Shown here: positions 1 through 64,000 of the stretch, piece after piece | How positions within the stretch are numbered: the first letter of the stretch is position 1 | Layout: every line of letters starts with the position of its first letter | Source: Bifidobacterium actinocoloniiforme DSM 22766 | GTDB taxonomy: Bacteria > Actinomycetota > Actinomycetes > Actinomycetales > Bifidobacteriaceae | Assembly: GCF_001263395.1 (NCBI RefSeq) | Contig: NZ_CP011786.1 | Span: 1,054,001-1,118,000 of the forward strand | DNA: 64,000 bases | Direction of reading: 5' to 3' | The notes under the pieces: model-generated | The model's database searches: none | The model's input: only the letters and a program-made list of their open reading frames with translations | What the model was told of the DNA's origin: nothing | Made by a program: the position numbers and the translations under genes

Positions 1-1631
1 ATGTCGGACATGGCGCGGCCCAGCTGCTCCTGGGGCAGCTCCAGCCGGAAGGAGTACCAGGGCTCCAGCAGGACATTGCGGGCGTGCATCAGCCCCTGGC
101 GAACGGCCCGGTAGGTGGCCTGGCGGAAGTCGCCGCCCTCGGTGTGCTTCTCATGGCCCCGGGCGGCGACCAGGGTGATCCGCATGTCCGTTATCGGAGA
201 GCCGGTGAGGACGCCCAGGTGCTCCTTTTCGCGCAAGTGGCCCAGAATCAGCCGCTGCCAGTTGCCCGGAAGGTCATCCAGGCTGACCGCTGAAGCGAAA
301 GCCAGCCCGGACCCAGGCTCGGACGGCTCCATGAGAAGGTGGACCTCGGCGTAGTGGCGCAGGGGCTCGAAGTGGCCAACGCCCTCGACCGGCGCGGCGA
401 TGGTCTCCTTGTAGAGAATCGACCCGGGCCCGAAGTCCACTTCGAGGCCGAACCGTTCCTTAAGCTCCTCTCGAACCACCTCCAGCTGGACCTTGCCCAT
501 CAGCTGCAGGCGCACCTGCCCCAGCCGCTCCACCCAGCGCACGCGCAGGAGCGGGTCCTCGTCCGCCAGCAGGCGCAGGGCGGCAAGCACCTGGTGAATA
601 TTCGCCTCCCCGGGCAGGACGGTGTAGGTCAGCACAGACTCTGACAGCGGTTTAACGCCGTCGCCCTGCGCCCCCAGCCCCTCGCCCGGATGGGTCGTGT
701 CCAACCCCGTCAAAGCGCAGACCATCCCGGCTTGAGCGTGGTTCACCAGGCTGAACCTAGCTCCGGAGTACAGGCGGATTTGGTCCACTTTCTCATTCGC
801 GTCCCGCGCCGCGCCGGTCAGCATGGCTTTGACCGCCAGATCCCCTCCGGTGACTTTGATCCAGGTCAGTCGGCCACCGTCTTTGTCATGGGAGATCTTG
901 AAGACCCTCGCTCCGAAATCCAGCCCTCGATCAGGTTCCCGGGTGTACCGGCCCAGTCCTTCCAGCAAATCCTGAACGCCGTCCAAGCGCAGGGCGGAGC
1001 CAAAATAGACCGGGAACAGCCGCCGGCGGGCAATCAAGTCCCGCATCCGCCCATCGCTGACCCGTCCCTGCTCCAGGAACTCCTCAAGGGCCGCCTCGCT
1101 TAAGAGGGCCGTCTCCTCCAGGCGCGCGGGGTCAGCGCCGGCGGAGCAATCCACAAAGCCCTTCCCCAACCGCTTGCCCAACTGCTCCAGGAGGGCTTGG
1201 CGGCCGGCCTGGGGCGCATCCATCTTGTTGACGAAAACGAAGACAGGCAGCTTGTACCGCTCCAGAAGTCGCCAAAGGGTCTGTTCCTGGCCGCGGACCC
1301 CGTCGGGGGCCGAGACCACCAGGATGGCGTAGTCCAGGACTCCTAGGGTGCGCTCCATTTCGGCGGAGAAATCAGCGTGCCCGGGGGTGTCCAGCAGGGT
1401 CATGGCCAAGTCGCCATGCTCCAGAAGGGCTTGCTTGGCAAAGATCGTGATCCCACGCTCTTTTTCCATGCCGTCGGTGTCCAGGAAGGCATCGCCGTGA
1501 TCCACCCGCCCCAGCTTGCGTATACGCCCGGTCTGGTAGAGCATGGCTTCAGCCAGGGTGGTTTTGCCGGCATCCACATGAGCCAGGATGCCTAAGACGA
1601 TGCGGCGCGGGCGGTCCATCTCCTGGTTCAT
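1..1631 (-). CDS. TetM/TetW-like ribosomal protection GTPase (3' end outside window)
   Basis: Translation-factor GTPase of the EF-G-like ribosomal protection family, which dislodges tetracycline from the ribosome in its resistance members. Seen: G1 motif AHVDAGKTT at residues 17-25, switch region ending in RGITI, G3 DTPGHADF near 81-88 and G4 NKMD at 135-138, followed by about 400 residues of EF-G-like domains. The reading frame is open to the left edge, so the C-terminus is missing. The start codon overlaps the lepB stop (ATGA at 1628-1631), implying translational coupling. Chromosomal, with no mobile genes beside it. Whether it gives resistance or is a core translation factor cannot be told from sequence. 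Confidence 0.85.
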   Translation of the reverse strand, partial: MNQEMDRPRRIVLGILAHVDAGKTTLAEAMLYQTGRIRKLGRVDHGDAFLDTDGMEKERGITIFAKQALLEHGDLAMTLLDTPGHADFSAEMERTLGVLDYAILVVSAPDGVRGQEQTLWRLLERYKLPVFVFVNKMDAPQAGRQALLEQLGKRLGKGFVDCSAGADPARLEETALLSEAALEEFLEQGRVSDGRMRDLIARRRLFPVYFGSALRLDGVQDLLEGLGRYTREPDRGLDFGARVFKISHDKDGGRLTWIKVTGGDLAVKAMLTGAARDANEKVDQIRLYSGARFSLVNHAQAGMVCALTGLDTTHPGEGLGAQGDGVKPLSESVLTYTVLPGEANIHQVLAALRLLADEDPLLRVRWVERLGQVRLQLMGKVQLEVVREELKERFGLEVDFGPGSILYKETIAAPVEGVGHFEPLRHYAEVHLLMEPSEPGSGLAFASAVSLDDLPGNWQRLILGHLREKEHLGVLTGSPITDMRITLVAARGHEKHTEGGDFRQATYRAVRQGLMHARNVLLEPWYSFRLELPQEQLGRAMSD

Positions 1632-2296
1632 AGCCCAGCGAAGATCTCACCCGGCCTGTGGATGGCCCCAAGCCGGTCCAGGGGCCAATAGGTCCAGTTG
1701 GCGATCGCTTCGACCCGCCCCAAGGGCACCTGACCTCCGTTCGCGTCGCTCATATGGAAGCGGGAGTCGGCGGAGTTGGACCGGTTGTCGCCCATGACGA
1801 AAATGCAACCGGGGCGCACCTTGACCGAAAACGGGATTTGCGAGGGCACCGCCCCCGGCATGATGTAGGAAGACTCGTTCAAAGGCTTGCCGTTCACCAC
1901 GACCGAGCCCGACCCATCGGCGGACACGTGGTCGCCGGCCACGCCGATGACCCGCTTAATCAGGTAGTCGTCGCCCGGGCCGGTGTTGAGCCAGCGGTCC
2001 GGGTCGTGGAAAATCACGATGTCGCCCCGTTGGACCCCGCGCAAGCGCGGCTGGAGCTTAGAGGCGACGACCCTGTCGCCTACGTTCAGCGTGGGCTCCA
2101 TCGACTCGGAAGGAATCACGTAGGCTCCAAAGACAAACATCCTCAGCAGGACGACCGCCAGCACGCAGGCGAGGAGCCAAGCAGCATCAGTCAGCAACCT
2201 CCTGCGCAAGGAAGGCTTGCCTGGGTTCGTACGCTGATTGGATTGCTCCTGACCCTCCGCAGGGAGCCGCTCAGGCTTCGCATGATCCCTATCCAC
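1628..2296 (-). CDS. lepB: Signal peptidase I
   Basis: Membrane serine protease that removes signal peptides from secreted proteins. Seen: a basic stretch, one N-terminal membrane segment, the catalytic serine box PSESMEPTL, the general-base lysine in YLIKRVIG, and the C-terminal box MGDNRSNSADSR. About 222 residues. I place the start at a GTG (2294-2296) preceded by AAGGGG. An in-frame ATG at 2369-2371 would add 25 poorly conserved-looking residues. The stop overlaps the start of the downstream TetM-like GTPase. Confidence 0.9.
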   Translation of the reverse strand: MDRDHAKPERLPAEGQEQSNQRTNPGKPSLRRRLLTDAAWLLACVLAVVLLRMFVFGAYVIPSESMEPTLNVGDRVVASKLQPRLRGVQRGDIVIFHDPDRWLNTGPGDDYLIKRVIGVAGDHVSADGSGSVVVNGKPLNESSYIMPGAVPSQIPFSVKVRPGCIFVMGDNRSNSADSRFHMSDANGGQVPLGRVEAIANWTYWPLDRLGAIHRPGEIFAGL

Positions 2297-2435
2297 GCTC
2301 CACCCCTTCCTCCCGCCGCAGGCGCCGCCCCGCCAGCTACTTAAAGACAACCTCAGTGTAATGACCCCCATCTACCGTCTTCCACGGTCCCACAGGGCTC
2401 TCCCTCCGCCCTGCTTGCAGGTCTCGAGCGTGCAC

Positions 2436-3302
2436 CTAGCGCGGACGAAGTTCTCCGTCCCCAGCGCGGACAACCTGGTAGGTCAAATCGTGGATGGCGC
2501 GGCCAGCCACCAGCCCCTTGCGCTCGAAATTGGTCAGGATCCGCCCAGGGAAGCGCGTCGATTCAAGGAAGTCCGCGTGCGGCAGAGCCGCGGCCCGCTC
2601 GGCGGTACCTTTGCCCACGTGCTCGATGGCCAGGCTGACCCGCTCGTCGCCCAGGTTCCTCCAAGCCGGGTCAGCGTCCATGACCTCATGCACGTGCAGG
2701 GCGTAGTCGTCGATGTCGGTGGCGATCCTCCACAGGCCACCGGGCGTCAGAGCCCGGGCCAGGTCAGCGGCCAAGGCGGGTTGAATCAGGCGACGTTTGT
2801 GGTGCTTCATCTTAGGCCAGGGATCAGGGAAGAACGTCCACGCCTCGTCCAGGGCCCCCGGGCCAGCCGCGGAGATGAACTCGGTGGCGTTGGTCCTCGC
2901 CAGGCGCAGGTTGCTCAGGCCCTGCTTGCCCGCCAGGAGCATCGTATGGGCCAGACCAGGCTCGTAGACTTCCAGGGCCAAGTAGTCGCGCTCAGGGTGG
3001 TCGGCCGCCGCCGCAACGACATTCTCCCCCTGGCCGCTGCCGATCTCCAGCGTCAGCGGGGCGCGACGGCCAAAGGCGGTTTCCAGGAAGCCACGGTCCA
3101 CCGTCAGCCCCGGGTCCACACCCAAGCCCGCTGGGGCCTGGTCCAGTTTCAGGAGGTAGGCGGCGGAGTGCTCACTCCAGGCGCGGGCCAGGCGGGCGTC
3201 AAGTTTGCCTGAGCGCCGCATGAATGAGACGATGGTTCTGCGTCCGCGGTCGGCCCCGGCCCGGGTGCGCGCGGCGTTCTCTAGAGTGCTCATCACTACC
3301 AT
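2436..3302 (-). CDS. trmB: tRNA (guanine-N7-)-methyltransferase
   Basis: SAM-dependent enzyme that makes m7G46 in tRNA. Seen: SAM-binding motif [10 protein letters not shown], the family signature [15 protein letters not shown] in mid-protein, and the TDIDDYA motif near the C-terminus. 288 residues from the first ATG. A second in-frame ATG lies three codons later (3291-3293), and neither has a clear Shine-Dalgarno sequence. Divergent from galE across about 150 bp. Confidence 0.92.
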
Positions 3303-3453
3303 ATATAGCCGAAGGAAGGTATAAGAGGGCCGCCGCCAGCCGGCTCCTCCGGCAAAAGCATCATGCTATACTTTATTTAGAACAAATACAAACAAAAACG
3401 TGCAAAAGCGAACATCCTCTGTCAGGGTGCCCTTTTGCAGGAAGGTGGTAAAA

Positions 3454-4464
3454 ATGTCGGTCCTCGTCACTGGCGGCTGCGGTTACATCGGAGCGCATGT
3501 GGTCCACGCCCTTCACCAAGCCGGACAGGATGTCGTGGTCGTCGACGACCTGAGCTACGGCAAGGCCTCGCGCATCGAGGGCGCCCGCCTGTACGGAGCG
3601 GACATCGCCGCGCCCGGCGCCGACGAGCGCCTGGCCGAAATCATCCGCGACGACAACGTGGACTCAATCATCCACTTCGCCGCCCGCAAGCAGGTGGGCG
3701 AATCGGTCGCCAAGCCCCTGTGGTACTACCAGCAGAACGTGAACGGCATGCTCAACGTCCTGAAGGCCATGTCCACCACCGACGCCAAGAAGCTGGTCTT
3801 CTCCTCCTCCGCCTCCACCTACGGCGAGCCTCCGGTCTCGGTCGTGCCCGAGGACGTGCAGCCGATGGTGCCGATTAACCCTTATGGGCAGACCAAGCTC
3901 TTCGGCGAGTGGATGGCCCGGGCCTGCGAGCAGCCATTCGGCATCCGCTTCTGCGCGCTGCGCTACTTCAATGTGGCCGGTTGCGGCCCCGTCGAGCTGG
4001 AGGACCCGGCCATCCTGAACCTGATCCCCATGCTCTTCGACCGCCTGAAGCAGGGCAAGGCGCCAGCCATCTTCGGCGACGACTACCCCACGCCTGACGG
4101 GACCTGCATCCGCGATTACATCCACATCACCGACCTGGCGGACGCCCACCTGGCGGCGCTCGCCTACCTGGACCGGGACCAGCGCAGGTACGACGCCTTC
4201 AACGTCGGCACCGGCAAAGGCACCTCGGTGCGACAAATCGTGGACGAGGTCAAGAAAGTCACCGGACTGCCCTTCAAGGAGGCCATCGAGCCACGGCGAC
4301 CCGGCGACCCGGCCCAGCTCATCGGCTCGCCCAAGCGAATCAACGAGGAGATGGGTTGGCACGCCCGGTTCGACGTGGAAGACATCGTCGAGTCCGCCTG
4401 GAAGGCATGGCAGGCCAACCCCGACCACCACATCGATACGGACGCTTGGAAGCAGACCAACTGA
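3454..4464 (+). CDS. galE: UDP-glucose 4-epimerase
   Basis: Extended SDR enzyme interconverting UDP-glucose and UDP-galactose (Leloir pathway). Seen: N-terminal NAD-binding motif GGCGYIGAHV directly after the start, a serine-rich strand (VFSSSASTYG), the catalytic pair in NPYGQTK, and the substrate-binding RYFNVAG region. 336 residues. The start is fixed by GGAAGGTGG at 3440-3448 and by the family N-terminus. It is followed by a strong terminator and stands as a single gene. Pgm and ManA elsewhere in the window belong to the same sugar network. Confidence 0.95.
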   Translation: MSVLVTGGCGYIGAHVVHALHQAGQDVVVVDDLSYGKASRIEGARLYGADIAAPGADERLAEIIRDDNVDSIIHFAARKQVGESVAKPLWYYQQNVNGMLNVLKAMSTTDAKKLVFSSSASTYGEPPVSVVPEDVQPMVPINPYGQTKLFGEWMARACEQPFGIRFCALRYFNVAGCGPVELEDPAILNLIPMLFDRLKQGKAPAIFGDDYPTPDGTCIRDYIHITDLADAHLAALAYLDRDQRRYDAFNVGTGKGTSVRQIVDEVKKVTGLPFKEAIEPRRPGDPAQLIGSPKRINEEMGWHARFDVEDIVESAWKAWQANPDHHIDTDAWKQTN

Positions 4465-4489
4465 TTTCCTGACCCTGCCCCTCCACTAG

Positions 4490-4524
4490 CCCCGGTGCGC
4501 GAGCCGCCTCGCCACCGGGGTTTT
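4490..4524 (+). terminator. Rho-independent terminator after galE
   Basis: Stem CCCCGGTG (4490-4497) pairs with CACCGGGG (4513-4520), followed by TTTT. It lies 25 bp after the galE stop. Confidence 0.8.
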
Positions 4525-4549
4525 ACCGACCCAGGCCTAATCTGAAAGT

Positions 4550-5026
4550 ATGAGCAACGATTGGCGCAACCAGCCGCAAACCCCCTACAGCCAAGACCCC
4601 TACCCGGCCCAGTACGGCCAGCCCCAGAACCCGCAAGGCGGCCAGGGGGCCATGCCTACCGATCCCGCCAACCCCTACCTGGTCCCCACCCAGCCTCCCT
4701 ATGGCCAGGCGTACAGCTCCATGTCACCGGCGACGCGGACGAGCGGCGTAGCGATCGCAGGCTTCATTCTTTCCTTCATCCTGCCCCTGGCCGGATTAAT
4801 CGTCTCGATCATCGCCTACAGCGAGAGCAAGCGCAAACCCGACCAGAAGAGCGGCATGGCGATCGCCGGCGTCATCATCTCAGCCGTTGGCCTGGTCTTG
4901 CGGTTCATCGTCCTGCTTTTCGTCTTCATGACGGTCCAATCCCTATCCGAATTCAGCCACGGCGGCTACCATTCCGACAGCATCACGGCCATGGCCTGCG
5001 CCGTTCGCGCCAAAGGCGTCCTCTGA
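4550..5026 (+). CDS. DUF4190-type membrane protein
   Basis: 158-residue protein of unknown function. Residues 1-60 are rich in Pro, Gln, Tyr and Asn (repeated PYxxQ-like steps). Two hydrophobic segments follow, separated by a short charged loop (YSESKRKPDQKSGMAIAG), the pattern of the DUF4190 family of small actinobacterial membrane proteins. The tail after the second segment is short. It stands alone after the galE terminator, with the tRNA-Asp promoter next. Confidence 0.7.
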   Translation: MSNDWRNQPQTPYSQDPYPAQYGQPQNPQGGQGAMPTDPANPYLVPTQPPYGQAYSSMSPATRTSGVAIAGFILSFILPLAGLIVSIIAYSESKRKPDQKSGMAIAGVIISAVGLVLRFIVLLFVFMTVQSLSEFSHGGYHSDSITAMACAVRAKGVL

Positions 5027-5094
5027 CCTCAAGGCCCGGCAAGGCTGGCCCGCCAAGGCAGCGGGCAGCGCCACGAGCGCGACGCGCCGTAGGC

Positions 5095-5122
5095 TTGCAT
5101 AAGCGGACAGTTCATGTAAACT
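5095..5122 (+). promoter_or_regulatory. Promoter for tRNA-Asp
   Basis: TTGCAT at 5095-5100 and TAAACT at 5117-5122, spaced 16 bp, placed 26 bp before the tRNA-Asp gene. Prediction by eye. Confidence 0.5.
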
Positions 5123-5148
5123 AATCACTTGGCTGTTAAAGCAGCCAC

Positions 5149-5222
5149 GGCTCCGTAGCTCAGTTGGTTAGAGCGCCGCCCTGTCACGGCGGAGGTCACC
5201 GGTTCAAGTCCGGCCGGAGTCG
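5149..5222 (+). tRNA. tRNA-Asp (GTC)
   Basis: Complete cloverleaf: acceptor GGCTCCG pairs with CGGAGTC at 5215-5221; anticodon stem CCGCC/GGCGG flanks loop CTGTCAC with anticodon GTC at 5183-5185; T loop GTTCAAG. CCA is not encoded. Confidence 0.95.
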
Positions 5223-5269
5223 CTGGGTTTTCAGCCTTTTCCCGCTGATCCCAAAAATTCGGAAAACAT

Positions 5270-5345
5270 GGCTCTGTAGCTCAGTTGGTAGAGCGAGCGA
5301 CTGAAAATCGCTAGGTCAACGGTTCGATCCCGCTCGGAGCCACCA
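5270..5345 (+). tRNA. tRNA-Phe (GAA)
   Basis: Acceptor GGCTCTG pairs with CGGAGCC at 5335-5341. The anticodon loop CTGAAAA carries GAA at 5303-5305. The T loop is TTCGATC. The 3' CCA is encoded at 5343-5345. It follows tRNA-Asp after 47 bp, probably in one transcript. Confidence 0.95.
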
Positions 5346-5350
5346 GCAAG

Positions 5351-5384
5351 AACCCCTCCCCCGCAACCATGCAGGAGAGGGGTT
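5351..5384. terminator. Hairpin between tRNA-Phe and the LMW phosphatase gene
   Basis: AACCCCTC (5351-5358) pairs with GAGGGGTT (5377-5384). It lies 6 bp after tRNA-Phe and downstream of the converging phosphatase gene, so it may serve both strands. The T tract is short. Confidence 0.55.
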
Positions 5385-5410
5385 CTGCGCATTCGCGGGC
5401 CCCTCAGCGA

Positions 5411-5929
5411 TCACACCCGCTTGAGCACCCAGTCCACGATGTAGGGGGCGGTACGCTCTATCTGGTCGATCGCGAGCTCGAAATCCTGGGGGCCACCGTA
5501 CCAGGGGTCCACCAGGTCCAGGTCGGACTCATGCCCTGGCCGAGGCTGAGGCAAGTCCGGGTCGAAGGAGCGGTAGAGGTGGACGGCCGGGCGCTTATCA
5601 GGGGGCAGGATGCGCAACAAGGCGCGCATGTGGTCGGCGGTCATCGGCAGCAGAAGGTCCGAACGCTCGGCCTCCTCCCGGCTGATCCGGTGGGCGAAAT
5701 GGTCATCCGGCAGGTCATAGCCACGTTCCTTGAGCACCTTCTGGGCCCTGCGGTCGATTGGATTGCCGAACTCCTCGTCGCTGACTCCTGAGGACTCCAC
5801 ACGCACCCGATCGGGATCCGCCCCTCGGTCTTGGAAAAACTTGCGAAGGATAATCTCCGCCATCGGCGAACGGCAAATATTGCCGGTGCACACCGTCATC
5901 ACCACATAGGGCATACGGTCCCCTTGCAT
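5411..5929 (-). CDS. Low molecular weight protein-tyrosine phosphatase
   Basis: Cytosolic phosphotyrosine phosphatase. Seen: P-loop CTGNICRSP near the N-terminus and the C-terminal acid loop DPWYGG. The start is uncertain: ATG at 5927-5929 is preceded by AAGGAGG about 10 bp away, and ATG at 5912-5914 has AGGGGA closer and matches the family N-terminus better. It is the last gene of a thyA-folA-phosphatase run on the minus strand. The physiological substrate is unknown; relatives often act on bacterial tyrosine kinases of polysaccharide export, none of which is seen here. Confidence 0.85.
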   Translation of the reverse strand: MQGDRMPYVVMTVCTGNICRSPMAEIILRKFFQDRGADPDRVRVESSGVSDEEFGNPIDRRAQKVLKERGYDLPDDHFAHRISREEAERSDLLLPMTADHMRALLRILPPDKRPAVHLYRSFDPDLPQPRPGHESDLDLVDPWYGGPQDFELAIDQIERTAPYIVDWVLKRV

Positions 5930-5945
5930 CCTTATGAGGCCTCCT

Positions 5946-6614
5946 TCATCTGACCTTTTCATAGGTGACGTACCGGAAACGCTTGACGCCCCGGTCGCGC
6001 GGATCTACGGCTTGCTGCCAGGACCCCCGCTGACCGACCCTCCAGAAACGGTGGCCCGCCAGTTCGTCCATGTCCGGCGCGAACGTATCCGCGTCCACCT
6101 GCGCGTCCAGCTCCGTCACATAAGCGCGGTCAGCCAGGGAAAGCGCCTCTTGGAAAATGCGGGCACCGCCGATGACCCATATCTCCGAACGGTCGATCCC
6201 ATCTGCGGGTATGGCCTCCTGGCGGGCCATTTCCACCGCGTCCTGCAAGCTCATCATGACCGTTGCGCCGGGCGCCCTGAAGTCAGGGTTGCCGGAGATG
6301 ACGACGTTGTCCCTGCCAGGCAGCGGCTTGGACCCCATGGACTGCCAGGTGAGCCGCCCCATCAGCACAGGGTGGGATATCGTCAGTTCCTTGAAGCGCT
6401 TCATGTCCTCGCTCAGCCGCCAAGGCATCCCCCCTTGGTAGCCAATGGCTCCCCGCTTGCCATCGTTGGCACGGGCTTGGGCCCAAATCAGGTTAATCGA
6501 ACAAGGGTCGGAGAGATTGTCCTCCTCAAACTCCTTGCTTTTATCCCCCAGCAGCCCGGCATGACCGGGCTCGGGTTCGTGATAGCCGCTTTTGCTGCTA
6601 CTGTCATGCTCCAT
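5946..6614 (-). CDS. folA: Dihydrofolate reductase
   Basis: Reduces dihydrofolate to tetrahydrofolate using NADPH. Seen: NLIWAQARANDG at the start of the fold, the GGMPWRLSEDM active-site segment, MGRLTWQSM, the NADPH motif WVIGGARIF and the C-terminal RFRYVTYEK strand. 222 residues, with about 40 charged, probably disordered residues before the fold. The true start could be internal. It lies 53 bp after thyA, so the two dTMP-cycle genes are probably co-transcribed. Confidence 0.92.
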   Translation of the reverse strand: MEHDSSSKSGYHEPEPGHAGLLGDKSKEFEEDNLSDPCSINLIWAQARANDGKRGAIGYQGGMPWRLSEDMKRFKELTISHPVLMGRLTWQSMGSKPLPGRDNVVISGNPDFRAPGATVMMSLQDAVEMARQEAIPADGIDRSEIWVIGGARIFQEALSLADRAYVTELDAQVDADTFAPDMDELAGHRFWRVGQRGSWQQAVDPRDRGVKRFRYVTYEKVR

Positions 6615-6667
6615 AGTGTCGCCATGCTCCTCTATCAGGGATTTGCAACAATATACTACTGACTAGC

Positions 6668-7543
6668 TCAGACCGCCACCGGCGCTTTGATGGTGGGGTG
6701 GTGCCGGTAGTCCAGAATCTTGAAATCCTCGTACTGGTAGTCGAAAATCGACTCGGCCTTGCGCATCTCAAGACGCGGGTAAGGGTAGGGTTCGCGGGAG
6801 AGTTGCTCCAGCACCTGATCGATATGGTTGTCGTACACGTGGCAGTCGCCGCCCGTCCAAACGAATTCGCCAGGTTCCAAGCCCGCCTGCTGGGCCATCA
6901 TCTCAGTCAGCAGGGAGTAAGAGGCGATGTTGAACGGCACGCCCAGGAACATGTCGCAGGAGCGCTGGTAGAGCTGGCATGAGAGCTTGCCGTCGGCCAC
7001 GTAGAACTGGAAGAGCGCGTGGCAGGGAGGCAGGGCCATCTGGTCGATTTCAGCCGGGTTCCAGGCGGTAACGATAATGCGCCGGGAGTCGGGATTGCGC
7101 TTGATCAGGTCCAAAGCCTTGGAGATCTGGTCGATCGTACGGCTGGGGTCCTCTGGGGTGGGGGCGGGCCAGGAACGCCATTGAACGCCGTATACAGGCC
7201 CTAACTCGCCGGTTTCGGAATCGGCCCACTCATCCCAGATATGCACGCCGCGCTCCTGCAGCCAGCGGACGTTGGAGGAACCCTTAAGGAACCAGAGCAG
7301 CTCGTAAGCCAGCCCCTTAAAGAAGACGGTCTTTGTGGTCAGCAGGGGGAAGCTCGAGGACAGGTCGAAGCGCATCTGCTGGCCGAACAGGGAAATCGTG
7401 CCGGTACCGGTGCGGTCGGACTTCAAATGGCCCTCGCGCAGGATTTTACGGACCAAATCCTCATAAGGAGTAGGGATGTCGGTCTCGGGACGTTGTGGAA
7501 TGCGGGTGCGAATCTCTGCGAGCTGCTGCTGAGTCAAAGCCAT
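6668..7543 (-). CDS. thyA: Thymidylate synthase
   Basis: Makes dTMP from dUMP using methylene-tetrahydrofolate, giving dihydrofolate that FolA recycles. Seen: the arginine segment SDRTGTGT, catalytic cysteine in [13 protein letters not shown], the signature [13 protein letters not shown], and the conserved C-terminal IKAPVAV. 291 residues from MALTQQQL. The frame stays open 62 codons upstream, but that stretch looks noncoding and the chosen ATG matches the family. First gene of thyA-folA-phosphatase. Confidence 0.95.
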
Positions 7544-7741
7544 GCGACCAAGTTTAGCAAGTCCCAATCCGCCTGCATAGGCCCCCAGGCTCGAAGCGGA
7601 TGACCCGGCGCTTGTGAAGGCCTGCGGCGGCTGAGCTTCCTCCCCCGGCTCAATCGGGCGCATCCGCACGGATTCAGACCCATCCGCGCGGCGTTTGGGG
7701 GTAGATTGGATATGTACACACACGAGCATTGAGAGGTAGCT

Positions 7742-8155
7742 ATGGCGAAAAGACTATGGGTTGAGCGTGGCGCCGATGGCGTCTGGGAAGGCCATTCGGA
7801 CGATGGCGCCATGATTAGGTTCGGCCGGGGAGAAGGCCTGTTCACCCCCGGTGATCTCGTACAACTCGCTCTGGCCGGCTGCGCGGGCATGTCCAGCCAG
7901 TTCGCAGTCGAGCGAGCCTTGGGCGAGGGCAAGGGGGCCAAGGTCGTGGTCAACGCCCGCTACAGCGACGATGACGACGCCTTCCTGAGCTTCGATGAGC
8001 AGGTGAACCTGGACGGCTCCGACGCCCACCTGAGCGATGAGGACGCCGACAAGCTGGTCGAGAGGGTCACGCGCCACATTGACAAGTCCTGTACGGTCAA
8101 GCACACCTACGAGCGCGAAACTCCGGTGCGGATGAGCGTCAACGTGCGCCGCTGA
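7742..8155 (+). CDS. OsmC/Ohr family protein
   Basis: 137-residue thiol-dependent hydroperoxide-reductase fold. Seen: the two family cysteines in [11 protein letters not shown] and in [12 protein letters not shown] near the C-terminus, with an acidic segment between them. ATG at 7742 is preceded by GAGAGGTAGC. Predicted cytosolic detoxification of organic peroxides. Divergent from thyA and convergent with the universal stress gene across a strong hairpin. Confidence 0.85.
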
Positions 8156-8198
8156 GCACACCGACGGAGCCGGGCTTACCCTCGGCACTCGGACGCGA

Positions 8199-8244
8199 GA
8201 GGGGCCGTCCGCCACCAGTTTGAACAGGTGGCGGACGGCCCCTC
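8199..8244. terminator. Bidirectional terminator, 18-bp perfect stem
   Basis: An 18-bp perfect stem (8199-8216 with 8227-8244) with a 10-nt loop sits between two converging genes, osmC-like (+) and uspA-like (-). Confidence 0.8.
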
Positions 8245-8268
8245 GCCGTTGTCGCCTCAGTCGGGCGA

Positions 8269-9324
8269 CTAGTCCTGATCGTCGTGCAGCGGGTCGATGG
8301 CGGACTCGATGTCCTCCACCCCCTTGGCCTTAGCGACCGAGACCTCCTTCACCCCGTTGATGTCCTCCAGGGTCGGGGTCTCACCCTCCTCAGCGCTGAA
8401 GGTAGCCGTCTCAAGCTCGGACTCGCTGGCCTCCACGTATTTACGGGGCACCACATAGACCGGGGAGACCGCATGCTGGAGGAGGCCCTGACTGGTCGAG
8501 CCAAGCAGAAGGCCAGTGAAGCCGCCACGGCCGCGGGACCCGACGACGACCACGTCGTGATCCCTGCTGGCTTGGGTCAGGGCCTCAACCGCTGAGCCCG
8601 GCACGACCTTCTTGTCGATCTTCAGGCCCGGATACGTCTGCTGGAGGGGCTGGATACGGTCATCCAAGTCCTCCAGGTAGGAGTCCATCACACTCTTCTC
8701 CTCGGCCGAACCCGTGCCGGTCAGGCCGGAGATGTTCGGCACTGCGGAAATCACGTCAAGAGTGGCGTCCCAGTTAGCGGCGAACTCCGCCGCGATCTGA
8801 AGGGCTTTGAGACCCCACTTGGACTCGTCAGAGCCGACGGCCACTTTCCTGATCTGGTTGTTCAAGTGCATGAGATTGCCGTCGTCATCGGTGTAGGGCA
8901 CCACTACGATCGGGCAGTAAGCGTACGCGGGCAGGGAGGAGGATGTGGTGCCCAACAGGCGCTCGGCCAAGCCCCCCTTGCCACGGTTGCCGATGACAAT
9001 CAGGTTGTAGTTGCGGCTCAGCTCCACGAACACCGAGGAGGGGTCACCGGTCACAATCAGCGTGACGGCCTCGACGCCCTGCTCATCCGCTATGGCCTTG
9101 GCCTTCGATAGAATCTCCTGCGCGTCCGAATGGGCGGCCGCGTCATCGCCCATCGTCGTGTAGGTAGCGTCGAAGGACACGGCTGCGTACGAGGGCAGCG
9201 AATACGCGCACACGATTTGCAGGGTCAGCCCGGCGTGCTTGGCGTAGTTAGCCGCCCACCAGGTGGCCTTGTAGCTGGCGTCCGACCCATCCACACCAAC
9301 CAGAATCGCCTTGTCGTTGATCAT
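8269..9324 (-). CDS. Tandem universal stress protein
   Basis: 351 residues with two UspA domains. Domain 1 begins ILVGVDGSDAS and ends with the ATP-binding loop VIGNRGKGGLAERLLGTTSSSL. Domain 2 begins VAVGSDESKWG and carries VVGSRGRGGFTGLLLGSTSQGL. Both keep the G-x2-G-x9-G(S/T) ATP motif. An acidic tail of about 55 residues follows domain 2. The start is set by GAGGAGG five bases before ATG 9322-9324; an earlier ATG seven codons upstream lies before this site. Likely an ATP-binding stress or dormancy protein. Confidence 0.9.
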   Translation of the reverse strand: MINDKAILVGVDGSDASYKATWWAANYAKHAGLTLQIVCAYSLPSYAAVSFDATYTTMGDDAAAHSDAQEILSKAKAIADEQGVEAVTLIVTGDPSSVFVELSRNYNLIVIGNRGKGGLAERLLGTTSSSLPAYAYCPIVVVPYTDDDGNLMHLNNQIRKVAVGSDESKWGLKALQIAAEFAANWDATLDVISAVPNISGLTGTGSAEEKSVMDSYLEDLDDRIQPLQQTYPGLKIDKKVVPGSAVEALTQASRDHDVVVVGSRGRGGFTGLLLGSTSQGLLQHAVSPVYVVPRKYVEASESELETATFSAEEGETPTLEDINGVKEVSVAKAKGVEDIESAIDPLHDDQD

Positions 9325-9456
9325 AACGACCTCCTCATGACTCACGGGGCCAGGCCAATGGACCTCGCCTCTATCTTGCCTTAAGAATATCGCACCAGGA
9401 GCAGCCGATAATCCGGTTCATCCTCGTGGCGTTTCGTCCATCTTCGTCCAGACATA

Positions 9457-9484
9457 GAGGAAGGCCCCCTCGGGAGCCTTCCTC
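9457..9484 (-). terminator. Hairpin downstream of the NlpC/P60 gene
   Basis: GAGGAAGGC (9457-9465) pairs with GCCTTCCTC (9476-9484), 10-nt loop. It lies 39 bp beyond the stop of the minus-strand gene. No clear T tract follows. Confidence 0.5.
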
Positions 9485-9522
9485 AAGATCCGAATGCCTC
9501 TACCTTGAGCCGGCAGAAGTCG

Positions 9523-10263
9523 CTATAGCACTCGATAAAAATCCCAACCGCCTGGATTGTAAATGGCTTGTATTTTAACGGACTGTCCCGGCTGGGGAGC
9601 GTGAATCATGCTGCCACCGCTGATATAGATGGCGACATGACTGCCATCTTTAGCAACCATCAAATCACCGGTTGAAGGATTAGACACTTGTTGACCCACG
9701 CGCTGCGCATTAGCTATGCGCGGCAGATTGATGCCGAAGTGGGCGTAAACGTAACGCGTGAAGCCCGAACAGTCGAAGCCTTCATCTGGAGTATTACCGC
9801 CGCTCTTATAGGGTATCCCCAGAAAAGTCGTGGCATAATCCAAAACCGCCTGACCACTGGCCGAAGCCGGAGCATCCTTCGAGGGCAAAGCGCTCCTGCT
9901 GGCCGAACGGCTGACCGACAAAGATCGCTGCTGAGAAGCCGCTGCCTCCTGCTGGGCCTTTTTAGCGTTGGCCTCGGCCTGCGCCTTGACCTCAGCATCT
10001 TTTTCCGCCTGGGACTTAGTCTGCGGCACATTCAGGCTTTCAATGCCTCCCCAGTTGCTGTTGGTATCCACCGAAGTAGAAGTGGACTCAGCAAGAAGAT
10101 TCTTGCGAGGCTGGTCAGCGGACCTGAAAGAACGGGAGGAAGTCACGGTTGCCGCAGAAGACTGCGTGTCCGCGAAGGCGACGGCCGAGAAGCCCGCCAG
10201 CAGCGTAGAGCAGGCCAGCACTGATGCGGCCGCTGTAGTCCATGTTTTCCGTTGAATGTTCAT
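9523..10263 (-). CDS. Secreted NlpC/P60 peptidoglycan endopeptidase
   Basis: 246 residues: Sec signal peptide at 1-31 (basic start, hydrophobic core, cleavage near AFA), a Ser/Ala-rich and coiled linker with QAEKDAEVKAQAEANAKKAQQ, then a C-terminal NlpC/P60 domain. Catalytic Cys lies in FDCSGFTRYVY, His in SHVAIYI and a third polar residue in MIHAPQPG. Predicted to cut stem peptides in the cell wall during growth or separation. A CHAP-domain gene lies directly upstream on the same strand (61 bp between them). Confidence 0.88.
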   Translation of the reverse strand: MNIQRKTWTTAAASVLACSTLLAGFSAVAFADTQSSAATVTSSRSFRSADQPRKNLLAESTSTSVDTNSNWGGIESLNVPQTKSQAEKDAEVKAQAEANAKKAQQEAAASQQRSLSVSRSASRSALPSKDAPASASGQAVLDYATTFLGIPYKSGGNTPDEGFDCSGFTRYVYAHFGINLPRIANAQRVGQQVSNPSTGDLMVAKDGSHVAIYISGGSMIHAPQPGQSVKIQAIYNPGGWDFYRVL

Positions 10264-10324
10264 TATCTCCTCACTCTACCACAAGGCGAAGAAGGCAGCG
10301 GCGACGGTGCCGGAACCCGTGGAA

Positions 10325-11290
10325 TCAGTAATGGACGAACTGGAAGTCGTGGACGTTTTTATACGTATGGGAGTAGGTCTTACCGCCCAACGAGACGCCG
10401 CACTCAGAGGTGGTGATCGACCCGTCGGGGTTGATGCTCTCCACGATGCCCACATGGCCGTAAGTAGGGTCAGTGCCCTCCTGACCTGCGTTGAAGACAA
10501 TCACATCGCCCACATTGCGCGGGGTGTTATCCACCCAGTAGCCCAGAGCTCGGGCGGAGGCGGCCCACTGGCAGCCATTGCCCATATGGGAGCCGACCGG
10601 CAGGCCCAACTGGTGGCGGCGCACGTAAGCCCACCAGGTGCATTGGCTGAATTCGTAAACGTTGCCCGCGTCGCCGGTGGAATGGTTAGGGTTGAAGTTG
10701 GCGGGCAGGACCGCCTGATTCTGGTCCATCAGCTTGGCCACGACCGGGTTGTCGGCCAGGGACTTGAACATGCTGGACACGTCCAGACTGGAATCAGCCA
10801 ACTCCCACGTGCCATGATTGCTGGTCTGCTGATCCTGGCCTTCAGGCACGCGGACCTGCGAACGGGAGACGGAAGAACCACCATCCACACGCGCTGAAGT
10901 GAACGAGGATGTCGTCACTTGCGAAGTGGTGGGGTCGGCGGCCAGGGGCGCCTTCAGTGGACTCTTAGGGGCCACAACAGCGACCGCGCCAGCGGCGACG
11001 CCTACGAGCGCCGCCATCGTGGAACCGGTCATCACATGGTTCTTCCGGGCCGCCGCCTTGGCGGCCAACCGCCGGGAGCGACGTGTCATGGGCGCCACTT
11101 CATTCAACCGCTGGGCAAGGGCTTCTTCCACAGCGGTTTCCTGGCGCATCTTCTTGGACTGGGCGGCGAATACCTGGGAGACGTTCACGATCCCGCTGCC
11201 GCGCTTGGCCTGGGAGGAAACCGACGAAGCGCGCTGTCGATTGATATGCGCACCTCGGACGATTTTCGCCTTGTCCGCAGCGAACCTCAT
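10325..11290 (-). CDS. CHAP-domain cell wall hydrolase
   Basis: 321 residues. A long basic N-terminus of about 85 residues precedes one membrane segment (MAALVGVAAGAVAVVA), so it is probably membrane-anchored. A linker follows, then a C-terminal CHAP amidase/endopeptidase domain with Cys in EFSQCTWWAYVRR, His in YGHVGIVES and the typical NVGDVIVFNAG strand. The start has AGGAGTG at the right distance. Together with the NlpC/P60 gene it forms a wall-hydrolase pair. Confidence 0.87.
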   Translation of the reverse strand: MRFAADKAKIVRGAHINRQRASSVSSQAKRGSGIVNVSQVFAAQSKKMRQETAVEEALAQRLNEVAPMTRRSRRLAAKAAARKNHVMTGSTMAALVGVAAGAVAVVAPKSPLKAPLAADPTTSQVTTSSFTSARVDGGSSVSRSQVRVPEGQDQQTSNHGTWELADSSLDVSSMFKSLADNPVVAKLMDQNQAVLPANFNPNHSTGDAGNVYEFSQCTWWAYVRRHQLGLPVGSHMGNGCQWAASARALGYWVDNTPRNVGDVIVFNAGQEGTDPTYGHVGIVESINPDGSITTSECGVSLGGKTYSHTYKNVHDFQFVHY

Positions 11291-11574
11291 ATACGATCAC
11301 TCCTGTATTGTTTACATTCCTAATACCGCAACGTCACACAACCATCACTTACTGCACTTTACAACAGTATGCCCGCGACCACCTAACCGTCCGATATTGT
11401 CCATACCGCCCCGCTCACTCGTCCTGACGCTCATGGCGGCCCTTGGACCTCCCCGGCTTTTCGGGCCCCAGCGCTATTCGGCCCACGCACGCCCATCCCC
11501 GAACCTGGCAAGCTGAGCACGGCGTGTCCTCTCGCTAAGAGCGAGGTGGTACGAATGCTTCGTGAAGAAGCCGC
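11291..11574. other. Intergenic region before the CHAP gene and after manA
   Basis: 284 bp with no credible gene. It is AT-richer next to the CHAP start (11291-11400), where that gene's promoter must lie. A weak hairpin with arms CTCGC and GCGAG (11530-11543) could terminate manA. Confidence 0.4.
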
Positions 11575-12999
11575 TCATCGAGGAGTGGAGGCCATCAGGA
11601 AAGAGCCGTGGTCGTCGGCCGGGGAACCGTCGAGGGTGCTCCCGCCAGGCTCGGGCCGCACGATATCGACGGGGCCATCGTCGGAGCGGATGAAGAGGGA
11701 TTGGCCGTGGTTCAAGGTCAAATCCTGGTTCTGGCCGCGCACGCGCACACTGCCTTCGACGCACACCAGCACGCGAGGGCCGGCCTGGGGCAGCAGGAGG
11801 CGGCGGGGACCGAAGCGCTGGACCAGGTCCCCGTAACGGTCGACGATCCTGCTCATCAGCGGCCAGGTGGCCGAACCAGGCTCCATGTACCCGTAGACCA
11901 GCATGTATTCGCTGATGTGGGGGCGGTAGGTGACCATGTTGTGCATGGCCAGGGTCGCGATCATCGAGCTTGATGGGTCAATCGGGCTGGCGGGCTGGCA
12001 GTCCAGGCTGTGCAGGAGGTTGGCCAGGTCCTTGTGCTTGGGGGTCATGCCTGCGCGCAGCACATTGTCCGAATTGGTCATGATTTCCGCCGCCGCGCCG
12101 TGGATGTATGCGTGGGGGGTGCCTGCTGGGATGTAAACCGATTCACCCTCATCCAGGCAGACCGCATTCATCATCAGCAAGGCCAGGACGGAAGGATCTC
12201 CGGGGAAGGCTTGCGCGGCCTGAAGGGCGTTGACTATGGCATCATGCGCCTTGCGCGAGTGAATCCGCCTGTCGGCGTCCAGCAGGGCCGGGGTCAATTC
12301 GCCCGCATCACCCGCCTGCGCGCTGACCGCCGTATAGAAGGCGCGGAAGACCCGGCGCCGGGAGTCCGGCCACGCCAGCGAGGAGACGGGCATCATCGCA
12401 TCCGCTTGGGCGAAACCTGCCGGCGTGGTTCCCCGGCGGAACCTGTGGGTCACTAGCGCGTCCACCATCCGCTGGGCGACAGGATGGTCCACCACTCTCA
12501 AAATCTGCAGCTGCGTGGAGATCGGCGCGAACCCGACCGATGCCGTAAAAGGCTCCAAGGCCACAACCATCTCGTTCTTGGCCAGAGTGTCCTTAAAGGA
12601 GCGCTCCGGGGCCGACAGAGGAACGCCGGCCGCGTTCTCCCGGTTGAATCCGGCCCTCGCCTCGAAGTCCAACGGATGAACCTGCAAGGACAAGGGGATG
12701 CGGGCCGAAATGACCTTAAATAAGTAGGGCAGAACTGGGCCGAAATCCTCGGAATCCTCCTGCCCGACCATGCCCTGGGGATCGCGCTGGATGGCTTGGG
12801 TCAAGGGCAGGCCGCCCCCGTCAGGCAACCTGAGCGTGGACGGGGACTGGGGGTGCCCCGAGAACCACATCTCCGCCAAGGTGTCCGCCAGCACGCCGTC
12901 CCCGTCCATCGCCCGCCCTAGCGGCAGGCCGAACATGTCCTGCAAGCGGGTATGCGAGCCCCAGGCGTACCGCTTCTGCACAGGCTCTATAGGGTACAC
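11575..12999 (-). CDS. manA: Mannose-6-phosphate isomerase, class I
   Basis: Zinc enzyme interconverting mannose-6-P and fructose-6-P. Seen: YAWGSHT near the start, the metal-site segment LSLQVHPLD, and the metal/active-site motif IPAGTPHAYIHG in mid-protein. 474 residues, longer than many family members, with a C-terminal cupin-like domain. Start is a GTG (12997-12999) with AAGGGAG five bases upstream. Single gene, divergent from a DUF2530 gene. Confidence 0.9.
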   Translation of the reverse strand: MYPIEPVQKRYAWGSHTRLQDMFGLPLGRAMDGDGVLADTLAEMWFSGHPQSPSTLRLPDGGGLPLTQAIQRDPQGMVGQEDSEDFGPVLPYLFKVISARIPLSLQVHPLDFEARAGFNRENAAGVPLSAPERSFKDTLAKNEMVVALEPFTASVGFAPISTQLQILRVVDHPVAQRMVDALVTHRFRRGTTPAGFAQADAMMPVSSLAWPDSRRRVFRAFYTAVSAQAGDAGELTPALLDADRRIHSRKAHDAIVNALQAAQAFPGDPSVLALLMMNAVCLDEGESVYIPAGTPHAYIHGAAAEIMTNSDNVLRAGMTPKHKDLANLLHSLDCQPASPIDPSSSMIATLAMHNMVTYRPHISEYMLVYGYMEPGSATWPLMSRIVDRYGDLVQRFGPRRLLLPQAGPRVLVCVEGSVRVRGQNQDLTLNHGQSLFIRSDDGPVDIVRPEPGGSTLDGSPADDHGSFLMASTPR

Positions 13000-13124
13000 G
13001 TACGCTCCCTTCCGCTTCAGGCACTCGCGCCGCCGGTGCTGCCGGACGGCCAGGCTCCATAGTATGTCAGCGCTTCGTCAGAATCCGCATCTCCTTTGTC
13101 AAAGGCCGTAATAAAGTAATCCCT

Positions 13125-13379
13125 ATGAAACTCGCACCGATTTTCGACCCGGACGCCCGTCGGCCTTCGCCCAAGCCCGTCCAGGTGGATTTGCGGCGCA
13201 TCTTCTTGGGTGGCACGACGGCATGGTTGCTGTCTTTAGGGGTATGCGCCATCATGCTCTGGTGCGGGGTTGACGCGATGAAACCACTGATTGTCTGCGC
13301 CTCGGGTGTGGGCGTGGGAGTCTTGCTGCTGATTTGGGAGCACTTCAACCGCTGGGACTACCGGCGCCTGGCCCAGTAA
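13125..13379 (+). CDS. DUF2530 small membrane protein
   Basis: 84 residues: a polar N-terminus with a PVQVDLRRIF segment, two hydrophobic helices (about 28-48 and 54-70) and a short basic tail. Spacing and helix pattern fit the actinobacterial DUF2530 family, whose function is unknown. Divergent from manA; convergent with the SenX3-like gene. Confidence 0.65.
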   Translation: MKLAPIFDPDARRPSPKPVQVDLRRIFLGGTTAWLLSLGVCAIMLWCGVDAMKPLIVCASGVGVGVLLLIWEHFNRWDYRRLAQ

Positions 13380-13464
13380 CCCCCTTTCCTCACTCCGGGT
13401 GCTTGGATACCCCCTCTCATGGACCCCGGCAGATTCCTTTATTCCTTTAACCTTTTAGCCCTGA

Positions 13465-14754
13465 TTACATTCCTGAACTGACACCCGCTGGTCCGCCATC
13501 CGTCCGCCCGAAGCCCTCCACTGGGACCGCACTTGGGTCAGAGGCGGAAGCAGGAGCGGGCGCCGGAGCCAGGGGCAGCGCCAGCGTGAAAGTCGAACCC
13601 TGGCCCGGAGCGCTCCAGAGCTTGACCGAACCGTGGTGGGTCAAAGCCACATGCTTGACGATGGACAGACCCAGGCCGATGCCCACCTGGCTGGCCTCGG
13701 TCTGCTCATCGCCCCGGTAGAAGCGCTCGAATACATGGGCCTGGTCCTCCTTGCGGATGCCCGCGCCACGGTCAATCACTTGGACCAGGCCGAAGGAGCC
13801 GTCCGCCGAAGGCTTGGCCTCCAGGCTGACCTTGGAACCAGCCGGCGAGTATCGGATGGCGTTCTCCACCAGCTTGGAGACGGCTACGCGCACTTGTTCG
13901 GGGTCGCCGAGCACCGGCAAAGGCCCGCTCGACCGGCAGACCAAGTTCACGCCGGCTTCCTCGGCTTGCGGCCGCGCCGCGTCCAAAGCCTTGCTCGCCT
14001 GCTCGCCCAGGTCCATGCGCTCGGTCTTGCTGGCTGAAGTCTCCTCCTGAGCGCGGATTAAGAGAATGAGGTCGCCAAGCGTGTGCTCCAAGTAGCGGGA
14101 GTAATCCTTGACCAGCTTGGCTTGGCTGGAGACCGCCGCCATGCGCTCCTCCAGCCGCTCGCCCTCCCGCCAGGGGCCCTTGGCCAAGGCCGTCAAGCTT
14201 TCGGCAAGAGCGCCCAGGGAGCTGATTGGCCGTGAAAGCTGCCGAGAGACATGTTCGATGAAGGCCTGTCGGGTCTGTTCGAAACGCTTGGCCTCACTCA
14301 CGTCATCAATCAAGACCAGGACCAGGCCCAGGCTGATCGGACCGACCGCTACCTTGAGCCAGTTGGGGCGCGATACCTCGCTCAGAGCCCCATCATCGTG
14401 GTCCCCACCCTGATCAGCGCCTTCCTGCGTCTCACTCAAACCCGGCAAATCCGCGAAAGCCTCCGGCGTGGCGGTGGTCAACGAGAAGCGGGAGACCTTG
14501 TCGCTCTGCCAGGCCTGGCGGACCGCCTCTTCTACCCGCTCGTCGACGATGCGGTCCTGACTGACGATGCCCAAGCGGTAGGCGTCCGGGCTGGAGCGGA
14601 CCACCTGCCCGTCCCTGCCCACCAGTACGGCGAGCGAGCCCACCAGGGAGAGGATGGCCTGGCTGGAAGCTTCCAGGTCCTCACTGGCCTCCTGCCTCCC
14701 CTCGCGCGCGGCGGGGTTCGTTAGAGCGCTCAGGCGATCGGCTAGGAAACCCAT
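13465..14754 (-). CDS. SenX3/PhoR-like histidine kinase lacking the phospho-acceptor His
   Basis: 429 residues: a PAS-like N-terminal half, a HisKA-like segment at about 160-230 and a HATPase domain at about 255-400. The ATP-binding boxes are intact: LVENAIRYSP (N), VIDRGAGI (G1), FERFYRGD (F) and GIGLGLSIV (G2). The H-box, normally V-S-H-E-L-x-x-P, reads VSRQLSRP, with Arg171 (CGG, 14242-14244) at the histidine position and Gln for Glu. No N-terminal membrane helices are seen, unlike typical SenX3. An in-frame TGA lies just upstream and GAGGAGGAGG supports this start. No response regulator is adjacent. Divergent from phoU, as in other actinobacteria. Probably a phosphate-linked regulator or pseudokinase (inference). 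Confidence 0.8.
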   Translation of the reverse strand: MGFLADRLSALTNPAAREGRQEASEDLEASSQAILSLVGSLAVLVGRDGQVVRSSPDAYRLGIVSQDRIVDERVEEAVRQAWQSDKVSRFSLTTATPEAFADLPGLSETQEGADQGGDHDDGALSEVSRPNWLKVAVGPISLGLVLVLIDDVSEAKRFEQTRQAFIEHVSRQLSRPISSLGALAESLTALAKGPWREGERLEERMAAVSSQAKLVKDYSRYLEHTLGDLILLIRAQEETSASKTERMDLGEQASKALDAARPQAEEAGVNLVCRSSGPLPVLGDPEQVRVAVSKLVENAIRYSPAGSKVSLEAKPSADGSFGLVQVIDRGAGIRKEDQAHVFERFYRGDEQTEASQVGIGLGLSIVKHVALTHHGSVKLWSAPGQGSTFTLALPLAPAPAPASASDPSAVPVEGFGRTDGGPAGVSSGM

Positions 14755-14868
14755 GCCTCCTCCTCACCGGGCCAGCGTTGGCCCTGGGCCGACCTGGGCA
14801 TCCGTTGACGCCAGGCCGTAGACTGTTGTCATGCTTCATTATGGCAGGTCTACAGGAGGGCGAACGGC

Positions 14869-15543
14869 ATGCGAGTGATTTTTAACGAGGAGATGCGTCA
14901 GGTAGCTGACGACATGGACCGGATAGCGGGCGCCGTCAGTCAGGCCATCAAGACCTCCGGCAAGGCTTTGCTGGAGCCGAACCTGGACGCGGCCCAGGAG
15001 GTGATCGACGGCGACCAGGCCATCGACCAGCTGGAAGGCTCGATCATCGACCAGTGCGTTCGGCTCCTGGCCAAGCAGAACCCGGTGGCCACCGACCTGC
15101 GCGTCATCGTCTCCACGCTGCGCCTGGCTGCGACCTTCGAGCGGATGGGCGACCTCTCCCGCCACATAGCCGAGGCCGTGCGCCGAGCCTATCCCGACCC
15201 CCCGCTGCCGCCCGAGGCTCATGATCTATTCGGCCGCATGCAGGATTTCCTGAACCAGATGTCAGACCGGCTGGTGGCCATGCTCTCCGATCGTGACACC
15301 AAGGTGGCCGAGCAGATCATCATCGATGACGATCAACTCGACCAGCTCCACCAGCAGACCTTCGATCTGGCCCTGTCCGACGAGTGGACCGGCTCCAAAC
15401 AGCAGATGATCGACCTGGTCTTGCTGGCCCGCTTCATGGAGCGCATCGGCGACCACGGCGTGTCCGCCGCCCGCCGCGTCGTCTACATCGTCTCCGGTTT
15501 CGACCCCACCAAGGACCCCAAGGACCTGGAAGACATCGACTGA
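14869..15543 (+). CDS. phoU: Phosphate transport regulator PhoU
   Basis: 224 residues, all helical, with two PhoU repeats. The repeats share the E/D-x3-D metal-binding pattern: DGDQAIDQLEGSIIDQC in repeat 1 and DDDQLDQLHQQTFDL in repeat 2, each followed by an ARxxERxGDH-like segment (TFERMGDLSRH and FMERIGDHGVSA). Known role: represses the Pho regulon by linking the Pst transporter to the sensor kinase. No pst genes lie in the window. ATG follows ACAGGAGGGCGA. Divergent from the SenX3-like gene. Confidence 0.93.
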   Translation: MRVIFNEEMRQVADDMDRIAGAVSQAIKTSGKALLEPNLDAAQEVIDGDQAIDQLEGSIIDQCVRLLAKQNPVATDLRVIVSTLRLAATFERMGDLSRHIAEAVRRAYPDPPLPPEAHDLFGRMQDFLNQMSDRLVAMLSDRDTKVAEQIIIDDDQLDQLHQQTFDLALSDEWTGSKQQMIDLVLLARFMERIGDHGVSAARRVVYIVSGFDPTKDPKDLEDID

Positions 15544-15563
15544 CAGCCGGCACGGACCAATAC

Positions 15564-15604
15564 GAGCAGGCCCCCGCATCCAAGATGAACGCGGGGGCCT
15601 GCTC
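15564..15604 (+). terminator. Terminator after phoU
   Basis: A 14-bp perfect stem GAGCAGGCCCCCGC (15564-15577) and GCGGGGGCCTGCTC (15591-15604) with a 13-nt loop, 20 bp after the phoU stop. Confidence 0.75.
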
Positions 15605-15617
15605 CTGTTAAGGCTTA

Positions 15618-15633
15618 CCGCAAGCGCTTGCGG
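15618..15633. repeat. 16-bp perfect palindrome next to the gpmA 3' end
   Basis: CCGCAAGCGCTTGCGG is fully self-complementary, and flanking GCTTA/TAAGC extends the arms. It lies 7 bp past the gpmA stop. With no loop it is a poor RNA terminator. Its core CAAGCGCTTG is the form of a CG-centred LacI-family operator. Confidence 0.5.
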
Positions 15634-15640
15634 CCTAAGC

Positions 15641-16381
15641 TCACTTCTGGCCCTGAGCGGCGACGGCTGCGGCGCCAGCGGCGGCGGCCTCCGGGTCCAG
15701 GTACTCGCCGCGCGGCTTAATCGGCTTGAAGTTCTCGTCCAGCTCGTAGAGCAGGGGGATGGCGGTGGGGATGTTCACCTTGGCGATCTCCTCCTCGCTC
15801 AGGCCGTCCAGCATCTTGACGATGGCGCGAAGGGAGTTGCCATGGGCGGCGATCATCACTGTCTTGCCGGTCTTGAGCTCAGGGACGATGTCGGACTCCC
15901 AGTAGGGGGTCACGCGCTTGACCACATTGGACAGGGCCTCGCAGCGCGGCACGGGCACTCCCGCGTACTGGGGGTCGTGGGCCTGCGAGTACTTGTCGTC
16001 CGGGTCGATCTCGGGCGGCGGGGTGGCGTAAGAGCGGCGCCAGAGCATGAACTTCTCGTCGCCGTACTCCTCGCGGATCTCAGTCTTGTTCTTGCCCTGC
16101 AGGGCACCGTAGTGGCGCTCGTTGAGCCTCCAGTCACGCTTGACCGGAATCCAGAGACGGTCGGCCACATCCAGGGAGATGTTCGCCGTGTTGATGGCGC
16201 GACGCAGGAGGGAGGTGAAGACGATGTCAGGCAGGACGCCCTTATCCTTCAGGAGCTGGCCACCCTTGCGGGCCTCCTGCTCGCCCTGCTCGGTCAGCGG
16301 GACGTCCACCCAGCCGGTGAACTGATTGGTGTTGTTCCATGCGCTCTGGCCATGCCGGAGCAATACTAGTTTGTATGTCAT
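15641..16381 (-). CDS. gpmA: 2,3-bisphosphoglycerate-dependent phosphoglycerate mutase
   Basis: Glycolytic enzyme converting 3- and 2-phosphoglycerate. Seen: the phospho-histidine motif [10 protein letters not shown] at 8-17, [13 protein letters not shown], the substrate segment [11 protein letters not shown], and the second histidine in AAHGNSLRA. 246 residues, normal length. Cytosolic and standing alone on its strand. Confidence 0.95.
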
Positions 16382-16448
16382 GCTTCACAGTTTAATCGCC
16401 CTGCCAGACCATGAAGACCAGCTTTATGCGCGCGCTAACAGTCCGGTT

Positions 16449-17450
16449 TCAGACCAGTTGCAGGAGCAGTCCGAGCGTCCAGCACAAGGCGGAAATCAGC
16501 GTGCCCTGACCAGACAGGACAAAGGCCTTAGGCTGGTTCCTGCGGGCGAAGAACGCGCAAACGAAACCGAAGCAGACGGCAATCGGAATCACGACCAGCC
16601 AGGCGGGCAGCTCCACGGATCCGAACCTCCAGACCGCGCCGGCGAACTCCACGATAGCCAATGCCAAGCTGAGCAGGTAGACCGCGTAAATAGAGACTCT
16701 GGCAGCCTTATCTCCCACAATCGTGGCGTAGGTATGCTTACCGGAGCGCTTGTCGGACTCGATATCGCGATAGTTATTGAACATCAGCAGCCCCACCGCG
16801 TTCAAACCCGCAGCGGACGCGCCCAGCCAGCCGGCGGTGCTGAGGGCGCCGACCATGAAGTACTCGGTGCCCAAGGTGGCCACCAGGCCGAAGAAGATGA
16901 ACACGAAGACCTCGCCCAGACCGTAGTACCCGTAGGGATGCTTGCCGCCGGTGTAGAACCAGCCTGCAGCGAAGCAGACCAGGCCGGCCAGCAGCATCCA
17001 CCAGTGGCCGGTGATTACAACGGCCGCTAAACCAAGCAAAGCAGTGATGACCACCGCAATCATCATGGCGGTGAAGACCTTGCGTGGGGCCACACCGGAG
17101 GCCACCAGCCGACGGGGCTTGCCGGAAACCTCCTCATCGGCGCTGCGGTTGGCATCAGTGCCGCGAATCCCGTCCGAATAATCGTTGGCGAAATTGGCGG
17201 CAATCTGCATGAACAAGGCCAGGAAAACCAAAAGGATGAAGACCGTCAACAGCTGGCCACCGCTCACTGCGCTGATTCGTGCCGCCCGGGCAGTTTCAGC
17301 CGGATCGGCAGGCACGGGGCAAGTGCCCGCGCAAGCCGCCGCGGACCGGGAGCGCAGGAGCAGGGCGGCCGCCGCGCCCACGCAGACCGGAGCCACCGAA
17401 GCGGGCAAGGTCTTGGGACGTAGCCCGTTAATCCACAATTTGACGTTCAT
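16449..17450 (-). CDS. menA: MenA-like 1,4-dihydroxy-2-naphthoate prenyltransferase (UbiA family)
   Basis: Integral membrane prenyltransferase, 333 residues, about eight hydrophobic helices. The first aspartate motif is NFANDYSDGIRGTD and the second lies in NNYRDIESDKRSGK. The start MNVKLWINGLRPKTLPAS is typical of MenA and has GGAG six bases upstream. Known family role: attaches the isoprenoid chain to DHNA in menaquinone synthesis. No other men gene is in the window, so the acceptor is uncertain. A Cys-containing insert (CAGTCPVPAD) follows the first helix. Confidence 0.82.
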   Translation of the reverse strand: MNVKLWINGLRPKTLPASVAPVCVGAAAALLLRSRSAAACAGTCPVPADPAETARAARISAVSGGQLLTVFILLVFLALFMQIAANFANDYSDGIRGTDANRSADEEVSGKPRRLVASGVAPRKVFTAMMIAVVITALLGLAAVVITGHWWMLLAGLVCFAAGWFYTGGKHPYGYYGLGEVFVFIFFGLVATLGTEYFMVGALSTAGWLGASAAGLNAVGLLMFNNYRDIESDKRSGKHTYATIVGDKAARVSIYAVYLLSLALAIVEFAGAVWRFGSVELPAWLVVIPIAVCFGFVCAFFARRNQPKAFVLSGQGTLISALCWTLGLLLQLV

Positions 17451-17541
17451 ACCATCTCCTCTGCCAGGCGAATTATGCATGGGACGAACCCGGCCAGGCT
17501 TCGCCTGAATCGGCGGGGCTCAGCCCCGAATCCGGTTGATC

Positions 17542-19200
17542 TCAGACCAGCGGCTTGACCAAGGGGAAGGTGATGGTCTCACGGATGGTGGCGCCGGTCA
17601 AGGCAATCAGCAGACGGTCAATGCCCATGCCCATGCCACCGGTCGGGGGCATGCCCACGCCCAGGGCCTCCAGGAAGTCCTCGTCGATGTCGGTGGCTTC
17701 TTCGTCTCCAGCGGCCGCGTCCTTGGCCTGCTGGATGAAGCGCTCGCGCTGCACGACCGGATCGTTGAGCTCGGAGTAGCCAGTGGCCAGCTCGAAACCT
17801 CGCACGTACAGGTCCCACTTCTCCACCATGCCGGGCTTGGAGCGATGGGCCTTGACCAGGGGCGAGGTCTCTACGGGGAAGTCGCGCACGAATGTGGGCT
17901 CGTAGAGCTTGTCCTCGTAGAAGTGCTCCCAGAGATGTTCGACCAGCTTGCCGTGGTTCTCGACCTCGTCGCGCTCAACGCCAAGCTTGTCAGCGATGGC
18001 GCCCAAGTGCTCCACGGAGGTCTCAGGAGTGATCTCCTCGCCCAAGGCCTCGGACAGGGAGCCGTACATGGTCATCGTCTTCCATTCGCCGCCGAAGTCG
18101 TACTCCTCGCCACCCAGCAGGGTGACCTTGGTGGAGCCGAAGGCGTCGAGGGCGGCCTGCTGCACCAGCTGCTTGGTCAGGTCACCAATCGTATCGTAGG
18201 TGCCATAGGCCTGGTAGGCCTCCAGCATGGTGAACTCGGGAGCGTGCGTGCCATCCACGCCCTCGTTGCGGAAGTCGCGGTTGATCTCGAAGACCCGCTC
18301 GATGCCGCCCACCAAGCAGCGTTTCAAAAAGAGCTCGGGGGCGATGCGCAGAAAGAGGTCGATGTCGAAGGCGTTCATGTGCGTAGTGAACGGGCGGGCC
18401 GCCGCTCCCCCGTGCACGGTCTGCAGCATGGGCGTCTCGACTTCCAGGAAGTCCTGGGATTCGAAGGTGCGGCGCAGGGAGGAGACCACCTTGGAGCGCC
18501 TGCGGACCATATCACGTGTGGCTTCGTCGGCGATCATGGCCAGGTAGGGCTTGCGGGTGCGCTGCTCGTCCGACAATTCCTTGTGGAGCGCAGGCAGGGG
18601 TTGTAAGGCCTTGGCCGCGATGGCCCACTCCGTGGCGAAGACCGAGAGCTCGCCGGTCTTGGAAGCGATCACCCGACCACGGACATAGAGCTGATCACCT
18701 AAATCCACCAGTTGCTTGAAGGACTTGAGCGAGTCCGCGCCAACCTCCTTCTTGGAGATCATGCCCTGGATGGTGGTGCCGTCGCCGGCGGACAGCTGCA
18801 CGAAGCATAGGCCGCCGCCATTGCGCAGGAAGAGCACACGGCCGGCGATGCCGACCACATCCTCAGTCTCCTGCCCCGGCTCCAACTTGCCCTCATACTC
18901 GGCTCGCACATGCTCGATGCGGTCAGTCACATCCAAGTGAACCGGGTATGGAGCGATGCCCTGCTTAAGCATGAGCGCCCGTTTAGCCACGCGCATCTGC
19001 ACCTGCTCGGGGTGGGCCCGGGGGCCGAACTCGCGGTTGGACGGATCCACCGCTTCTTCCAGCTCAAGACCCTGGTCCACCTTGGCGGCGATGGCCTTGT
19101 CCTGGTCCAGCAGCATCTGCGCCCGCTCCACGGTGGAGATGCCGGTTCCATTTTCCGACGCTTCTTCGCTCTGGGCACCATGTTCTATAAAGTCAGTCAT
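17542..19200 (-). CDS. lysS: Lysyl-tRNA synthetase, class II
   Basis: Charges tRNA-Lys. 552 residues: an acidic N-terminal extension of about 65, an OB-fold anticodon-binding domain (GRVLFLRNGGGLCFVQL, VRGRVIASKTGELSV), then the class II core with motif 2 FRNEGVDGTHAPEF and motif 3 GMGMGIDRL near the end. Ends with the typical FPLVKP segment. Convergence with no gene; menA lies 91 bp downstream on the same strand. Confidence 0.95.
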   Translation of the reverse strand: MTDFIEHGAQSEEASENGTGISTVERAQMLLDQDKAIAAKVDQGLELEEAVDPSNREFGPRAHPEQVQMRVAKRALMLKQGIAPYPVHLDVTDRIEHVRAEYEGKLEPGQETEDVVGIAGRVLFLRNGGGLCFVQLSAGDGTTIQGMISKKEVGADSLKSFKQLVDLGDQLYVRGRVIASKTGELSVFATEWAIAAKALQPLPALHKELSDEQRTRKPYLAMIADEATRDMVRRRSKVVSSLRRTFESQDFLEVETPMLQTVHGGAAARPFTTHMNAFDIDLFLRIAPELFLKRCLVGGIERVFEINRDFRNEGVDGTHAPEFTMLEAYQAYGTYDTIGDLTKQLVQQAALDAFGSTKVTLLGGEEYDFGGEWKTMTMYGSLSEALGEEITPETSVEHLGAIADKLGVERDEVENHGKLVEHLWEHFYEDKLYEPTFVRDFPVETSPLVKAHRSKPGMVEKWDLYVRGFELATGYSELNDPVVQRERFIQQAKDAAAGDEEATDIDEDFLEALGVGMPPTGGMGMGIDRLLIALTGATIRETITFPLVKPLV

Positions 19201-19289
19201 AAGTCCCCAGTGTACGCAAACGCCAGTACTTCACTGGCCTCCCAGCGGTGGCCGCGCCTCGCCGCGCCAGCCGCCCCGCCGCGCGAGTC

Positions 19290-19319
19290 TTGGCATTTGA
19301 GCACCGGTGCGTGTACTAT
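19290..19319 (+). promoter_or_regulatory. Promoter for tRNA-Pro
   Basis: TTGGCA (19290-19295) and TACTAT (19314-19319) with an 18-bp spacer, 14 bp before the tRNA. Confidence 0.5.
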
Positions 19320-19333
19320 ATAGAACGTTGTCG

Positions 19334-19407
<74 letters not shown>

Positions 19408-19412
19408 CAATC

Positions 19413-19437
19413 ATTCCGGCCCTCTAAGGGCCGGAAT
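19413..19437 (+). terminator. Terminator after tRNA-Pro
   Basis: An 11-bp perfect stem ATTCCGGCCCT/AGGGCCGGAAT with a 3-nt loop begins 6 bp after the tRNA. Confidence 0.75.
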
Positions 19438-19703
19438 TCCAACCTTTCTAGAATCTCACGTAGTCAGCGAAACACGTTCTGAGCGCATTTTGGCGCACCT
19501 TGCAGCAGCAACTCGTTCATCGACTCCTCCACCACGTCCAAGTCCTCGTCGAACGCATCCGCCTACACATCCAACGTCATCGCCGTGCAGGGCATGGCGC
19601 CAGCCCCAGAACAGCTCCTACACCGATTCGGTTCTCGCTTGCGATCCCTGAACATGAGTGACCCTTAACGAGGGCCGCCCTCCCCGACCTCCCCAGCCGC
19701 ATA
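19438..19703. other. Noncoding stretch, possible gene remnant beside tRNA-Pro
   Basis: 266 bp without a supported gene. One plus-strand frame ending at about 19668 reads as a Ser/Thr-rich tail (for example SSTTSKSSSNASAYTS) with no start codon or ribosome site. It may be the decayed end of a secreted-protein gene, but nothing proves it. Confidence 0.25.
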
Positions 19704-21149
19704 TCATTGCCCCGCTTGAGCGGATAGGAGCTCAATAGCGGGGGTGCGTAAGGCCCGGACCGAGGCGAGCAAGAAAATGAGGGACCCCAGGGCAGAGACG
19801 GCAAGGGTCATCCGGAACCAGAGGGACCAGGAGATGGAGAGGACCGCGGTGCCCAGGATGGCCCGAATGTCGAAGTAGGCGCAGGCCGTGGCGGGGATGA
19901 CAATCAGGAAGGCGGCGAGCATGGCGGTCAGCATGATGATGGAGCCTTCCAGCAGGGCCATGAACCGCAGCTGCCGGGGTTCGGCACCGGAGATGTCGAG
20001 CAGGGCCTGGTCAAAGCCGCGCTCCCGGGAGACCATGCAGAAACCAGCCAGGGCACCGCCCAGGGCCACGACGGCCTCTGGGCCGATGGCGCCGATAACG
20101 CCAGGCATACCGGTGCTGGTGGTGCCGGGAGGTGTGGAGTATCCGGCCACCCTCAAGAGCGAGGCCGAGAAAATCTGTATTGGAGTGCCCATCCCCATAA
20201 TCAAACCGACGCAGACCATGAGCGGGGCCAGCACCGAGCTGGAACGCTCGATGCGGGAGACGGTCTGCCGCCGAGCCAGGGCCCAGGGCGCGGCAGGGAA
20301 AGGCACAAGTGAGGTCCAGAGCCTGACCAGGCCGCCGTAGAGGAGGGGGGCCAGGAAGGCGAAGGCGATCATGAGCAGCAAGAGCCCGCCTATGGCCGAG
20401 TAGTACATCGTGCCCATATCCTCGTAGAAGGTTTTCATGGCAGCCTTCCCGCCAGAGAGGTCGACCCGATGCACGCTCCTGGCAGGCAGGATGAACACAT
20501 AGACCGCGCCCAAGAATGAGGCCAGTGCAAGGAGGATGCGGATACCGCCGGGTCGCTTGGAAGTGACGGGTTGGGAGCGGTAAGCCTCGACCGGATCCAC
20601 ACGGGATGCCGAGCGAACGGTCAGGGTGGTGCCGATGAGCGCCGTGGCCAAGCCAATCGCTACGCCCAGGAACCAGGATCGAGCATCAGCATGGTAGGTG
20701 TAGGAGTCCGCCATCGTGCTGTAAGTCCTGAGGAGGTATTTGAAAAACGCGGGAGCCACCAGCGGAGCCACAGCGGCCGACAGGATTGAGGCGGTCAAAC
20801 CCAGGACCAGGACCAGCAGCTCCATCAGGGCGGTCAGCTGGATTGGGGTGGCGCCCTGCATGGCCAGCAGGGCCAGCTGTTTGCGCTGCTGATTGATTGC
20901 GGCCGAGACCACCCACAAGGTGATGAAGACTCCGACGATGATGGTGATGGGCAGTTGGTCGGTGTCCATCATGCGCGTCATCTGATAGGCATCCTCGGCC
21001 AGGCCGCCCTGGGCATTGGCCTGGGTGTACCGGGAGGAGCCAGCGATCAGCGTCATGCCGCTCATCACGGTCTGCACCACGCTCAAGTAGAGGAAGACTC
21101 CAATCCACACGCCCGGCGCAGCACGCAAGCTTGTCAGTATCGCTTTCAC
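19704..21149 (-). CDS. FtsX-like ABC transporter permease
   Basis: 481 residues, membrane protein with a helix near the N-terminus, a block of three helices at about 70-190, and a second FtsX-type block of four at the C-terminus. An extracellular segment (RSVHRVDLSGGKAAMKTFYEDMGTMYYS) lies between. The SASRVDPVEAYR motif after the first block is typical of MacB/FtsX permeases. Overlaps the ATPase gene by 4 bp. Likely moves lipid-like molecules, peptides or drugs; substrate unknown. Confidence 0.82.
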   Translation of the reverse strand: MKAILTSLRAAPGVWIGVFLYLSVVQTVMSGMTLIAGSSRYTQANAQGGLAEDAYQMTRMMDTDQLPITIIVGVFITLWVVSAAINQQRKQLALLAMQGATPIQLTALMELLVLVLGLTASILSAAVAPLVAPAFFKYLLRTYSTMADSYTYHADARSWFLGVAIGLATALIGTTLTVRSASRVDPVEAYRSQPVTSKRPGGIRILLALASFLGAVYVFILPARSVHRVDLSGGKAAMKTFYEDMGTMYYSAIGGLLLLMIAFAFLAPLLYGGLVRLWTSLVPFPAAPWALARRQTVSRIERSSSVLAPLMVCVGLIMGMGTPIQIFSASLLRVAGYSTPPGTTSTGMPGVIGAIGPEAVVALGGALAGFCMVSRERGFDQALLDISGAEPRQLRFMALLEGSIIMLTAMLAAFLIVIPATACAYFDIRAILGTAVLSISWSLWFRMTLAVSALGSLIFLLASVRALRTPAIELLSAQAGQ

Positions 21150-21853
21150 CTTGCACCTCCGGTTATGCGCCCATCCACCAGGGTGACCACCCGATCGCAG
21201 CTGGAGGCCACCTCCTCGGAGTGGGTAACCACGACGACAGCCCTGGCCGGGTCCGCCGCCACCCGGTGCAGCTCATCAATCACCACCCGACCGGTGGCCT
21301 GATCCAAAGCGCCCGTAGGCTCGTCAGCAAAGACCACATCAGGCTTGGAGACCAACACCCGAGCCAGGGCCACTCGCTGCTGCTCGCCGCCCGAGAGGGA
21401 GCCTATGTCCGAGCGCCGCCGGTCGGCCATGCCAAAACGCTCCAGCATGGCGGCGATCTCGCCCTTGGGAGCCCGCCGCCCTCGCAGCAGGAAGGGCAAG
21501 GCTATGTTCTCCTCCACATTCAACGTGGGCACCAGATTGTAGGACTGGAAAACGAAACCCAGGTGGGCGCGGCGGAATCGCGCCATCTTCGCCCTCCCCA
21601 TCCGGTCGATCCGCTCCCCCAGCACCGTCACCTGGCCGCCCGATATGGATTCCAAGCCAGCCAGGGAGTAAAGGAGCGTGGACTTGCCTGAGCCCGAGGG
21701 CCCGACGATGCCTGTCATCCGCCCCCAGTCGGCCTGAAAATCCACGCCGTGAAGGATGCGGATGGTCTCATCCTTGCGCAAGCTCACATCCTTGATCAAT
21801 CCCCGGGCTTCGATAGGTGGGAAACCGCGCATTTGAGCTACCTGTGATTGCAT
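21146..21853 (-). CDS. LolD/MacB-type ABC transporter ATPase
   Basis: 235 residues from ATG 21851-21853, chosen because GAGGG lies 7 bases upstream and the fold begins nearby. An open frame extends to 21937, but that region abuts tandem repeats and is probably promoter. Seen: Walker A GPSGSGKSTLL, Q-loop FVFQSYNLVPTLNV, signature LSGGEQQRVALARV, Walker B VVFADEPTGALD and the H-loop VVVTHSEEV. Energises the permease that follows with a 4-bp overlap. Confidence 0.9.
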   Translation of the reverse strand: MQSQVAQMRGFPPIEARGLIKDVSLRKDETIRILHGVDFQADWGRMTGIVGPSGSGKSTLLYSLAGLESISGGQVTVLGERIDRMGRAKMARFRRAHLGFVFQSYNLVPTLNVEENIALPFLLRGRRAPKGEIAAMLERFGMADRRRSDIGSLSGGEQQRVALARVLVSKPDVVFADEPTGALDQATGRVVIDELHRVAADPARAVVVVTHSEEVASSCDRVVTLVDGRITGGAR

Positions 21854-21938
21854 GTCCGAACCCTCTTCCCGCACCCGTTGCGCATCCTCTGGGCACGACT
21901 GAAAACGCATGCCCAATAACTCCATGGAAACATCCACA

Positions 21939-21982
21939 AGGGTGTTCCCAGGGCGTTTTCAGGGTGCATTCAGGGTGTATTC
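21939..21982 (-). promoter_or_regulatory. Four tandem 11-bp direct repeats upstream of the ABC operon
   Basis: On the plus strand the units are AGGGTGTTCCC, AGGGCGTTTTC, AGGGTGCATTC and AGGGTGTATTC, back to back with no gaps (21939-21949, 21950-21960, 21961-21971, 21972-21982). An 11-bp period puts each unit on one face of the helix, as in binding sites of OmpR/PhoB-type and SARP regulators. They lie about 85 bp before the chosen ATPase start. The regulator is not identified. Confidence 0.6.
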
Positions 21983-22121
21983 GAGGAAAAATCAGGGGTT
22001 CACCTGACCCTGCGACCGCAGCGCCTTGATGATACCTGATCCGCAAGAGCAGGCGGAGGCGCGCTTGATGCGCATAACCTCATCCGCACTGATTCGTCGC
22101 CACCGACCACACCAGCACGGC

Positions 22122-22142
22122 CCGGGAACAACTCATTCCCGG
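22122..22142 (-). terminator. Hairpin after the DUF4391 gene
   Basis: CCGGGAA (22122-22128) pairs with TTCCCGG (22136-22142), 7-nt loop, 14 bp past the stop of the minus-strand gene. No T tract is seen. Confidence 0.4.
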
Positions 22143-22155
22143 TGAAGCCATCCGC

Positions 22156-22887
22156 TCACTTGGCCCCCGCCCCATCAAGGGAACCGAGCTCCTTGAGCCG
22201 GGAGCGCACCTTGTGGAGCTTGGCATAAACCTGATTACGCTGAGTCGGGTCTTTGGCGCGGGCGTGATCCTTGGACAATTTGACCTCCTCGGCCACCAGC
22301 TCAGTAATCAAATCACGCCGGGCTATCCGGGCGTCCAAATCAGCGCCTTCCGGCTCGCCCAAAATCACTTGCGCGCTCAGCCCTTCCCACGCCTTGTCCA
22401 TATTCGCCCCAGACAAGGTCAGCTTGACCTGACCGGATGGCTTCCATGGACTCGCAAAGACGCGGAAAGCCGGTTCATGACCTGGCTTAGTGGGCATGGG
22501 ACGGCGCACCGCCAAAGCGCATTCATCGCCCTGACCGCCCTCTTCCCGGCTTTGGCGAACGCAGGCGAAAACGATACGGGAAGAGCGCATACCAGCTATG
22601 CGATCCACAATCTCCAGGGGCGTCTGCTCGCAGGTCAAGTCCAGGCCCATCACCAATATCTCCTGAACATGCTCCCCTGGCGCCAAACCCGCGTCGGCGG
22701 GCCGCAGCAGGGCCAGCATCGTCACGGAGCGCAGGTCGTTGGTGAACCGCTGCTTAAGCCTGGCGGAGGTCGGTCGCTTGGCGTAGAACATCTGCTTGGG
22801 CAGCTCCCCCTTCCCCTCCGGCACGGCAGTCGCGGGCGGCAGCCCGAGTGTGAGCGCGGACACGGAACCACAGGCTTGTGCTGTCAT
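22156..22887 (-). CDS. DUF4391-domain protein
   Basis: 243 residues, soluble. The central part (LPKQMFYAKRPTS, LKQRFTNDLRSV, VQEILVMGLDL, IVDRIAGMRSSRIVFACV) fits DUF4391, a family I recall as often sitting near helicase or methyltransferase genes of defence-like islands. A charged helical tail with KDHARAKDPTQRNQVYAKLHKVRSRLKEL ends it. AAAGG precedes the start. No helicase, methyltransferase or nuclease is nearby, so this copy is an orphan of unknown role. Confidence 0.6.
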   Translation of the reverse strand: MTAQACGSVSALTLGLPPATAVPEGKGELPKQMFYAKRPTSARLKQRFTNDLRSVTMLALLRPADAGLAPGEHVQEILVMGLDLTCEQTPLEIVDRIAGMRSSRIVFACVRQSREEGGQGDECALAVRRPMPTKPGHEPAFRVFASPWKPSGQVKLTLSGANMDKAWEGLSAQVILGEPEGADLDARIARRDLITELVAEEVKLSKDHARAKDPTQRNQVYAKLHKVRSRLKELGSLDGAGAK

Positions 22888-23122
22888 ATTCGGCCTTTCT
22901 TGAAAACCGGCTGGTTTGGCCCCATCCCACTGACCCTTCCCTTCAGGAATGTAGTCCTATCCTACTGCCTGCAGGCTTGGATCGCCGTCCGCCTGGCGCC
23001 GTCGGATTGACTTTGACGCTTCCCGATTCCGGCATGATTCGCTCCGATTCTTCGCATGCGAGCGGTATAACCCACCCCCCGAATCCGATTGTCGGACAGA
23101 GGCTGCATACAGAGAAAAGGGA
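22888..23122. other. Divergent intergenic region between DUF4391 and alcohol dehydrogenase
   Basis: Apart from the promoter/operator listed separately at 23123-23174, I find no gene in the 426 bp between 22888 and 23313. The part near 22888 must hold the DUF4391 promoter. Confidence 0.4.
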
Positions 23123-23174
23123 AAATGTGAGCGCTAACGAAACGTTTGGTTTCATGTCATCCCTCCGGTACGAT
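23123..23174 (+). promoter_or_regulatory. LacI-type operators and promoter of the alcohol dehydrogenase gene
   Basis: TGTGAGCGCTAACG (23126-23139) closely resembles the symmetric lac operator half-sites around a central CG. A second CG-centred palindrome AAACGTTT lies at 23140-23147, 11 bp away centre to centre. A candidate promoter, TTTGGT (23145-23150) and TACGAT (23169-23174), 18-bp spacer, overlaps the second palindrome, so binding there would repress transcription (inference). Confidence 0.5.
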
Positions 23175-23313
23175 GGGAATTGCAGTTCGCCCGGAACGGC
23201 GTAGTTGCGACCGTTGAAGGGCGGTAGGCGCGGACTCAGCCACCAACAGCGGGCCGGTCCGCTAAGCGCGGCGCAAAGAGCGGCGCGCGGACGTGAAACG
23301 CAAAGGAGCAGAC

Positions 23314-24429
23314 ATGCCTCAGAAGATTAAGGCTTCGATCGCCTACGGCATCGGCAAGGGATTCGCCCAGCCGGAGGAGATCATCATCGACGACCCCAAG
23401 GGCGCCGAGGTCCTGGTAGACGTGCAAGCTTCCGGCCTGTGCCATTCCGACCTGCACCTGGTGGAGGACGACGACCAGTTCTTCCCCTTCCCCGCAGTCA
23501 TCGGCCATGAGGTGGCGGGCATCGTCGAGGCCGTCGGCCCCGAGGTCTCCGGCATCAAGGTGGGCGACCACGTGGTGGCTTCCCTGGAGCAGGTGTGCGG
23601 GCACTGCGCCAACTGCCTGAAGGGGCAGCCCCAGTCTTGCATGCAGCAGCAGGAGTGCGTACGCGCCGAGGGTGACACCCCCCGCCTGTCCTTCCCCGAC
23701 GGCCGGCCCATCACCCAGGCCTTCGGCACCGGCGGTTTCGCCGAGAAGGCACTGATCCACGAGAATCAGCTGGCCGTTGTCAACAATGAGGTGCCGTGGG
23801 ACCAGGCCGCCTGCATCGGCTGCGCCACAATCACCGGCGCCGGCGCCGTGATCAACACCGCCCACGTACGCCCCGGCGACACGGTCGCCGTCATCGGCAC
23901 CGGCGGCATCGGCCTGAACATCATCTCCGGCGCCCGCATCTGCGGAGCTAAGAAGATCATCGCCATCGACCTGCTGGACAACAAGCTGGAGTTCGCCAAG
24001 AAGTTCGGCGCCACCGACGTGATCAACTCCAAGAACGAGGATCCGGTCGCCAAGGTGCGCGAGCTCACCGACGGCGGCGTGGACCAGGCCTTCGAGGCCA
24101 TCGGCCTGAGGTCGACCATGAAGCAGGCTTGGGACATGCTGGGCGTGGGCGGCACCGCCTACCCAATCGGCCTGACCAAGCCGGACGCGACCGTCGAGCT
24201 GGAGATCAACCCGGCCGACCTGCTGGTGCACCAGCGCGGCTTCAAGGGCGTGTGGATGGGTTCGACCAACATCAAGCACGACATCCCCATGTACGCGGAC
24301 CTGGCTGTTGATGGCCGCCTGAACATGAAGGACATCGTGACCCAGCACATCAACCTGAGCCAGATCGACGAGGCCTACAAGCAGCTCGTCGCCGGCGAGG
24401 TCATCCGCTCGGTCATCACTGAGTTCTAA
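23314..24429 (+). CDS. Zinc-dependent alcohol dehydrogenase (MDR family)
   Basis: 371 residues. Catalytic zinc ligands lie in GLCHSDLH and GHEVAG. The structural zinc site has four Cys in CGHCANCLKGQPQSC, and the NAD-binding fold shows VIGTGGIGLN. The start MPQKIKAS is set by AAAGGAG. Predicted NAD-linked oxidation of alcohols or reduction of aldehydes; class III-like architecture, exact substrate unknown. Single gene with LacI-type operators upstream and a very strong terminator downstream. Codon bias is strong (mostly C/G third bases), suggesting high expression. Confidence 0.88.
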   Translation: MPQKIKASIAYGIGKGFAQPEEIIIDDPKGAEVLVDVQASGLCHSDLHLVEDDDQFFPFPAVIGHEVAGIVEAVGPEVSGIKVGDHVVASLEQVCGHCANCLKGQPQSCMQQQECVRAEGDTPRLSFPDGRPITQAFGTGGFAEKALIHENQLAVVNNEVPWDQAACIGCATITGAGAVINTAHVRPGDTVAVIGTGGIGLNIISGARICGAKKIIAIDLLDNKLEFAKKFGATDVINSKNEDPVAKVRELTDGGVDQAFEAIGLRSTMKQAWDMLGVGGTAYPIGLTKPDATVELEINPADLLVHQRGFKGVWMGSTNIKHDIPMYADLAVDGRLNMKDIVTQHINLSQIDEAYKQLVAGEVIRSVITEF

Positions 24430-24456
24430 GCGGCTCATGTTTAAACGGCATTAAAG

Positions 24457-24504
24457 GCCCACCTGACTGAAACAGTGCAATACTACTGTTTCAGTCAGGT
24501 GGGC
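24457..24504 (+). terminator. Terminator after alcohol dehydrogenase
   Basis: A 19-bp perfect stem (24457-24475 with 24486-24504) and 10-nt loop, starting 27 bp after the stop. Confidence 0.8.
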
Positions 24505-24773
24505 GCTCATGTACAGCATGCACAGCAATCGCCAAAGGAGTGCGATCCAAGCGGCCCAACTCGATACAATCGCCAGCCCTCCGAAATTGCCGGCCGCAAG
24601 CCCTCCATCCCCTGCTCTCGGTATCCCTGCTGCTCTCGGTGTCTGCGGATACGCCTGTAGGCGGCCGCTTCGACGCCCTGCTCACCAACTGGCACCCGAA
24701 TGACGATATCGGTCTGATTAAATGGCCGTTCGGTTGGAACCTTAACCAGGGGTTTTGCTTGATTAACTAACGT
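24505..24773. other. Noncoding stretch upstream of the RCC1 surface protein
   Basis: 270 bp with no supported gene; short open frames here lack ribosome sites and family features. It holds the first copy of CAGGGGTTTT (24747-24756), repeated in the leader at 24814-24823. Confidence 0.4.
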
Positions 24774-24802
24774 CTGCGAAACTCGCGGATGAATGTTAGA
24801 CT
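24774..24802 (+). promoter_or_regulatory. Candidate promoter of the RCC1 surface protein gene
   Basis: CTGCGA (24774-24779) and TAGACT (24797-24802), 17-bp spacer. The -35 is weak. It would give a leader of about 125 nt. Confidence 0.35.
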
Positions 24803-24813
24803 ATTAAGAGGAG

Positions 24814-24938
24814 CAGGGGTTTTACCATGCCTGGCGTTTTGGGAACCGTACGGGGTTGGCATAACCCCTAGTTGTTGTTTTGATTTTTCGGTCCAAGCGC
24901 TTGAAGGCACACTAAGGGCCCAATTGGAGGGGTTATGC
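24814..24938 (+). promoter_or_regulatory. Leader with attenuator-like hairpin and start-codon-sequestering helix
   Basis: A single AACCCC element at 24863-24868 has three possible partners. GGGGTT at 24852-24857 makes a hairpin followed by a T-rich run (TTGTTGTTTTGATTTTT). AGGGGTT at 24816-24822 would compete with it. AGGGGTTATGC at 24928-24938, which contains the Shine-Dalgarno sequence and ATG of the surface protein, is an exact 11-base complement of GCATAACCCCT at 24859-24869. A 14-codon reading frame (24829-24873 region, MPGVLGTVRGWHNP) ends inside the hairpin. A CG-centred palindrome CAAGCGCTTG lies at 24894-24903. Confidence 0.5.
24829..24873 (+). CDS. Possible 14-residue leader peptide
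   Basis: ATG near 24828 opens a 14-codon frame (MPGVLGTVRGWHNP) whose stop TAG lies at the base of the attenuator-like hairpin. GGGG stands 7 bases upstream as a weak ribosome site. Its overlap with the hairpin suggests a translation-dependent leader, but it may be chance. Confidence 0.25.
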
Positions 24939-27900
24939 GCTGCTACCGTTCTTTGAGTGCCATCGTGGCTCTCATATCTCTGATTGTCCTGGGGGGGGGG
25001 GGCAGTTTAGCACGACCCGCCCCAGCGCATGCAGACTCCGTATCCGACGCGCAAGGTTTCTCCCTCTCGCCAATCAAAGGCCCAGCGGAAGGTGGCAACG
25101 ACGTCGCTATTACACCGCCGTTCTCGACGTCAGTTAAGTTTAGAGACATTTATGTCGGCAGCATCCATACCGTAGCGGTGGACTCCAATGGAGACGTTTG
25201 GGCATGGGGCGCTGGAAATCTAGGACAATTGGGCAACGGTTCAACGAACGCTTCCAATAACCTGCCTGTTCGCGTTAGAGTTCCCAATGGAGTGAAGTTC
25301 ACATCCATTAGCGTCGGACTGTGGCATAACTTGGCGATCGGCACAGATGGACACACATATGCTTGGGGTTACAACGTTTATGGACAATTAGGAAATGATT
25401 CTTTCGACAACGCTTTGGAACCCCAAAAAGTGAAAACTCCCGGCAACGTAAAATTTGTTAGCGTAAGCGCAGGTGGAACATCCTCTTTAGCCATCGGGGA
25501 CGATGGGAATGCCTATGCGTGGGGTTTTAATAATAGCGGGCAGCTCGGGGATGGCACGATTACAAACCGCAATACACCTACCCCTGTCAATACTTCTGCG
25601 AAATTCGCTTCTATCAGCATGGGCGGTCGACACGCTTTAGCAATCGGAACCGACGGCAAAATGTACGCCTGGGGCGATAACTCCTATGGAGAACTAGGAA
25701 ACGGGACTCCCGGGACTAGCCAACGCACCCCAATCGCTATCGAAAACGCGCCGAAGTTTAATACCGTTAAAGCTGGCGGCACCGACAGATGGGGCGGTAG
25801 TTCATACGATTTTTCCCTTGGCATAGGTAAAGACGGCACAACTTACGCATGGGGGTATAACGGCGCAGGCCAATTGGGCATAGGTTCCACAGACGATAAG
25901 TCAGTACCTACGCCGGTGAACCCTCCTTTAAAGTTCTCAGCAATGAGTCCTGGCGCGTATCATGCTCTAGCTCTCACCAATGATGGCGATGCTTACGGGT
26001 GGGGCCAAAATAGTAGTATCATACCAACGTTTGAAAGTGCTGGAAACATCGGAGATGGGTCACGTGTGGATCGGCATAGCCCAGTTGCCGTTCAGAAGCC
26101 AGATAATGTTTCGCCGGATTTCAAGTTCGTTAGCATAAGCGCTGGTTGGTCTTCGTCTGCGGCAATAGGAAACGATGGGAACGCTTACGCATGGGGGACA
26201 AACACATCTGGGCAATTGGGAGATGGGACAAACACCCTGCGACTTCAACCTGTTCGCGTAGCCAAACCTAAAATCGCAGTCACTAGCGTCAGCTTCGATG
26301 GCATTAACGCGGGGACGATTACCCACGATCCGGCTACGGATTTATTCCATGTCAATGCGCCTCAGCACACGTCCCCCGGGAAGATACAGGTGCGGGTGGA
26401 ATGGACAGTGAACGGACAGGCTCAGACGGCGGCTGTGCTGGATTATGAGTATATGGCTTCGTATTCGGTGAGCTTTGACATGGCTGGGGCACCGGTCACG
26501 CCGCCAGCGCAGCAGCATGTGATGGATGGGCAGAAAGCTTCTTGGCCCACGGATGATCTCAAGTGGGACGGACACTGGTTTGGGGGCTGGGAACTCAATG
26601 GGAATGCCTACGACTTTACCCAGCCGGTAACCAACAACATTACGCTCAAGGCCCGGTGGGATTCGTATACGTTCACTATTTCACCAGTCAAGGGGCCCAG
26701 CACAGGCGGCGCACACGTTACCGTGACGCCCCCGGCTTTCGACGCAACGCTGACGCAGGTGAGCGCAGGCTGGTACCACTCGCTGGGCTTGGGGCGCGAC
26801 GGGAAGGTCTACGCCTGGGGGCGCAACGATGCCGGACAGCTGGGCGACGGCACGACCAGCAACCGTACTTCGCCGGTCGCAGTGCATATGCCAGGCGGCA
26901 TGAAGTTCACACAGGTCGTGGCCGGGCCGAACGACTCCTTCGCCCTGGCCGCCAATGGCTTCCTCTACGCCTGGGGTTGGAACAGCAAAGGGCAGCTGGG
27001 CAACGGGAATACGGTGGACCAGTCCACGCCCGTGATAGTACCGGTGCCCGAAGGGTCTACCAAGTACACGAAAATCATTCCCGGCCGCGAGCACACCTTC
27101 GCTGTGACCGACACTGGGGTCCTTTATGCTTGGGGCGGTAACGACCAAGGGCAGCTGGGCATAGGCACGGTTTACAACTCGCCGACACCCGTCAAGGTCG
27201 AGTTGCCGTCTGGTGTCACAGGTTTTACGCAGATTAGCGCAGGAAACGCGCACACGGTGGCCATCAGCTCTACAGGACAGGCCTACAGCTGGGGTTCGAA
27301 CGGTTACGGCCAGCTGGGTTCGACAGCCGTTACAGTCGGCGGGCGGTCCTTGTTGCCGGTCGCGGTCACTGCGCCCAGCGGGGTGTCAGGCTTCAAACAG
27401 GTGGTGGCCAGCAACGACTGGAGCCTGGGCATCAGCTCAAGCGGCCGCATCTACACCTGGGGCTGCAACAGCGCCAACCAGCTGGGTAACGGCAACGGCG
27501 CCAACCAGAGCGCGCCAGTAGCGCCTACGCTGCCAACCGGCCTCAGCTTCGACCAAGTGAACGTAGTAGGGGACAGCGCGGTGGCGCTCGCCAACTCCGG
27601 CGCGGCCTGGGCCTGGGGCGACAACCAATACGGACAGCTCGGCAACGGCAATCAAAGCAACCAGTCCAGACCGGTGTCAATCAACCCACCCAGCGGTGTT
27701 ACCTATGCCAAAGTGACGGTCGGCAAGCAGCACAGCCTGGCCATAGACACCACTGGCAAGGCCTGGGCCTGGGGCGACAACCAGTACGGGCAGCTCGGCA
27801 ACAGCGCTGGCGGGTCGGCCGGGAACCTAAGCCTGACCGCAGTGGTGATGACACAGCCAAAGCTGGTCATCACCAAAGTGCAGTTTGACGGCACTGCCGG

Positions 27901-28222
27901 CACAGCGCTGACCGCCAACTCTAACGGCACCTGGGGCGTCGATACGCCCGCCCACGTTGAAGGTCCCGTGACCGTGACCATCTCCTGGAGCCTGGCGAGT
28001 GCGCCGCAAACCGACTACAAAATCAACTCCTACACCTATTTCACTGCGTTCACGCTACCCAAGGCCGGAACGGCGCCCCTGCAGCTACTGACCGGGAAAA
28101 CGCTGCTTCTGGTGAGCGCGCTGGCGGCTGGCTGCTGCGGAGGGTATCAGAATGCTCGACGGAAGCAATCGCGCCGCAAACCGGAGCACAGCAGCAAAAA
28201 CGGGGTCGCTCGCATCGGCTGA
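24935..28222 (+). CDS. Sortase-anchored surface protein with two RCC1 propellers and poly-G signal peptide
   Basis: 1095 residues. Signal peptide 1-33, containing a 12-G DNA tract that encodes LGGGGS. Module 1: an IPT-like strand (FSLSPIKGPAEGG), seven RCC1 repeats with the xxYAWGxNxxGQLGxG core (about 55-440), then a beta domain (about 443-510). A Listeria/InlB-type B repeat follows (about 513-577, ending ITLKARW). Module 2 repeats the order: IPT-like, seven RCC1 repeats (about 595-980), same beta domain. The C-terminus has LPKAG at about 1041, a hydrophobic helix and a basic tail, a sortase anchor. Module 1 DNA is visibly AT-richer than module 2. Probably an adhesin or host-interaction protein (inference). 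No sortase gene in the window. Confidence 0.85.
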   Translation: MRCYRSLSAIVALISLIVLGGGGSLARPAPAHADSVSDAQGFSLSPIKGPAEGGNDVAITPPFSTSVKFRDIYVGSIHTVAVDSNGDVWAWGAGNLGQLGNGSTNASNNLPVRVRVPNGVKFTSISVGLWHNLAIGTDGHTYAWGYNVYGQLGNDSFDNALEPQKVKTPGNVKFVSVSAGGTSSLAIGDDGNAYAWGFNNSGQLGDGTITNRNTPTPVNTSAKFASISMGGRHALAIGTDGKMYAWGDNSYGELGNGTPGTSQRTPIAIENAPKFNTVKAGGTDRWGGSSYDFSLGIGKDGTTYAWGYNGAGQLGIGSTDDKSVPTPVNPPLKFSAMSPGAYHALALTNDGDAYGWGQNSSIIPTFESAGNIGDGSRVDRHSPVAVQKPDNVSPDFKFVSISAGWSSSAAIGNDGNAYAWGTNTSGQLGDGTNTLRLQPVRVAKPKIAVTSVSFDGINAGTITHDPATDLFHVNAPQHTSPGKIQVRVEWTVNGQAQTAAVLDYEYMASYSVSFDMAGAPVTPPAQQHVMDGQKASWPTDDLKWDGHWFGGWELNGNAYDFTQPVTNNITLKARWDSYTFTISPVKGPSTGGAHVTVTPPAFDATLTQVSAGWYHSLGLGRDGKVYAWGRNDAGQLGDGTTSNRTSPVAVHMPGGMKFTQVVAGPNDSFALAANGFLYAWGWNSKGQLGNGNTVDQSTPVIVPVPEGSTKYTKIIPGREHTFAVTDTGVLYAWGGNDQGQLGIGTVYNSPTPVKVELPSGVTGFTQISAGNAHTVAISSTGQAYSWGSNGYGQLGSTAVTVGGRSLLPVAVTAPSGVSGFKQVVASNDWSLGISSSGRIYTWGCNSANQLGNGNGANQSAPVAPTLPTGLSFDQVNVVGDSAVALANSGAAWAWGDNQYGQLGNGNQSNQSRPVSINPPSGVTYAKVTVGKQHSLAIDTTGKAWAWGDNQYGQLGNSAGGSAGNLSLTAVVMTQPKLVITKVQFDGTAGTALTANSNGTWGVDTPAHVEGPVTVTISWSLASAPQTDYKINSYTYFTAFTLPKAGTAPLQLLTGKTLLLVSALAAGCCGGYQNARRKQSRRKPEHSSKNGVARIG
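24991..25002 (+). repeat. Poly-G tract (12 G) in the signal peptide coding region
   Basis: Twelve consecutive G lie 56 bp inside the gene. Losing one G leads to a TAG within three codons of the tract; gaining one shifts into a frame that stops about 45 codons later. This is the layout of a slipped-strand phase-variation locus. In this sequence the frame is ON. Confidence 0.85.
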
Positions 28223-28382
28223 GCGAAGGCTCGTGCGGAGACGACGACACCCGCTGATGCCTACCGATTCCACCCGGGCCAGCACATTCGACCACCTTGC
28301 TCTCGGCGGGCTTGCGCTTCGAGCGGCTTGAAGGTCTAGCCTGAGGCCAGCGCGCACAGGTAGCGCGGAAAGGTAGGCTCTG

Positions 28383-29129
28383 ATGAGCATTGAGAACAAG
28401 GTAGTCCTGATTACCGGCGCATCCTCGGGAATTGGCGAGGCGAGCGCCCGCCTGCTGGCCTCACGGGGGGCAAAGGTAGTGCTCGGGGCTCGGCGGGATG
28501 ACAGGCTCCGGCAGATAGCGGAAGGCATCGAGGAAGACGGCGGCCAGGCTGCCTGGCGGAAGTTGGATGTGACCGACCCACAGCAGAATAAGGATTTCGT
28601 GGCCTTCGCCAAGGAGCGTTACGGCCAGGTGGACGTGATGTTCCTGAACGCCGGTCTCATGCCCTCCTCCCCTCTCTCTGCCCTCAAGACGGACGAGTGG
28701 GACCGGATGGTGGACGTGAACCTCAAGGGGGTGCTCCACGGCATCGCCGCGGCCCTGCCGGAGTTCACGGCGCAAAAATCGGGGCAGTTCATCACTACTT
28801 CATCTGTGGCAGGGCTGAAGGCGTACCCCAACGGCGCTGTCTACGGAGCCACCAAGTGGGCTGTCCGCGAACTGATGGAAGTCCTGCGCATGGAATCGGC
28901 CATGGAGGGCACCCACATCCGCACGGCCACCATCTACCCGGCGGCCATCCAGACCGAGCTGCTCAACACCATTACCGATAAGGGCGCCAAAGAAGCCATG
29001 AACCAGACCTATGACTCCTACCAGATCACGCCCGACCGCGTGGCCTCCGTAGTGGCCTTCGCCATCGATCAGCCCGAGGACACCAACGTCTCGGAATTCA
29101 CGATTGGCCCCACCATCCAGCCCTGGTGA
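28383..29129 (+). CDS. Short-chain dehydrogenase/reductase
   Basis: 248-residue classical SDR: NAD(P) motif TGASSGIG at 11-18, LNAGL, the catalytic Ser in TTSSVAG, and YGATK as the catalytic Tyr-Lys pair. The substrate is unknown; relatives act on small alcohols or serine-like compounds. 160 bp after the surface protein gene, same strand, with its own ribosome site (GGTAGGCTCTG is weak). Confidence 0.88.
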   Translation: MSIENKVVLITGASSGIGEASARLLASRGAKVVLGARRDDRLRQIAEGIEEDGGQAAWRKLDVTDPQQNKDFVAFAKERYGQVDVMFLNAGLMPSSPLSALKTDEWDRMVDVNLKGVLHGIAAALPEFTAQKSGQFITTSSVAGLKAYPNGAVYGATKWAVRELMEVLRMESAMEGTHIRTATIYPAAIQTELLNTITDKGAKEAMNQTYDSYQITPDRVASVVAFAIDQPEDTNVSEFTIGPTIQPW

Positions 29130-29173
29130 AGGCGGACGGCGAAAGTAAACCGGAACGTTAACCACGAGCCCGG

Positions 29174-29219
29174 GAGCCGGCGCGATACCGTCAGGTTGCA
29201 TCGCACCGGCTCGATTTTT
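29174..29219 (+). terminator. Terminator after the SDR gene
   Basis: GAGCCGG-CGCGAT pairs with ATCGC-A-CCGGCTC, followed by GATTTTT; between converging genes. Confidence 0.7.
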
Positions 29220-29317
29220 CATACCCCGACAGGCGCTGGTGGAACAGCGGTCATTGGCGCCGTTGCGTTTCCCGCCCCAACATCAGCAATAAGCCATGCC
29301 CTCCCTGCAGGGGTGAC

Positions 29318-30220
29318 CTACTTAACCCAGAGCTCGGAATCGAGGGGCCACTCGTTGGGGACGCAACCGTGCAGGCCCATAGACTGCTCCAGCATGAGAG
29401 GGGCGGGCTGGCCAGGGCCGGCGCAGGCCTGCTCGTTGTCAATGTGGCCCAGGCGATGGCCTACCTCGTGATTGATGACCATGATCCGGTAGCGGGCCAT
29501 GTCACCGCCCGAGCCCAGCCAGTAGTCGGTACCGCCGTTCCAACGGTCCTTGTTGATGATGACCTGATTGCCCACCCGGCAGCTGTACAGCGAAGAGCAG
29601 CCCAAAGCGAACGTGCGCATGTATTGGGCCTCAGACAGGATCAAGGTCATGTCGCAGGAACCCTGGGAGCCTTGCACGAAGGTAGTCCCAGCCCTCGGCC
29701 AGCCTCGAGGATCGTTCAGGCTAAGGAAAATGGTCCTCTCAAAAGCGGCCGTATCGCCGACCTGCCCTTTACCGGCCACGCAGTAAGTAAGCCGACGCGG
29801 GGGTTTGCCGGACGCCGCGGCCGTTGCTTCCGCCACGGAAAGTACCGACGCCCGATTCGGCTCACCTAGTGGGGCGGCGGGACTGGCGGTAGGCTTGCCG
29901 CCAGGCTTGGGCTGTACACGCACGGGTCGGGCGCTGACACTGGCCGAGGGACTTGGACCCGGATGGGAGAACCGGCGGGCTGAGACGCCCAGGGCCACAA
30001 TAATGCAGAGGACGAGCAGCGCGCAGAGGGTGGTCAAGACCCAGCGGCGTATTCGGAAAATGCGCTCCCGCTGAGAGTCGGAAACCTTGACGGCACTACC
30101 TGGGCGCAGGACTTCCAGAAGCGACCGGCAACCAGTGAGGAAGGTGCGGAGCCAGTTCGCCGGGCGGTTACCGTGCCCCGCTCCACCTCGGCGATTCGCC
30201 CCTCCTGATCGTGCTCCCAT
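29318..30220 (-). CDS. DUF3152 membrane-anchored zinc-metalloprotease-like protein
   Basis: 300 residues: a basic cytosolic N-terminus of about 58, one membrane helix (VLTTLCALLVLCIIVALGV), a Pro/Ser-rich linker, then an extracellular DUF3152 domain. The domain has VINHEVGHRLGH, an HExGHxxGH-type zinc site, and paired Cys (GSCDMT, LGCSSLYSC, QACAGPG, GLHGCVPN) that could form disulfides. It fits the actinobacterial DUF3152 family, predicted secreted metallopeptidases with unknown targets. Confidence 0.8.
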   Translation of the reverse strand: MGARSGGANRRGGAGHGNRPANWLRTFLTGCRSLLEVLRPGSAVKVSDSQRERIFRIRRWVLTTLCALLVLCIIVALGVSARRFSHPGPSPSASVSARPVRVQPKPGGKPTASPAAPLGEPNRASVLSVAEATAAASGKPPRRLTYCVAGKGQVGDTAAFERTIFLSLNDPRGWPRAGTTFVQGSQGSCDMTLILSEAQYMRTFALGCSSLYSCRVGNQVIINKDRWNGGTDYWLGSGGDMARYRIMVINHEVGHRLGHIDNEQACAGPGQPAPLMLEQSMGLHGCVPNEWPLDSELWVK

Positions 30221-30452
30221 CCCATGCCCCTCTCCAACTCGACTGCTTCAATGCGTCCGAGCGCACAACATCATTATCTTGTCGAGTCCTGACACATCAC
30301 AGCCCCGAACCACCCTCGCAACCGCCCATCAGCCCGCCAAGCGCCCATGCCGCGACGAACAGGCCCCAGCGTACACTACGGAAGCAGCCGCCGAGCGCGA
30401 TACGGCGGGAGCCGCACGCACACCAACCACATGGATACGGAAGAGCACTCGT

Positions 30453-31640
30453 ATGAAGAAAAGCCTGATAGCGCTGGCCGCCGGAGCCTTCGCCCTGGGA
30501 GCCGCCGAATTCGTGATGATGGGCATCCTGCCGCAGACCGCGCAAGCCATGAATGTCTCAATCCCCCAAGCAGGGCGGTTCATCTCAGCTTATGCGATTG
30601 GGGTGTGCGTGGGCGCGCTGATGCTGGTCTTCGGCCGCAAAACCCCGCCCAAGCGCCTAATCATCCTCTTTCTGGCACTGATTGTGATTGGCAACGGCTG
30701 CTCGGCCTTGTCCACGAGCGCGATCGCACTGACCATGTCTCGATTCATCGCCGGGTTGCCCCACGGCGCCTTCTTCGGGACCGCCGCCTACATCGCCAAG
30801 TCGACCGCCCGCCCCGACAAGCAAGCCCAGGCCGTAGCGGTCACCATCACCGGCCAGACCCTGGCGAACATGTTGGGCGTGCCCGGGGGCACCCTGCTGG
30901 CCGAATACCTGTCTTGGCGCGCGGCGTTCGCTTTCCTGGCGGTCTGGGGCGCAGCGACCATCCTGCTGTCCTTGCGTTGGCTCCCCAACCTGCCCCCTGT
31001 GCCGGATTCGGGCCTACGCGGCCAGTTCCACTTCCTGAAGCGCCGGGGTCCTTGGGTCATCCTGCTAGCCGTGTTCACTGGCAATGCCGGCCTGTTCTGC
31101 TGGTGGAGCTACGTCTCCCCCTGGCTGACCCAGGCTGGTGGATGGTCGTCCAGCGCCCTCTCCGCTCTGATGGTACTGGCAGGCTTCGGCATGGTAGTCG
31201 GCGGCCTGGCGGGAGGCGCCCTCTGCGACCGCTGGCGGCACGCCGGTACCGCCGCCCTGGGGCAGACCATCTCCTTCCTGGGCCTGGTCGCCATCTTCCT
31301 GATTCCAGGGTCCAAATTGGGCTCAGCGATCCTTACCTTCTGGGTGGCGTTCGGCCTCTTCTTCGTCTCCACCCCCCAGCAAATCCTCATGGTCGATGCC
31401 GGTCAGGGCGGTGGCGAGCTTATTGGCGGCGCCACCATCCAGGTGGCCTTCAACCTGGGCAACGCTGTTGGCTCGATGCTGGGAGGCGCAGCGCTCTCCG
31501 CCACCGGCATGGACTACCGCTTCCCGGCCCTGACCGGTGCGCCCCTGGCCCTGGCCGCAGCCCTCTTACTGCTCTTCTACTCCCACCGCCTGGAGACCAA
31601 GACCGATGCGGTCGATAGGCTGCAGGTGGTCAAGGTTTGA
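30453..31640 (+). CDS. MFS transporter, DHA1/AraJ type
   Basis: 395 residues, twelve predicted membrane helices. The N-terminus MKKSLIALAAGAFALGAAEF and the loop FGRKTPPKRLI match the sugar-efflux/drug-efflux AraJ-YdhP group. Start ATG at 30453; the open frame runs far upstream but crosses the DUF3152 promoter. Substrate unknown. Sixteen bases later begins the TPR-DUF4037 gene, so the two could be co-transcribed. Confidence 0.85.
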   Translation: MKKSLIALAAGAFALGAAEFVMMGILPQTAQAMNVSIPQAGRFISAYAIGVCVGALMLVFGRKTPPKRLIILFLALIVIGNGCSALSTSAIALTMSRFIAGLPHGAFFGTAAYIAKSTARPDKQAQAVAVTITGQTLANMLGVPGGTLLAEYLSWRAAFAFLAVWGAATILLSLRWLPNLPPVPDSGLRGQFHFLKRRGPWVILLAVFTGNAGLFCWWSYVSPWLTQAGGWSSSALSALMVLAGFGMVVGGLAGGALCDRWRHAGTAALGQTISFLGLVAIFLIPGSKLGSAILTFWVAFGLFFVSTPQQILMVDAGQGGGELIGGATIQVAFNLGNAVGSMLGGAALSATGMDYRFPALTGAPLALAAALLLLFYSHRLETKTDAVDRLQVVKV

Positions 31641-31655
31641 GCGTAGTCTTGGCGC

Positions 31656-33698
31656 ATGGAAGACTTGGACGATGACGGCAAGAACAGTGGGCCTTTGAAG
31701 GGTTCGCCTACATATATGCGCCAGAACGGGTCCTTTGACAGCGGGCGGTTCATACAGGGCTTGGATGCGATTTTCGACTCGGATAGGTCCAATGACGACG
31801 CGGAATGCTACCTCCTGCAGGCACTTGCGGACGCCGAGCAAGCTGACGACCAGGCCGGACAGCTCACAGTGCTCAACGAGGTGATCGGCTACTACCGGTC
31901 ACGGGGACGGCACGAGGACGGCCTACCCATGATTGAGCGATCGCTCGATTTAGCTCGCCACATGGGCCTGGAAGGCACCGAAGCCTGGACCACTACGCTA
32001 ATCAACGCAGCCACCGGAATGCGCGCCGCCAGCCGCTATGAGCGAGCCGAAAAGCTCTACAAGCAGGCCCTGGCTTCAGCCGAGAGGACGCTGAAACCGG
32101 ACGACCGGCGCCTGGCCGCACTGCACAACAACCTCTCCATGCTCTACAGTGACACAGGGCGCGGCGACCAGGGCGTGCAAGAACTTCAGAAAGCCCTATC
32201 CATCGTGACCGCCTCCTCCACCGACCCGGATGCGGACCTGGACGTGGCGTCCACCCACACCAACCTGGCCCTGGCCCTGCTGGACCTGCCAGCCGACGAC
32301 GACCAGGGCGAGCGCGAACAGGTCCTCGCTCAAGCGATGGCACACGCCTCCAAGGCGCTCGACATCTACCGGGTCGGCCACTTGGAAGCCAACCCGCACT
32401 TCGCCTCAGCGCTGGCGGGCTATGGGCAGGCCTGCTTCGCGAGCGGCCAATACGGGCGGGCTGCGGGCGCTTACCAGCAGGCCCTGGGCATCATCGCCCG
32501 CGACTATGGCGAGGCCAGCGACTCCTACCGCATCACCCAGGAGAACTTGAGTCAAGCCCTCCAAGCCGCCAAGCAGGCTGGGCAGGAAATCCAAGGGCCA
32601 GACAAGGAAGCCGGGGCCGACGGCGAGGGTTCAGACCCCGGTACGGGCGCGGACGCTAGCACGAACAAGCACAGCGAGCGCCCGCCCATGAGCGGCTTGA
32701 AACTGGCGCGCGCTTACTGGGAGCAGTGCGGCAAGCCGATGATCGAAGCCAAATACCCCCAGTATGCAGGCCGAATCGCTGCTGGATTAGTGGGGCATGG
32801 CTCCGAATGCTACGGCTTCGACGATGCGATTTCTCGGGATCACGACTTTGGCCCCGGCTTTTGCCTGTGGTTGACCGCCGAGGACTACGCGGCGATCGGT
32901 GAACAGCTCCAAGCCGATTACGAAGCCCTCCCCCAGGAGTTCATGGGCTACGGCCCGCGCGAGCGCAGCGTGCGCGCCCGGGGCGAGGCCAAGCGGGTGG
33001 GCGTCTTCGAGATAGGCGACTTCTTCGAGTCAATCACTGGTTACCGGCAGGCCCCGGACGAAGATAAGCCGCACGAATGGCTTTTGCTGGACGAAGCCAC
33101 GCTAGCGGCCGCCACCAACGGCGAGATCTTCTCTGACCCTTTGGGCGCCTTACTGAGCACCCGGCAAGGTTTTCAATCCATGCCGGACGACGTGCGATTC
33201 GCCCTGATCTCGCGCCGTTTGGGGATGATCAGCCAGGCCGGCCAATACAACCTGCAACGCAGTCTGGAGCGCGGGGATGGCGCAGCCGCTTGGCTGGCGG
33301 TCGACGAGTTCGCGAAAGCCGTGGCTTCTCTGGTCTTTCTGATCAACAATCCACTGACCGTAGGCTACCTGCCCTACTACAAATGGACGTTCGCCGCACT
33401 CCGCCAGCTGAGTGGCCGGGTGGCGACCCGTCTGAGCCCGGTGGCGGGGGAACTGGAATCCATCCTGCGCTTGTCCTCGGCCGCCTGCTTCGGCGGCGCG
33501 GGCTTCGGCGAAGGGGGTAAGGGGGCGGCCCCAGCCGCCGAGCGCCTGACCGGGCAGGTTGAAACCGTCTGCCAGCAAATTCTCCAAGAGCTCCGAGCCG
33601 AGGGGCTGACCAACTCGAGCGAGGGCTTCTTGGAGTGGCAACGGCCTTATATCGAGGCGCATATCAGCAGCCAAGACCCCGTCCTCCACAGCATTTGA
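31656..33698 (+). CDS. TPR protein with DUF4037 nucleotidyltransferase-like domain
   Basis: 680 residues. The N-terminal half (about 50-310) holds TPR-like helix pairs (YERAEKLYKQALASAER, YGRAAGAYQQALGII). An acidic linker at about 310-345 follows. The DUF4037 half starts LKLARAYWEQCGKPMI and carries the minimal nucleotidyltransferase pattern GSECYGFDDAISRDHDFG at about 383-400, with its Asp-x-Asp pair. A helical C-terminal region follows. Activity and substrate are unknown. The DUF4125 gene lies 42 bp downstream. I recall the two families as neighbours in other genomes. Confidence 0.75.
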   Translation: MEDLDDDGKNSGPLKGSPTYMRQNGSFDSGRFIQGLDAIFDSDRSNDDAECYLLQALADAEQADDQAGQLTVLNEVIGYYRSRGRHEDGLPMIERSLDLARHMGLEGTEAWTTTLINAATGMRAASRYERAEKLYKQALASAERTLKPDDRRLAALHNNLSMLYSDTGRGDQGVQELQKALSIVTASSTDPDADLDVASTHTNLALALLDLPADDDQGEREQVLAQAMAHASKALDIYRVGHLEANPHFASALAGYGQACFASGQYGRAAGAYQQALGIIARDYGEASDSYRITQENLSQALQAAKQAGQEIQGPDKEAGADGEGSDPGTGADASTNKHSERPPMSGLKLARAYWEQCGKPMIEAKYPQYAGRIAAGLVGHGSECYGFDDAISRDHDFGPGFCLWLTAEDYAAIGEQLQADYEALPQEFMGYGPRERSVRARGEAKRVGVFEIGDFFESITGYRQAPDEDKPHEWLLLDEATLAAATNGEIFSDPLGALLSTRQGFQSMPDDVRFALISRRLGMISQAGQYNLQRSLERGDGAAAWLAVDEFAKAVASLVFLINNPLTVGYLPYYKWTFAALRQLSGRVATRLSPVAGELESILRLSSAACFGGAGFGEGGKGAAPAAERLTGQVETVCQQILQELRAEGLTNSSEGFLEWQRPYIEAHISSQDPVLHSI

Positions 33699-33740
33699 AT
33701 CATGACGGGGGCAAGTATCAGCCGAAATCGAGGGGATTAG

Positions 33741-34397
33741 ATGAGCGAACGAGCATACAGCGAGCTGAGCGACGACGACCTGCGCGAGCGAATCGTCAAG
33801 CACGAGTGGGACCAATTCCAGCAGGTGGATAATGAGGGCGGCCGGGCCAACTGCCAGGGCAACTGGCCCACGTTCCACCAGATGCGCCTCAGTCAGTTCT
33901 CGGTCTGGCCGCGCGAGCTGCTGGAGAGCTACGCGGACGACCTTGACCGGGCGGACGCGGAGGCCCGTAACCTGCTGACCGAAAAGTACGGCCGGATGAT
34001 GGAGTCCACCGCGCCCGAGGACTACCGGCGCGACATCGCCCCCTACCTGCCCAAGTTGGGCTTGGAACGTCAAGAGCGCCAGGAGCGAGTCATCCGTCAG
34101 CAAGTGGCCTGGGCCAAGGACTTCCGCGACCGCTACCCCACGCTGGGCCAGGAGATGCGGAGGCTGCGAACAGCCGATGACACCGCCCAGGACACGTCAT
34201 TCGAGACCTATCTGCGCGGCGAACTGTCCACCTACTCGCTGAAGACCTTGGGATTGTACGAGAAGATGGTCCTATTCACAGCCAGCCAGCGACGCAATCT
34301 GACCGAAGAGACCTTGTTGGCGACGGTCAAGATGGCCGGCTACCCGGACCTGGACCAGGCTGAGGCCGCGCAACGCAAGGCCACGCCCACCGCCTGA
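33741..34397 (+). CDS. DUF4125 protein
   Basis: 218 residues, soluble and mostly helical. Diagnostic stretches: IVKHEWDQFQQVDNEGGRANCQ, TFHQMRLSQFSVW and NLLTEKYGRMMESTAPEDY, which match the DUF4125 family. No membrane helix, signal or known catalytic motif, and no HEPN RxxxxH motif. Closely linked to the DUF4037 protein, so probably its partner (inference). Confidence 0.75.
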   Translation: MSERAYSELSDDDLRERIVKHEWDQFQQVDNEGGRANCQGNWPTFHQMRLSQFSVWPRELLESYADDLDRADAEARNLLTEKYGRMMESTAPEDYRRDIAPYLPKLGLERQERQERVIRQQVAWAKDFRDRYPTLGQEMRRLRTADDTAQDTSFETYLRGELSTYSLKTLGLYEKMVLFTASQRRNLTEETLLATVKMAGYPDLDQAEAAQRKATPTA

Positions 34398-34452
34398 CGC
34401 GGGAGAGGACCGCGGAAAAAGGCAGGGCCACCCCTTGTGCCACAGTTAGTTC

Positions 34453-36102
34453 GTGCGAATTCTCAAACGGCTGGTGACACCGCTGATCGCCTTCGTCCTA
34501 CTGCTGGGCCTTCTGGCTGGGGCCGGAGCCCTGATGACCCCTGCATGGCAGGTGGAACCCTATCAGGGGCGCGTGCGCCCACAGACGTCGGACACCTCAA
34601 TCGCATCCTCGATGGGCCCTACAGCACCCGAAGGAAGCTATCGGACACGCGAGAGCGACATCAAGGTGCAGCTCGCGCCGGCGGTCACCATTCACGCGAT
34701 TGTGCGCGAACCGGTGGGCGCCCCGGCCGGTCGCCCAGCCTGCCTGTTCATCCACGGAGCCGGCACCGGTTCGGCCGGTAAGGTATACGGGGACCTGGCC
34801 TCAGCCATGGCTTCAGCCGGTATCACCACCCTGGTGCCGGACAAGCGACTGGACACTTACACCGACTTCCACCGCAACTATGCGGCCATGGCTGATGACT
34901 ACGGGCGCTCCCTGAAAGTCCTGCGCTCCTGGCCCGGCGTCGACCCCGCCAAAACCGGGCTCTACGCCGAGTCCGAGGGCACCTGGGTCTCCTCGATCAT
35001 GACCGCGCGCGACCCCTCGCTGACCTTCACGATCCTGACTTCTCCCCCGGTCTACCCGGGCCGCGACCAGATGGCCATGGCCGTCAGCTCCTACCTGGAC
35101 ATCATCGGCGCCCCGGCGGGGGTCCGGGCGGACATCCCGAAGCTACTAGGCATGAATTTCGCCCCTCTGGGGCTGCAATACGCGGATTTCGACGCCCTGC
35201 CATACTGGAGCAAGCTGACCCAGCCCACCCTCATCAACTTCGGCGTGAACGACGCCTCCATGCCGGTCGAGCAGGGCGCCAGGCAGATTCTCGACCAAGC
35301 GCGCCAGGCCGGCAATCGCAACGTGACGGTCCGCTACTACCCAGCCAACCACCAGATGCGCGTAGGCAGCCGCCTGGCCAAGGCCAGTCTGCCCCTGGAA
35401 TCCCATTACACGCGCAATTTGGAGGATTGGATCAATGCGGTGGCCCAGGGCACCAAGGCCGATGGCTGGACCACCCCGCAATTAGCAGGCGCCCAACCGC
35501 AACAGACTTACGCCGCCCCTCAACACACCAGCCCCGGCCTGGTCACGTCAATCGGTGCGTTGGCCGTCCTCCTGGCCACCGGCCCCGTCCTGCTGCTGGC
35601 CGCGCTAGTGGGTTCATTGACCCTGGCCCTAGCGAGCGCGATCCGCCGCCGTAAATCGCAGCAGACCTCGCCTCCCCGTTTCGGCCGAGGCGTGGCCGCC
35701 CTCCTGTGGGCTCAGGCGATCGCATCCCTCCTGCTGCTGGCCGCCGTTCTGGGCTATATCGCGATCATCGGCGCGCACGCGCTGAGATTGGAAGCGCTTA
35801 CGACGACGCAGGTAAGGTTGTGGACCGGATTGAAAGCGCTAGCCCTCGTCACGACCGCCTTGTCCGCGCTCCTGCCAGCCCGGGCCATCAAGGCCTGGAT
35901 GACCCGGCGCGCGCCCGCAGGCAGCCGGGCCGAAGCGATTCAAGCCGGCGCTTTCCACGCCCGGCCTCAAGCGACAAGCGCCGCGAAGGGCCGACCCGCC
36001 CTAGCCCGGGGTTGGGGACACTGGATAGTCCTAACCCTGGCCTGGTTGGGCGCATTGGCCTGCCTGCTGGTCCTGGCTTTCTGGGGCGCATACACCTTCT
36101 GA
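34453..36102 (+). CDS. Membrane-anchored alpha/beta hydrolase
   Basis: 549 residues: an N-terminal signal-anchor helix, an extracytoplasmic alpha/beta hydrolase domain at about 70-330 and three or more helices in the last 200. Seen: oxyanion strand CLFIHGAGTGSAG, nucleophile elbow YAESEGTW (Ala replaces the usual first Gly of GxSxG), acid region FGVNDASMP and catalytic His in YYPANHQMR. The start is a GTG at 34453. Predicted esterase/peptidase-like enzyme at the outer face of the membrane; substrate unknown. Confidence 0.75.
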   Translation: MRILKRLVTPLIAFVLLLGLLAGAGALMTPAWQVEPYQGRVRPQTSDTSIASSMGPTAPEGSYRTRESDIKVQLAPAVTIHAIVREPVGAPAGRPACLFIHGAGTGSAGKVYGDLASAMASAGITTLVPDKRLDTYTDFHRNYAAMADDYGRSLKVLRSWPGVDPAKTGLYAESEGTWVSSIMTARDPSLTFTILTSPPVYPGRDQMAMAVSSYLDIIGAPAGVRADIPKLLGMNFAPLGLQYADFDALPYWSKLTQPTLINFGVNDASMPVEQGARQILDQARQAGNRNVTVRYYPANHQMRVGSRLAKASLPLESHYTRNLEDWINAVAQGTKADGWTTPQLAGAQPQQTYAAPQHTSPGLVTSIGALAVLLATGPVLLLAALVGSLTLALASAIRRRKSQQTSPPRFGRGVAALLWAQAIASLLLLAAVLGYIAIIGAHALRLEALTTTQVRLWTGLKALALVTTALSALLPARAIKAWMTRRAPAGSRAEAIQAGAFHARPQATSAAKGRPALARGWGHWIVLTLAWLGALACLLVLAFWGAYTF

Positions 36103-36162
36103 GGGCTGCGGCCGGAGGCTCCCCGCTACCACGGGCCATTTCTGCCCGAATCGGCCCCAGCC

Positions 36163-36924
36163 CTAGTCTTCGCCCGGAGAGCCAGGGGCCGCGCCTTGGC
36201 CGGACCGCCTCCCTTTAGTCCAAGAGACCAGCCCCCAAACCAGGCCTGCCAGGAGGAAGAAACCGCCCAACACCGCGCACATCATCATCAAGACCGTTTC
36301 CGCAGTGAAATGCAGCCCCACCATGCCGTACCAGGAGAAGCAAGCCCCCGAAACCAGGCAGAAGACACCCACGACCGCCAACAGTAAGCCGAAGATGATG
36401 GTCGCCGCATTCGGTCCAGTGGGCATGACCCATTGGACCGGCTGCTGGGGCTGCGCATAAGCGTACGGAGGCGTGGACACGTAGGTCGGCGGCTCCCCTG
36501 TCGGCCCTTGCCTCCAGGATGCCTGGTCCGAGCCCCCGCGAGGACTGTCGGGCCCGACACCCCCGGCGCTGAAGCCCTGAGATGCCGCTGACTGGGCGGA
36601 ACCGCCTGCGCCTGGACCAGCGCCCTCAGTATCTGAGCCGGTTCCGTTCCGTCTGGGCGAGGCGGCCTTAAAGTCAGTGCCGTCAGAGGCGATGGCGCCA
36701 TCGGCCGGCCCGTCTTCGCCGCCCGACTCGCCTCCGCCGCTCATCGCGCCGCCGTTCGTTCGGGTCGTGCGCGTCTCCTGGTTCAATTCCTCGCTCAAGC
36801 CCGGCACTTCGACCGGACTTTGGGTAGTCTGAGCGCTTGCCTGGGCCGCTTCCACCTGTTCGGTCGCTTCCTGATCCCCTGGCCCGCCAATCACGCCCTC
36901 GACCTCGGTTTCATCACTCGTCAT
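36163..36924 (-). CDS. Disordered/membrane protein of the PspC locus
   Basis: 253 residues from MTSDETEVEG (ATG 36922-36924, with GAGG upstream). The first 150 are acidic then Gly/Ser-rich and look disordered. A PPYAYAQPQQP segment and two hydrophobic helices follow, and a short basic tail ends it. The gene start overlaps the end of the PspC gene by about 10 bp, so it is co-translated with it. Unknown function; the Pro/Gln/Tyr-plus-two-helices plan resembles the DUF4190-type protein at 4550. Confidence 0.65.
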   Translation of the reverse strand: MTSDETEVEGVIGGPGDQEATEQVEAAQASAQTTQSPVEVPGLSEELNQETRTTRTNGGAMSGGGESGGEDGPADGAIASDGTDFKAASPRRNGTGSDTEGAGPGAGGSAQSAASQGFSAGGVGPDSPRGGSDQASWRQGPTGEPPTYVSTPPYAYAQPQQPVQWVMPTGPNAATIIFGLLLAVVGVFCLVSGACFSWYGMVGLHFTAETVLMMMCAVLGGFFLLAGLVWGLVSWTKGRRSGQGAAPGSPGED

Positions 36925-38692
36925 CTTCATCATCCTCACTGTTTTGGTCGCGGTGGACGCGATCATGCATAAAGGGCTGGTCGTTACCGTCCTGAGGCAA
37001 GGTCGCGGTCCCTGAATGACGGAAAGACAGCTCGCAGTCCGAGGAATGAACGAACTTCACATCAAGCTCGGGTTGGCTCACCGCCCCGTGACCCTCGGAT
37101 TCCTCAATCCCGTCGCCGGCGTGGACGTCCCAGCCCAGGCCCAGCTGCGCATGATGGTCCAACCATGAGCTCAGGTCCAAGGGCGCGCCGCCAGCGGCCG
37201 GCAGATCGTTTAAAACCCTCCCCTTGACCAGCGCGTAGGAACAGCCTCGGGGCAGTTTCACCAGCAGGTTCGCGGCGGAGGCCGCTATACGCACCTGGCC
37301 GGCCGGGCAGCCCGAATCCTGCTTGGAGCCGTCGTTCATCCGCACCCGGTGCTTGCCGTTGTTCGCCTGGTAATCGCTCAGGTCCAAGGTGACGCTAGCC
37401 GGGGACGCCTGGTCTCCGGTCAGGAAGATGCCACGTTCATAGCGGCGCATCTGCTCGGGCTTGGAATCCAACTTCAGATGCTCATTGGCGGGCAGACTGA
37501 CCGTCTCGTATCCAGCCAGCTCCTGGCGCAAGTCGTTGCGGTTGACCTCCAAGCCGATGGAACCGGCCGCCACTATCACGGCCATCAGCAGGACGATGAC
37601 CGCCACGGGAATCAGCCCACCGGAGCGATGGCCCATCGCACCCAGGACCATCAGCAGAACACCCAAGGCCAGGGAGAGGCCGCCCACCCAGATAAGCCCT
37701 AGCCGCAGTGTGGACAAGGACGCCACTTCGCCCGAACGGCAGTCCAAGCCCCACACCACCAAGCCACTCAGAAATACGACCCCCAGGCAGACCAGCACCA
37801 GGGCGGGCCCAGCTGGCTTCCGTCGGGCTTTACGCACCCGGGATCCCTGGAACCCAGGCGCGGGGGCGGCAGAGGACGCATAGCCCGGAGGAGACGGACC
37901 TTGCTCGTAGCCGTAAGGCCCATATGCAGGAGTGGGGCGCGGGGCCGGCGCAGGGCCAGGGACCGGGCCAGGGCCGGCCGGCGCGGGACCCGGCTCCCGC
38001 CAGCCGGAATCATCGAAAGGGACAGGGCCCCCTGACTGCCAGCCCGGGCCATACCCCCAGCCGTATCGCTTGGCTTGTTCGCCGCTCCAGGCCAGCAAGG
38101 CCCACAGGACCAGGACCGCCACCAGCGCGGGAACGATTATGGCATGAGAACCGATCGATAGAATCCAGCAGAGGATGATTCCCACCATCGACCCGTGCCA
38201 TATGCCGGCGAAAAGGTCCTCAGCCACGATGACGCCGTGCTTGTCGGGCAGGATGAACCAGGCGAAGCCATAGAAGGCCGCTCCGGCCCCGAAGCACAGG
38301 AGGAAGACCACCATGATCACGCGCACCAGGGCCGGCGACCAACCTAGGCGTTCGGCCAGGCCGCCGCATACTCCACCGACCCAGCGGTTGTCGGACCGGC
38401 GCAAGTAGCTGCCGCGCACCCAGGAGAAGAAGCGGCTGGTGACGCCGGCTCCCACCGGTTTGAACGGGCCAGGCCCGGGTCGCGGCCCGGGCTGTTGGTA
38501 GTTAGGGTTCGAGCCGGCCGCCGGACCCTGTCCCCAGCCGGGCCCGCCTTGCGCGCCAGGTCCCGCTTGCCACTGGCCATACCCATGACCCGAATCCGCG
38601 CCAGGCTCCTGACCGTAGCCGCCTCCGGCGCCGGAACCACCCTGGTAACCCTTGCCCGCTTCCGGGCCTGTCTGCTGGTTGAAATCGCTCAT
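36914..38692 (-). CDS. PspC-domain protein with C-terminal toastrack-like domain
   Basis: 592 residues from MSDFNQQTG (ATG 38690-38692). A Gly/Pro/Gln/Tyr-rich N-terminus of about 90 precedes a PspC domain (RSDNRWVGGVCGGLAERLG, about 98-160). More helices, a second Pro-rich stretch and a membrane block (about 290-370) follow, then an extracellular beta-rich domain with YERGIFLTGDQ and repeated turn motifs, like the toastrack/DUF4097 fold of LiaF-type regulators. The tail ends in DQNSEDDEDDE. Divergent from a PspC-fused kinase, so probably the membrane sensor or brake of that two-component system. Confidence 0.8.
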   Translation of the reverse strand: MSDFNQQTGPEAGKGYQGGSGAGGGYGQEPGADSGHGYGQWQAGPGAQGGPGWGQGPAAGSNPNYQQPGPRPGPGPFKPVGAGVTSRFFSWVRGSYLRRSDNRWVGGVCGGLAERLGWSPALVRVIMVVFLLCFGAGAAFYGFAWFILPDKHGVIVAEDLFAGIWHGSMVGIILCWILSIGSHAIIVPALVAVLVLWALLAWSGEQAKRYGWGYGPGWQSGGPVPFDDSGWREPGPAPAGPGPVPGPAPAPRPTPAYGPYGYEQGPSPPGYASSAAPAPGFQGSRVRKARRKPAGPALVLVCLGVVFLSGLVVWGLDCRSGEVASLSTLRLGLIWVGGLSLALGVLLMVLGAMGHRSGGLIPVAVIVLLMAVIVAAGSIGLEVNRNDLRQELAGYETVSLPANEHLKLDSKPEQMRRYERGIFLTGDQASPASVTLDLSDYQANNGKHRVRMNDGSKQDSGCPAGQVRIAASAANLLVKLPRGCSYALVKGRVLNDLPAAGGAPLDLSSWLDHHAQLGLGWDVHAGDGIEESEGHGAVSQPELDVKFVHSSDCELSFRHSGTATLPQDGNDQPFMHDRVHRDQNSEDDEDDE

Positions 38693-38804
38693 ATCCCCAT
38701 TACAGCAGGACGAGACCCGCCAACCTATCCGGGAACACCCTGATTCCACCCTGATTTTCCAGCGAAACCCGCTTCCAGGGGGTCGCAGGGGCAATAATGG
38801 CAGT
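38693..38804. promoter_or_regulatory. Divergent promoter region of the PspC module
   Basis: 112 bp between the PspC gene and the PspC-kinase gene must hold both promoters. I see no clear -35/-10 pair or repeat. Confidence 0.35.
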
Positions 38805-40307
38805 ATGTTCTCCCATCGCCGGCGCCGCGAGGCTCAGCCCAGACAGCAGCCATACGGCTACAGCTGCGGTCAGCCGCCCTACACCCCGCCCGAACCCAAC
38901 CCCGGTCCGGTTCCCGGCCAAACGCCCGACTTCACCCGCTACAGGCCTGGCCTGGCCTACACGCCACCTGACTCGGCACCCACCGCACCCCCACCGCTCA
39001 TGCCGGCCCGCCTCCCCCTGATGCGCCCCCGACACGGCCGAATCCTATGCGGGGTGTGCCGGGGCATCAGCCTTCACCTGGGCGTCAGCGTGACTTGGGT
39101 GCGCCTGGCCATGCTGGCCCTCACTTTCGCGTTCGGCATCGGGATGGCGGCCTACATCCTCCTGTGGATTTTCGTCCCCGTCGGCGACCCTTACGTAGCC
39201 GCCCAGGCCGCTGCCAGCACCGGTGAGCACTCGCCTTTATCCCGAGGCAACGCACCATCCGCCAGCGAACCTGACGAAAAGGAGGGCACGGAGGCCCGGG
39301 AAGGCCTGCTCGATGTGCTGCGCGGCGCGTCTAAACCGGTATTGCTGATCGGCCTTGGCGCCCTCTTACTGACTCTGGCGCTCTCCTTCCTGTGGCGGGG
39401 ACTGCCTGGCCACTTAGTGCTGCCAGCCCTCTTGCTGGGGGCGGGAATCGCGGTCGCCTGGCTGCGATTCGATGGCGCCCGCCACCGCGTTTCCACACTG
39501 GCTCTGTCCGCCTGCTTGATTCTGGCCGCCCTGGCCTCCTACGTGTTCCCTGTCTTCCCCCTGCGCGAAGCCTGGCAGATGATGATTCTGACCCTAGCCG
39601 TCCTGGCCTCGGTGGCGGTGGTTCTGACCCCCTGGGCCCAAGCCCTCCTCCAGCGGATCAGCTCGGAGCGCGCCGGCAAGGAGCGCGAAGAGGAGCGCGC
39701 GGACATGGCCGCCCACCTGCACGACGGCGTCTTGCAGACCCTGGCCCTGATCCAGCTGAACGCCGACGACCCTCAAACCGTCTTCACCCTGGCCAGGGGC
39801 CAAGAGCGCGACCTGCGCGACTGGCTCTACCAGGAGCGGACGCCCACGGACCGCTCAGTCAGTTCCGGGCTCAAGCAAATCGCGGCCCAGATCGAGGACG
39901 AGCACGGACAACCAATCGACGTGGTCACGGTCGGCGACGCCCTCCCCTCCGCCCAGACCGACGCCCTCCTGGACGCCGCCAGGCAGGCCCTGCTCAACGC
40001 GGTCACGCACGGTGGTGAACCAATCGCGCTCTATTGCGAAGCCGGCAAATCCAAAGTGGAGGTGTTCGTGCGCGACCACGGCGACGGATTCGACCCGGCA
40101 GCCATCCCGCCCGACCGGCTGGGCATCCGCCAGTCGATCATCGGGCGCATCGAGCGACGCGGCGGTACAGTGGAGATTGTCTCCAGACCTGGATGGGGCA
40201 CTGAGGTGCGCATGCATATGCCCATCTCCGCAGCCAGCCAGAGCGATCAAGCCAGGCCAGGCACGGCGACGCGGACGGCGACCGACGCGAAAACCAGATT
40301 GGAGTGA
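38805..40307 (+). CDS. PspC-fused sensor histidine kinase (NarL/LiaS type)
   Basis: 500 residues: Pro/Tyr-rich start, PspC domain (RPRHGRILCGVCRGISLHLG, about 73-130), three to four further helices, then a HisKA_3 dimerisation segment with the phospho-acceptor His in HLHDGVLQTL (about 303-312). The HATPase domain follows, with ALLNAVTHGG (N box) and FVRDHGDGFD (G1). The start ATG 38805 follows GGGGCAATAATGGCAGT. Its stop overlaps the GTGA just before the regulator gene. Confidence 0.88.
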   Translation: MFSHRRRREAQPRQQPYGYSCGQPPYTPPEPNPGPVPGQTPDFTRYRPGLAYTPPDSAPTAPPPLMPARLPLMRPRHGRILCGVCRGISLHLGVSVTWVRLAMLALTFAFGIGMAAYILLWIFVPVGDPYVAAQAAASTGEHSPLSRGNAPSASEPDEKEGTEAREGLLDVLRGASKPVLLIGLGALLLTLALSFLWRGLPGHLVLPALLLGAGIAVAWLRFDGARHRVSTLALSACLILAALASYVFPVFPLREAWQMMILTLAVLASVAVVLTPWAQALLQRISSERAGKEREEERADMAAHLHDGVLQTLALIQLNADDPQTVFTLARGQERDLRDWLYQERTPTDRSVSSGLKQIAAQIEDEHGQPIDVVTVGDALPSAQTDALLDAARQALLNAVTHGGEPIALYCEAGKSKVEVFVRDHGDGFDPAAIPPDRLGIRQSIIGRIERRGGTVEIVSRPGWGTEVRMHMPISAASQSDQARPGTATRTATDAKTRLE

Positions 40308-40312
40308 GGGCT

Positions 40313-41092
40313 ATGGAAGAGGCGAGGAAACAAGCGGGACCAGGAGCGCAGACCCCGCGGACGCCCCTAACCGCAAGCGGCGCTCCTGCAAACGCCCCGG
40401 AGGATGGCCCGGCCGCATCCGTCGGCATGCGGGACCCAACCCGGATTCGCGTAGGCGTGGTGGACGATCACGAGATGTTCCGCGCCGGGGTCATCGCCAC
40501 CCTGGAACCCTATTTCCCCATCGTGGGTCAGGCCGCGGACGTGGAGTCATCAGTGGCGATGATCGCCCAGACCCAGCCCGACGTGGTCCTCCTGGATGTG
40601 CATGTGCCCGGCGGTCAAGGCGGAGGCGGCGCTGAAATCCTGACCCGCTCCCAGCCCCTGGCCCCCAATTCGGTTTTCCTGGCCCTCTCGGTCTCCGATT
40701 CCCCCCAGGATGTGGGCTCGGTCATCCGCGCCGGCGCACGCGGCTACGTGACCAAGACCATCTCCGCAGGCGACCTGGTCTCCTCCATCCGCCAGGTGCA
40801 CGAAGGCTACGCTGTCTTCTCCCCCAAGTTGGCGGGCTTCGTCCTCTCCGCCTTCCAAGACGGCGCGAGCGACGAGGGCCCGGCCCATGACGATGAGCTG
40901 GACCGGCTGTCGGGCCGCGAACAAGAGGTCATGCGCCTCATCGCCCGTGGCTACACCTACCGGGAGGTGGCCAGCGAGCTTTTCATTTCGGTCAAAACGG
41001 TGGAGACGCACGTTTCCTCGGTCTTGCGTAAGCTCCAGCTCTCCAACCGCTCCGAACTGACCCGTTGGGCCGTCGATCGCCGCATCGTCTGA
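40313..41092 (+). CDS. LuxR/NarL-family response regulator
   Basis: 259 residues. A 40-residue disordered start is followed by a receiver domain (VGVVDDHEMFRAG, phospho-Asp in VVLLDVHVPGG, Lys in GYVTKTI) and a LuxR-type HTH (LSGREQEVMRLIARG ... SVKTVETHVSSVLRKL). ATG 40313 has GGAG 8 bases upstream; a GTG at 40304 is an alternative. Partner of the PspC-kinase. The expected output is the divergent PspC gene and other envelope genes (inference). Confidence 0.92.
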   Translation: MEEARKQAGPGAQTPRTPLTASGAPANAPEDGPAASVGMRDPTRIRVGVVDDHEMFRAGVIATLEPYFPIVGQAADVESSVAMIAQTQPDVVLLDVHVPGGQGGGGAEILTRSQPLAPNSVFLALSVSDSPQDVGSVIRAGARGYVTKTISAGDLVSSIRQVHEGYAVFSPKLAGFVLSAFQDGASDEGPAHDDELDRLSGREQEVMRLIARGYTYREVASELFISVKTVETHVSSVLRKLQLSNRSELTRWAVDRRIV

Positions 41093-41099
41093 CCGCCGA

Positions 41100-41735
41100 C
41101 TACAGCTCCAAACCCAGAGCGCGCAGGTCCTCCCTCAGCTGTTGCGCGCCACGGAACTCCAGCCCGTGGATGCCCAGCTTCCGAGCGGCCGCCACATTCA
41201 CAGGCCTGTCATCCACGAACACGCAGCGCCCGGCCTCCAATCCAAAGCGCCGCAGAAGCAGCTGGTAAATCAGGGGGTCCGGTTTGCGCACCATCTCCTC
41301 GCCCGACGTCACAATACCGTCCAACCGTCGTATGGGCTCGAACTTGTCGTGCAGCACCACCGCCGAGGACCCGGAAATGTTGCTCAGCCCCCACAGACGC
41401 AGCCCGCTCGCGCGCAAATCCTCCATCAGCTTTTCCATTCCGGCGATCATCGCGGGAAAGGTCCGCTCCACGTGCGCGAAATAGGTGCGCAGCACCCAGG
41501 CCACAGCCGGCCCGTGGTCGCTCTCGTAGTCCGCCAGTATCCGCTCCTGGCTCCAGCCGGCGTCGGACAAGTCGTTGAACCGCCAGAAGCCCCACTCATC
41601 CTCCGGGTCCAGCAGCGCGTCTATCACCCCATCCGGGTACTCCCCCTCCAGGGCCAGACGCGGCTGCCAGTCCACCAGCACCCCGCCGAAGTCAAAAATC
41701 ACGTTGTCCACAACGCCCGCGTTCGCTCCACTCAT
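41100..41735 (-). CDS. HAD-superfamily hydrolase
   Basis: 211 residues. Motif I DFGGVLVDW, motif II LWGLSNIS, motif III Lys in VRKPDPLIY and motif IV FVDDRPVN are present. The helical cap lies between motifs I and II. Haloacid dehalogenase/YihX-like phosphatase group; substrate unknown. Ends 7 bp from the converging response regulator. Confidence 0.87.
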   Translation of the reverse strand: MSGANAGVVDNVIFDFGGVLVDWQPRLALEGEYPDGVIDALLDPEDEWGFWRFNDLSDAGWSQERILADYESDHGPAVAWVLRTYFAHVERTFPAMIAGMEKLMEDLRASGLRLWGLSNISGSSAVVLHDKFEPIRRLDGIVTSGEEMVRKPDPLIYQLLLRRFGLEAGRCVFVDDRPVNVAAARKLGIHGLEFRGAQQLREDLRALGLEL

Positions 41736-41911
41736 ACCACCAGCTTAGGCCAGCCCAAACCTGTGCCTGTCCGCCCTTCCCCAGCCAGGCCCGCCCGCCC
41801 TTACGCCCACAGAATAAGGCCTCAGCCGCTCGATTGACTTCAAGCCGTCTTTAACTTCTATATTGCTTACATCAAGCCGTTGGGGGCGCATCCCTGCAAA
41901 GAAGGAGCAGC

Positions 41912-42433
41912 ATGAACACGCTTGTCCTGGCTTTCCATCCCGAGCTGGAGTCCGGCTCACGCATCACCCACCGCCTGGCCCAGGCCGCGCGACCTGGGAA
42001 CGACCTGACCTTGGTCGACGAATACGCCCTCTACCCCGACTTTCGCATCGATGTCGCGGCCGAGCAGGGGCGCCTGTTGGCCGCCGACCGTGTGGTCTGG
42101 CTCTTCCCCATGCGTTGGTACAGTTCGCCCGCCCTCTTGAAGCAGTGGGAGGACGACGTGCTGGAGCACGGCTGGGCTTACGGGACCGGCGGCGACAAGC
42201 TCCGGGGCAAGCAACTCCTGCTGGCCATCTCCATCGGTGCGACGGCGGAGAAGTACCGGCCCGAGGGTGAGTTCGCGGTCAGGGGCGCCGACCTGCTGAC
42301 CCCTTGGCGGACCACGGCCCGCTATACCGGCATGGACTGGCAGCAGCCCTTCCTGGTTCATGGCGCCAGCTCAATCAGCGACGCTGGACTGGAGGAAGCC
42401 GCCCGTGCCTTCGCCGAACGCTTGAGCCAGTGA
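41912..42433 (+). CDS. Flavodoxin-fold NAD(P)H oxidoreductase
   Basis: 173 residues of the MdaB/KefF quinone-reductase group. The FMN loop region is LVLAFHPELESGSRITHRL. The second FMN segment VVWLFPMRWYSSPALLKQWEDDV is the clearest family mark. GAAGGAG lies before the start. Predicted cytosolic two-electron reductase of quinones. Next gene on the strand is an aldo-keto reductase after a hairpin. Confidence 0.85.
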   Translation: MNTLVLAFHPELESGSRITHRLAQAARPGNDLTLVDEYALYPDFRIDVAAEQGRLLAADRVVWLFPMRWYSSPALLKQWEDDVLEHGWAYGTGGDKLRGKQLLLAISIGATAEKYRPEGEFAVRGADLLTPWRTTARYTGMDWQQPFLVHGASSISDAGLEEAARAFAERLSQ

Positions 42434-42483
42434 CCCGCTGAATCCCTGGGCCACGGAGCCGTCAGGCAAGACCTTTACCCAGC

Positions 42484-42520
42484 CCTTCACGCGCCGGCCA
42501 AGCGAGGCGGCGCGTGAAGG
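42484..42520 (+). terminator. Hairpin after the oxidoreductase gene
   Basis: A 12-bp perfect stem CCTTCACGCGCC/GGCGCGTGAAGG, 13-nt loop. No T tract follows; it could also act in the aldo-keto reductase leader. Confidence 0.5.
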
Positions 42521-42563
42521 ACGCAAGACCACCAACAGCACAACAAGCAAGAAGGCAAACGCC

Positions 42564-43571
42564 ATGCAATACACCAAATTAGGCAATTCCGGCCTGGACG
42601 TCTCCAGGATCTGCCTGGGCTCCATGGGATTCGGCACGCCCGGCAACGACATGTTCCCCTGGGCGGTCGGGGCCGAGGATTCCGAGGCCGTGGTTAAGCA
42701 AGCCCTGGACCTGGGCATCAACTTCTTCGACACCGCGAACATTTACTCCTACGGCGACAGCGAGCGCTACCTGGGCCAGGCGCTCAAGAAGAACGCCAAG
42801 CGCGACGAGGTCGTCGTAGCCACCAAGGTTTTCTTCACCCACTCCGACAAGCCCAACCAGCATGGCCTGTCCCGCAAGGCCATCATGCATCAGATCGACC
42901 AGAGCCTGGAGCGCCTGTGCATGGATTACGTGGATCTGTACATCATCCACCGCTGGGACTACCGCACTCCGATCGAGGAGACCATGGAGGCCCTGCACGA
43001 CCTGGTCAAGGCCGGCAAAGTGCGCTACCTGGGGGCCAGCGCCATGTACGCCTGGCAGTTCGAGAAGGCCCAATTCGTCGCCGCCTCCCATAATTGGACG
43101 CCCTTCATCTCCATGCAGAGCCATATGAACCTGCTCTACCGGGAGGAGGAGCGCGAGATGCTGCCCCTATGCCAGGACGAGAATGTGGCCGTCACCCCCT
43201 ACAGCCCGCTCGCCTCGGGTCGCCTCACCCGTCAGTGGAGCGCCCAAACCAAGCGGTACCAGAGCGACCAGGTGGCCCGAGGCAAGTATGACCACACCGA
43301 GAGCCAAGACATGGAAATAGTCGAGCGAGTCCACCATTTGGCTGGCAAGTACGAGGCGCCCATGGTCCAGGTGGCCCTGGCATGGCTCCTTCACAAACCG
43401 CAGGTGGCCGCCCCCATCATCGGCGCCCACAAGCCCGACCACGTGCGCAGCGCGGTCGATGCCCTGAACCTGGATCTGACCCCCGACGACATGGCCTACC
43501 TGGAGGAGCCCTACCTCCCCCACACCGTCACCGGCCCCTGGGCGCCCGACCAGACGGACTTCACCCGCTGA
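42564..43571 (+). CDS. Aldo/keto reductase
   Basis: 335 residues, YajO/YhdN-like group. Catalytic Asp and Tyr lie in FFDTANIYSYGDSE, Lys in VVATKVFF and the His in YIIHRWDYRTP. NADPH-binding IIGAHKPDHV stands near the end. (beta/alpha)8 barrel, cytosolic. Reduces carbonyl compounds; substrate unknown. A weak imperfect hairpin lies at 43595-43628. Confidence 0.9.
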   Translation: MQYTKLGNSGLDVSRICLGSMGFGTPGNDMFPWAVGAEDSEAVVKQALDLGINFFDTANIYSYGDSERYLGQALKKNAKRDEVVVATKVFFTHSDKPNQHGLSRKAIMHQIDQSLERLCMDYVDLYIIHRWDYRTPIEETMEALHDLVKAGKVRYLGASAMYAWQFEKAQFVAASHNWTPFISMQSHMNLLYREEEREMLPLCQDENVAVTPYSPLASGRLTRQWSAQTKRYQSDQVARGKYDHTESQDMEIVERVHHLAGKYEAPMVQVALAWLLHKPQVAAPIIGAHKPDHVRSAVDALNLDLTPDDMAYLEEPYLPHTVTGPWAPDQTDFTR

Positions 43572-43682
43572 CCGGGTTCCTCCCCCACGCACCGAGACCC
43601 CTCTCCAGGCATAGGCCGGGAGGGGGTCGCCGCTTACATGGTCAGTCGCTCGTCGATCAGCCGTTTGAGGGCAGGGCCTTGG

Positions 43683-45944
43683 TCATACGAACAGGAACCA
43701 GGAGTTCACGCTCCACCAAAGCTGGTCGTTGACCCAGTTGCGGGTTTCGAAAACATACAGGAAGGCGCCCAGGACAGCGATGACCAGGCCGGCCGTCGCG
43801 CAGCCCATCGCACTGCGGGAGAAGGCGGACAGGGGCGCCAGCCTGGCCTCCGGCTCAGGCCCCCGATCCGGCAATGCGAGCGGTCCACCCTCGCCGGACC
43901 TTGCGCCGATCTCACCGGCCAGGGCCGAATCGTCCGCGTCCCCTTGAGCGGACCGGCGGGAGTCAAAAGCCAGGAGGCAGCAGGCGAAGACCAGCGCGAG
44001 CGCCCAACCGAAATCCAGGATGTAGCGCATGCTGTAGCCCGCCGTGTGCGCGGTGAAGGCGTACATCAGAAGGCCGATCGCGCCTGTGAGCGCGCAGAAG
44101 GCCCCCACCTGCCGTTCACGGAGCCGCCGCCAGCAGGGCTTGAGGGCGAAGATGAGCAGGGTGAAGGGAGCCAGCAGGGTGAACAGGCCGCCGTAACTGG
44201 CCTGTTCGGGCAGCCAGGGCGACATGTCCTGGCTGGTGCGCAGCAGGAAGGGGAAGGTGGTGGCCAGGTTCGGCGGCTGGAAAAAGTAGAGCAAGGAGAG
44301 GGGCACTAGCTGCGAGAGCGGCGAAGAACTGTGTGGTATGTCGTAGGCGGTCAGGTTGTAGTTGGCCCCAAAGTCGAGCGGGCGGCCGAAGCGGGCGGCG
44401 TTATAAGCCATCAGCGGGGCGGCGACCAGCAGGTAAGGCGCCAGGGCGCACAACCAGGTCAGCGCCTCCTCACGCAGGCCTTTCCCCCCGCGCAGGCCGC
44501 GCTCCCACAAGTCCCGAATCTCGCCCCAGAAAAGCGGCAGGGCCAAGAGGGAAGCGAGCACGAACGCAGGCCGACTGGCCAGGTTCAGCGCCATGCATAG
44601 GCAACCGGCCAGCAGCCAGCCCTTATTCAGATCGCGCAGTTTCGACTCGATCCAGCAGCACAGCCCCAGGAAAGTGAGGCTGATTGAAAGCGTCTGCGGC
44701 AGTTGGTAGAACACCTCGCTGTGGAGCACGTAGAACATGGGCGTGCAGAAGAGCATACCGCTGGCGATCAGCAGCACGCAGCCCAAGCTGACCGGGTGCC
44801 CCCGACGGGAGAACCAGCGGGCCACCTGCACGGTGACCGCAAGGGAGCACAAGGCCAACACCAGGGCGAAAGCCAGCACAGCCGAGGATGCGGGCAGGTC
44901 TTGGCCTGTCAGCGCCCGGTAGGGCATGAAGGCGATAATGGCTGGCAGTACGCCGAAGTAGCTGTAGTATTTGCCTGATTTAAAGGCCACATCGAAGAAG
45001 ATGGGGGTGCCTTGCGGGTCCTCGCGAGCCAAACGCATACGGGTGGCCGTGTCGTAGGGGTTGGGCATCTCGGCCAGCTGACGGTTGACCGGCAGGTCCA
45101 GGTTGAGCCGCCCGTGCAAAAGCGCCTTGGCCAAGTCGCCGTATTGATTGGAATCGAAGAACATGTCGTTGAACAGTTTGTGGGGCACCGTCGTGGCGGT
45201 CGGCATCCCGAAGACCAACCACAAGCCCACTATGCCGGCCGCGTCGAGGGCGAACACCGCCGCCAGGGGCGCCAGGCAGCGGGGGCTGAGGGCGCGGAAG
45301 GGGCGGAGGTAGAGGCCGCTGCCTGGCCTGAACGCGAGGATGATCACAATCAGCAGGGCTTCCAGCGCAAGCCGGGACCAGTCCACGCGGTATGGCACCC
45401 GCGGGTTGACGCTCACATCATCCAGGGGTATGACATCGCCGGAGCGCACCTGGTAGTGGAAGCGCACCGCGTTCGCGCCGTCGCCGACGTGCAGGTAGCG
45501 CGACCGCGGAGCCCCGGTGGAGTACTGATGGACGCTGGTGGCGTCGTACCAACCACCGTCGGTGCGCTTACGGGTCGAGAGCTTCCACGACAGGGCCTGG
45601 TTGGACACGGCCCCGGATTGGGCGCTCAGGTTTGCGGCCGGGCGCAAGTACAGGTAGCGGATCGGCTGCGGGCTCGATACGTCGCGCCAGGCGCCATGCG
45701 GGTCGATGACGGTGGCCGTCCCCCGATCGGGGTGGGCCACCAGCCCGGGGCCCAGCGACGAGCGGCCCGCCTCCGTGTCATCGCCCAGGCTGCGCCAAAA
45801 GGGCATATTCGCCACGAAGACCTCAAGGCAGACGAAGACCGCTATGAGCGCGATTGGGACGAGCATCCTGCGTTCTGAAGAGCGGAGGTTTTTCTCCAAC
45901 CATTGTGGAATTTCCCTCACCCGCCCTACACGCATAGGCGACAT
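43683..45944 (-). CDS. Large membrane protein, GT-C glycosyltransferase-like
   Basis: 753 residues with a signal-anchor, a beta-rich extracytoplasmic domain at about 50-190 and roughly ten membrane helices after it. FNDMFFDSNQYGDLAKALLHGRLNLDLP, in the first big loop, resembles the acidic loop and follow-on GLxY/LxxGxL segment of GT-C enzymes. A charged 45-residue insert precedes the last helix. Probably transfers sugars from a lipid carrier to wall polymers (inference). No partner glycosyltransferase genes adjoin it; tRNA-Ser lies upstream on the same strand. Confidence 0.6.
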   Translation of the reverse strand: MSPMRVGRVREIPQWLEKNLRSSERRMLVPIALIAVFVCLEVFVANMPFWRSLGDDTEAGRSSLGPGLVAHPDRGTATVIDPHGAWRDVSSPQPIRYLYLRPAANLSAQSGAVSNQALSWKLSTRKRTDGGWYDATSVHQYSTGAPRSRYLHVGDGANAVRFHYQVRSGDVIPLDDVSVNPRVPYRVDWSRLALEALLIVIILAFRPGSGLYLRPFRALSPRCLAPLAAVFALDAAGIVGLWLVFGMPTATTVPHKLFNDMFFDSNQYGDLAKALLHGRLNLDLPVNRQLAEMPNPYDTATRMRLAREDPQGTPIFFDVAFKSGKYYSYFGVLPAIIAFMPYRALTGQDLPASSAVLAFALVLALCSLAVTVQVARWFSRRGHPVSLGCVLLIASGMLFCTPMFYVLHSEVFYQLPQTLSISLTFLGLCCWIESKLRDLNKGWLLAGCLCMALNLASRPAFVLASLLALPLFWGEIRDLWERGLRGGKGLREEALTWLCALAPYLLVAAPLMAYNAARFGRPLDFGANYNLTAYDIPHSSSPLSQLVPLSLLYFFQPPNLATTFPFLLRTSQDMSPWLPEQASYGGLFTLLAPFTLLIFALKPCWRRLRERQVGAFCALTGAIGLLMYAFTAHTAGYSMRYILDFGWALALVFACCLLAFDSRRSAQGDADDSALAGEIGARSGEGGPLALPDRGPEPEARLAPLSAFSRSAMGCATAGLVIAVLGAFLYVFETRNWVNDQLWWSVNSWFLFV

Positions 45945-46090
45945 CTTAATGGAACCCGCGAACTTGGCGACCTTGCAAGGGACCGGGCGACCGCCACCCT
46001 TGCGCCCAGCATGCAGCGTGCGAGGGAGGGCGACGGCCTACTCGCATATGACGGCGCGGATGCCGGCCGGCGTCCACACGAACGCCGGAT

Positions 46091-46124
46091 AAAAAGGGGC
46101 TTCCGACGCTCAGCCGGAAACCCC
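46091..46124 (-). terminator. Terminator after tRNA-Ser
   Basis: On the minus strand GGGGTTTCCGG pairs with TCGGAAGCCCC and is followed by TTTTT. Six bases past the tRNA. Confidence 0.8.
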
Positions 46125-46129
46125 GTTTG

Positions 46130-46212
46130 CGGACAGGGCGGGATTCGAACCCGCGGAACTTGCGTTCAACGGTTTTCAAGACCGTCTCTTTCGACCGCTC
46201 AGACACCTGTCC
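46130..46212 (-). tRNA. tRNA-Ser (TGA)
   Basis: On the minus strand acceptor GGACAGG pairs with CCTGTCC. The anticodon stem ACGGT/ACCGT holds loop CTTGAAA with anticodon TGA. The long variable arm and a T loop TTCGAAT fit a class II serine tRNA. Confidence 0.93.
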
Positions 46213-46252
46213 TCGACCGCCTACACGAGGCGATGCCTCTCTAGTTTAGCGG

Positions 46253-47743
46253 TCACGGCTTACAATCCGCTGGGCTCGACTCGCCGAGCCGCGAATCGGG
46301 CAGGTCTTTGGTGTCGGTCGTAATCGCGCCCTCTTCGAACGTCAGGAAGCGGGTGCAGGTTTTCAAAAGGAATTCGCGGTCGTGGGAGATGACCAAGACG
46401 ATAGCCCCCAAGGAACGCAAGTATCCAATCGACTCGGTCACTTCGTTCATGTGGGTCAGGTCCAGACCGCTGGTCGGCTCGTCCATGATCACGATCCGCT
46501 TGCCGGACAGCACGGCGCACCCCACCGCCACCCGCTGCTTCTGCCCGCCTGAGAGCGGATTCGGATTACGGTCCAACAGGTCGGTCAAACCCAGGCGGGC
46601 CGCCACTTCCTCCACCCGCGCCTGATCGACCCCGACGGCTCCAAGCCGCAGCTCCTTGGCCACACTCTCGCTGAAGAGCTGGTAGTTGACGTCTTGGAAG
46701 ACCAGGAAGGAGGCCCGGGTCAGGTCCTTGCGGCCCAGCCTGCGGCCATCCAGGCTGACGCGCGCGCCCTTGGCCCCTGTGATAAGCCCGGTCAGGGCCT
46801 TGGCGAAGGTGGATTTACCGGCGCCATTGCGCCCCACGATGCCAATGACATCGCGCCCGTCCATCTCCAGGTCATCGACGCGCAAAGCCGCCCGATCCGC
46901 CCCGTGGTAGGTGTAGGAGAGGTCGTGGATACGCAGCGTGTGGGCTGGTGCGTCATCAGGAGGGACGGCGGGAGCGGCGGCGTCCGGGCCGGCGGTCGGC
47001 AGGGTGAGTGCGCGCAGGCCCAGCCGTTCACGGGCGGGCGCGTCCAGGGCCGCCATCTGGCCCGGCTCAAATTCATGACTGACCCTGCCCTGGTCCATGA
47101 CCACGAACCGGTCAGCCAAGTCACGCAGGTAGTAAAGCCGGTGCTCGATAATCACCATCGTCATGCCCCGCTCCTTGAGCATGGCCAGCACACGGCCCAG
47201 GGATTCGATGGCTCGGGCGTCCAGGTTGGACGAGGGCTCGTCCAATAGCAGGAGCTTGGGGCCGGGCATGCAGGCCGAGGCGATGGCGACCAGCTGCTTC
47301 TCCCCGCCGGACAGGGCGAACATGCTCCTATCCAGAAACCGCCGGATGCCGAATAAATCCGCCACTTGGTCCAGGCGGGCGCGGATACTGGCCCGGTCCA
47401 CCCCCGCGTTCTCCAGCGGAAAAGCCAGTTCGCTGGTCACGTCGGTGGTGAAGAACTGGGTTTTGGGATCCTGGAACACTGACCCCACCCGCCGGGAGAG
47501 CTGGGAGATGGGCGTGCTGCCAGTGGACAGGCAGTCCACCAGGCACTCCCCTTCCAGACCACCTTCGTAAAGTTCCGGAATCAGGCCGTTGATCACCCGC
47601 GAGAGCGTCGTCTTCCCACAACCGGACTTGCCAGTGACCACCAGCGCCTGGCCGGCCGGGGACTTCAGGCTCACCCGGTCGAGCGCGGGCTGCTCCTGGC
47701 CCGAATACGTGAATGAGGCGTTGCGCAGATCAAGCATAGGCAA
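46253..47743 (-). CDS. ECF transporter fused double ATPase
   Basis: 496 residues with two ABC ATPase domains, the EcfA-EcfA' fusion seen in YkoD-like systems. Domain 1: Walker A GKSGCGKTT, signature LSGGEKQLVAIA, Walker B LLLLDEPSSNLD. Domain 2: GRNGAGKST, LSGGQKQRVAVG, IVIMDEPTSGLD. The start overlaps the EcfT stop by 14 bp, or 8 if MLDLRN (47737) is the start. Powers vitamin or cofactor uptake through EcfT and the S component. Confidence 0.9.
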   Translation of the reverse strand: MPMLDLRNASFTYSGQEQPALDRVSLKSPAGQALVVTGKSGCGKTTLSRVINGLIPELYEGGLEGECLVDCLSTGSTPISQLSRRVGSVFQDPKTQFFTTDVTSELAFPLENAGVDRASIRARLDQVADLFGIRRFLDRSMFALSGGEKQLVAIASACMPGPKLLLLDEPSSNLDARAIESLGRVLAMLKERGMTMVIIEHRLYYLRDLADRFVVMDQGRVSHEFEPGQMAALDAPARERLGLRALTLPTAGPDAAAPAVPPDDAPAHTLRIHDLSYTYHGADRAALRVDDLEMDGRDVIGIVGRNGAGKSTFAKALTGLITGAKGARVSLDGRRLGRKDLTRASFLVFQDVNYQLFSESVAKELRLGAVGVDQARVEEVAARLGLTDLLDRNPNPLSGGQKQRVAVGCAVLSGKRIVIMDEPTSGLDLTHMNEVTESIGYLRSLGAIVLVISHDREFLLKTCTRFLTFEEGAITTDTKDLPDSRLGESSPADCKP

Positions 47744-48413
47744 GGCACCCCAGCAGCCCCAGACCCACGATCAGGCAGACCAGGTCGCTGGAGAACACCG
47801 ACAGACCGTACAGGGAGGTCTTGCGCTGTGGATCAGCCAGGCCCCGGGTCAGGGCCGCAGCGGTCAGGTCGCCCGCCACGTTTGAGGCGTTGTTCAGCAA
47901 AGGCACGTAGATGTACTCCATGCTGCGCAAGGGATGGAGGGCCAGGTCGGAGCCATTGACCGCGATGCCCCGGAATTTCATCGCGTCACGAATCTGATGG
48001 TAGTCGTGGCGGATAGTGGGAAAGAAGCGGAAGAGCACGCTCATCGGCACAACCACCCACTGCGGCAGGCGCAAGGTCCGCAGCCCGTACACCAGTTCGG
48101 AGACGCGAGTGGTGGAGAAAATCAGCGCGGCCACGACCACGACCGGAAGCATCTTTCCCAGGGCCGAGAAGAGGAAAAGCAGGTAATGGCCCAGCAAGTT
48201 GTCGGGGTAGAGCAGGACGCAGGCATCACCGGCCACGAAAACCGCGCAAACCGCCAACCACATGCCCGCCTGACGCCAGCGCCGGGCCGGTAGGAAGAGC
48301 AGGCATAAGTAGGCGTAGGAGGCGGCTTGCAACCAGATGGGCAGGTTGAAGAACAGGAGCGCGTTCGCAAAGACCACCAGAAAGAATTTGCTGAATATGC
48401 ACACCGGCCTCAT
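47730..48413 (-). CDS. ECF transporter transmembrane component EcfT
   Basis: 227 residues from ATG 48411-48413, which overlaps the S-component stop as ATGA. Four to five helices in the first 110, then cytosolic coupling segments with a degenerate A-R-G pattern: AALTRGLADP at the C-terminal side and FRGIAV before it. Couples the S protein to the double ATPase. Confidence 0.85.
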   Translation of the reverse strand: MRPVCIFSKFFLVVFANALLFFNLPIWLQAASYAYLCLLFLPARRWRQAGMWLAVCAVFVAGDACVLLYPDNLLGHYLLFLFSALGKMLPVVVVAALIFSTTRVSELVYGLRTLRLPQWVVVPMSVLFRFFPTIRHDYHQIRDAMKFRGIAVNGSDLALHPLRSMEYIYVPLLNNASNVAGDLTAAALTRGLADPQRKTSLYGLSVFSSDLVCLIVGLGLLGCLAYA

Positions 48414-49036
48414 CCCTTGGCCGCCCCTTCCGAGAAGTGCTTGGAGACCAGCCGCTGGCCTATCCAAGCGCCGACCAAGGCGCCGACGACCGTGATGGCC
48501 AGGCAGGCGATCAAGGTGGGGGCGGTGACGTGGGAGAAGAGGGCGTTGATATAGTCCCGGCTCTTACCGCGCTTGACCAGGCTGGCCACGTAGGCGTTCT
48601 TCATGAACCACAGGGGCAGGACCGGGCCCAGCGAACCGAAGGTGAAGACCAGGTAACTCAGGACCCGCCAGGGGATGTGGACGCTGCCACGGTTCAGACC
48701 GGTTTCGACCAGGTCGGCGAGCAGACCGCACAGGACGTAAGGGATGAAGGCCAGGGCGAAGTGGCCGGAAATCAGGAAGAAGAGGCCCATCAGCACGCCC
48801 ATGATGGTCAGCGCCCCGAAGCGCGGCACCTTGCGGCACATGAGCATATAGACCGGTCCCGCCAGCAGGCCGACGATGCCAGGGACGAAAATCGAGGTGA
48901 AGCCGGGCAGGAGCAGGCCTGTGACCAGGGTGGTCAACCCCTCGGCCAGGCCCATGCAGATAAAGTAGAGGGCGCTGTAAATCCCGACGTTAATCAGGTC
49001 CTTGGTCTTTAAAGCCGCGAATCCGCCCATGATCAT
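48410..49036 (-). CDS. ECF S component, MptD/Trep-Strep family
   Basis: 208 residues, five to six helices. KTKDLINVGIYSALYF at the start and FVPGIVGLLAGPVYMLMCRKV mark the MptD family, S components whose substrate is not established. First gene of the S-T-A operon, with ATGA overlap to EcfT. A single strong promoter lies about 75 bp upstream. Confidence 0.85.
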   Translation of the reverse strand: MIMGGFAALKTKDLINVGIYSALYFICMGLAEGLTTLVTGLLLPGFTSIFVPGIVGLLAGPVYMLMCRKVPRFGALTIMGVLMGLFFLISGHFALAFIPYVLCGLLADLVETGLNRGSVHIPWRVLSYLVFTFGSLGPVLPLWFMKNAYVASLVKRGKSRDYINALFSHVTAPTLIACLAITVVGALVGAWIGQRLVSKHFSEGAAKG

Positions 49037-49108
49037 GCTTCCGCCCGCGCCTTTTGGCCCGCTGAATCCCCGCCGCGACAGATGCCGCAGCCACTTGTCT
49101 CACTTACC

Positions 49109-49137
49109 AGCCTATGGGACCGCCAGCCGCCTGGCAA
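49109..49137 (-). promoter_or_regulatory. Promoter of the ECF operon
   Basis: On the minus strand TTGCCA (49132-49137), 17-bp spacer, TAGGCT (49109-49114). No recognised riboswitch is seen in the 70-nt leader. Confidence 0.5.
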
Positions 49138-49234
49138 GGGTCATTTTCCGCTTTCCCTGGGCGAGGAGCGGTATGCCTACCGTTTGCTTATAAGGCCATT
49201 ACCCGTCGGGCGGACCGCGCAAGGAGGCCTGGAT

Positions 49235-49291
49235 GCGAAACATCCCGCGCCCCGCGTTTCGCCTGATGGCTCGCGCGTGAGCACGGGATGT
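49235..49291 (-). terminator. Hairpin after serS
   Basis: CATCCCG (49241-49247) pairs with CGGGATG (49285-49291). An alternative GCGAAAC/GTTTCGC pair lies at 49235-49262. Weak terminator by eye. Confidence 0.4.
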
Positions 49292-49314
49292 CGCTCGGGA
49301 AAACCGGGAGAGTC

Positions 49315-50601
49315 TCAGGCCTCCCACTGAGTGGGCTCGATGACTTCCTTGCCGCCCATGTACGGCCGGAAGGCCTCGGGAATGGTGATGGAGCCGTCCT
49401 TGTTCTGGTGGTTCTCCAGGATGGCGACCAGCCAGCGGGTGGTGGCCAGCGTGCCATTCAGGGTGGAGACCGCGCGGGTGCCGCCGTCGGCCGTGCGCTC
49501 ACGCACGTTCAGGCGACGGGCCTGGTACTCGGTGCAGTTCGAGGTGGAGGTCAACTCGCGGTAGCGCTCCTGGGTGGGCACCCAGGCTTCGCAGTCGAAC
49601 TTGCGGGCGGCGGAGGAGCCCAAGTCGCCAGCGGCGGTGTCGATGATGCGGTAGGGCACCTCGACCTTTGCCAGCATCTCCTGCTCCATAGCCAGCAGTT
49701 GCTGGTGCTGGTCGCGGGAATCCTCCTGCTTGCAGTAGACGAACATCTCGACTTTGTCGAACTGGTGGACGCGGATGATGCCGGTCGTGTCCTTGCCAGC
49801 GGCGCCAGCCTCGCGGCGGTAGCACGTGGACCAGCCGCAGTAGCGCAGGGGGCCGGACTCCAAATCCAAAATCTCATCCTCGTGCATACCGGCCAGGGAC
49901 ACCTCGGAGGTGCCGACCAAGTACTGGTCGTCGGGCTCGCGCAGGCGGTAGATCTCCTCGGCGTGGGAGTTGAGGAAGCCGGTGCCGGCCATAACCTCGG
50001 GACGCACCAGGGTGGGGGTGATCGTGGGGATGAAGCCGTGCTCCATCGCCTGATCCACCGCCATGGTCAGCATGGCGATTTCCATGCGGGCCACGTCGCC
50101 GCGCAGGAAGTAGAAACGGGAACCGGAAATCTTGACGCCGCGCCGCATATCGATGCCAGCCACGCCCTCGCCCAGCTCCAGGTGGTTCTTAGGCTCGAAG
50201 CCCTCGGCCTTGAAGTCGCGGGGAGTGCCGACCTTCTTGACGACCACATAGTCGTCTTCTCCACCGGCGGGGGCCTCAGGCTCGACGATGTTGCTGAACT
50301 TCCACATAGCGGTCGTGTAGGCCTCGTCCGCAGCGTCGGCCTTGGACTTGTACTCGCTGACCTGATCGGAAAGCTTCTTCGTCCTCTCCAGGAGTGAGGA
50401 CTTTTCATCCGCAGAAGCCGAGGCGACCTGCTTGCCCAGCTCCTTCTGCTCGGCCCGGGACGACTCGTAGGCCTGCAAGGCCTCACGACGCTCCGAGTCG
50501 GCGCGCAGCACTTCGTCGACCAGTTCGACGGACTCCCCGCGCTTTCGCTGGGAGTCCTTGACGATGTCCGCGTGGTCGCGGATGAATTGTATATCTAACA
50601 T
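49315..50601 (-). CDS. serS: Seryl-tRNA synthetase
   Basis: Charges tRNA-Ser. 428 residues: N-terminal antiparallel coiled coil at about 35-100 (RREALQAYESSRAEQKELGK ...), class II core with motif 2 TCYRREAGAAGKD and motif 3 LNGTLATTRW. Normal length. It sits at the head of a serine-linked gene run: serine transporter and serine deaminase genes lie directly upstream on the same strand. Confidence 0.95.
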   Translation of the reverse strand: MLDIQFIRDHADIVKDSQRKRGESVELVDEVLRADSERREALQAYESSRAEQKELGKQVASASADEKSSLLERTKKLSDQVSEYKSKADAADEAYTTAMWKFSNIVEPEAPAGGEDDYVVVKKVGTPRDFKAEGFEPKNHLELGEGVAGIDMRRGVKISGSRFYFLRGDVARMEIAMLTMAVDQAMEHGFIPTITPTLVRPEVMAGTGFLNSHAEEIYRLREPDDQYLVGTSEVSLAGMHEDEILDLESGPLRYCGWSTCYRREAGAAGKDTTGIIRVHQFDKVEMFVYCKQEDSRDQHQQLLAMEQEMLAKVEVPYRIIDTAAGDLGSSAARKFDCEAWVPTQERYRELTSTSNCTEYQARRLNVRERTADGGTRAVSTLNGTLATTRWLVAILENHQNKDGSITIPEAFRPYMGGKEVIEPTQWEA

Positions 50602-50751
50602 GGTTTAATCCTACTCCCGTAAGGGGACAGGCGGCTTAATACGACCCCATCCTCGGCCCGTACAATCCCCGCCGACTGCCATCTCAACTGCCTTATTCCT
50701 GTAGGCTCGGTTCACCCTACAGCTTCTATAGTAAGCCCAAGATACGCGGCG

Positions 50752-50787
50752 GGGGCGCGCCCCGCGCAAAACGACGGAACGCGCCCC
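50752..50787 (-). terminator. Hairpin after the serine transporter gene
   Basis: GGGGCGCG (50752-50759) pairs with CGCGCCCC (50780-50787), 20-nt loop; 22 bp past the transporter stop. T tract poor. Confidence 0.4.
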
Positions 50788-50809
50788 TGCCCCCGAAAAA
50801 CGGCCAGAC

Positions 50810-52135
50810 TCAGTTGAAGAGCATGACGATGTTGTAGAAGATGGCGCTCACGGCGATCAGGCCGATGATCACGACGAACACGTTGCTGGCCTTGCCCGAG
50901 TACTTCTTGAGCGAGGGGACCGTGTGAATCGCGTACATAGGCATGAGGAAGAGCACGAAGGCGATGATCGGGCCGATCATGGTCTCGATCATGTTCATCA
51001 CCGAAAAGTTGGCCCAGGCGACGAGCCACGCGCACACCAGGATGATGCCTTCCACGCAGATGGTCATGACCTTATCGGAGACCTGCTTGCCGGACTTCTT
51101 CGCGATCTTGCGGATGATGCCGGACAGGCCCTCGCTGGTGCCCAGGTAGTGGCCCAGGAAGGACTTGGCGATGGCGATGAAGGAGATCAGCGGCGCCACG
51201 ATCGAAATCAGCGGGTTGTTGAACTGGTTAGCTATGTAGGACAGGATCGAGATGTTCTGGGCCTTGGCCTCGGCCAGCTGGGCAGGGCCCAGGCACAGCA
51301 CGCAGGAGAAGACGAAGAACATAACCACGCAGACCATCATCAGCTCGGCCCGCTGCAGGACCTTGGTGACCTTCTGGTCCACGTACTCGTCGCCGTACTC
51401 CTCGCGCTCGGCCACAGAGAAGGAGGAGATGATCGGGGAGTGGTTGAAGGCGAACACCATGACGGGGATCAGCAGCCACAGGCCCTCAAGCAGCCCGGTG
51501 AAGGAGAAGCCGCCAGAAGCGTTGCGCGGGAAAGAGGTGAAGATGCTGGTGTTCCAGTGGGGGATCAGGTACAGGGCGAACAGCACCAGCACGATCACGA
51601 ACGGGTAGACCAGGATCGACATGACCTTAGTGGTCACCGTCGTGCCCAGGCGCACGATCAGCATCAGCACGACGACCAGGACCAGGGAAAGCAGCCAACG
51701 CGGCGGCGCGCCCATGTGCATCTGGTTGACGATGAAGCTCTCGGTGGTGTTGGTGATCGAAATGCCGTAGACCAGCAGGATCGGGAAGATCGACAGGAAG
51801 TAGATGATGGTGAAGACCAGGCCGAAGTTCCAGCCCCAGTGCTGCTCGACCACATCAGTGATGTCGTCGCCCGGGTTCTTGGCCGAGAGCACGAAGCGGC
51901 TCATGGCCCGGTGGGCGAAGAAGGTCGTCGGGAAGGCGATGATGGTCATGAACACGAGGCCGATGATGCCCGCACTACCCGCGTCGATGGGCAGGAAGAG
52001 GACGCCCGCGCCGATGGCTGTGCCGAACAGGCTCAGCATCCACGTGGTATCGCCTTTATGCCACTTACTGGCATACTCCTTAGTGCCTTTTACCTCAGAT
52101 GGGTCCTGAGGTGAGGTCGCTGCCTTGTTTTCCAT
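50810..52135 (-). CDS. sdaC: Serine transporter, HAAAP family (SdaC-like)
   Basis: 441 residues from MENKAATSP (ATG 52133-52135; AAAGGGA about 10 bases upstream). Eleven membrane helices, starting WMLSLFGTAIGAGVLFLPIDAG, the family's hallmark first helix, with FAHRAMSRFVLSA after it. Proton-coupled serine or threonine uptake in known members. Directly downstream of sdaAA-sdaAB, so the cell probably imports serine and deaminates it. Confidence 0.85.
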   Translation of the reverse strand: MENKAATSPQDPSEVKGTKEYASKWHKGDTTWMLSLFGTAIGAGVLFLPIDAGSAGIIGLVFMTIIAFPTTFFAHRAMSRFVLSAKNPGDDITDVVEQHWGWNFGLVFTIIYFLSIFPILLVYGISITNTTESFIVNQMHMGAPPRWLLSLVLVVVLMLIVRLGTTVTTKVMSILVYPFVIVLVLFALYLIPHWNTSIFTSFPRNASGGFSFTGLLEGLWLLIPVMVFAFNHSPIISSFSVAEREEYGDEYVDQKVTKVLQRAELMMVCVVMFFVFSCVLCLGPAQLAEAKAQNISILSYIANQFNNPLISIVAPLISFIAIAKSFLGHYLGTSEGLSGIIRKIAKKSGKQVSDKVMTICVEGIILVCAWLVAWANFSVMNMIETMIGPIIAFVLFLMPMYAIHTVPSLKKYSGKASNVFVVIIGLIAVSAIFYNIVMLFN

Positions 52136-52282
52136 ATTGTGCAGTATCCCTTTCTTGCTCTCACAACAGATATTCATCAATGACCAACCCAGCACCGTCA
52201 AAACGCCGCCAGGACAAGCCAATGCCTCTTATTGCAATAGTATTCGCGAGCGATTGCGCACTCCCGATTTGTCCACTATTTG
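52136..52282 (-). other. Intergenic region between sdaAA and the serine transporter
   Basis: 147 bp. On the minus strand TGACAAATAGT and GGACAAATCGG form an 11-bp-spaced direct repeat and TATTGCAATA (52230-52239) is a palindrome. TTGACG (52196-52201) is a possible -35, but its -10 is weak. Suggests a separate regulated promoter for the transporter. Confidence 0.35.
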
Positions 52283-53158
52283 TCACTTGCCGAAGATGGT
52301 CCTGCGGAAGCCCTCACCGGTCGGCGTGCCGGCCAAACCACCGATGCCGGTTTCCCGCAGGGATGCTGGCAGGTTCTTACCCACCTGGCGCATGGCCACG
52401 ATGACCTCGTCGGCCGGGATCTTGTTGGTCCCACCAGCCAGGGCTATGTCAGCCGCGATGAGGGCGTTGCCCGCACCGATAGCGTTGCGCTTGACGCAGG
52501 GCAGCTCCACCAGGCCCGCGACGGGGTCGCACACCAATCCCAGCAAGTTGCTCATGGCGATGGCGAAAGCCTCAGCCGACATGTTCGCATCGCCGCCGGC
52601 AGCCTCCACCGCCGCCGCAGCGCCCATGGCGGAAGCGGAACCGACCTCGGCCTGGCAACCGCCGGTCGCCCCCGCGATCATCGCGTTGTTCGCCACGACC
52701 ATGCCGAAGGCCCCGGCTGCGAAGAGAAAACGAATCTGCCCTTCCCTAGGCAGTTCCAGCCGCCGTTTCAGGGCCGCCAGCACACCGGGCAGGGTGCCTG
52801 ACGACCCCGCGGTCGGGGTGGCGCAAATGACGCCCATGGAGGCGTTGACCTCGTTGGTGGCTATAGCCGCTTGCACAGCCTCCATCATCACGTCGCCGGA
52901 CAAGCTCACCTTGTTTTTGCGATAGTCCCTGAGCAGGGCCGCTTCGCCGCCGGTCAGCCCGGTCTGCGAGAAGACGCCTTTGTCCGTGGAGCCCTTGACG
53001 ACCGCCGCATCCATTGTGTCCAGGTTCTTCGCCATGCGATCCCAGACCTGCTCGCGCTCTTCGCCGTAGCGTTCCATTTCGTCGCGAATCATAATCTCCG
53101 AGACAGGCAGATTCTCCCGCTCGCTGGTTTCCACTAATTCCTTGACCGAGTTGAACAT
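52283..53158 (-). CDS. sdaAA: L-serine dehydratase, alpha subunit
   Basis: 291 residues of the iron-sulfur (4Fe-4S) serine dehydratase, converting L-serine to pyruvate and ammonia. Seen: the active-site loop CATPTAGSSGTLPG, and cluster-type Cys in GGCQAEVGSA and LVCDPVAGLVELPC. AGGAG precedes the start. It follows sdaAB after 12 bp, in the order beta then alpha. Confidence 0.93.
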   Translation of the reverse strand: MFNSVKELVETSERENLPVSEIMIRDEMERYGEEREQVWDRMAKNLDTMDAAVVKGSTDKGVFSQTGLTGGEAALLRDYRKNKVSLSGDVMMEAVQAAIATNEVNASMGVICATPTAGSSGTLPGVLAALKRRLELPREGQIRFLFAAGAFGMVVANNAMIAGATGGCQAEVGSASAMGAAAAVEAAGGDANMSAEAFAIAMSNLLGLVCDPVAGLVELPCVKRNAIGAGNALIAADIALAGGTNKIPADEVIVAMRQVGKNLPASLRETGIGGLAGTPTGEGFRRTIFGK

Positions 53159-53170
53159 CTTCCCTGACTC

Positions 53171-53851
53171 CTAACTGATGTACGAGATACGGGACGAGTG
53201 ACTCGCGAAGTCCTTGACGGTTTGAGCGGTCAGCGGTTTGTCCAAATCAAAGGCGTACATGGTCTTCCCTCTCTCTTCATCACAGCATTCGCTACATCCG
53301 CCGAGCACGCCCAAGCTGGCGAGCTTGTCCGCGATCGGTTTCACTTCGTCCTCGCATGTCTGGCCGGTGCCCGGCTCCTCGACGAGCAGGAAGGGCAGCA
53401 ACCCGCCAGGCTGGATGTCGAAGCCGTCCGCTTGGATCCGCCGGATCTCAATCGTGCCGCCACCGATCGAGCAACCGGACACGGTCACCTGGCGGCCGTC
53501 CTTGGTCATCTCCAAAATCGCGGTGTTAGGGTGCTTGATCGGGCTGTCACCCTGCTCCTCAACGAACCGGATGTCAATGCCCTGGCCGCGGGCGATGTCG
53601 ACCGCCTGCGGCACCCTGCTGTCGTCCGGCTCGAAGCCCAGCAGGCCCGAGACGATCGCATAATCCGTCCCGTGGCCCTTGTGGGTCTGCGCGAAGGATT
53701 CGTAGTATCGAATCACAGCCTTATCCGGCGGGCCACCGATGATGCTGTTGGCCGCCCTGCCGATAGCCACCGCGCCCGCGGTATGCGAGCTCGAAGGACC
53801 GATCATCACGGGGCCTATGATGTCGAACACGCTCTTGTAGTTCTGTGACAT
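53171..53851 (-). CDS. sdaAB: L-serine dehydratase, beta subunit
   Basis: 226 residues from ATG 53849-53851 (AAAGGA six bases upstream; an earlier in-frame ATG lies before this site). The family motif IGPVMIGPSSSHTAGAVAIGRAA opens the protein; GSHxx-like HKGHGTD and an unusual Cys-rich GGCSECCDEERG segment follow. Pairs with the alpha subunit; oxygen-sensitive in known members. Confidence 0.92.
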   Translation of the reverse strand: MSQNYKSVFDIIGPVMIGPSSSHTAGAVAIGRAANSIIGGPPDKAVIRYYESFAQTHKGHGTDYAIVSGLLGFEPDDSRVPQAVDIARGQGIDIRFVEEQGDSPIKHPNTAILEMTKDGRQVTVSGCSIGGGTIEIRRIQADGFDIQPGGLLPFLLVEEPGTGQTCEDEVKPIADKLASLGVLGGCSECCDEERGKTMYAFDLDKPLTAQTVKDFASHSSRISYIS

Positions 53852-54159
53852 CGCACGTCCTTTCACTGCCTAGCACTGCTTCAACACACCGCACGTCATG
53901 CCTGTAACCAGGCACTTCCTCCCAGGCAGGACGGACCCGGTACTGGCCCATGCCGCCGCTCGCCTTGTCACATTTCAGCCTGCTCCCTTGGAGACGGTGA
54001 TGATTGTCACACCATCATGAGACATCAATCACATCCTTAGCGTAAGCCTTTTCCATTACATCCGACTCCCGGGCGTTCCGCCCCCCTCCGAACCGCTTAC
54101 GTGCAGGAATCGTTGACGTTCAAGCCCTCCTGCTCCCTCAGCCCGCCCGAACGCGGAAA
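53852..54159. promoter_or_regulatory. Divergent promoter region of the serine operon and lipid kinase
   Basis: 308 bp without a gene. It contains an imperfect inverted repeat at 53999-54020 (GATGAT ... ATCATG around TTGTCACACC), followed by ATCAATCAC, that could bind a serine-responsive regulator. No T-box or glycine-riboswitch features are seen. Confidence 0.35.
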
Positions 54160-55260
54160 ATGGAGATCATGCCATTATCAGCGATCGTCGTCCTTGCCGG
54201 GGTGGTCTGCGTCATCGCGGCCTTGGCGGCTCTGGCGCTTTGGCTGCGCGCCCGCGCCCGCCGCCGGCTCGAGGCCAGCCTCCAGGCCAGGCACGATGAC
54301 GGTGACCGCGTCTCCTACGCTTTCGTGATCAACCCCTCCAAGCCCCAGGCCGAGCAGGCACGCGGACTGATCAAGGATTTCTGCGGGGCCAAGGGCCTGG
54401 ACGACGTGCGTTTCTACGACACCCAGCTCGACAAGGACGGCAAGGCCTGCGCGCTCCAAGCCGTGGACGAGGGCGCGGACATCGTGGTGGCGGTCGGCGG
54501 CGACGGCACGGTGCGCACGGTCGCGAGCGCCGTGGCCAGCACCGGCCACACCCTGGGCATCGTTCCAATCGGCACGGGCAACTTGTTCGCGCGCAATCTG
54601 AACATCCCAGTCGGCGACATGGACGCGGCCTTGGCTGTAGCCACCTCGCACGGCTCGCGCCTGGTCGACGTGGGCCGGATGAGGATCCTGGACTCATCCT
54701 CCCCTCAAACCAAGCACGCCTTCCTGATCATCGCGGGCATCGGCTTCGACGCGATGATGATAGACGACACGGACCCCAACCTGAAAAAGAGCATCTCCTG
54801 GCTGGCCTATTTCATCTCCGGCGCCAAGCACCTGTTCGCCGACAAATACCACGGCGACGTGACCATCCGCCAACCCGACGGGCGCTCCCAGACCAACAAG
54901 GACGTGGAGTTCCGCACCTTCATGGCCGGCAACTGCGGCGAGATCCCAGGTTTCTCGCTGATGCCAGACGCCTCCTTCGACGACGGGATACTGGACTTCG
55001 AGCTGATTGACACCTCCGGCGGGCTGATCGGCTGGGCCAACCTCTTCGGCGACGTGATGCACCAGACCATCACCCGCAAGCCCAACCAGAGCCCCCTGTC
55101 CACGAACTCCTCAATCGTGCAGGTGCAGGGCTCCAGCGCCAGCATACGGTTGAAGGAACCGGCCCTGGCCCAAGTGGACGGCGACATCCTGGGGCAGACC
55201 CAGCACATCGAGCTGACCGTGGACCATCAGGCCCTGTGCGTGCGGGTGCCGGTGGACTGA
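54160..55260 (+). CDS. Diacylglycerol kinase-family lipid kinase
   Basis: 366 residues: one N-terminal membrane helix with a following basic patch ([13 protein letters not shown]), then a DAGK catalytic domain. Seen: the nucleotide motif [26 protein letters not shown] and the later [11 protein letters not shown]. Phosphorylates diacylglycerol or a related lipid at the membrane. The start could be ATG 54160 or 54169 (GGAG before the latter). A disaggregated ribosome site makes the choice uncertain. Confidence 0.87.
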
Positions 55261-55387
55261 GGCATTGGCCGGGCGGCTTGCATGGCTGCTGAAACCACCG
55301 CTCCGCTTGGTTGAGCTGTGCATACTTGTGAGATTTCGTTGTGTATTGTGCGATTTTCGGTCACCCTCGCATGCGATAATAAGAGGC

Positions 55388-57064
55388 ATGGTTGCTATCA
55401 ATGCGGGACAGCCCGCCACCCCAGCAGATTTGATTGATGTCAACGAGGTCGTCGGCAAATATTACGACCTGGTCCCAGATACCGGCGAGGCCGCCCAGCG
55501 CGTCTCCTTTGGCACGTCCGGCCACCGCGGCTCCTCGCTGACCTCCTCCTTCAACGAGGCCCACATCGTCGCCATCTCCCAGGCCATCGCCGAGCAGCGG
55601 GCCAAGGAAGGCGTCACCGGACCGCTCTACCTGGGCCGTGACACCCATGCGCTCTCCCTGCCGGCATGGAAGACCGCCATCGAGGTGCTGGTCGCCAACG
55701 GCGTGCGAGTGCGCATCGACGCTCGCGACGACTACACGCCCACCCCCACCATCTCCCAAGCCATCCTGACCCACAACCGGGCCAAGGACGGCTCCCAGCG
55801 GTTCACTGGCGACGACCTGGCCGACGGCATCGTCGTCACGCCCTCCCATAACCCGCCCACCGACGGCGGTTTCAAATACGATCCGCCCACCGGCGGCCCA
55901 GCGCCCGAGTCCACCACCCAGGCCATAGCCAAGCGCGCCAACGAGCTCCTGGGCTCCTACCGCCAGGTCAAGCGCATCCCCTTCGAACAGGCGGTCAAGT
56001 CAGATTTGGTGGAGCGCTTCGACTACCGCGAGCACTACGTGTCCGACCTGAACAAGGTAATCGACTTTGACGCCATCCGCGCTTCGGGCGTGCGCCTGGG
56101 CATCGACCCCCTGGGCGGCGCTTCGGTCAACTATTGGCCGCTGATCAACGAACAATACGGCCTGAACATCGGCGTGCTGAACGAAGGCGTGGACCCCACC
56201 TGGCGGTTCATGACCATCGACCACGACGGCAAGATACGCATGGACCCCTCCTCCCCCTACGCCATGCGCGGCCTGGTGGAGCGGCTGGACGCCGGCGCCT
56301 GGGACTCCTACGACCTGGTGGGCGGCACCGACCCTGACGCCGACCGCCACGGCATCGTCTGCCCTGGATCGGGGGTCATGAACCCCAACCATTACATCGC
56401 CGTGTGCGTGGAATACCTCTTCTCCGGCCACCGGCCCGACTGGCCCTCCGAGTCTGGAGTAGGCAAGACCCTGGTCTCGTCCTCGCTGATTGACCGGGTG
56501 GCAGCCTCCATCGGCGCCAAGCTCGTGGAGGTGCCGGTCGGGTTCAAGTGGTTCGTGGACCCGCTTTTCAAGGGCCAAGTGGCCTTTGGCGGCGAGGAGA
56601 GCTCCGGCATGAGCTTCCTGCGCTTCGACGGCCACGTGTGGACCACTGACAAGGACGGGCTGATTCCCGACCTTCTGGCGGCCGAGATAACAGCCAAGAC
56701 CGGCAAGAACCCGGCCCAGCTGCACCAGTCCCAGGTGGAGCGCTTTGGCGAAAGCTGGTATCAGCGGGTCGATACGCCCACCAGCCTGGAGCAGAAAGCC
56801 AAGTTCGGCGCCCTGACCCCGGCGGACGTGACCGAGACCAAGCTGGCCGGACAGCCCATCACCGCCAAGCTGACCGAAGCGCCCGGCAACGGCGCCAAGA
56901 TCGGCGGCATCAAGGTGACCACGGCCGACAACTGGTTCGCTGCCCGCCCCTCCGGCACCGAGAACATCTACAAGGTCTACGCCGAATCCTTCGTCTCCCC
57001 GGATTCCCTGGCCCAAGTCCTCACCGAAGCCGACGAGGTGGTTGGCCAGGCCCTTTCTGACTGA
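55388..57064 (+). CDS. pgm: Phosphoglucomutase (alpha-D-glucose specific)
   Basis: 558 residues, interconverting glucose-1-P and glucose-6-P. Seen: [10 protein letters not shown], active-site serine loop [11 protein letters not shown] (about 150-160), metal loop [11 protein letters not shown], the sugar loop [10 protein letters not shown] and phosphate-binding [15 protein letters not shown]. The start MVAINAGQP (55388) fits the family N-terminus. Links glycogen and galactose metabolism (with GalE) to glycolysis. Confidence 0.95.
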
Positions 57065-57077
57065 AAGCAGCGCAGGC

Positions 57078-57124
57078 AAAGCTGGAGGCCGCTTCCCCAG
57101 GCAGGGGTACGGCCTCCAGCTTTT
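57078..57124 (+). terminator. Terminator after pgm
   Basis: AAAGCTGGAGGCCG (57078-57091) pairs with CGGCCTCCAGCTTT, ending in TTTT; the loop holds a small CCCC/GGGG helix. Confidence 0.85.
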
Positions 57125-57150
57125 CAGGTGAACCATCTAAAGTAGAGGGT

Positions 57151-58221
57151 ATGACCGAAGATCAGATTGTCGTTTCCACCGACGGATCGGCCCTGGGCAA
57201 CCCGAATGGGCCTATGGGGTGGGGCTGGGTCGACCACCAGGGCGGTGGCCAGGACGCCGGCGGGGCCACCAATGGCACCAACCAGATTGGCGAGCTGTGC
57301 GCGGTTCTGCAAGCCCTGCGCGCCCACCCCGGCTCCATGCCGCTGACCATTCAAACCGATTCCCAATACGCGATCAACTGCTCCACCAAGTGGGTGGCAG
57401 GATGGAGGAAGAAGGGCTGGCGCAACGCCGCCGGCAAACCGGTCAAGAACCGGGCGCTGATCGAGGCGATCGACCAGGAGCTTCGCCAGCGCCAGGGACC
57501 GGTCAGGTTCTTCTGGGTCAAGGGCCACGCCGGCGAGCGCTTCAACGAGCAGGTCGACGACCTGGCACGCGGTTACGCCTCAGCCGCACGGGCCGGCACC
57601 AAGCGCTCCTACCTGCCTTTGGAGGGCTGGCAGTCCCTGCTGGCTTCCCCCTACACCAAGGGGCTCAAGATTTCCGAGGAGGTCCGCCTGCAACTTAAGG
57701 GGCAAGGCGTCGCCCCCCCCACAAGCGCAGTCAGCGCCGGGAGCGGCCAGCTGCCAACCGACGAAGCCGAGGTCGCGGGCGACGACGACCGTCCAGAGCG
57801 GCCCATGCCCATCCAGCAGCCGCTGGACGCGCAGACGGACCTGCCGGACGAGACCGAAATCTTGGATGACGAAGCCAGGACCGAGATTATAGAACCAGTG
57901 GGCGGCGCTGCAGGTCAAGCCGAGATTCAGGAATCTGACGACGACCAGGCCGAGACGGGCGAGGACGAAGCGGGCGAGGGCACCGAAAGCGCCGAACCAG
58001 CGCGCGGCCTGACCGCCTCCGGCGACTTGACCATCACCCCTCCCCCATCGAGCTCACCCTACTTCGCCGATAAAGCGCTCCACGTCTCGGGCTCAATCAC
58101 CTTCGAAGCGGACATCGACCAAAAGGGCCGGGTGCACATATCCGCCCCCTTCCGCTTGCACTCAATCACCGAGCGCGACACTGGCGACGGCGGCGAGCAA
58201 CTCGACAGCCCACAGTTTTAG
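57151..58221 (+). CDS. rnhA: Ribonuclease HI with a long acidic C-terminal extension
   Basis: 356 residues. Residues 1-145 form RNase HI with the catalytic set Asp11 (STDGSALG), Glu48 (GELCAV), Asp70 (QTDSQY) and Asp136 (QVDDLA). Removes RNA from RNA-DNA hybrids. The remaining 210 residues are unusual: a basic joining segment, a run dense in Asp/Glu (DETEILDDEARTEIIE ...) and a beta-like end (HVSGSITFEADIDQKGRVHI). An 8-C tract lies in the linker at 57713-57720. Role of the tail unknown. Confidence 0.82.
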   Translation: MTEDQIVVSTDGSALGNPNGPMGWGWVDHQGGGQDAGGATNGTNQIGELCAVLQALRAHPGSMPLTIQTDSQYAINCSTKWVAGWRKKGWRNAAGKPVKNRALIEAIDQELRQRQGPVRFFWVKGHAGERFNEQVDDLARGYASAARAGTKRSYLPLEGWQSLLASPYTKGLKISEEVRLQLKGQGVAPPTSAVSAGSGQLPTDEAEVAGDDDRPERPMPIQQPLDAQTDLPDETEILDDEARTEIIEPVGGAAGQAEIQESDDDQAETGEDEAGEGTESAEPARGLTASGDLTITPPPSSSPYFADKALHVSGSITFEADIDQKGRVHISAPFRLHSITERDTGDGGEQLDSPQF

Positions 58222-58283
58222 ACTAATTTAGATTCAGTCCAATACGGCAGAGCGCCAGTCCAGTGGCGCGTAAAGGAGATTGC

Positions 58284-58982
58284 ATGGATAAGGCACAGCA
58301 GGACGCGTTGAAAAAGGCTGCGGGCATTGAGGCCGCGAAGCTGGTGGAGGACGGCATGATCGCCGGCCTGGGCACCGGTTCGACCGTCCGCTTCCTGGTG
58401 GACGAGCTAGGCCGCCGTGTGCAGGAGGAGGGACTGCGCTTCACCGGCGTCACCACCTCCCGCCGCACCCAGGAGCAGGCCGAGGGCTACGGCATCACGA
58501 TCGTGGACGTGGACGACGTGGACCGCATCGACGTGACCATCGACGGCGCGGACGAGGTGGATAGGAACTTCAACGGAATCAAAGGCGGTGGCGCCGCCCT
58601 CCTCTGGGAGAAGATCGTGGCCACCAACTCCGATAAGATCGTCTGGATCGTGGACGAGTCCAAGGTGGTGGACACCATCGGCGCCTTCCCCCTGCCGGTC
58701 GAGGTCATCCCCTTCGGCGCCGGCCATGTCATCAAGCGTTTCGAGGACCGCGGCTACAAGCCCGTCCTGCGCAAGACCGCTGACGGCAAGGAGGTGCGCA
58801 CCGATGAGAACAACTTCGTGGTGGACCTGCACCTGGGACGCATCGACCACCCCCAGGACCTGGCCGAGGACCTGATCAACACGGTCGGCGTGGTCGAGCA
58901 CGGGCTCTTCCTCAACATGGTGGACACCGTCATCATCGGCGACCCCCACGGCCCCAGGATTCTGAGCAACTCCAACAAGTAG
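58284..58982 (+). CDS. rpiA: Ribose-5-phosphate isomerase A
   Basis: 232 residues; converts ribose-5-P and ribulose-5-P. Seen: [11 protein letters not shown], the active-site DGADEVD with the following [13 protein letters not shown], and the segment [31 protein letters not shown] sets the start. Feeds the pentose side of the bifid shunt if the organism is a bifidobacterium. Confidence 0.95.
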
Positions 58983-58995
58983 GCTTTAACACCAG

Positions 58996-59035
58996 GCGAG
59001 CGCCCCACCGACCATCCGACGGGCGGGGCGCTCGC
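58996..59035 (+). terminator. Terminator after rpiA
   Basis: GCGAGCGCCCC (58996-59006) pairs with GGGGCGCTCGC (59025-59035), then TTATT. An 11-bp stem. Confidence 0.75.
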
Positions 59036-59114
59036 TTATTGCTACCGCGCGGCAGGTGGAGCATCGACCCGACAACGATTCCCAGCGGGCCGTAGGCCGT
59101 CGGACGCACTGCGG

Positions 59115-59507
59115 TCAGTAGCCGGCATCAGCCTTGATCCCATGCTTGGCGTTGAACGCCTTGGCATCCTTGTCGGCTTTGATGCCTCCTACAACCAACA
59201 GCAACCAAAGCGCAAGCATCAAGAGCATCAGCAAAGCAAAGGCCCAGTCAGCGATCCTCATCACGCTGTGGACCGCCAGGCACCCGGCGACGACCACCAG
59301 CGCGGACAAACCCGAGAGCATGGCCATGCCCAGAAAGACCGCCGCATACCTGTGGTGGACGTACTCCCAGGTCTCGTCGGAAGCCATGATGGCCGGGGTG
59401 CGCAGACCCGCCGCGGAGTTGCGCGTCAAACGACCCTTCCTGGCACCCATATACATCCAGCCCGCCAGAGCCGCTACCGCCGTGAAAAGAACCGCCACAA
59501 TGACCAT
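59115..59507 (-). CDS. SdpI-family membrane protein
   Basis: 130 residues from MVIVAVLFTA (GAGGAGG five bases upstream). Three to four helices: one at the N-terminus, then after the polar motif NSAAGLRTPAIMASDETWEYVHHRYA two or three more, ending in a charged tail (GIKADKDAKAFNAKHG). That motif is the mark of the SdpI family, whose Bacillus member is an immunity protein to a toxin. No sdpC-like toxin gene is near, so its role here is open. Confidence 0.75.
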   Translation of the reverse strand: MVIVAVLFTAVAALAGWMYMGARKGRLTRNSAAGLRTPAIMASDETWEYVHHRYAAVFLGMAMLSGLSALVVVAGCLAVHSVMRIADWAFALLMLLMLALWLLLVVGGIKADKDAKAFNAKHGIKADAGY

Positions 59508-59556
59508 TGCTACCTCCTCGCCCCGATTTGCGGGCACTCCCCTGTACCGCCAGCGG

Positions 59557-60063
59557 TCAGTCCAAGGCTTCCACGGCTTGGCGGGCGGCCTGGTAGTCGG
59601 GCTCGTCATGGACCTCGGCCACCTGCTGGGTGTAAGCCACCTTTCCTCCCCGATCGATGACGACCACGCATCGGGAGAGCAGACCCTGCATTGGACCCTC
59701 AGCAATGGTCACCCCGTAGTCCTGGCCGAAGCTTGAGCGGAAGGCCGACGCCGCCTGGGCGTCCTTGATGCCCTCGGCCCCGCAGAAGCGACCAAGCGCG
59801 AAGGGCAGATCCATGGAGACGCACAGGACCGAAGCGTCATCCAGCTCCTGGGCCATCTGGTTGAACTTGCGCACCGACATGGAGCACACACCGGTGTCCA
59901 AGGAAGGGAAGATGCTGAGGATCAGCTTGCGGCCAGTGAAGGAGGAGGAGACGACATCATTCAAATCCTCACCAGCCAGGGTGAAGGCCGGGGCCGGGCC
60001 GCCGACCTCGGGGAGGGTTCCTACCGTTGCTGTGGGAGTGCCACCTACTTGTATTTGTGCCAT
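59557..60063 (-). CDS. tpx: Thiol peroxidase Tpx
   Basis: 168 residues from MAQIQVGGTP. The peroxidatic Cys lies in SIFPSLDTGVCSMS, and the second Cys in FCGAEGIKDA. Uses thioredoxin to reduce hydrogen and organic peroxides. Cytosolic. The SdpI gene follows 50 bp downstream on the same strand. Confidence 0.92.
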   Translation of the reverse strand: MAQIQVGGTPTATVGTLPEVGGPAPAFTLAGEDLNDVVSSSFTGRKLILSIFPSLDTGVCSMSVRKFNQMAQELDDASVLCVSMDLPFALGRFCGAEGIKDAQAASAFRSSFGQDYGVTIAEGPMQGLLSRCVVVIDRGGKVAYTQQVAEVHDEPDYQAARQAVEALD

Positions 60064-60136
60064 GAAACTATCATCGCACACAAACCGTCCCCACGCAGCA
60101 CCCCGCTTCAGTGGACTGCGACAATGGACGACCATG

Positions 60137-60169
60137 AAAAAAGGCCAGCGCCGTAACGACACTGACCTT
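60137..60169 (-). terminator. Terminator after the bS22 gene
   Basis: On the minus strand a 13-bp stem (with G-U pairs) around loop TTA, followed by TTTTTT. Strong intrinsic terminator ahead of tpx. Confidence 0.75.
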
Positions 60170-60258
60170 CATGCACCCTGCTCGACCCATGCGCCGGAAC
60201 TCCCTGGGGAGCAATCCAGCCATACGGCTCGGGGGCTTCACGAACCGTGGGAGCGCTA

Positions 60259-60348
60259 CTACTTGCGCTGGTGGCGGGTCTTACGCAGCATTTTGCGGTG
60301 CTTCTTCTTGCTCATACGCTTGCGGCGCTTCTTGATGACAGACCCCAT
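60259..60348 (-). CDS. bS22-type small basic ribosomal protein (AURKAIP1/COX24 domain)
   Basis: A 29-residue, strongly basic frame: MGSVIKKRRKRMSKKKHRK then MLRKTRHQRK and TAG. GGAGG lies five bases before the ATG (60346-60348). It matches the mycobacterial bS22 / AURKAIP1-COX24 family of mini-proteins bound to the small subunit near the decoding centre. A strong terminator follows. Confidence 0.9.
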   Translation of the reverse strand: MGSVIKKRRKRMSKKKHRKMLRKTRHQRK

Positions 60349-60419
60349 CCGAGCCTCCGTTCCTTAACATCTGATGGTAAGTGTGCAACTCGCCCTATAA
60401 TACACCGGTTCAGGGACCT

Positions 60420-61064
60420 TTATAGGGGGAAAGCCTGGTAGAAGGCGTCAACCGAGGCCTTGGGCCCCTCGGCTTGGAAGATCGCCGTGGCGTTGCGCCA
60501 CACGACGACTGCCCTCTTGGCGTCCCCGTCAACCTCATGCTCACTGTATGATCCGGTGGCTTTGCCGGAGACCTTGACCTTGCCCGAAGCCAGCTCTTTA
60601 CCATGCTGGGCGGCGGCCAGGGCCTCGTACTGCTTGCTGGCGTCCTCCTCCTGGCTCCACTGGGCCACGCGGAGGGTCACATCCTTCGCGGCGGCACCAG
60701 TCGAGTAGGTCAACTGATACTCCTCCAGCGGCGATGCGGACTGCCAGTCCGCGGCCGCCTGGGCATTGAGACGGGCGAAGGCCCCGACCGAATCCGGCAT
60801 GGCCTTGAGCAGGTCGGAAGCGCCCTGGGGCAAAGGCTGGGCCTTAATGGTCGGTTGAGTCTGCGAGGGTGCGACATCGCCACCCGTCGAGGAGCTGGCG
60901 GCGGGCACAGCGGTGGAACTTCGGGGCGCCCAGTGGGGCCACACGAAAGCGGAGAAGAGGACCAGGATCACGATGACGGCGGCACCGATGACCACGCTTA
61001 AGCGGCGGCGGCGGACGGCTGCCGTCTGGCTTTGCGGTTTAACCTCAGGCTTGTTTTCAGGCAT
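60420..61064 (-). CDS. Membrane-anchored protein of unknown function
   Basis: 214 residues. A basic N-terminus (PQSQTAAVRRRRLS), one helix (VVIGAAVIVILVLFSAFVW), a Ser/Thr/Ala linker and an extracytoplasmic domain of about 140 residues with alternating strands and helices. No Cys lipobox, catalytic motif or known domain recognised. Divergent from radA. Confidence 0.6.
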   Translation of the reverse strand: MPENKPEVKPQSQTAAVRRRRLSVVIGAAVIVILVLFSAFVWPHWAPRSSTAVPAASSSTGGDVAPSQTQPTIKAQPLPQGASDLLKAMPDSVGAFARLNAQAAADWQSASPLEEYQLTYSTGAAAKDVTLRVAQWSQEEDASKQYEALAAAQHGKELASGKVKVSGKATGSYSEHEVDGDAKRAVVVWRNATAIFQAEGPKASVDAFYQAFPL

Positions 61065-61250
61065 ACTCCGATTCTCTCACAAGGGCTTTGAACGGCTCGT
61101 GTAGGGTCCGCGAAAACTTGCATGAAAAAGGACCGGCCACCATCGGCGCGCACGCTTGGTCCAGGGCTGGTCAGGCGATGCCGTCAAGGGCCTTGCGCCG
61201 GCGATGAAGGGCCTGCCGCCTTGTCCTTCAAGACCGATAGCGTCACAAAT

Positions 61251-62660
61251 ATGGCGAAAAGCGCAACGCAGTATGTATGCACCGAATGCGGCTGGACCGG
61301 AGCCAAGTGGTTCGGCCGCTGCCCGGAGTGCGGTCAGTGGGGCACGATCGAGGAGTTCCATGAGGCCCGGCCCGGCAAGACGCGCTCGCCCGGCGCTTCC
61401 AATTCGAGCGGCCGGCGAACCCAGGCGTCGGTCCTGTCCGCCGAGGCCCAGGCCCAGCCCATCAGTCAGGTGGGGTCAGAGTCGGTGGAGCGCGTACCTA
61501 CCGGTTTTGAGGAGTTCGACCGCGTGCTGGGCGGCGGCGTGGTTCCCGGTTCGGTGATGCTGGTGGCCGGCGAACCCGGCATCGGCAAATCGACCCTCCT
61601 CTTGGAGACGGCCGGCAATGTGGCCCGCAGCCAGCCCGGCAGCGTGCTCTACATCTCCGGCGAGGAGTCCCAGGCCCAGGTGCGGATGCGAGCCTCCCGG
61701 GTGGGCGCCATCGACGATTCCCTGCTCCTGGCGGCCACCACCGACCTGGGCACGGTCCTGGGCCTGATCGAGCAGACCAAGCCCTCCCTGGCCATCGTGG
61801 ATTCGGCCCAGACCATCACCTCTCAGGACGTGGACGGCATCTCCGGCGGCTCCACCCAGGTCCGCGAGGTAGCTTCCGCCCTGATTGATTTGGCCAAAAC
61901 GTACGATATTCCAGTCATGCTGGTAGGGCATGTCACTAAAGACGGCGCCATCGCCGGTCCGCGCACGCTAGAGCACCTGGTGGATGTGGTCTGCCAGTTC
62001 GAGGGCGACTCCCAGACGGCCCTGCGCATGCTCCACGCGGCCAAGAACCGCTTCGGCCCCACCGACGAGGTGGGCTGTTTCGACATGAGCGGCCAAGGCA
62101 TCGAGGAGGTCAAGGACCCGGCCAGGCTCTTCCTGTCCGCCTCAGAGGCCCCAGTCGAAGGCACCTGCGTCACATTCACCCTTGACGGCCACCGCAGCCT
62201 ACCCATCGAAATCCAGGCGCTGGTCACCGCGTCAGTCCTGCCCACCCCCCGCCGCAACGCCAATGGCATCGACGCTAACCGACTGGCCATGCTGGCCGCA
62301 GTGCTCTACCGGCATGGCAAGGTGAACCTGCTCACCCGCGATTTGTATGTGTCCACAATCGCCGGTGGCCTGGCCAAGGAGCCCGGCTGCGACCTGGCCG
62401 TAGCGGCCGCCCTGGCTTCGGCCAACTCGGCCAAGCCGATCGCCAAGACCACCTGCGCCATCGGTGAAATCTCCCTGACCGGCCAAGTGCGCCCGGTCCC
62501 CCAGCTGGCCCACCGCTTGAGTGAGGCGGCCCGCCTGGGCTTCACCCGCGCCGTCGTCCCCGTCCACCGGGGCGGCCGCGCGACCAAGCCCTCCGCCGGT
62601 TTAGAGGTCATCGAAGTCTCCACCTTGGCCGACGCCTTGGAAGCCCTAGGCGCGCGTTAA
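61251..62660 (+). CDS. radA: DNA repair protein RadA (Sms)
   Basis: 469 residues. Four-Cys zinc finger CTECGWTGAKWFGRCPECGQW at the N-terminus, RecA-like core with Walker A GEPGIGKSTLL, the RadA-specific KNRFG motif, and a C-terminal Lon-like fold. Works in recombinational repair and branch migration. I start at MAKSATQYV by family; no Shine-Dalgarno sequence is seen before this ATG, so translation may be leaderless. Confidence 0.93.
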   Translation: MAKSATQYVCTECGWTGAKWFGRCPECGQWGTIEEFHEARPGKTRSPGASNSSGRRTQASVLSAEAQAQPISQVGSESVERVPTGFEEFDRVLGGGVVPGSVMLVAGEPGIGKSTLLLETAGNVARSQPGSVLYISGEESQAQVRMRASRVGAIDDSLLLAATTDLGTVLGLIEQTKPSLAIVDSAQTITSQDVDGISGGSTQVREVASALIDLAKTYDIPVMLVGHVTKDGAIAGPRTLEHLVDVVCQFEGDSQTALRMLHAAKNRFGPTDEVGCFDMSGQGIEEVKDPARLFLSASEAPVEGTCVTFTLDGHRSLPIEIQALVTASVLPTPRRNANGIDANRLAMLAAVLYRHGKVNLLTRDLYVSTIAGGLAKEPGCDLAVAAALASANSAKPIAKTTCAIGEISLTGQVRPVPQLAHRLSEAARLGFTRAVVPVHRGGRATKPSAGLEVIEVSTLADALEALGAR

Positions 62661-62728
62661 GCAGTCCCAGGCGTAACGTCCAATGAAGGAACCCACCGCA
62701 AGAACCCCACACGAAAGGAAACCCGCAC

Positions 62729-63205
62729 ATGAGCGTCGAACTGGAATCCATGAGCCCCTACGCCCAGTCCCTGGTCAAGCGCCTGGGCCTGGAACCCCAC
62801 CCGGAAGGCGGATGGTACGTGGCTGATTGGCTGAGTCCACGCGAAGACGCACCCTCGGCCCGCCCCCTGAGCTCGCTGATTTACTTCCTGCTGGCCCAGG
62901 GCGACGCTTCCGCCTGGCACAAGGTGGACGCGGACGAAATCTGGCTCTGGCACGGCCCCGCGACGGTCCAACTTGAGATCGGCGGCTACGGCGACGCCCC
63001 GGCCCAGGACCAGAACGACCACGAACTCATCACCCTGGGCTCCCAGATCGCCCACGGCGGCTCCACCGACGAGACCACCCCAGTGGGCCATTACGTCGTT
63101 CCCGAAGGTTGCTGGCAGCGAACCCTCCCAGGCTCCGGCGACGCCCTGGTCTCTTGCGTGGTCTCCCCCGGCTTCACTTTCGCAGGTTTTGAGTTGGAGC
63201 AGTAA
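62729..63205 (+). CDS. Cupin family protein (DUF985)
   Basis: 158 residues with a single beta-barrel. LGLEPHPEGGWYVADW at the start, SSLIYFLLAQGDASAWHKVDADEIW in the middle and VPEGCWQR near the end fit DUF985 (cupin_5). Metal ligands probably include the His in WHKVD and WLWHG. GAAAGGA lies upstream. Function unknown. Confidence 0.82.
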   Translation: MSVELESMSPYAQSLVKRLGLEPHPEGGWYVADWLSPREDAPSARPLSSLIYFLLAQGDASAWHKVDADEIWLWHGPATVQLEIGGYGDAPAQDQNDHELITLGSQIAHGGSTDETTPVGHYVVPEGCWQRTLPGSGDALVSCVVSPGFTFAGFELEQ

Positions 63206-63218
63206 CCCCGTTCCCCTG

Positions 63219-63229
63219 CCCCCCCCCCC
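63219..63229 (+). repeat. Poly-C tract (11 C) between converging genes
   Basis: Eleven consecutive C, 14 bp after the DUF985 stop and 113 bp past the end of the minus-strand ABC gene. It lies in no supported gene. Confidence 0.7.
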
Positions 63230-63341
63230 GACTTAGGCATAGGGGCCTGCCAAGGATTCAGCCCCGTGACCTTCCGCCTGCCGCCGTATGATCGGAGCCT
63301 TGGTAAGCGTCTGCCCAACTCCCCAGCTCCGCCGGCGACCC

Positions 63342-64000
63342 TCAGGCTGAGGTGAGGTCGCCCACGTCGAGCTGATAAAGCTGGCGGAAGCGCGGGTTGT
63401 CCCGGTAGAGCGCAGATGGGGTACCTTGCATGGCGATACGGCCGTCCTCAAGGAAGACCACCTGGTCAGCGCCCTCCAGGCCCTGCAGGTGGTGGGTCAC
63501 CCACAGGAGAGTGCGGCCCGCGGTAGCCTTCATGATCATGGTCATGAGTTCCTGCTCGGTGACAGGGTCCAGGCCTATGGTCGGCTCGTCCAACAGGACG
63601 ATCGGGGTGTCCTTCAGCACGATCCGAGCCAGGGCCAGGCGCTGTCGCTGGCCGCCGGAGAAGCGGGCGCCGCCCTCCTGCACCGGGGTGTCGAGCCCGA
63701 GCGGCAGGGAGTGGACATAGTCGGCCATCTGCACGGCCTCCAAGGCCTGCCAGATTTGCTCATCCGAAGCTTCCGGCTCGCCTAGACGGACGTTCGAGAC
63801 GATTGTGGTGTTGAAGAGGAAAGGCTGCTGGTTCAGGTAGCCGAAGAGACGGGCACGCTCGGATTGAAGGGCTGCGATTGGTTGCCCGTTCACGCTGATC
63901 CGCCCGCTCTGTGGGGCCAGATCGCCCAGCAGCAGTTGCAGGATCGTGGTCTTGCCCTCGCCGGAAGGCCCTAGGAGGGCGATTTTGCTGCCAGCCGGTA
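63342..64000 (-). CDS. ABC transporter ATP-binding domain, CydC-like (5' end outside window)
   Basis: The frame is open to the right edge, so only the last 218 residues show. Seen: Walker A GPSGEGKTT, Q-loop YLNQQPFLFNTTIVSNVRLGE, signature FSGGQRQRLALARI, Walker B IVLLDEPTIGLD, H-loop VTHHLQGLEGAD. The late DxVxFLEDGRIAMQGT order is that of exporter half-transporters; CydC (cysteine/glutathione export for cytochrome bd) is the closest I recognise. The N-terminal membrane domain would lie to the right. Confidence 0.65.
   Translation of the reverse strand, partial: PAGSKIALLGPSGEGKTTILQLLLGDLAPQSGRISVNGQPIAALQSERARLFGYLNQQPFLFNTTIVSNVRLGEPEASDEQIWQALEAVQMADYVHSLPLGLDTPVQEGGARFSGGQRQRLALARIVLKDTPIVLLDEPTIGLDPVTEQELMTMIMKATAGRTLLWVTHHLQGLEGADQVVFLEDGRIAMQGTPSALYRDNPRFRQLYQLDVGDLTSA

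Follow-up and report, generated by a model that had tools for sequence, protein, structure and literature searches.

Insect-gut bifidobacteria possess dozens of RCC1 surface proteins. Proteins of this kind, carrying RCC1 repeats and an LPxTG motif, have been described in bee bifidobacteria (PMC4449606, PMC3447821); 10 RCC1 proteins have been reported in B. actinocoloniiforme and 7 to 24 in honeybee strains (PMC4449606). The gene analyzed here (24935-28222) encodes a member of the same protein family, while the leader that precedes it is absent from those descriptions. The text of PMC4449606 mentions neither phase variation nor homopolymers, the text of PMC3447821 does not mention frameshifts, and literature searches on phase variation of bifidobacterial RCC1 genes returned nothing relevant. 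According to the consulted passages of a study in the same genus, poly-G replication slippage has been reported for the sortase-dependent pilus genes of Bifidobacterium breve (PMC9187656), where an early G-tract, as in the present case, separates the secretion signal from the remainder of the protein and switches the reading frame ON or OFF. The B. breve switch, however, concerns pilus genes, whereas the present case concerns a large RCC1-repeat family in which slippage is putative; moreover, the present family combines the tract with a conserved leader RNA, and no leader is mentioned in the passages of the B. breve paper that were consulted.

The window, i.e., the whole stretch of 64,000 nucleotides that was analyzed, is part of the complete 1,830,060-base genome of B. 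actinocoloniiforme DSM 22766. The gene, its leader elements and its G-tract are all located on the plus strand. It encodes an RCC1-repeat surface protein of 1095 aa with a signal peptide and approximately 13 RCC1 repeats (Pfam PF00415, E 2.5e-155, 13 stretches), and is preceded by a Shine-Dalgarno sequence (GGAGGGG), which lies with the start codon at 24926-24937 in a context, TTTGGAGGGGTTATGCG, that is common to several paralogues. There were 40 stretches of similarity to this protein in its own genome and more than 100 in each of the relatives G007 and G018; the protein belongs to a large paralogous family found across four related bifidobacteria, and family leaders were collected upstream of paralogues in G000, G006, G007 and G018. 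The two closest homologues show 65% protein identity, and since no counterparts of the flanking dehydrogenase genes were detected next to them, their orthology is judged from sequence alone. Directly 3' of the alcohol dehydrogenase gene in the window there is an inverted repeat (24457-24504) with perfectly matching 20-bp arms and a spacer of 8 nt, which is possibly the terminator of that gene, though it has no obvious U-tract. A short open frame between the dehydrogenase gene and the leader (24540-24770), ending ...LLTNWHPNDDIGLIKWPFGWNLNQGFCLIN, may be a gene remnant.

A poly-G tract of 12 G is located at 24991-25002, about 56 nt after the ATG, inside the signal-peptide codons, and leaves the gene in frame (i.e., ON). 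Counterparts of 10 to 14 G were found 53 to 57 nt after the ATG in 45 RCC1 genes of the family. When reading frames were counted from single assemblies, in which G-runs are prone to possible assembly errors, 21 of the 45 genes were in frame at the tract and 24 were out of frame; in G007, a tract of 10 G was in frame (6 genes) and a tract of 11 G was out of frame (16 genes). The family shows two features of the homopolymeric-tract phase-variable class, a constant coding position and mixed frames, and such a mixture of ON and OFF frames among assembled genes is what phase variation would be expected to produce.

One leader plan is also common to at least 38 of the 45 poly-G RCC1 genes and consists, in this order, of an extended -10 box, a hairpin tipped with UU-GGGG-AA at the predicted RNA 5' end, a further hairpin, the Shine-Dalgarno sequence and the start codon; these 38 genes are matched by a covariance model of the leader, and several of the seven unmatched ones keep a weaker hairpin by eye. 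The window gene has its extended -10 promoter box, TGTTAGACT, at 24794-24802; this places the predicted transcript start at about 24809 and makes transcription of the leader likely. Among the family leaders, TGNTANNNT was found 35 to 49 nt 5' of the core CGGTTGGGGAAC in 33 of 36, against a background of 0.024 per such interval, and in nearly all copies a longer 5' hairpin has this core at its tip. Two copies of CAGGGGTTTT, 67 nt from each other, flank the -10 box of the window gene, one preceding it (24747-24756) and the other following it (24814-24823).

Searches with a covariance model of the leader (E up to 1) found 23 places in G007, 22 in G018 and 6 each in G000 and G006; by comparison, the same model found 0 to 2 places per genome, which is chance level, in 23 other genomes of the genus. 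Of 43 distinct places for which the loci were fetched, 42 are located 28 to 77 nt upstream of the start codon of a gene that has both a signal peptide and a G-tract, and the 43rd (L142) lies upstream of a family gene that has no G-tract. In two of these leader-bearing genes, RCC1 repeats were not seen over 3.3 kb; one of the two codes for InlB-like repeats and the other is apparently truncated. As the leader is found upstream of a non-RCC1 surface gene (G018 near 105 kb), it travels with the surface-gene start, whatever the type of protein. Of the weak matches of the model in other genera (E ~0.004), four were examined and attributed to chance, having neither an RCC1 gene nor a G-tract, and a collection scan for relatives gave three matches, all in unrelated bacteria and also judged to be chance. 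Five RCC1 genes of G018 (L142, L147, L151, L154 and L156) have no poly-G tract of 8 or more and still have the UU-GGGG-AA hairpin upstream; the stems in the tract-less genes of this genome differ (e.g., TGTTTT-GGGG-AAAACA and GCGTT-GGGG-AACGC).

The window leader matches the covariance model between 24809 and 24873 (25.5 bits, E 3.5e-4). The outer helix of its first (5') hairpin, P1, is formed by AGGGGTT (24815-24821) as the 5' strand and AACCCCT (24863-24869) as the 3' strand, and the 5' domain alone has a folding energy of -22.1 kcal/mol. The tip hairpin, P3 (CGTTTTGGGAACCG, 24835-24848), for which the family consensus is CGGUU-GGGG-AACCG, is divergent in this copy, with a TGGG tip as its loop and one stem mismatch. 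A further hairpin region before the Shine-Dalgarno sequence, P4 (24890-24921), can pair GGTCC (24890-24894) with GGGCC (24916-24920) and is weak here.

Analysis of a gapped MAFFT alignment with RNAalifold did not find a common fold, probably because the outer helices vary in length; own-versus-cross pairing tests, which do not depend on a shared register or a shared stem sequence, were used instead. Relative to shuffled arms, the P1 arms paired with their own partners at -4.06 kcal/mol and with those of other leaders at -1.19 kcal/mol (sd 0.57; p < 2e-5, 0 of 50,000 permutations). For the P4 halves of 27 non-redundant leaders, own pairing gave -13.5 and cross pairing -9.8 kcal/mol (p < 2e-5, 0 of 50,000). 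The six-pair tip stem was compared across 47 distinct copies, which are not independent because all are paralogues from four genomes; 79.4% of cells were paired (69.7% in shuffles), both sides had changed in 32 cells (16.9 in shuffles), and 20 further pair types were seen (14.1 in shuffles). The covariation score of this stem was 0.356, compared to 0.197 in the shuffles; none of the 500 shuffles reached the observed two-sided changes, further pair types or score, and slid registers gave 0.04 to 0.16. Kinship among paralogues is corrected in part by the slid-register and cross-pairing controls and is not corrected by the shuffles; where paralogues are close relatives, their cross pairs come to look like own pairs, so that kinship works against the cross-pairing tests and not in their favor. 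In the same 47 copies, each column of the UU-GGGG-A tip was conserved in at least 90%. Forcing the GGGG tip open came at zero cost relative to the free minimum for most copies, and the gain of leader folding energy over shuffles was modest (mean z -0.80, n=27), with several leaders near 0 or positive. Conserved position and compensatory pairs, two features of a structured cis-regulatory leader RNA, were both found.

Taken together, these data point, with moderate confidence, to the window leader being one of the copies of a structured and conserved 5' leader through which a phase-variable family of surface proteins shares post-transcriptional control. From the position of the promoter box, we infer that transcription starts just before P1, in which case the hairpin would cap the mRNA. 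The combination of a near-invariant tip with a freely varying stem is the usual sign of a recognized loop, and the invariant GGGG tip may be the recognition site for one trans-acting factor, be it a protein or a small RNA rich in C; one such factor would provide a single post-transcriptional handle, on stability or translation, for all members of the family. P4 would keep the ribosome site presented, and the poly-G tract would make a separate ON/OFF choice for each gene. A more tentative proposal is that these leaders represent an undescribed class of leader RNA, with one trans-acting factor over the whole phase-variable repertoire, such that slippage would pick the readable genes and the UU-GGGG-AA hairpin would set the strength of their expression. 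A covarying leader hairpin of a phase-variable surface family appears to be undescribed in the literature searched. With the common phase-variation tract and the covarying hairpin, the family can be tested as one regulated repertoire, and the UU-GGGG-AA hairpin represents a defined RNA bait for a regulator search.

The first-pass annotation of the window had read the same leader as a three-way switch, in which AACCCC would pair with a 5' copy of its partner, with the adjacent GGGGTT (as a terminator) or with the ribosome site, and in which a leader peptide would steer the choice. All of the sequence features it named are present. As claimed, GCATAACCCCT (24859-24869), which extends the 3' strand of P1, is the exact complement of AGGGGTTATGC (24928-24938); the two form a perfect inverted repeat of 11 nt, with 58 nt between its arms, that can cover the Shine-Dalgarno sequence and the ATG, and the additional AGGGGTT copy at the 5' end of the leader (24815-24821) is the one that forms P1. 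In a post hoc comparison, these 11 nt were the best start-site complement among 36 family leaders (3 to 7 nt in the other 35) and exceeded every mismatched leader/start control (n=1225, at most 8 nt); seven of the 11 nt are accounted for by AACCCCT, which already pairs with the 5' AGGGGTT. The three folds, with P1, with the local hairpin and with the sequestered ribosome site, lie close in predicted energy (-41.5, -42.7 and -43.4 kcal/mol), a spread of less than 2 kcal/mol, and in step-wise folding P1 is predicted to form first and to give way to the sequestered form only after the start region has been made (transcript reaching 24938). Because these three folds are nearly equal in energy, a gene-specific effect on translation is possible in the window leader, the full stability of which shows no gain over dinucleotide shuffles (z = 0.35). 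The proposed hairpin between GGGGTT (24852-24857) and AACCCC (24863-24868) can also form (-8.1 kcal/mol alone), but the T-rich run said to follow it proved to be a poor U-tract, TAGTTGTT. Similarly, the 14-codon frame MPGVLGTVRGWHNP (24827-24871, ATG at 24827, TAG at 24869-24871) exists, but it has no counterpart in the other leaders that is conserved in presence, position or sequence and, by this comparison, is probably not a functional leader peptide. In attenuation leaders with a leader peptide and a terminator, a short uORF and a 5' leader hairpin are likewise found, whereas neither the uORF nor the terminator is conserved in the present family, in which 5 of the 36 leaders contained a terminator-like site, where shuffles predicted 2.8. 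Conservation of the complement in related loci had been named beforehand as a check that could refute this reading, and the complement is missing from all 35 other leaders, including those of both closest homologues; own pairing between leader and start region was no better than cross pairing (p = 0.35). On conservation, then, the readings as a switch, an attenuator or a leader peptide all fail, and the three-way switch appears very unlikely. What stands of the earlier reading is a structured leader with a real AACCCC helix, for which the evolutionarily kept partner is the 5' AGGGGTT and not the ribosome site. The match between the P1 3' strand and the start region, seen in one gene only, is probably incidental, and any sequestration would be a local extra; a gene-specific effect of this kind is possible and differs from what selection has kept family-wide.

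Other explanations accept the family-wide hairpin and differ in what it would do. The 5' hairpin could act only to protect the mRNA end from decay, like the ompA stabilizer, with no need for a specific partner; this could account for its predicted position close to the transcript start and for pairing that is kept while the stem sequence varies freely, but a generic stabilizer would not need a near-invariant UU-GGGG-A tip, and this explanation is considered unlikely. The near-identical start regions of the paralogues and the palindromic stem could also indicate that the element acts as DNA, i.e., as the site of a regulator or as a recombination hot spot for the exchange of paralogue 5' ends. 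However, the tip is strand-asymmetric, always found on the coding strand and always downstream of the -10 box, and the tip helix and outer arms covary, which would be superfluous in a double-stranded binding site, making an action as DNA distinctly improbable. Finally, given that every copy is a paralogue from one of four genomes and that the motif has been lost in some copies, the leader structure might be an evolutionary left-over of a recent common ancestor, with no regulatory role; the chance of this seems slight, as the leaders are very divergent outside the tip and yet their pairing has been kept by two-sided changes.

Comparison with known classes of leader RNA and with candidate partners did not place the element. 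No match to the leader was found in Rfam 15, either for the window at gathering scores or, with E values as high as 5, for 11 loci of paralogues. Binding of CsrA to the GGGGA tip was rejected, as PF02599 was unmatched in the own genome and matched in CsrA-carrying controls. The 6C RNA (RF01066), considered as a C-rich partner of the GGGG tip, was unmatched in the own genome in a weak search, in which the control genomes, too, all stayed below the cut-off. Leaders read by LoaP or RfaH contain a short 5' hairpin and stand ahead of long genes or operons. The present leader shares the short 5' hairpin with them, but the specialized NusG paralogue is missing here; exactly one NusG was found in each of 10 genomes tested, and antitermination of the LoaP/RfaH type was rejected. 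The sequence GGCGGTAGCGTG, which we take to be the RfaH ops element, was found in one leader copy and is missing from most others.

On the minus strand of L126 (G000:C1:1755000-1770000), an RCC1 gene with a signal peptide like those of the G-tract paralogues reads ...AMILLGGNAAARPAHAE and has no long G-tract, as if locked ON. On the minus strand of L202 (G006:C12:15000-24000), the leader, the signal peptide and a 12-G tract are followed by no long surface-protein frame, and this locus is apparently a decayed family gene. In the window, an 11-C run (63219-63229) lies between convergent genes, i.e., a minus-strand gene for an ABC-transporter-like ATPase and a small plus-strand gene, and is apparently located outside coding sequence.

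Follow-up and report, generated by a model that had tools for sequence, protein, structure and literature searches.

We have asked whether a run of twelve guanines in the signal-peptide coding region of a large surface protein of Bifidobacterium actinocoloniiforme DSM 22766 acts as the switch of a phase-variable gene. The strain is a bumblebee-gut bacterium whose genome was assembled from Illumina MiSeq and HiSeq reads (PMC4582582); its chromosome comprises 1,830,060 bases. The run lies in a 64-kb stretch of this chromosome, called the window below, and feature coordinates given as ranges refer to the window. A preliminary description of the window had proposed that slippage in the run makes this surface protein phase variable. 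The comparative evidence presented here, all of it drawn from sequence, strongly favours a phase-variable translational switch. It also alters the scope of the proposal, which concerned a single gene: the feature is family-wide and is found in 48 RCC1 genes.

The gene and its G tract

The gene (24935..28222, + strand) encodes an RCC1-repeat surface protein of 1095 amino acids, and at 12 G its ORF is intact and in frame, that is, ON. The RCC1 assignment, judged by the Pfam match, is unambiguous: 13 RCC1 stretches were found in the protein (PF00415, E 2.5e-155), and these fall into two blocks (25187..26293 and 26798..27811, both + strand). The segment between the blocks (26294..26740, +) resembles a Listeria-Bacteroides (Flg_new-type) repeat by eye only; the window protein gave no Pfam match to PF09479 (Flg_new) at E 1, and NCBIfam yielded no match. 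A Shine-Dalgarno-like GGAGGGG (24926..24932, +) lies 2 nt 5' of the ATG, and a similar GGAGGGG precedes the ATG in several tract-bearing relatives of the gene. By inspection, the N-terminus is a Sec signal peptide, MRCYRSLSAIVALISLIVLGGGGSLARPAPAHA (24935..25033, +), with a likely cut after AHA. An AxA motif occurs no more than 22 amino acids past the tract in 42 of the 48 tract-bearing RCC1-family genes.

Near the C-terminus a motif resembling a sorting signal, LPKAG (28055..28069, +), precedes a hydrophobic stretch, after which comes a basic tail. The protein had been described as sortase-anchored. The hydrophobic stretch, the basic tail and the presence of three sortase genes in the genome (near 1458 and 1480 kb) are compatible with this, although LPKAG, which is kept in paralogs B, C and G (see below), differs from the textbook LPXTG. 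There is no sortase gene beside the window gene, which is flanked by an alcohol dehydrogenase gene upstream and a short-chain dehydrogenase gene downstream and is not part of a pilin operon with its own sortase.

The tract (24991..25002, +), the presumed slippage switch, begins 56 nt downstream of the A in the ATG. Its first G is the last base of the Leu19 codon (CTG); it then runs through three GGG glycine codons and ends at the second base of Gly23 (GGC), so that the residues encoded are LGGGG. Exactly 12 G and an ORF of 1095 codons were found, in agreement with the preliminary description, which had also predicted an early TAG with one G fewer and a stop with one G more. Translation of the altered window ORF confirmed both predictions: with 11 G the predicted product is a 24-residue peptide that ends in GGG GCA GTT TAG, and with 13 G translation ends after 67 residues. 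The products at 10 G and 14 G are 66 and 25 residues long, respectively.

No other G run in the window reaches a length of 7; the remaining long G/C runs there are C8 at 57713 and C11 at 63219. Under a first-order Markov model with parameters taken from the window, 0.085 G/C runs of at least 12 would be expected per 64 kb. Since the same model over-predicts shorter runs (27 of at least 7 expected vs 3 seen), the run excess is larger than the figure of 0.085 suggests. Run lengths have a heavy tail genome-wide, with 85 G/C runs of at least 7, 54 of at least 8, 45 of at least 9 and 36 of at least 10.

RCC1 paralogs in the B. actinocoloniiforme genome

Tracts at the same place were found in 6 RCC1 genes of this genome, of which 2 are in frame and 4 out of frame. 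The window gene (E) is in frame at G12, as is paralog A (chromosome position 1537, - strand) at G11. Paralogs B (57957, -), C (928051, +) and D (1191014, +) are out of frame at G11, and paralog F (1762038, -) is out of frame at G13, so that the tract lengths of the paralogs of the window gene are 11, 11, 11, 11 and 13. In paralog G (L098, at about 1.765 Mb, -) the tract site contains just 6 Gs; this gene is in frame and appears to be locked ON. The chromosome record begins inside paralog A (L009 and L099), which is therefore split in the linear sequence.

Identical DNA blocks of up to 1418 bp are common to paralogs A, B, C, D and G and lie between diverged parts; the A/B block is 1418 bp and the B/D block 976 bp (stretches L009, L011, L019, L025, L098 and L099). 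Genes E and F have no block of 40 bp or more in common with the other paralogs. The blocks suggest recombination among A, B, C, D and G, although short-read assembly could be an alternative source of such blocks. Among paralogs B, C and D, dN is about equal to or greater than dS, which fits the diversifying selection reported for this family, with the reservation that mosaic structure may distort these figures.

One further RCC1 copy has decayed. Located at about 143.8 kb (L100, ~1.5-2.33 kb, -), it carries an internal stop and its 3' end is fused; the fused part looks like the 3' portion of an aldo-keto reductase gene. At the site occupied by the tract in living copies it reads GTGGGAGGAGCC, and the run has been lost.

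Conservation of the tract in three genomes

An uninterrupted tract of G10-13 is present in 48 RCC1-family genes of this genome and two congeners, G001 (28 genes) and G021 (14 genes); the congener counts are of genes found among the RCC1 starts read, and 48 is accordingly to be taken as at least 48. Two additional G001 tracts, L235 and L237, with a start codon 55 nt upstream, were left out because they are not in RCC1 genes. In 47 of the 48 genes the distance from the ATG to the start of the tract is 56 or 57 nt, and in the other it is 64 nt. Mean pairwise identity of the flanks is 42% over the 50 nt upstream and 40% over the 30 nt downstream. The run is unbroken in all 48 genes, although GGA, GGC or GGT would keep the glycines.

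At the deposited lengths, 22 of the 48 genes are in frame and 26 are out. In G001 the 8 in-frame genes all have 10 G and the 20 out-of-frame genes all have 11 G, a pattern that a systematic length error could mimic. All 14 tracts of G021 are of 10 G, with 12 genes in frame and 2 out. Orthologs of the window gene are in frame at 12 G, out at 11 G and in at 10 G; in the lineage of paralog F the corresponding states are out at 13 G, out at 11 G and in at 10 G.

Could these lengths and out-of-frame calls simply be consensus errors in genes that are always in frame? Homopolymers of 10-13 are error-prone, and individual tracts could be recorded one G too long or too short since the deposited genome is an Illumina assembly. 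Annotated lengths are also known to differ in some cases from true length distributions (PMC9187656), and the offset from the needed length is exactly +1 in 20 genes of G001 and -1 in 3 genes of the B. actinocoloniiforme genome (G000). Against this, 48 genes whose flanks are about 40% identical have G10-13 at the same site, an observation that does not hinge on exact length; one assembly deviates in both directions (11 for a needed 12 and 13 for a needed 12); and the dead copy has lost its run. We thus consider an artefact unlikely.

The out-of-frame genes keep long intact bodies, for example one of 1077 codons in the ortholog of the window gene that is out of frame. Long homopolymers can cause RNA polymerase to slip, and intact bodies would also be expected if the tract were mainly a site of transcriptional slippage or ribosomal frameshifting, with both products made from one DNA length, and not a switch inherited through the DNA. 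Against this, the length of the DNA tract varies between orthologs and between paralogs, and the analogous device of B. breve varies at the DNA level, as found by maximum depth sequencing (PMC9187656). This explanation is, if anything, a little less probable than an artefact.

Comparison of the window gene with its out-of-frame ortholog gave dN 0.288 and dS 1.212, a dN/dS of about 0.24. Both wrong frames reach a stop within 36 nt of the tract in 73% of the genes, vs 14% of the controls (1428 positions in the same gene bodies); because the genes are related, this does not amount to 48 independent trials, and all genes of this one family are non-independent observations. The least credible alternative, that the out-of-frame copies are decaying pseudogenes and that a glycine-rich signal peptide with neutral expansion of a G run explains the tract, draws on the 30 other long G/C tracts of the genome, most of which lie outside genes, so that runs can persist without selection, but it is very improbable in view of the intact bodies and low dN/dS, of off-frame stops closer than at control positions, and of a clear pseudogene that has lost its tract.

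The conserved position in 48 genes, the in- and out-of-frame copies with intact bodies, the quick off-frame stops and the loss of the tract in the dead copy all uphold the earlier proposal of a phase-variable surface protein. In our judgement G12 is very probably the switch of a translational contingency locus, one instance of a family-wide, slippage-driven ON/OFF device.

Proposed mechanism and its implications

Replication slippage would, we infer, add or remove single Gs in the tract. At a length that is right modulo 3, the signal peptide would be joined to the RCC1 beta-propeller body, making export and wall anchoring of the protein, and presumably its surface display, possible. At a wrong length, translation would end after about 22-67 codons, and changes of 3n in the tract would restore the frame. 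The ON lengths of 9, 12 and 15 G should all give the same mature window protein, since the tract precedes the predicted cleavage site. Because the same device is present in 6, 28 and 14 genes of the three genomes, a population should contain RCC1 proteins expressed in many different combinations. The switch is presumably of adaptive value.

At least 48 runs in three related species sit where one G more or less would toggle a protein, and these harmless bee symbionts therefore probably shuffle their surface proteins as some pathogens do. Five copies in this genome contain long identical blocks and may thus also be reshuffled by recombination. We lean, though not by much, towards an antigenic-variation-like system in bee-gut bifidobacteria, in which tens of RCC1 beta-propeller surface genes per genome each carry a poly-G switch at a constant position in the leader, recombination is possible, and a mutualist has, as part of the same reading, a very large combinatorial surface repertoire.

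If the switch reading is true, beneficial insect symbionts possess a family-wide repertoire of surface phase variation, with 28 tract-bearing loci found in one genome. The likely selecting force there would not be adaptive immunity but phages, attachment to the host and competition among microbes. The same reading would suggest that an apparent frameshift in an RCC1 gene of these genomes in some cases marks a switchable gene, and the RCC1 switch could readily serve for tests, the gut being simple and tractable.

Comparison with known systems

The window protein is a member of the RCC1-repeat wall-anchored family of bee bifidobacteria. This family has 19 copies in B. asteroides PRL2011, 7-24 per honeybee strain and, by an earlier count, 10 in B. 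actinocoloniiforme; its members are described as LPxTG-anchored and as being under diversifying selection (PMC3447821, PMC4449606). A Listeria-Bacteroides repeat (Flg_new, PF09479) before each RCC1 domain is a described trait of the family. A term search for phase variation, frameshifts and homopolymers in these two papers (PMC3447821, PMC4449606) yielded nothing. The slippage mechanism itself is already known; its use in the RCC1 family and its scale there are not described in the literature that we found.

The closest known device is that of the bifidobacterial pilins. G-tract switches are reported for sortase-dependent pilin genes of Bifidobacterium breve, B. longum, B. dentium, B. bifidum and B. 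pseudocatenulatum, including bbr_0113 and bbr_1889, and replication slippage in the tracts of the B. breve genes has been shown by deep sequencing (PMC9187656). Like the RCC1 switch, these are found in the same genus and consist of a G run (G8-13 in pilins) in which one G makes the difference between ON and OFF, and the tract separates the Sec signal from the remainder of an LPXTG-type protein. In the pilins, however, the gene with the tract is the first of a pilus operon that has its own sortase, and there are one to a few such operons, whereas the RCC1 tracts are in single beta-propeller genes, with up to 28 found in one genome.

The opa genes of Neisseria carry CTCTT coding repeats in the leader peptide that are subject to slipped-strand mispairing, and recombination takes place among the copies besides this switching (PMC4534519, PMC3960869). 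As in the RCC1 family, these are multi-copy surface proteins with repeats in the signal-peptide coding sequence. The opa repeat is a pentamer, while that of RCC1 is a G run; Opa are outer-membrane proteins of human pathogens, RCC1 proteins are wall proteins of insect symbionts; and switching has been measured in opa, whereas for RCC1 it is proposed here from sequence. The window protein has neither CTCTT leader repeats nor the outer-membrane type and is an analogue of Opa in mechanism only.

RCC1 genes of other bacteria

The sample from ten more congeners comprised 15 stretches, each selected for the RCC1 genes in it. A tract of G11-15 near the N-terminus is present in about half of the RCC1 ORFs sampled, and an open frame of more than 1.5 kb follows 21 of the 24 runs of at least 9 in these stretches. 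In the examples that were read closely the run comes after the signal peptide, not inside it, and the frames are again mixed. A contig scan for RCC1 matched mostly distant proteins of other phyla; inspection of its loci for tracts covered Bifidobacterium and a few other actinobacterial loci.

Other long G/C tracts

The B. actinocoloniiforme genome has 30 other G/C tracts of at least 10. Of the 29 checked against an ORF listing, 24 are outside any retained ORF; the remaining 5 fall within ORFs, 116-366 codons long, that we judge to be spurious or over-extended. Convergent genes flank at least a dozen of the other tracts. The reading of the RCC1 tract as a mere part of a general excess of G runs was rejected because most of the other tracts are outside ORFs and at least 12 are between convergent genes. 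The C11 run of the window (63219-63229) is located 13 nt past the stop of a gene for a 158-residue protein (62729-63205, +) and precedes the 3' end of a gene on the opposite strand. Another congener, G026, has 394 overlapping matches to G10, far above the other congeners.
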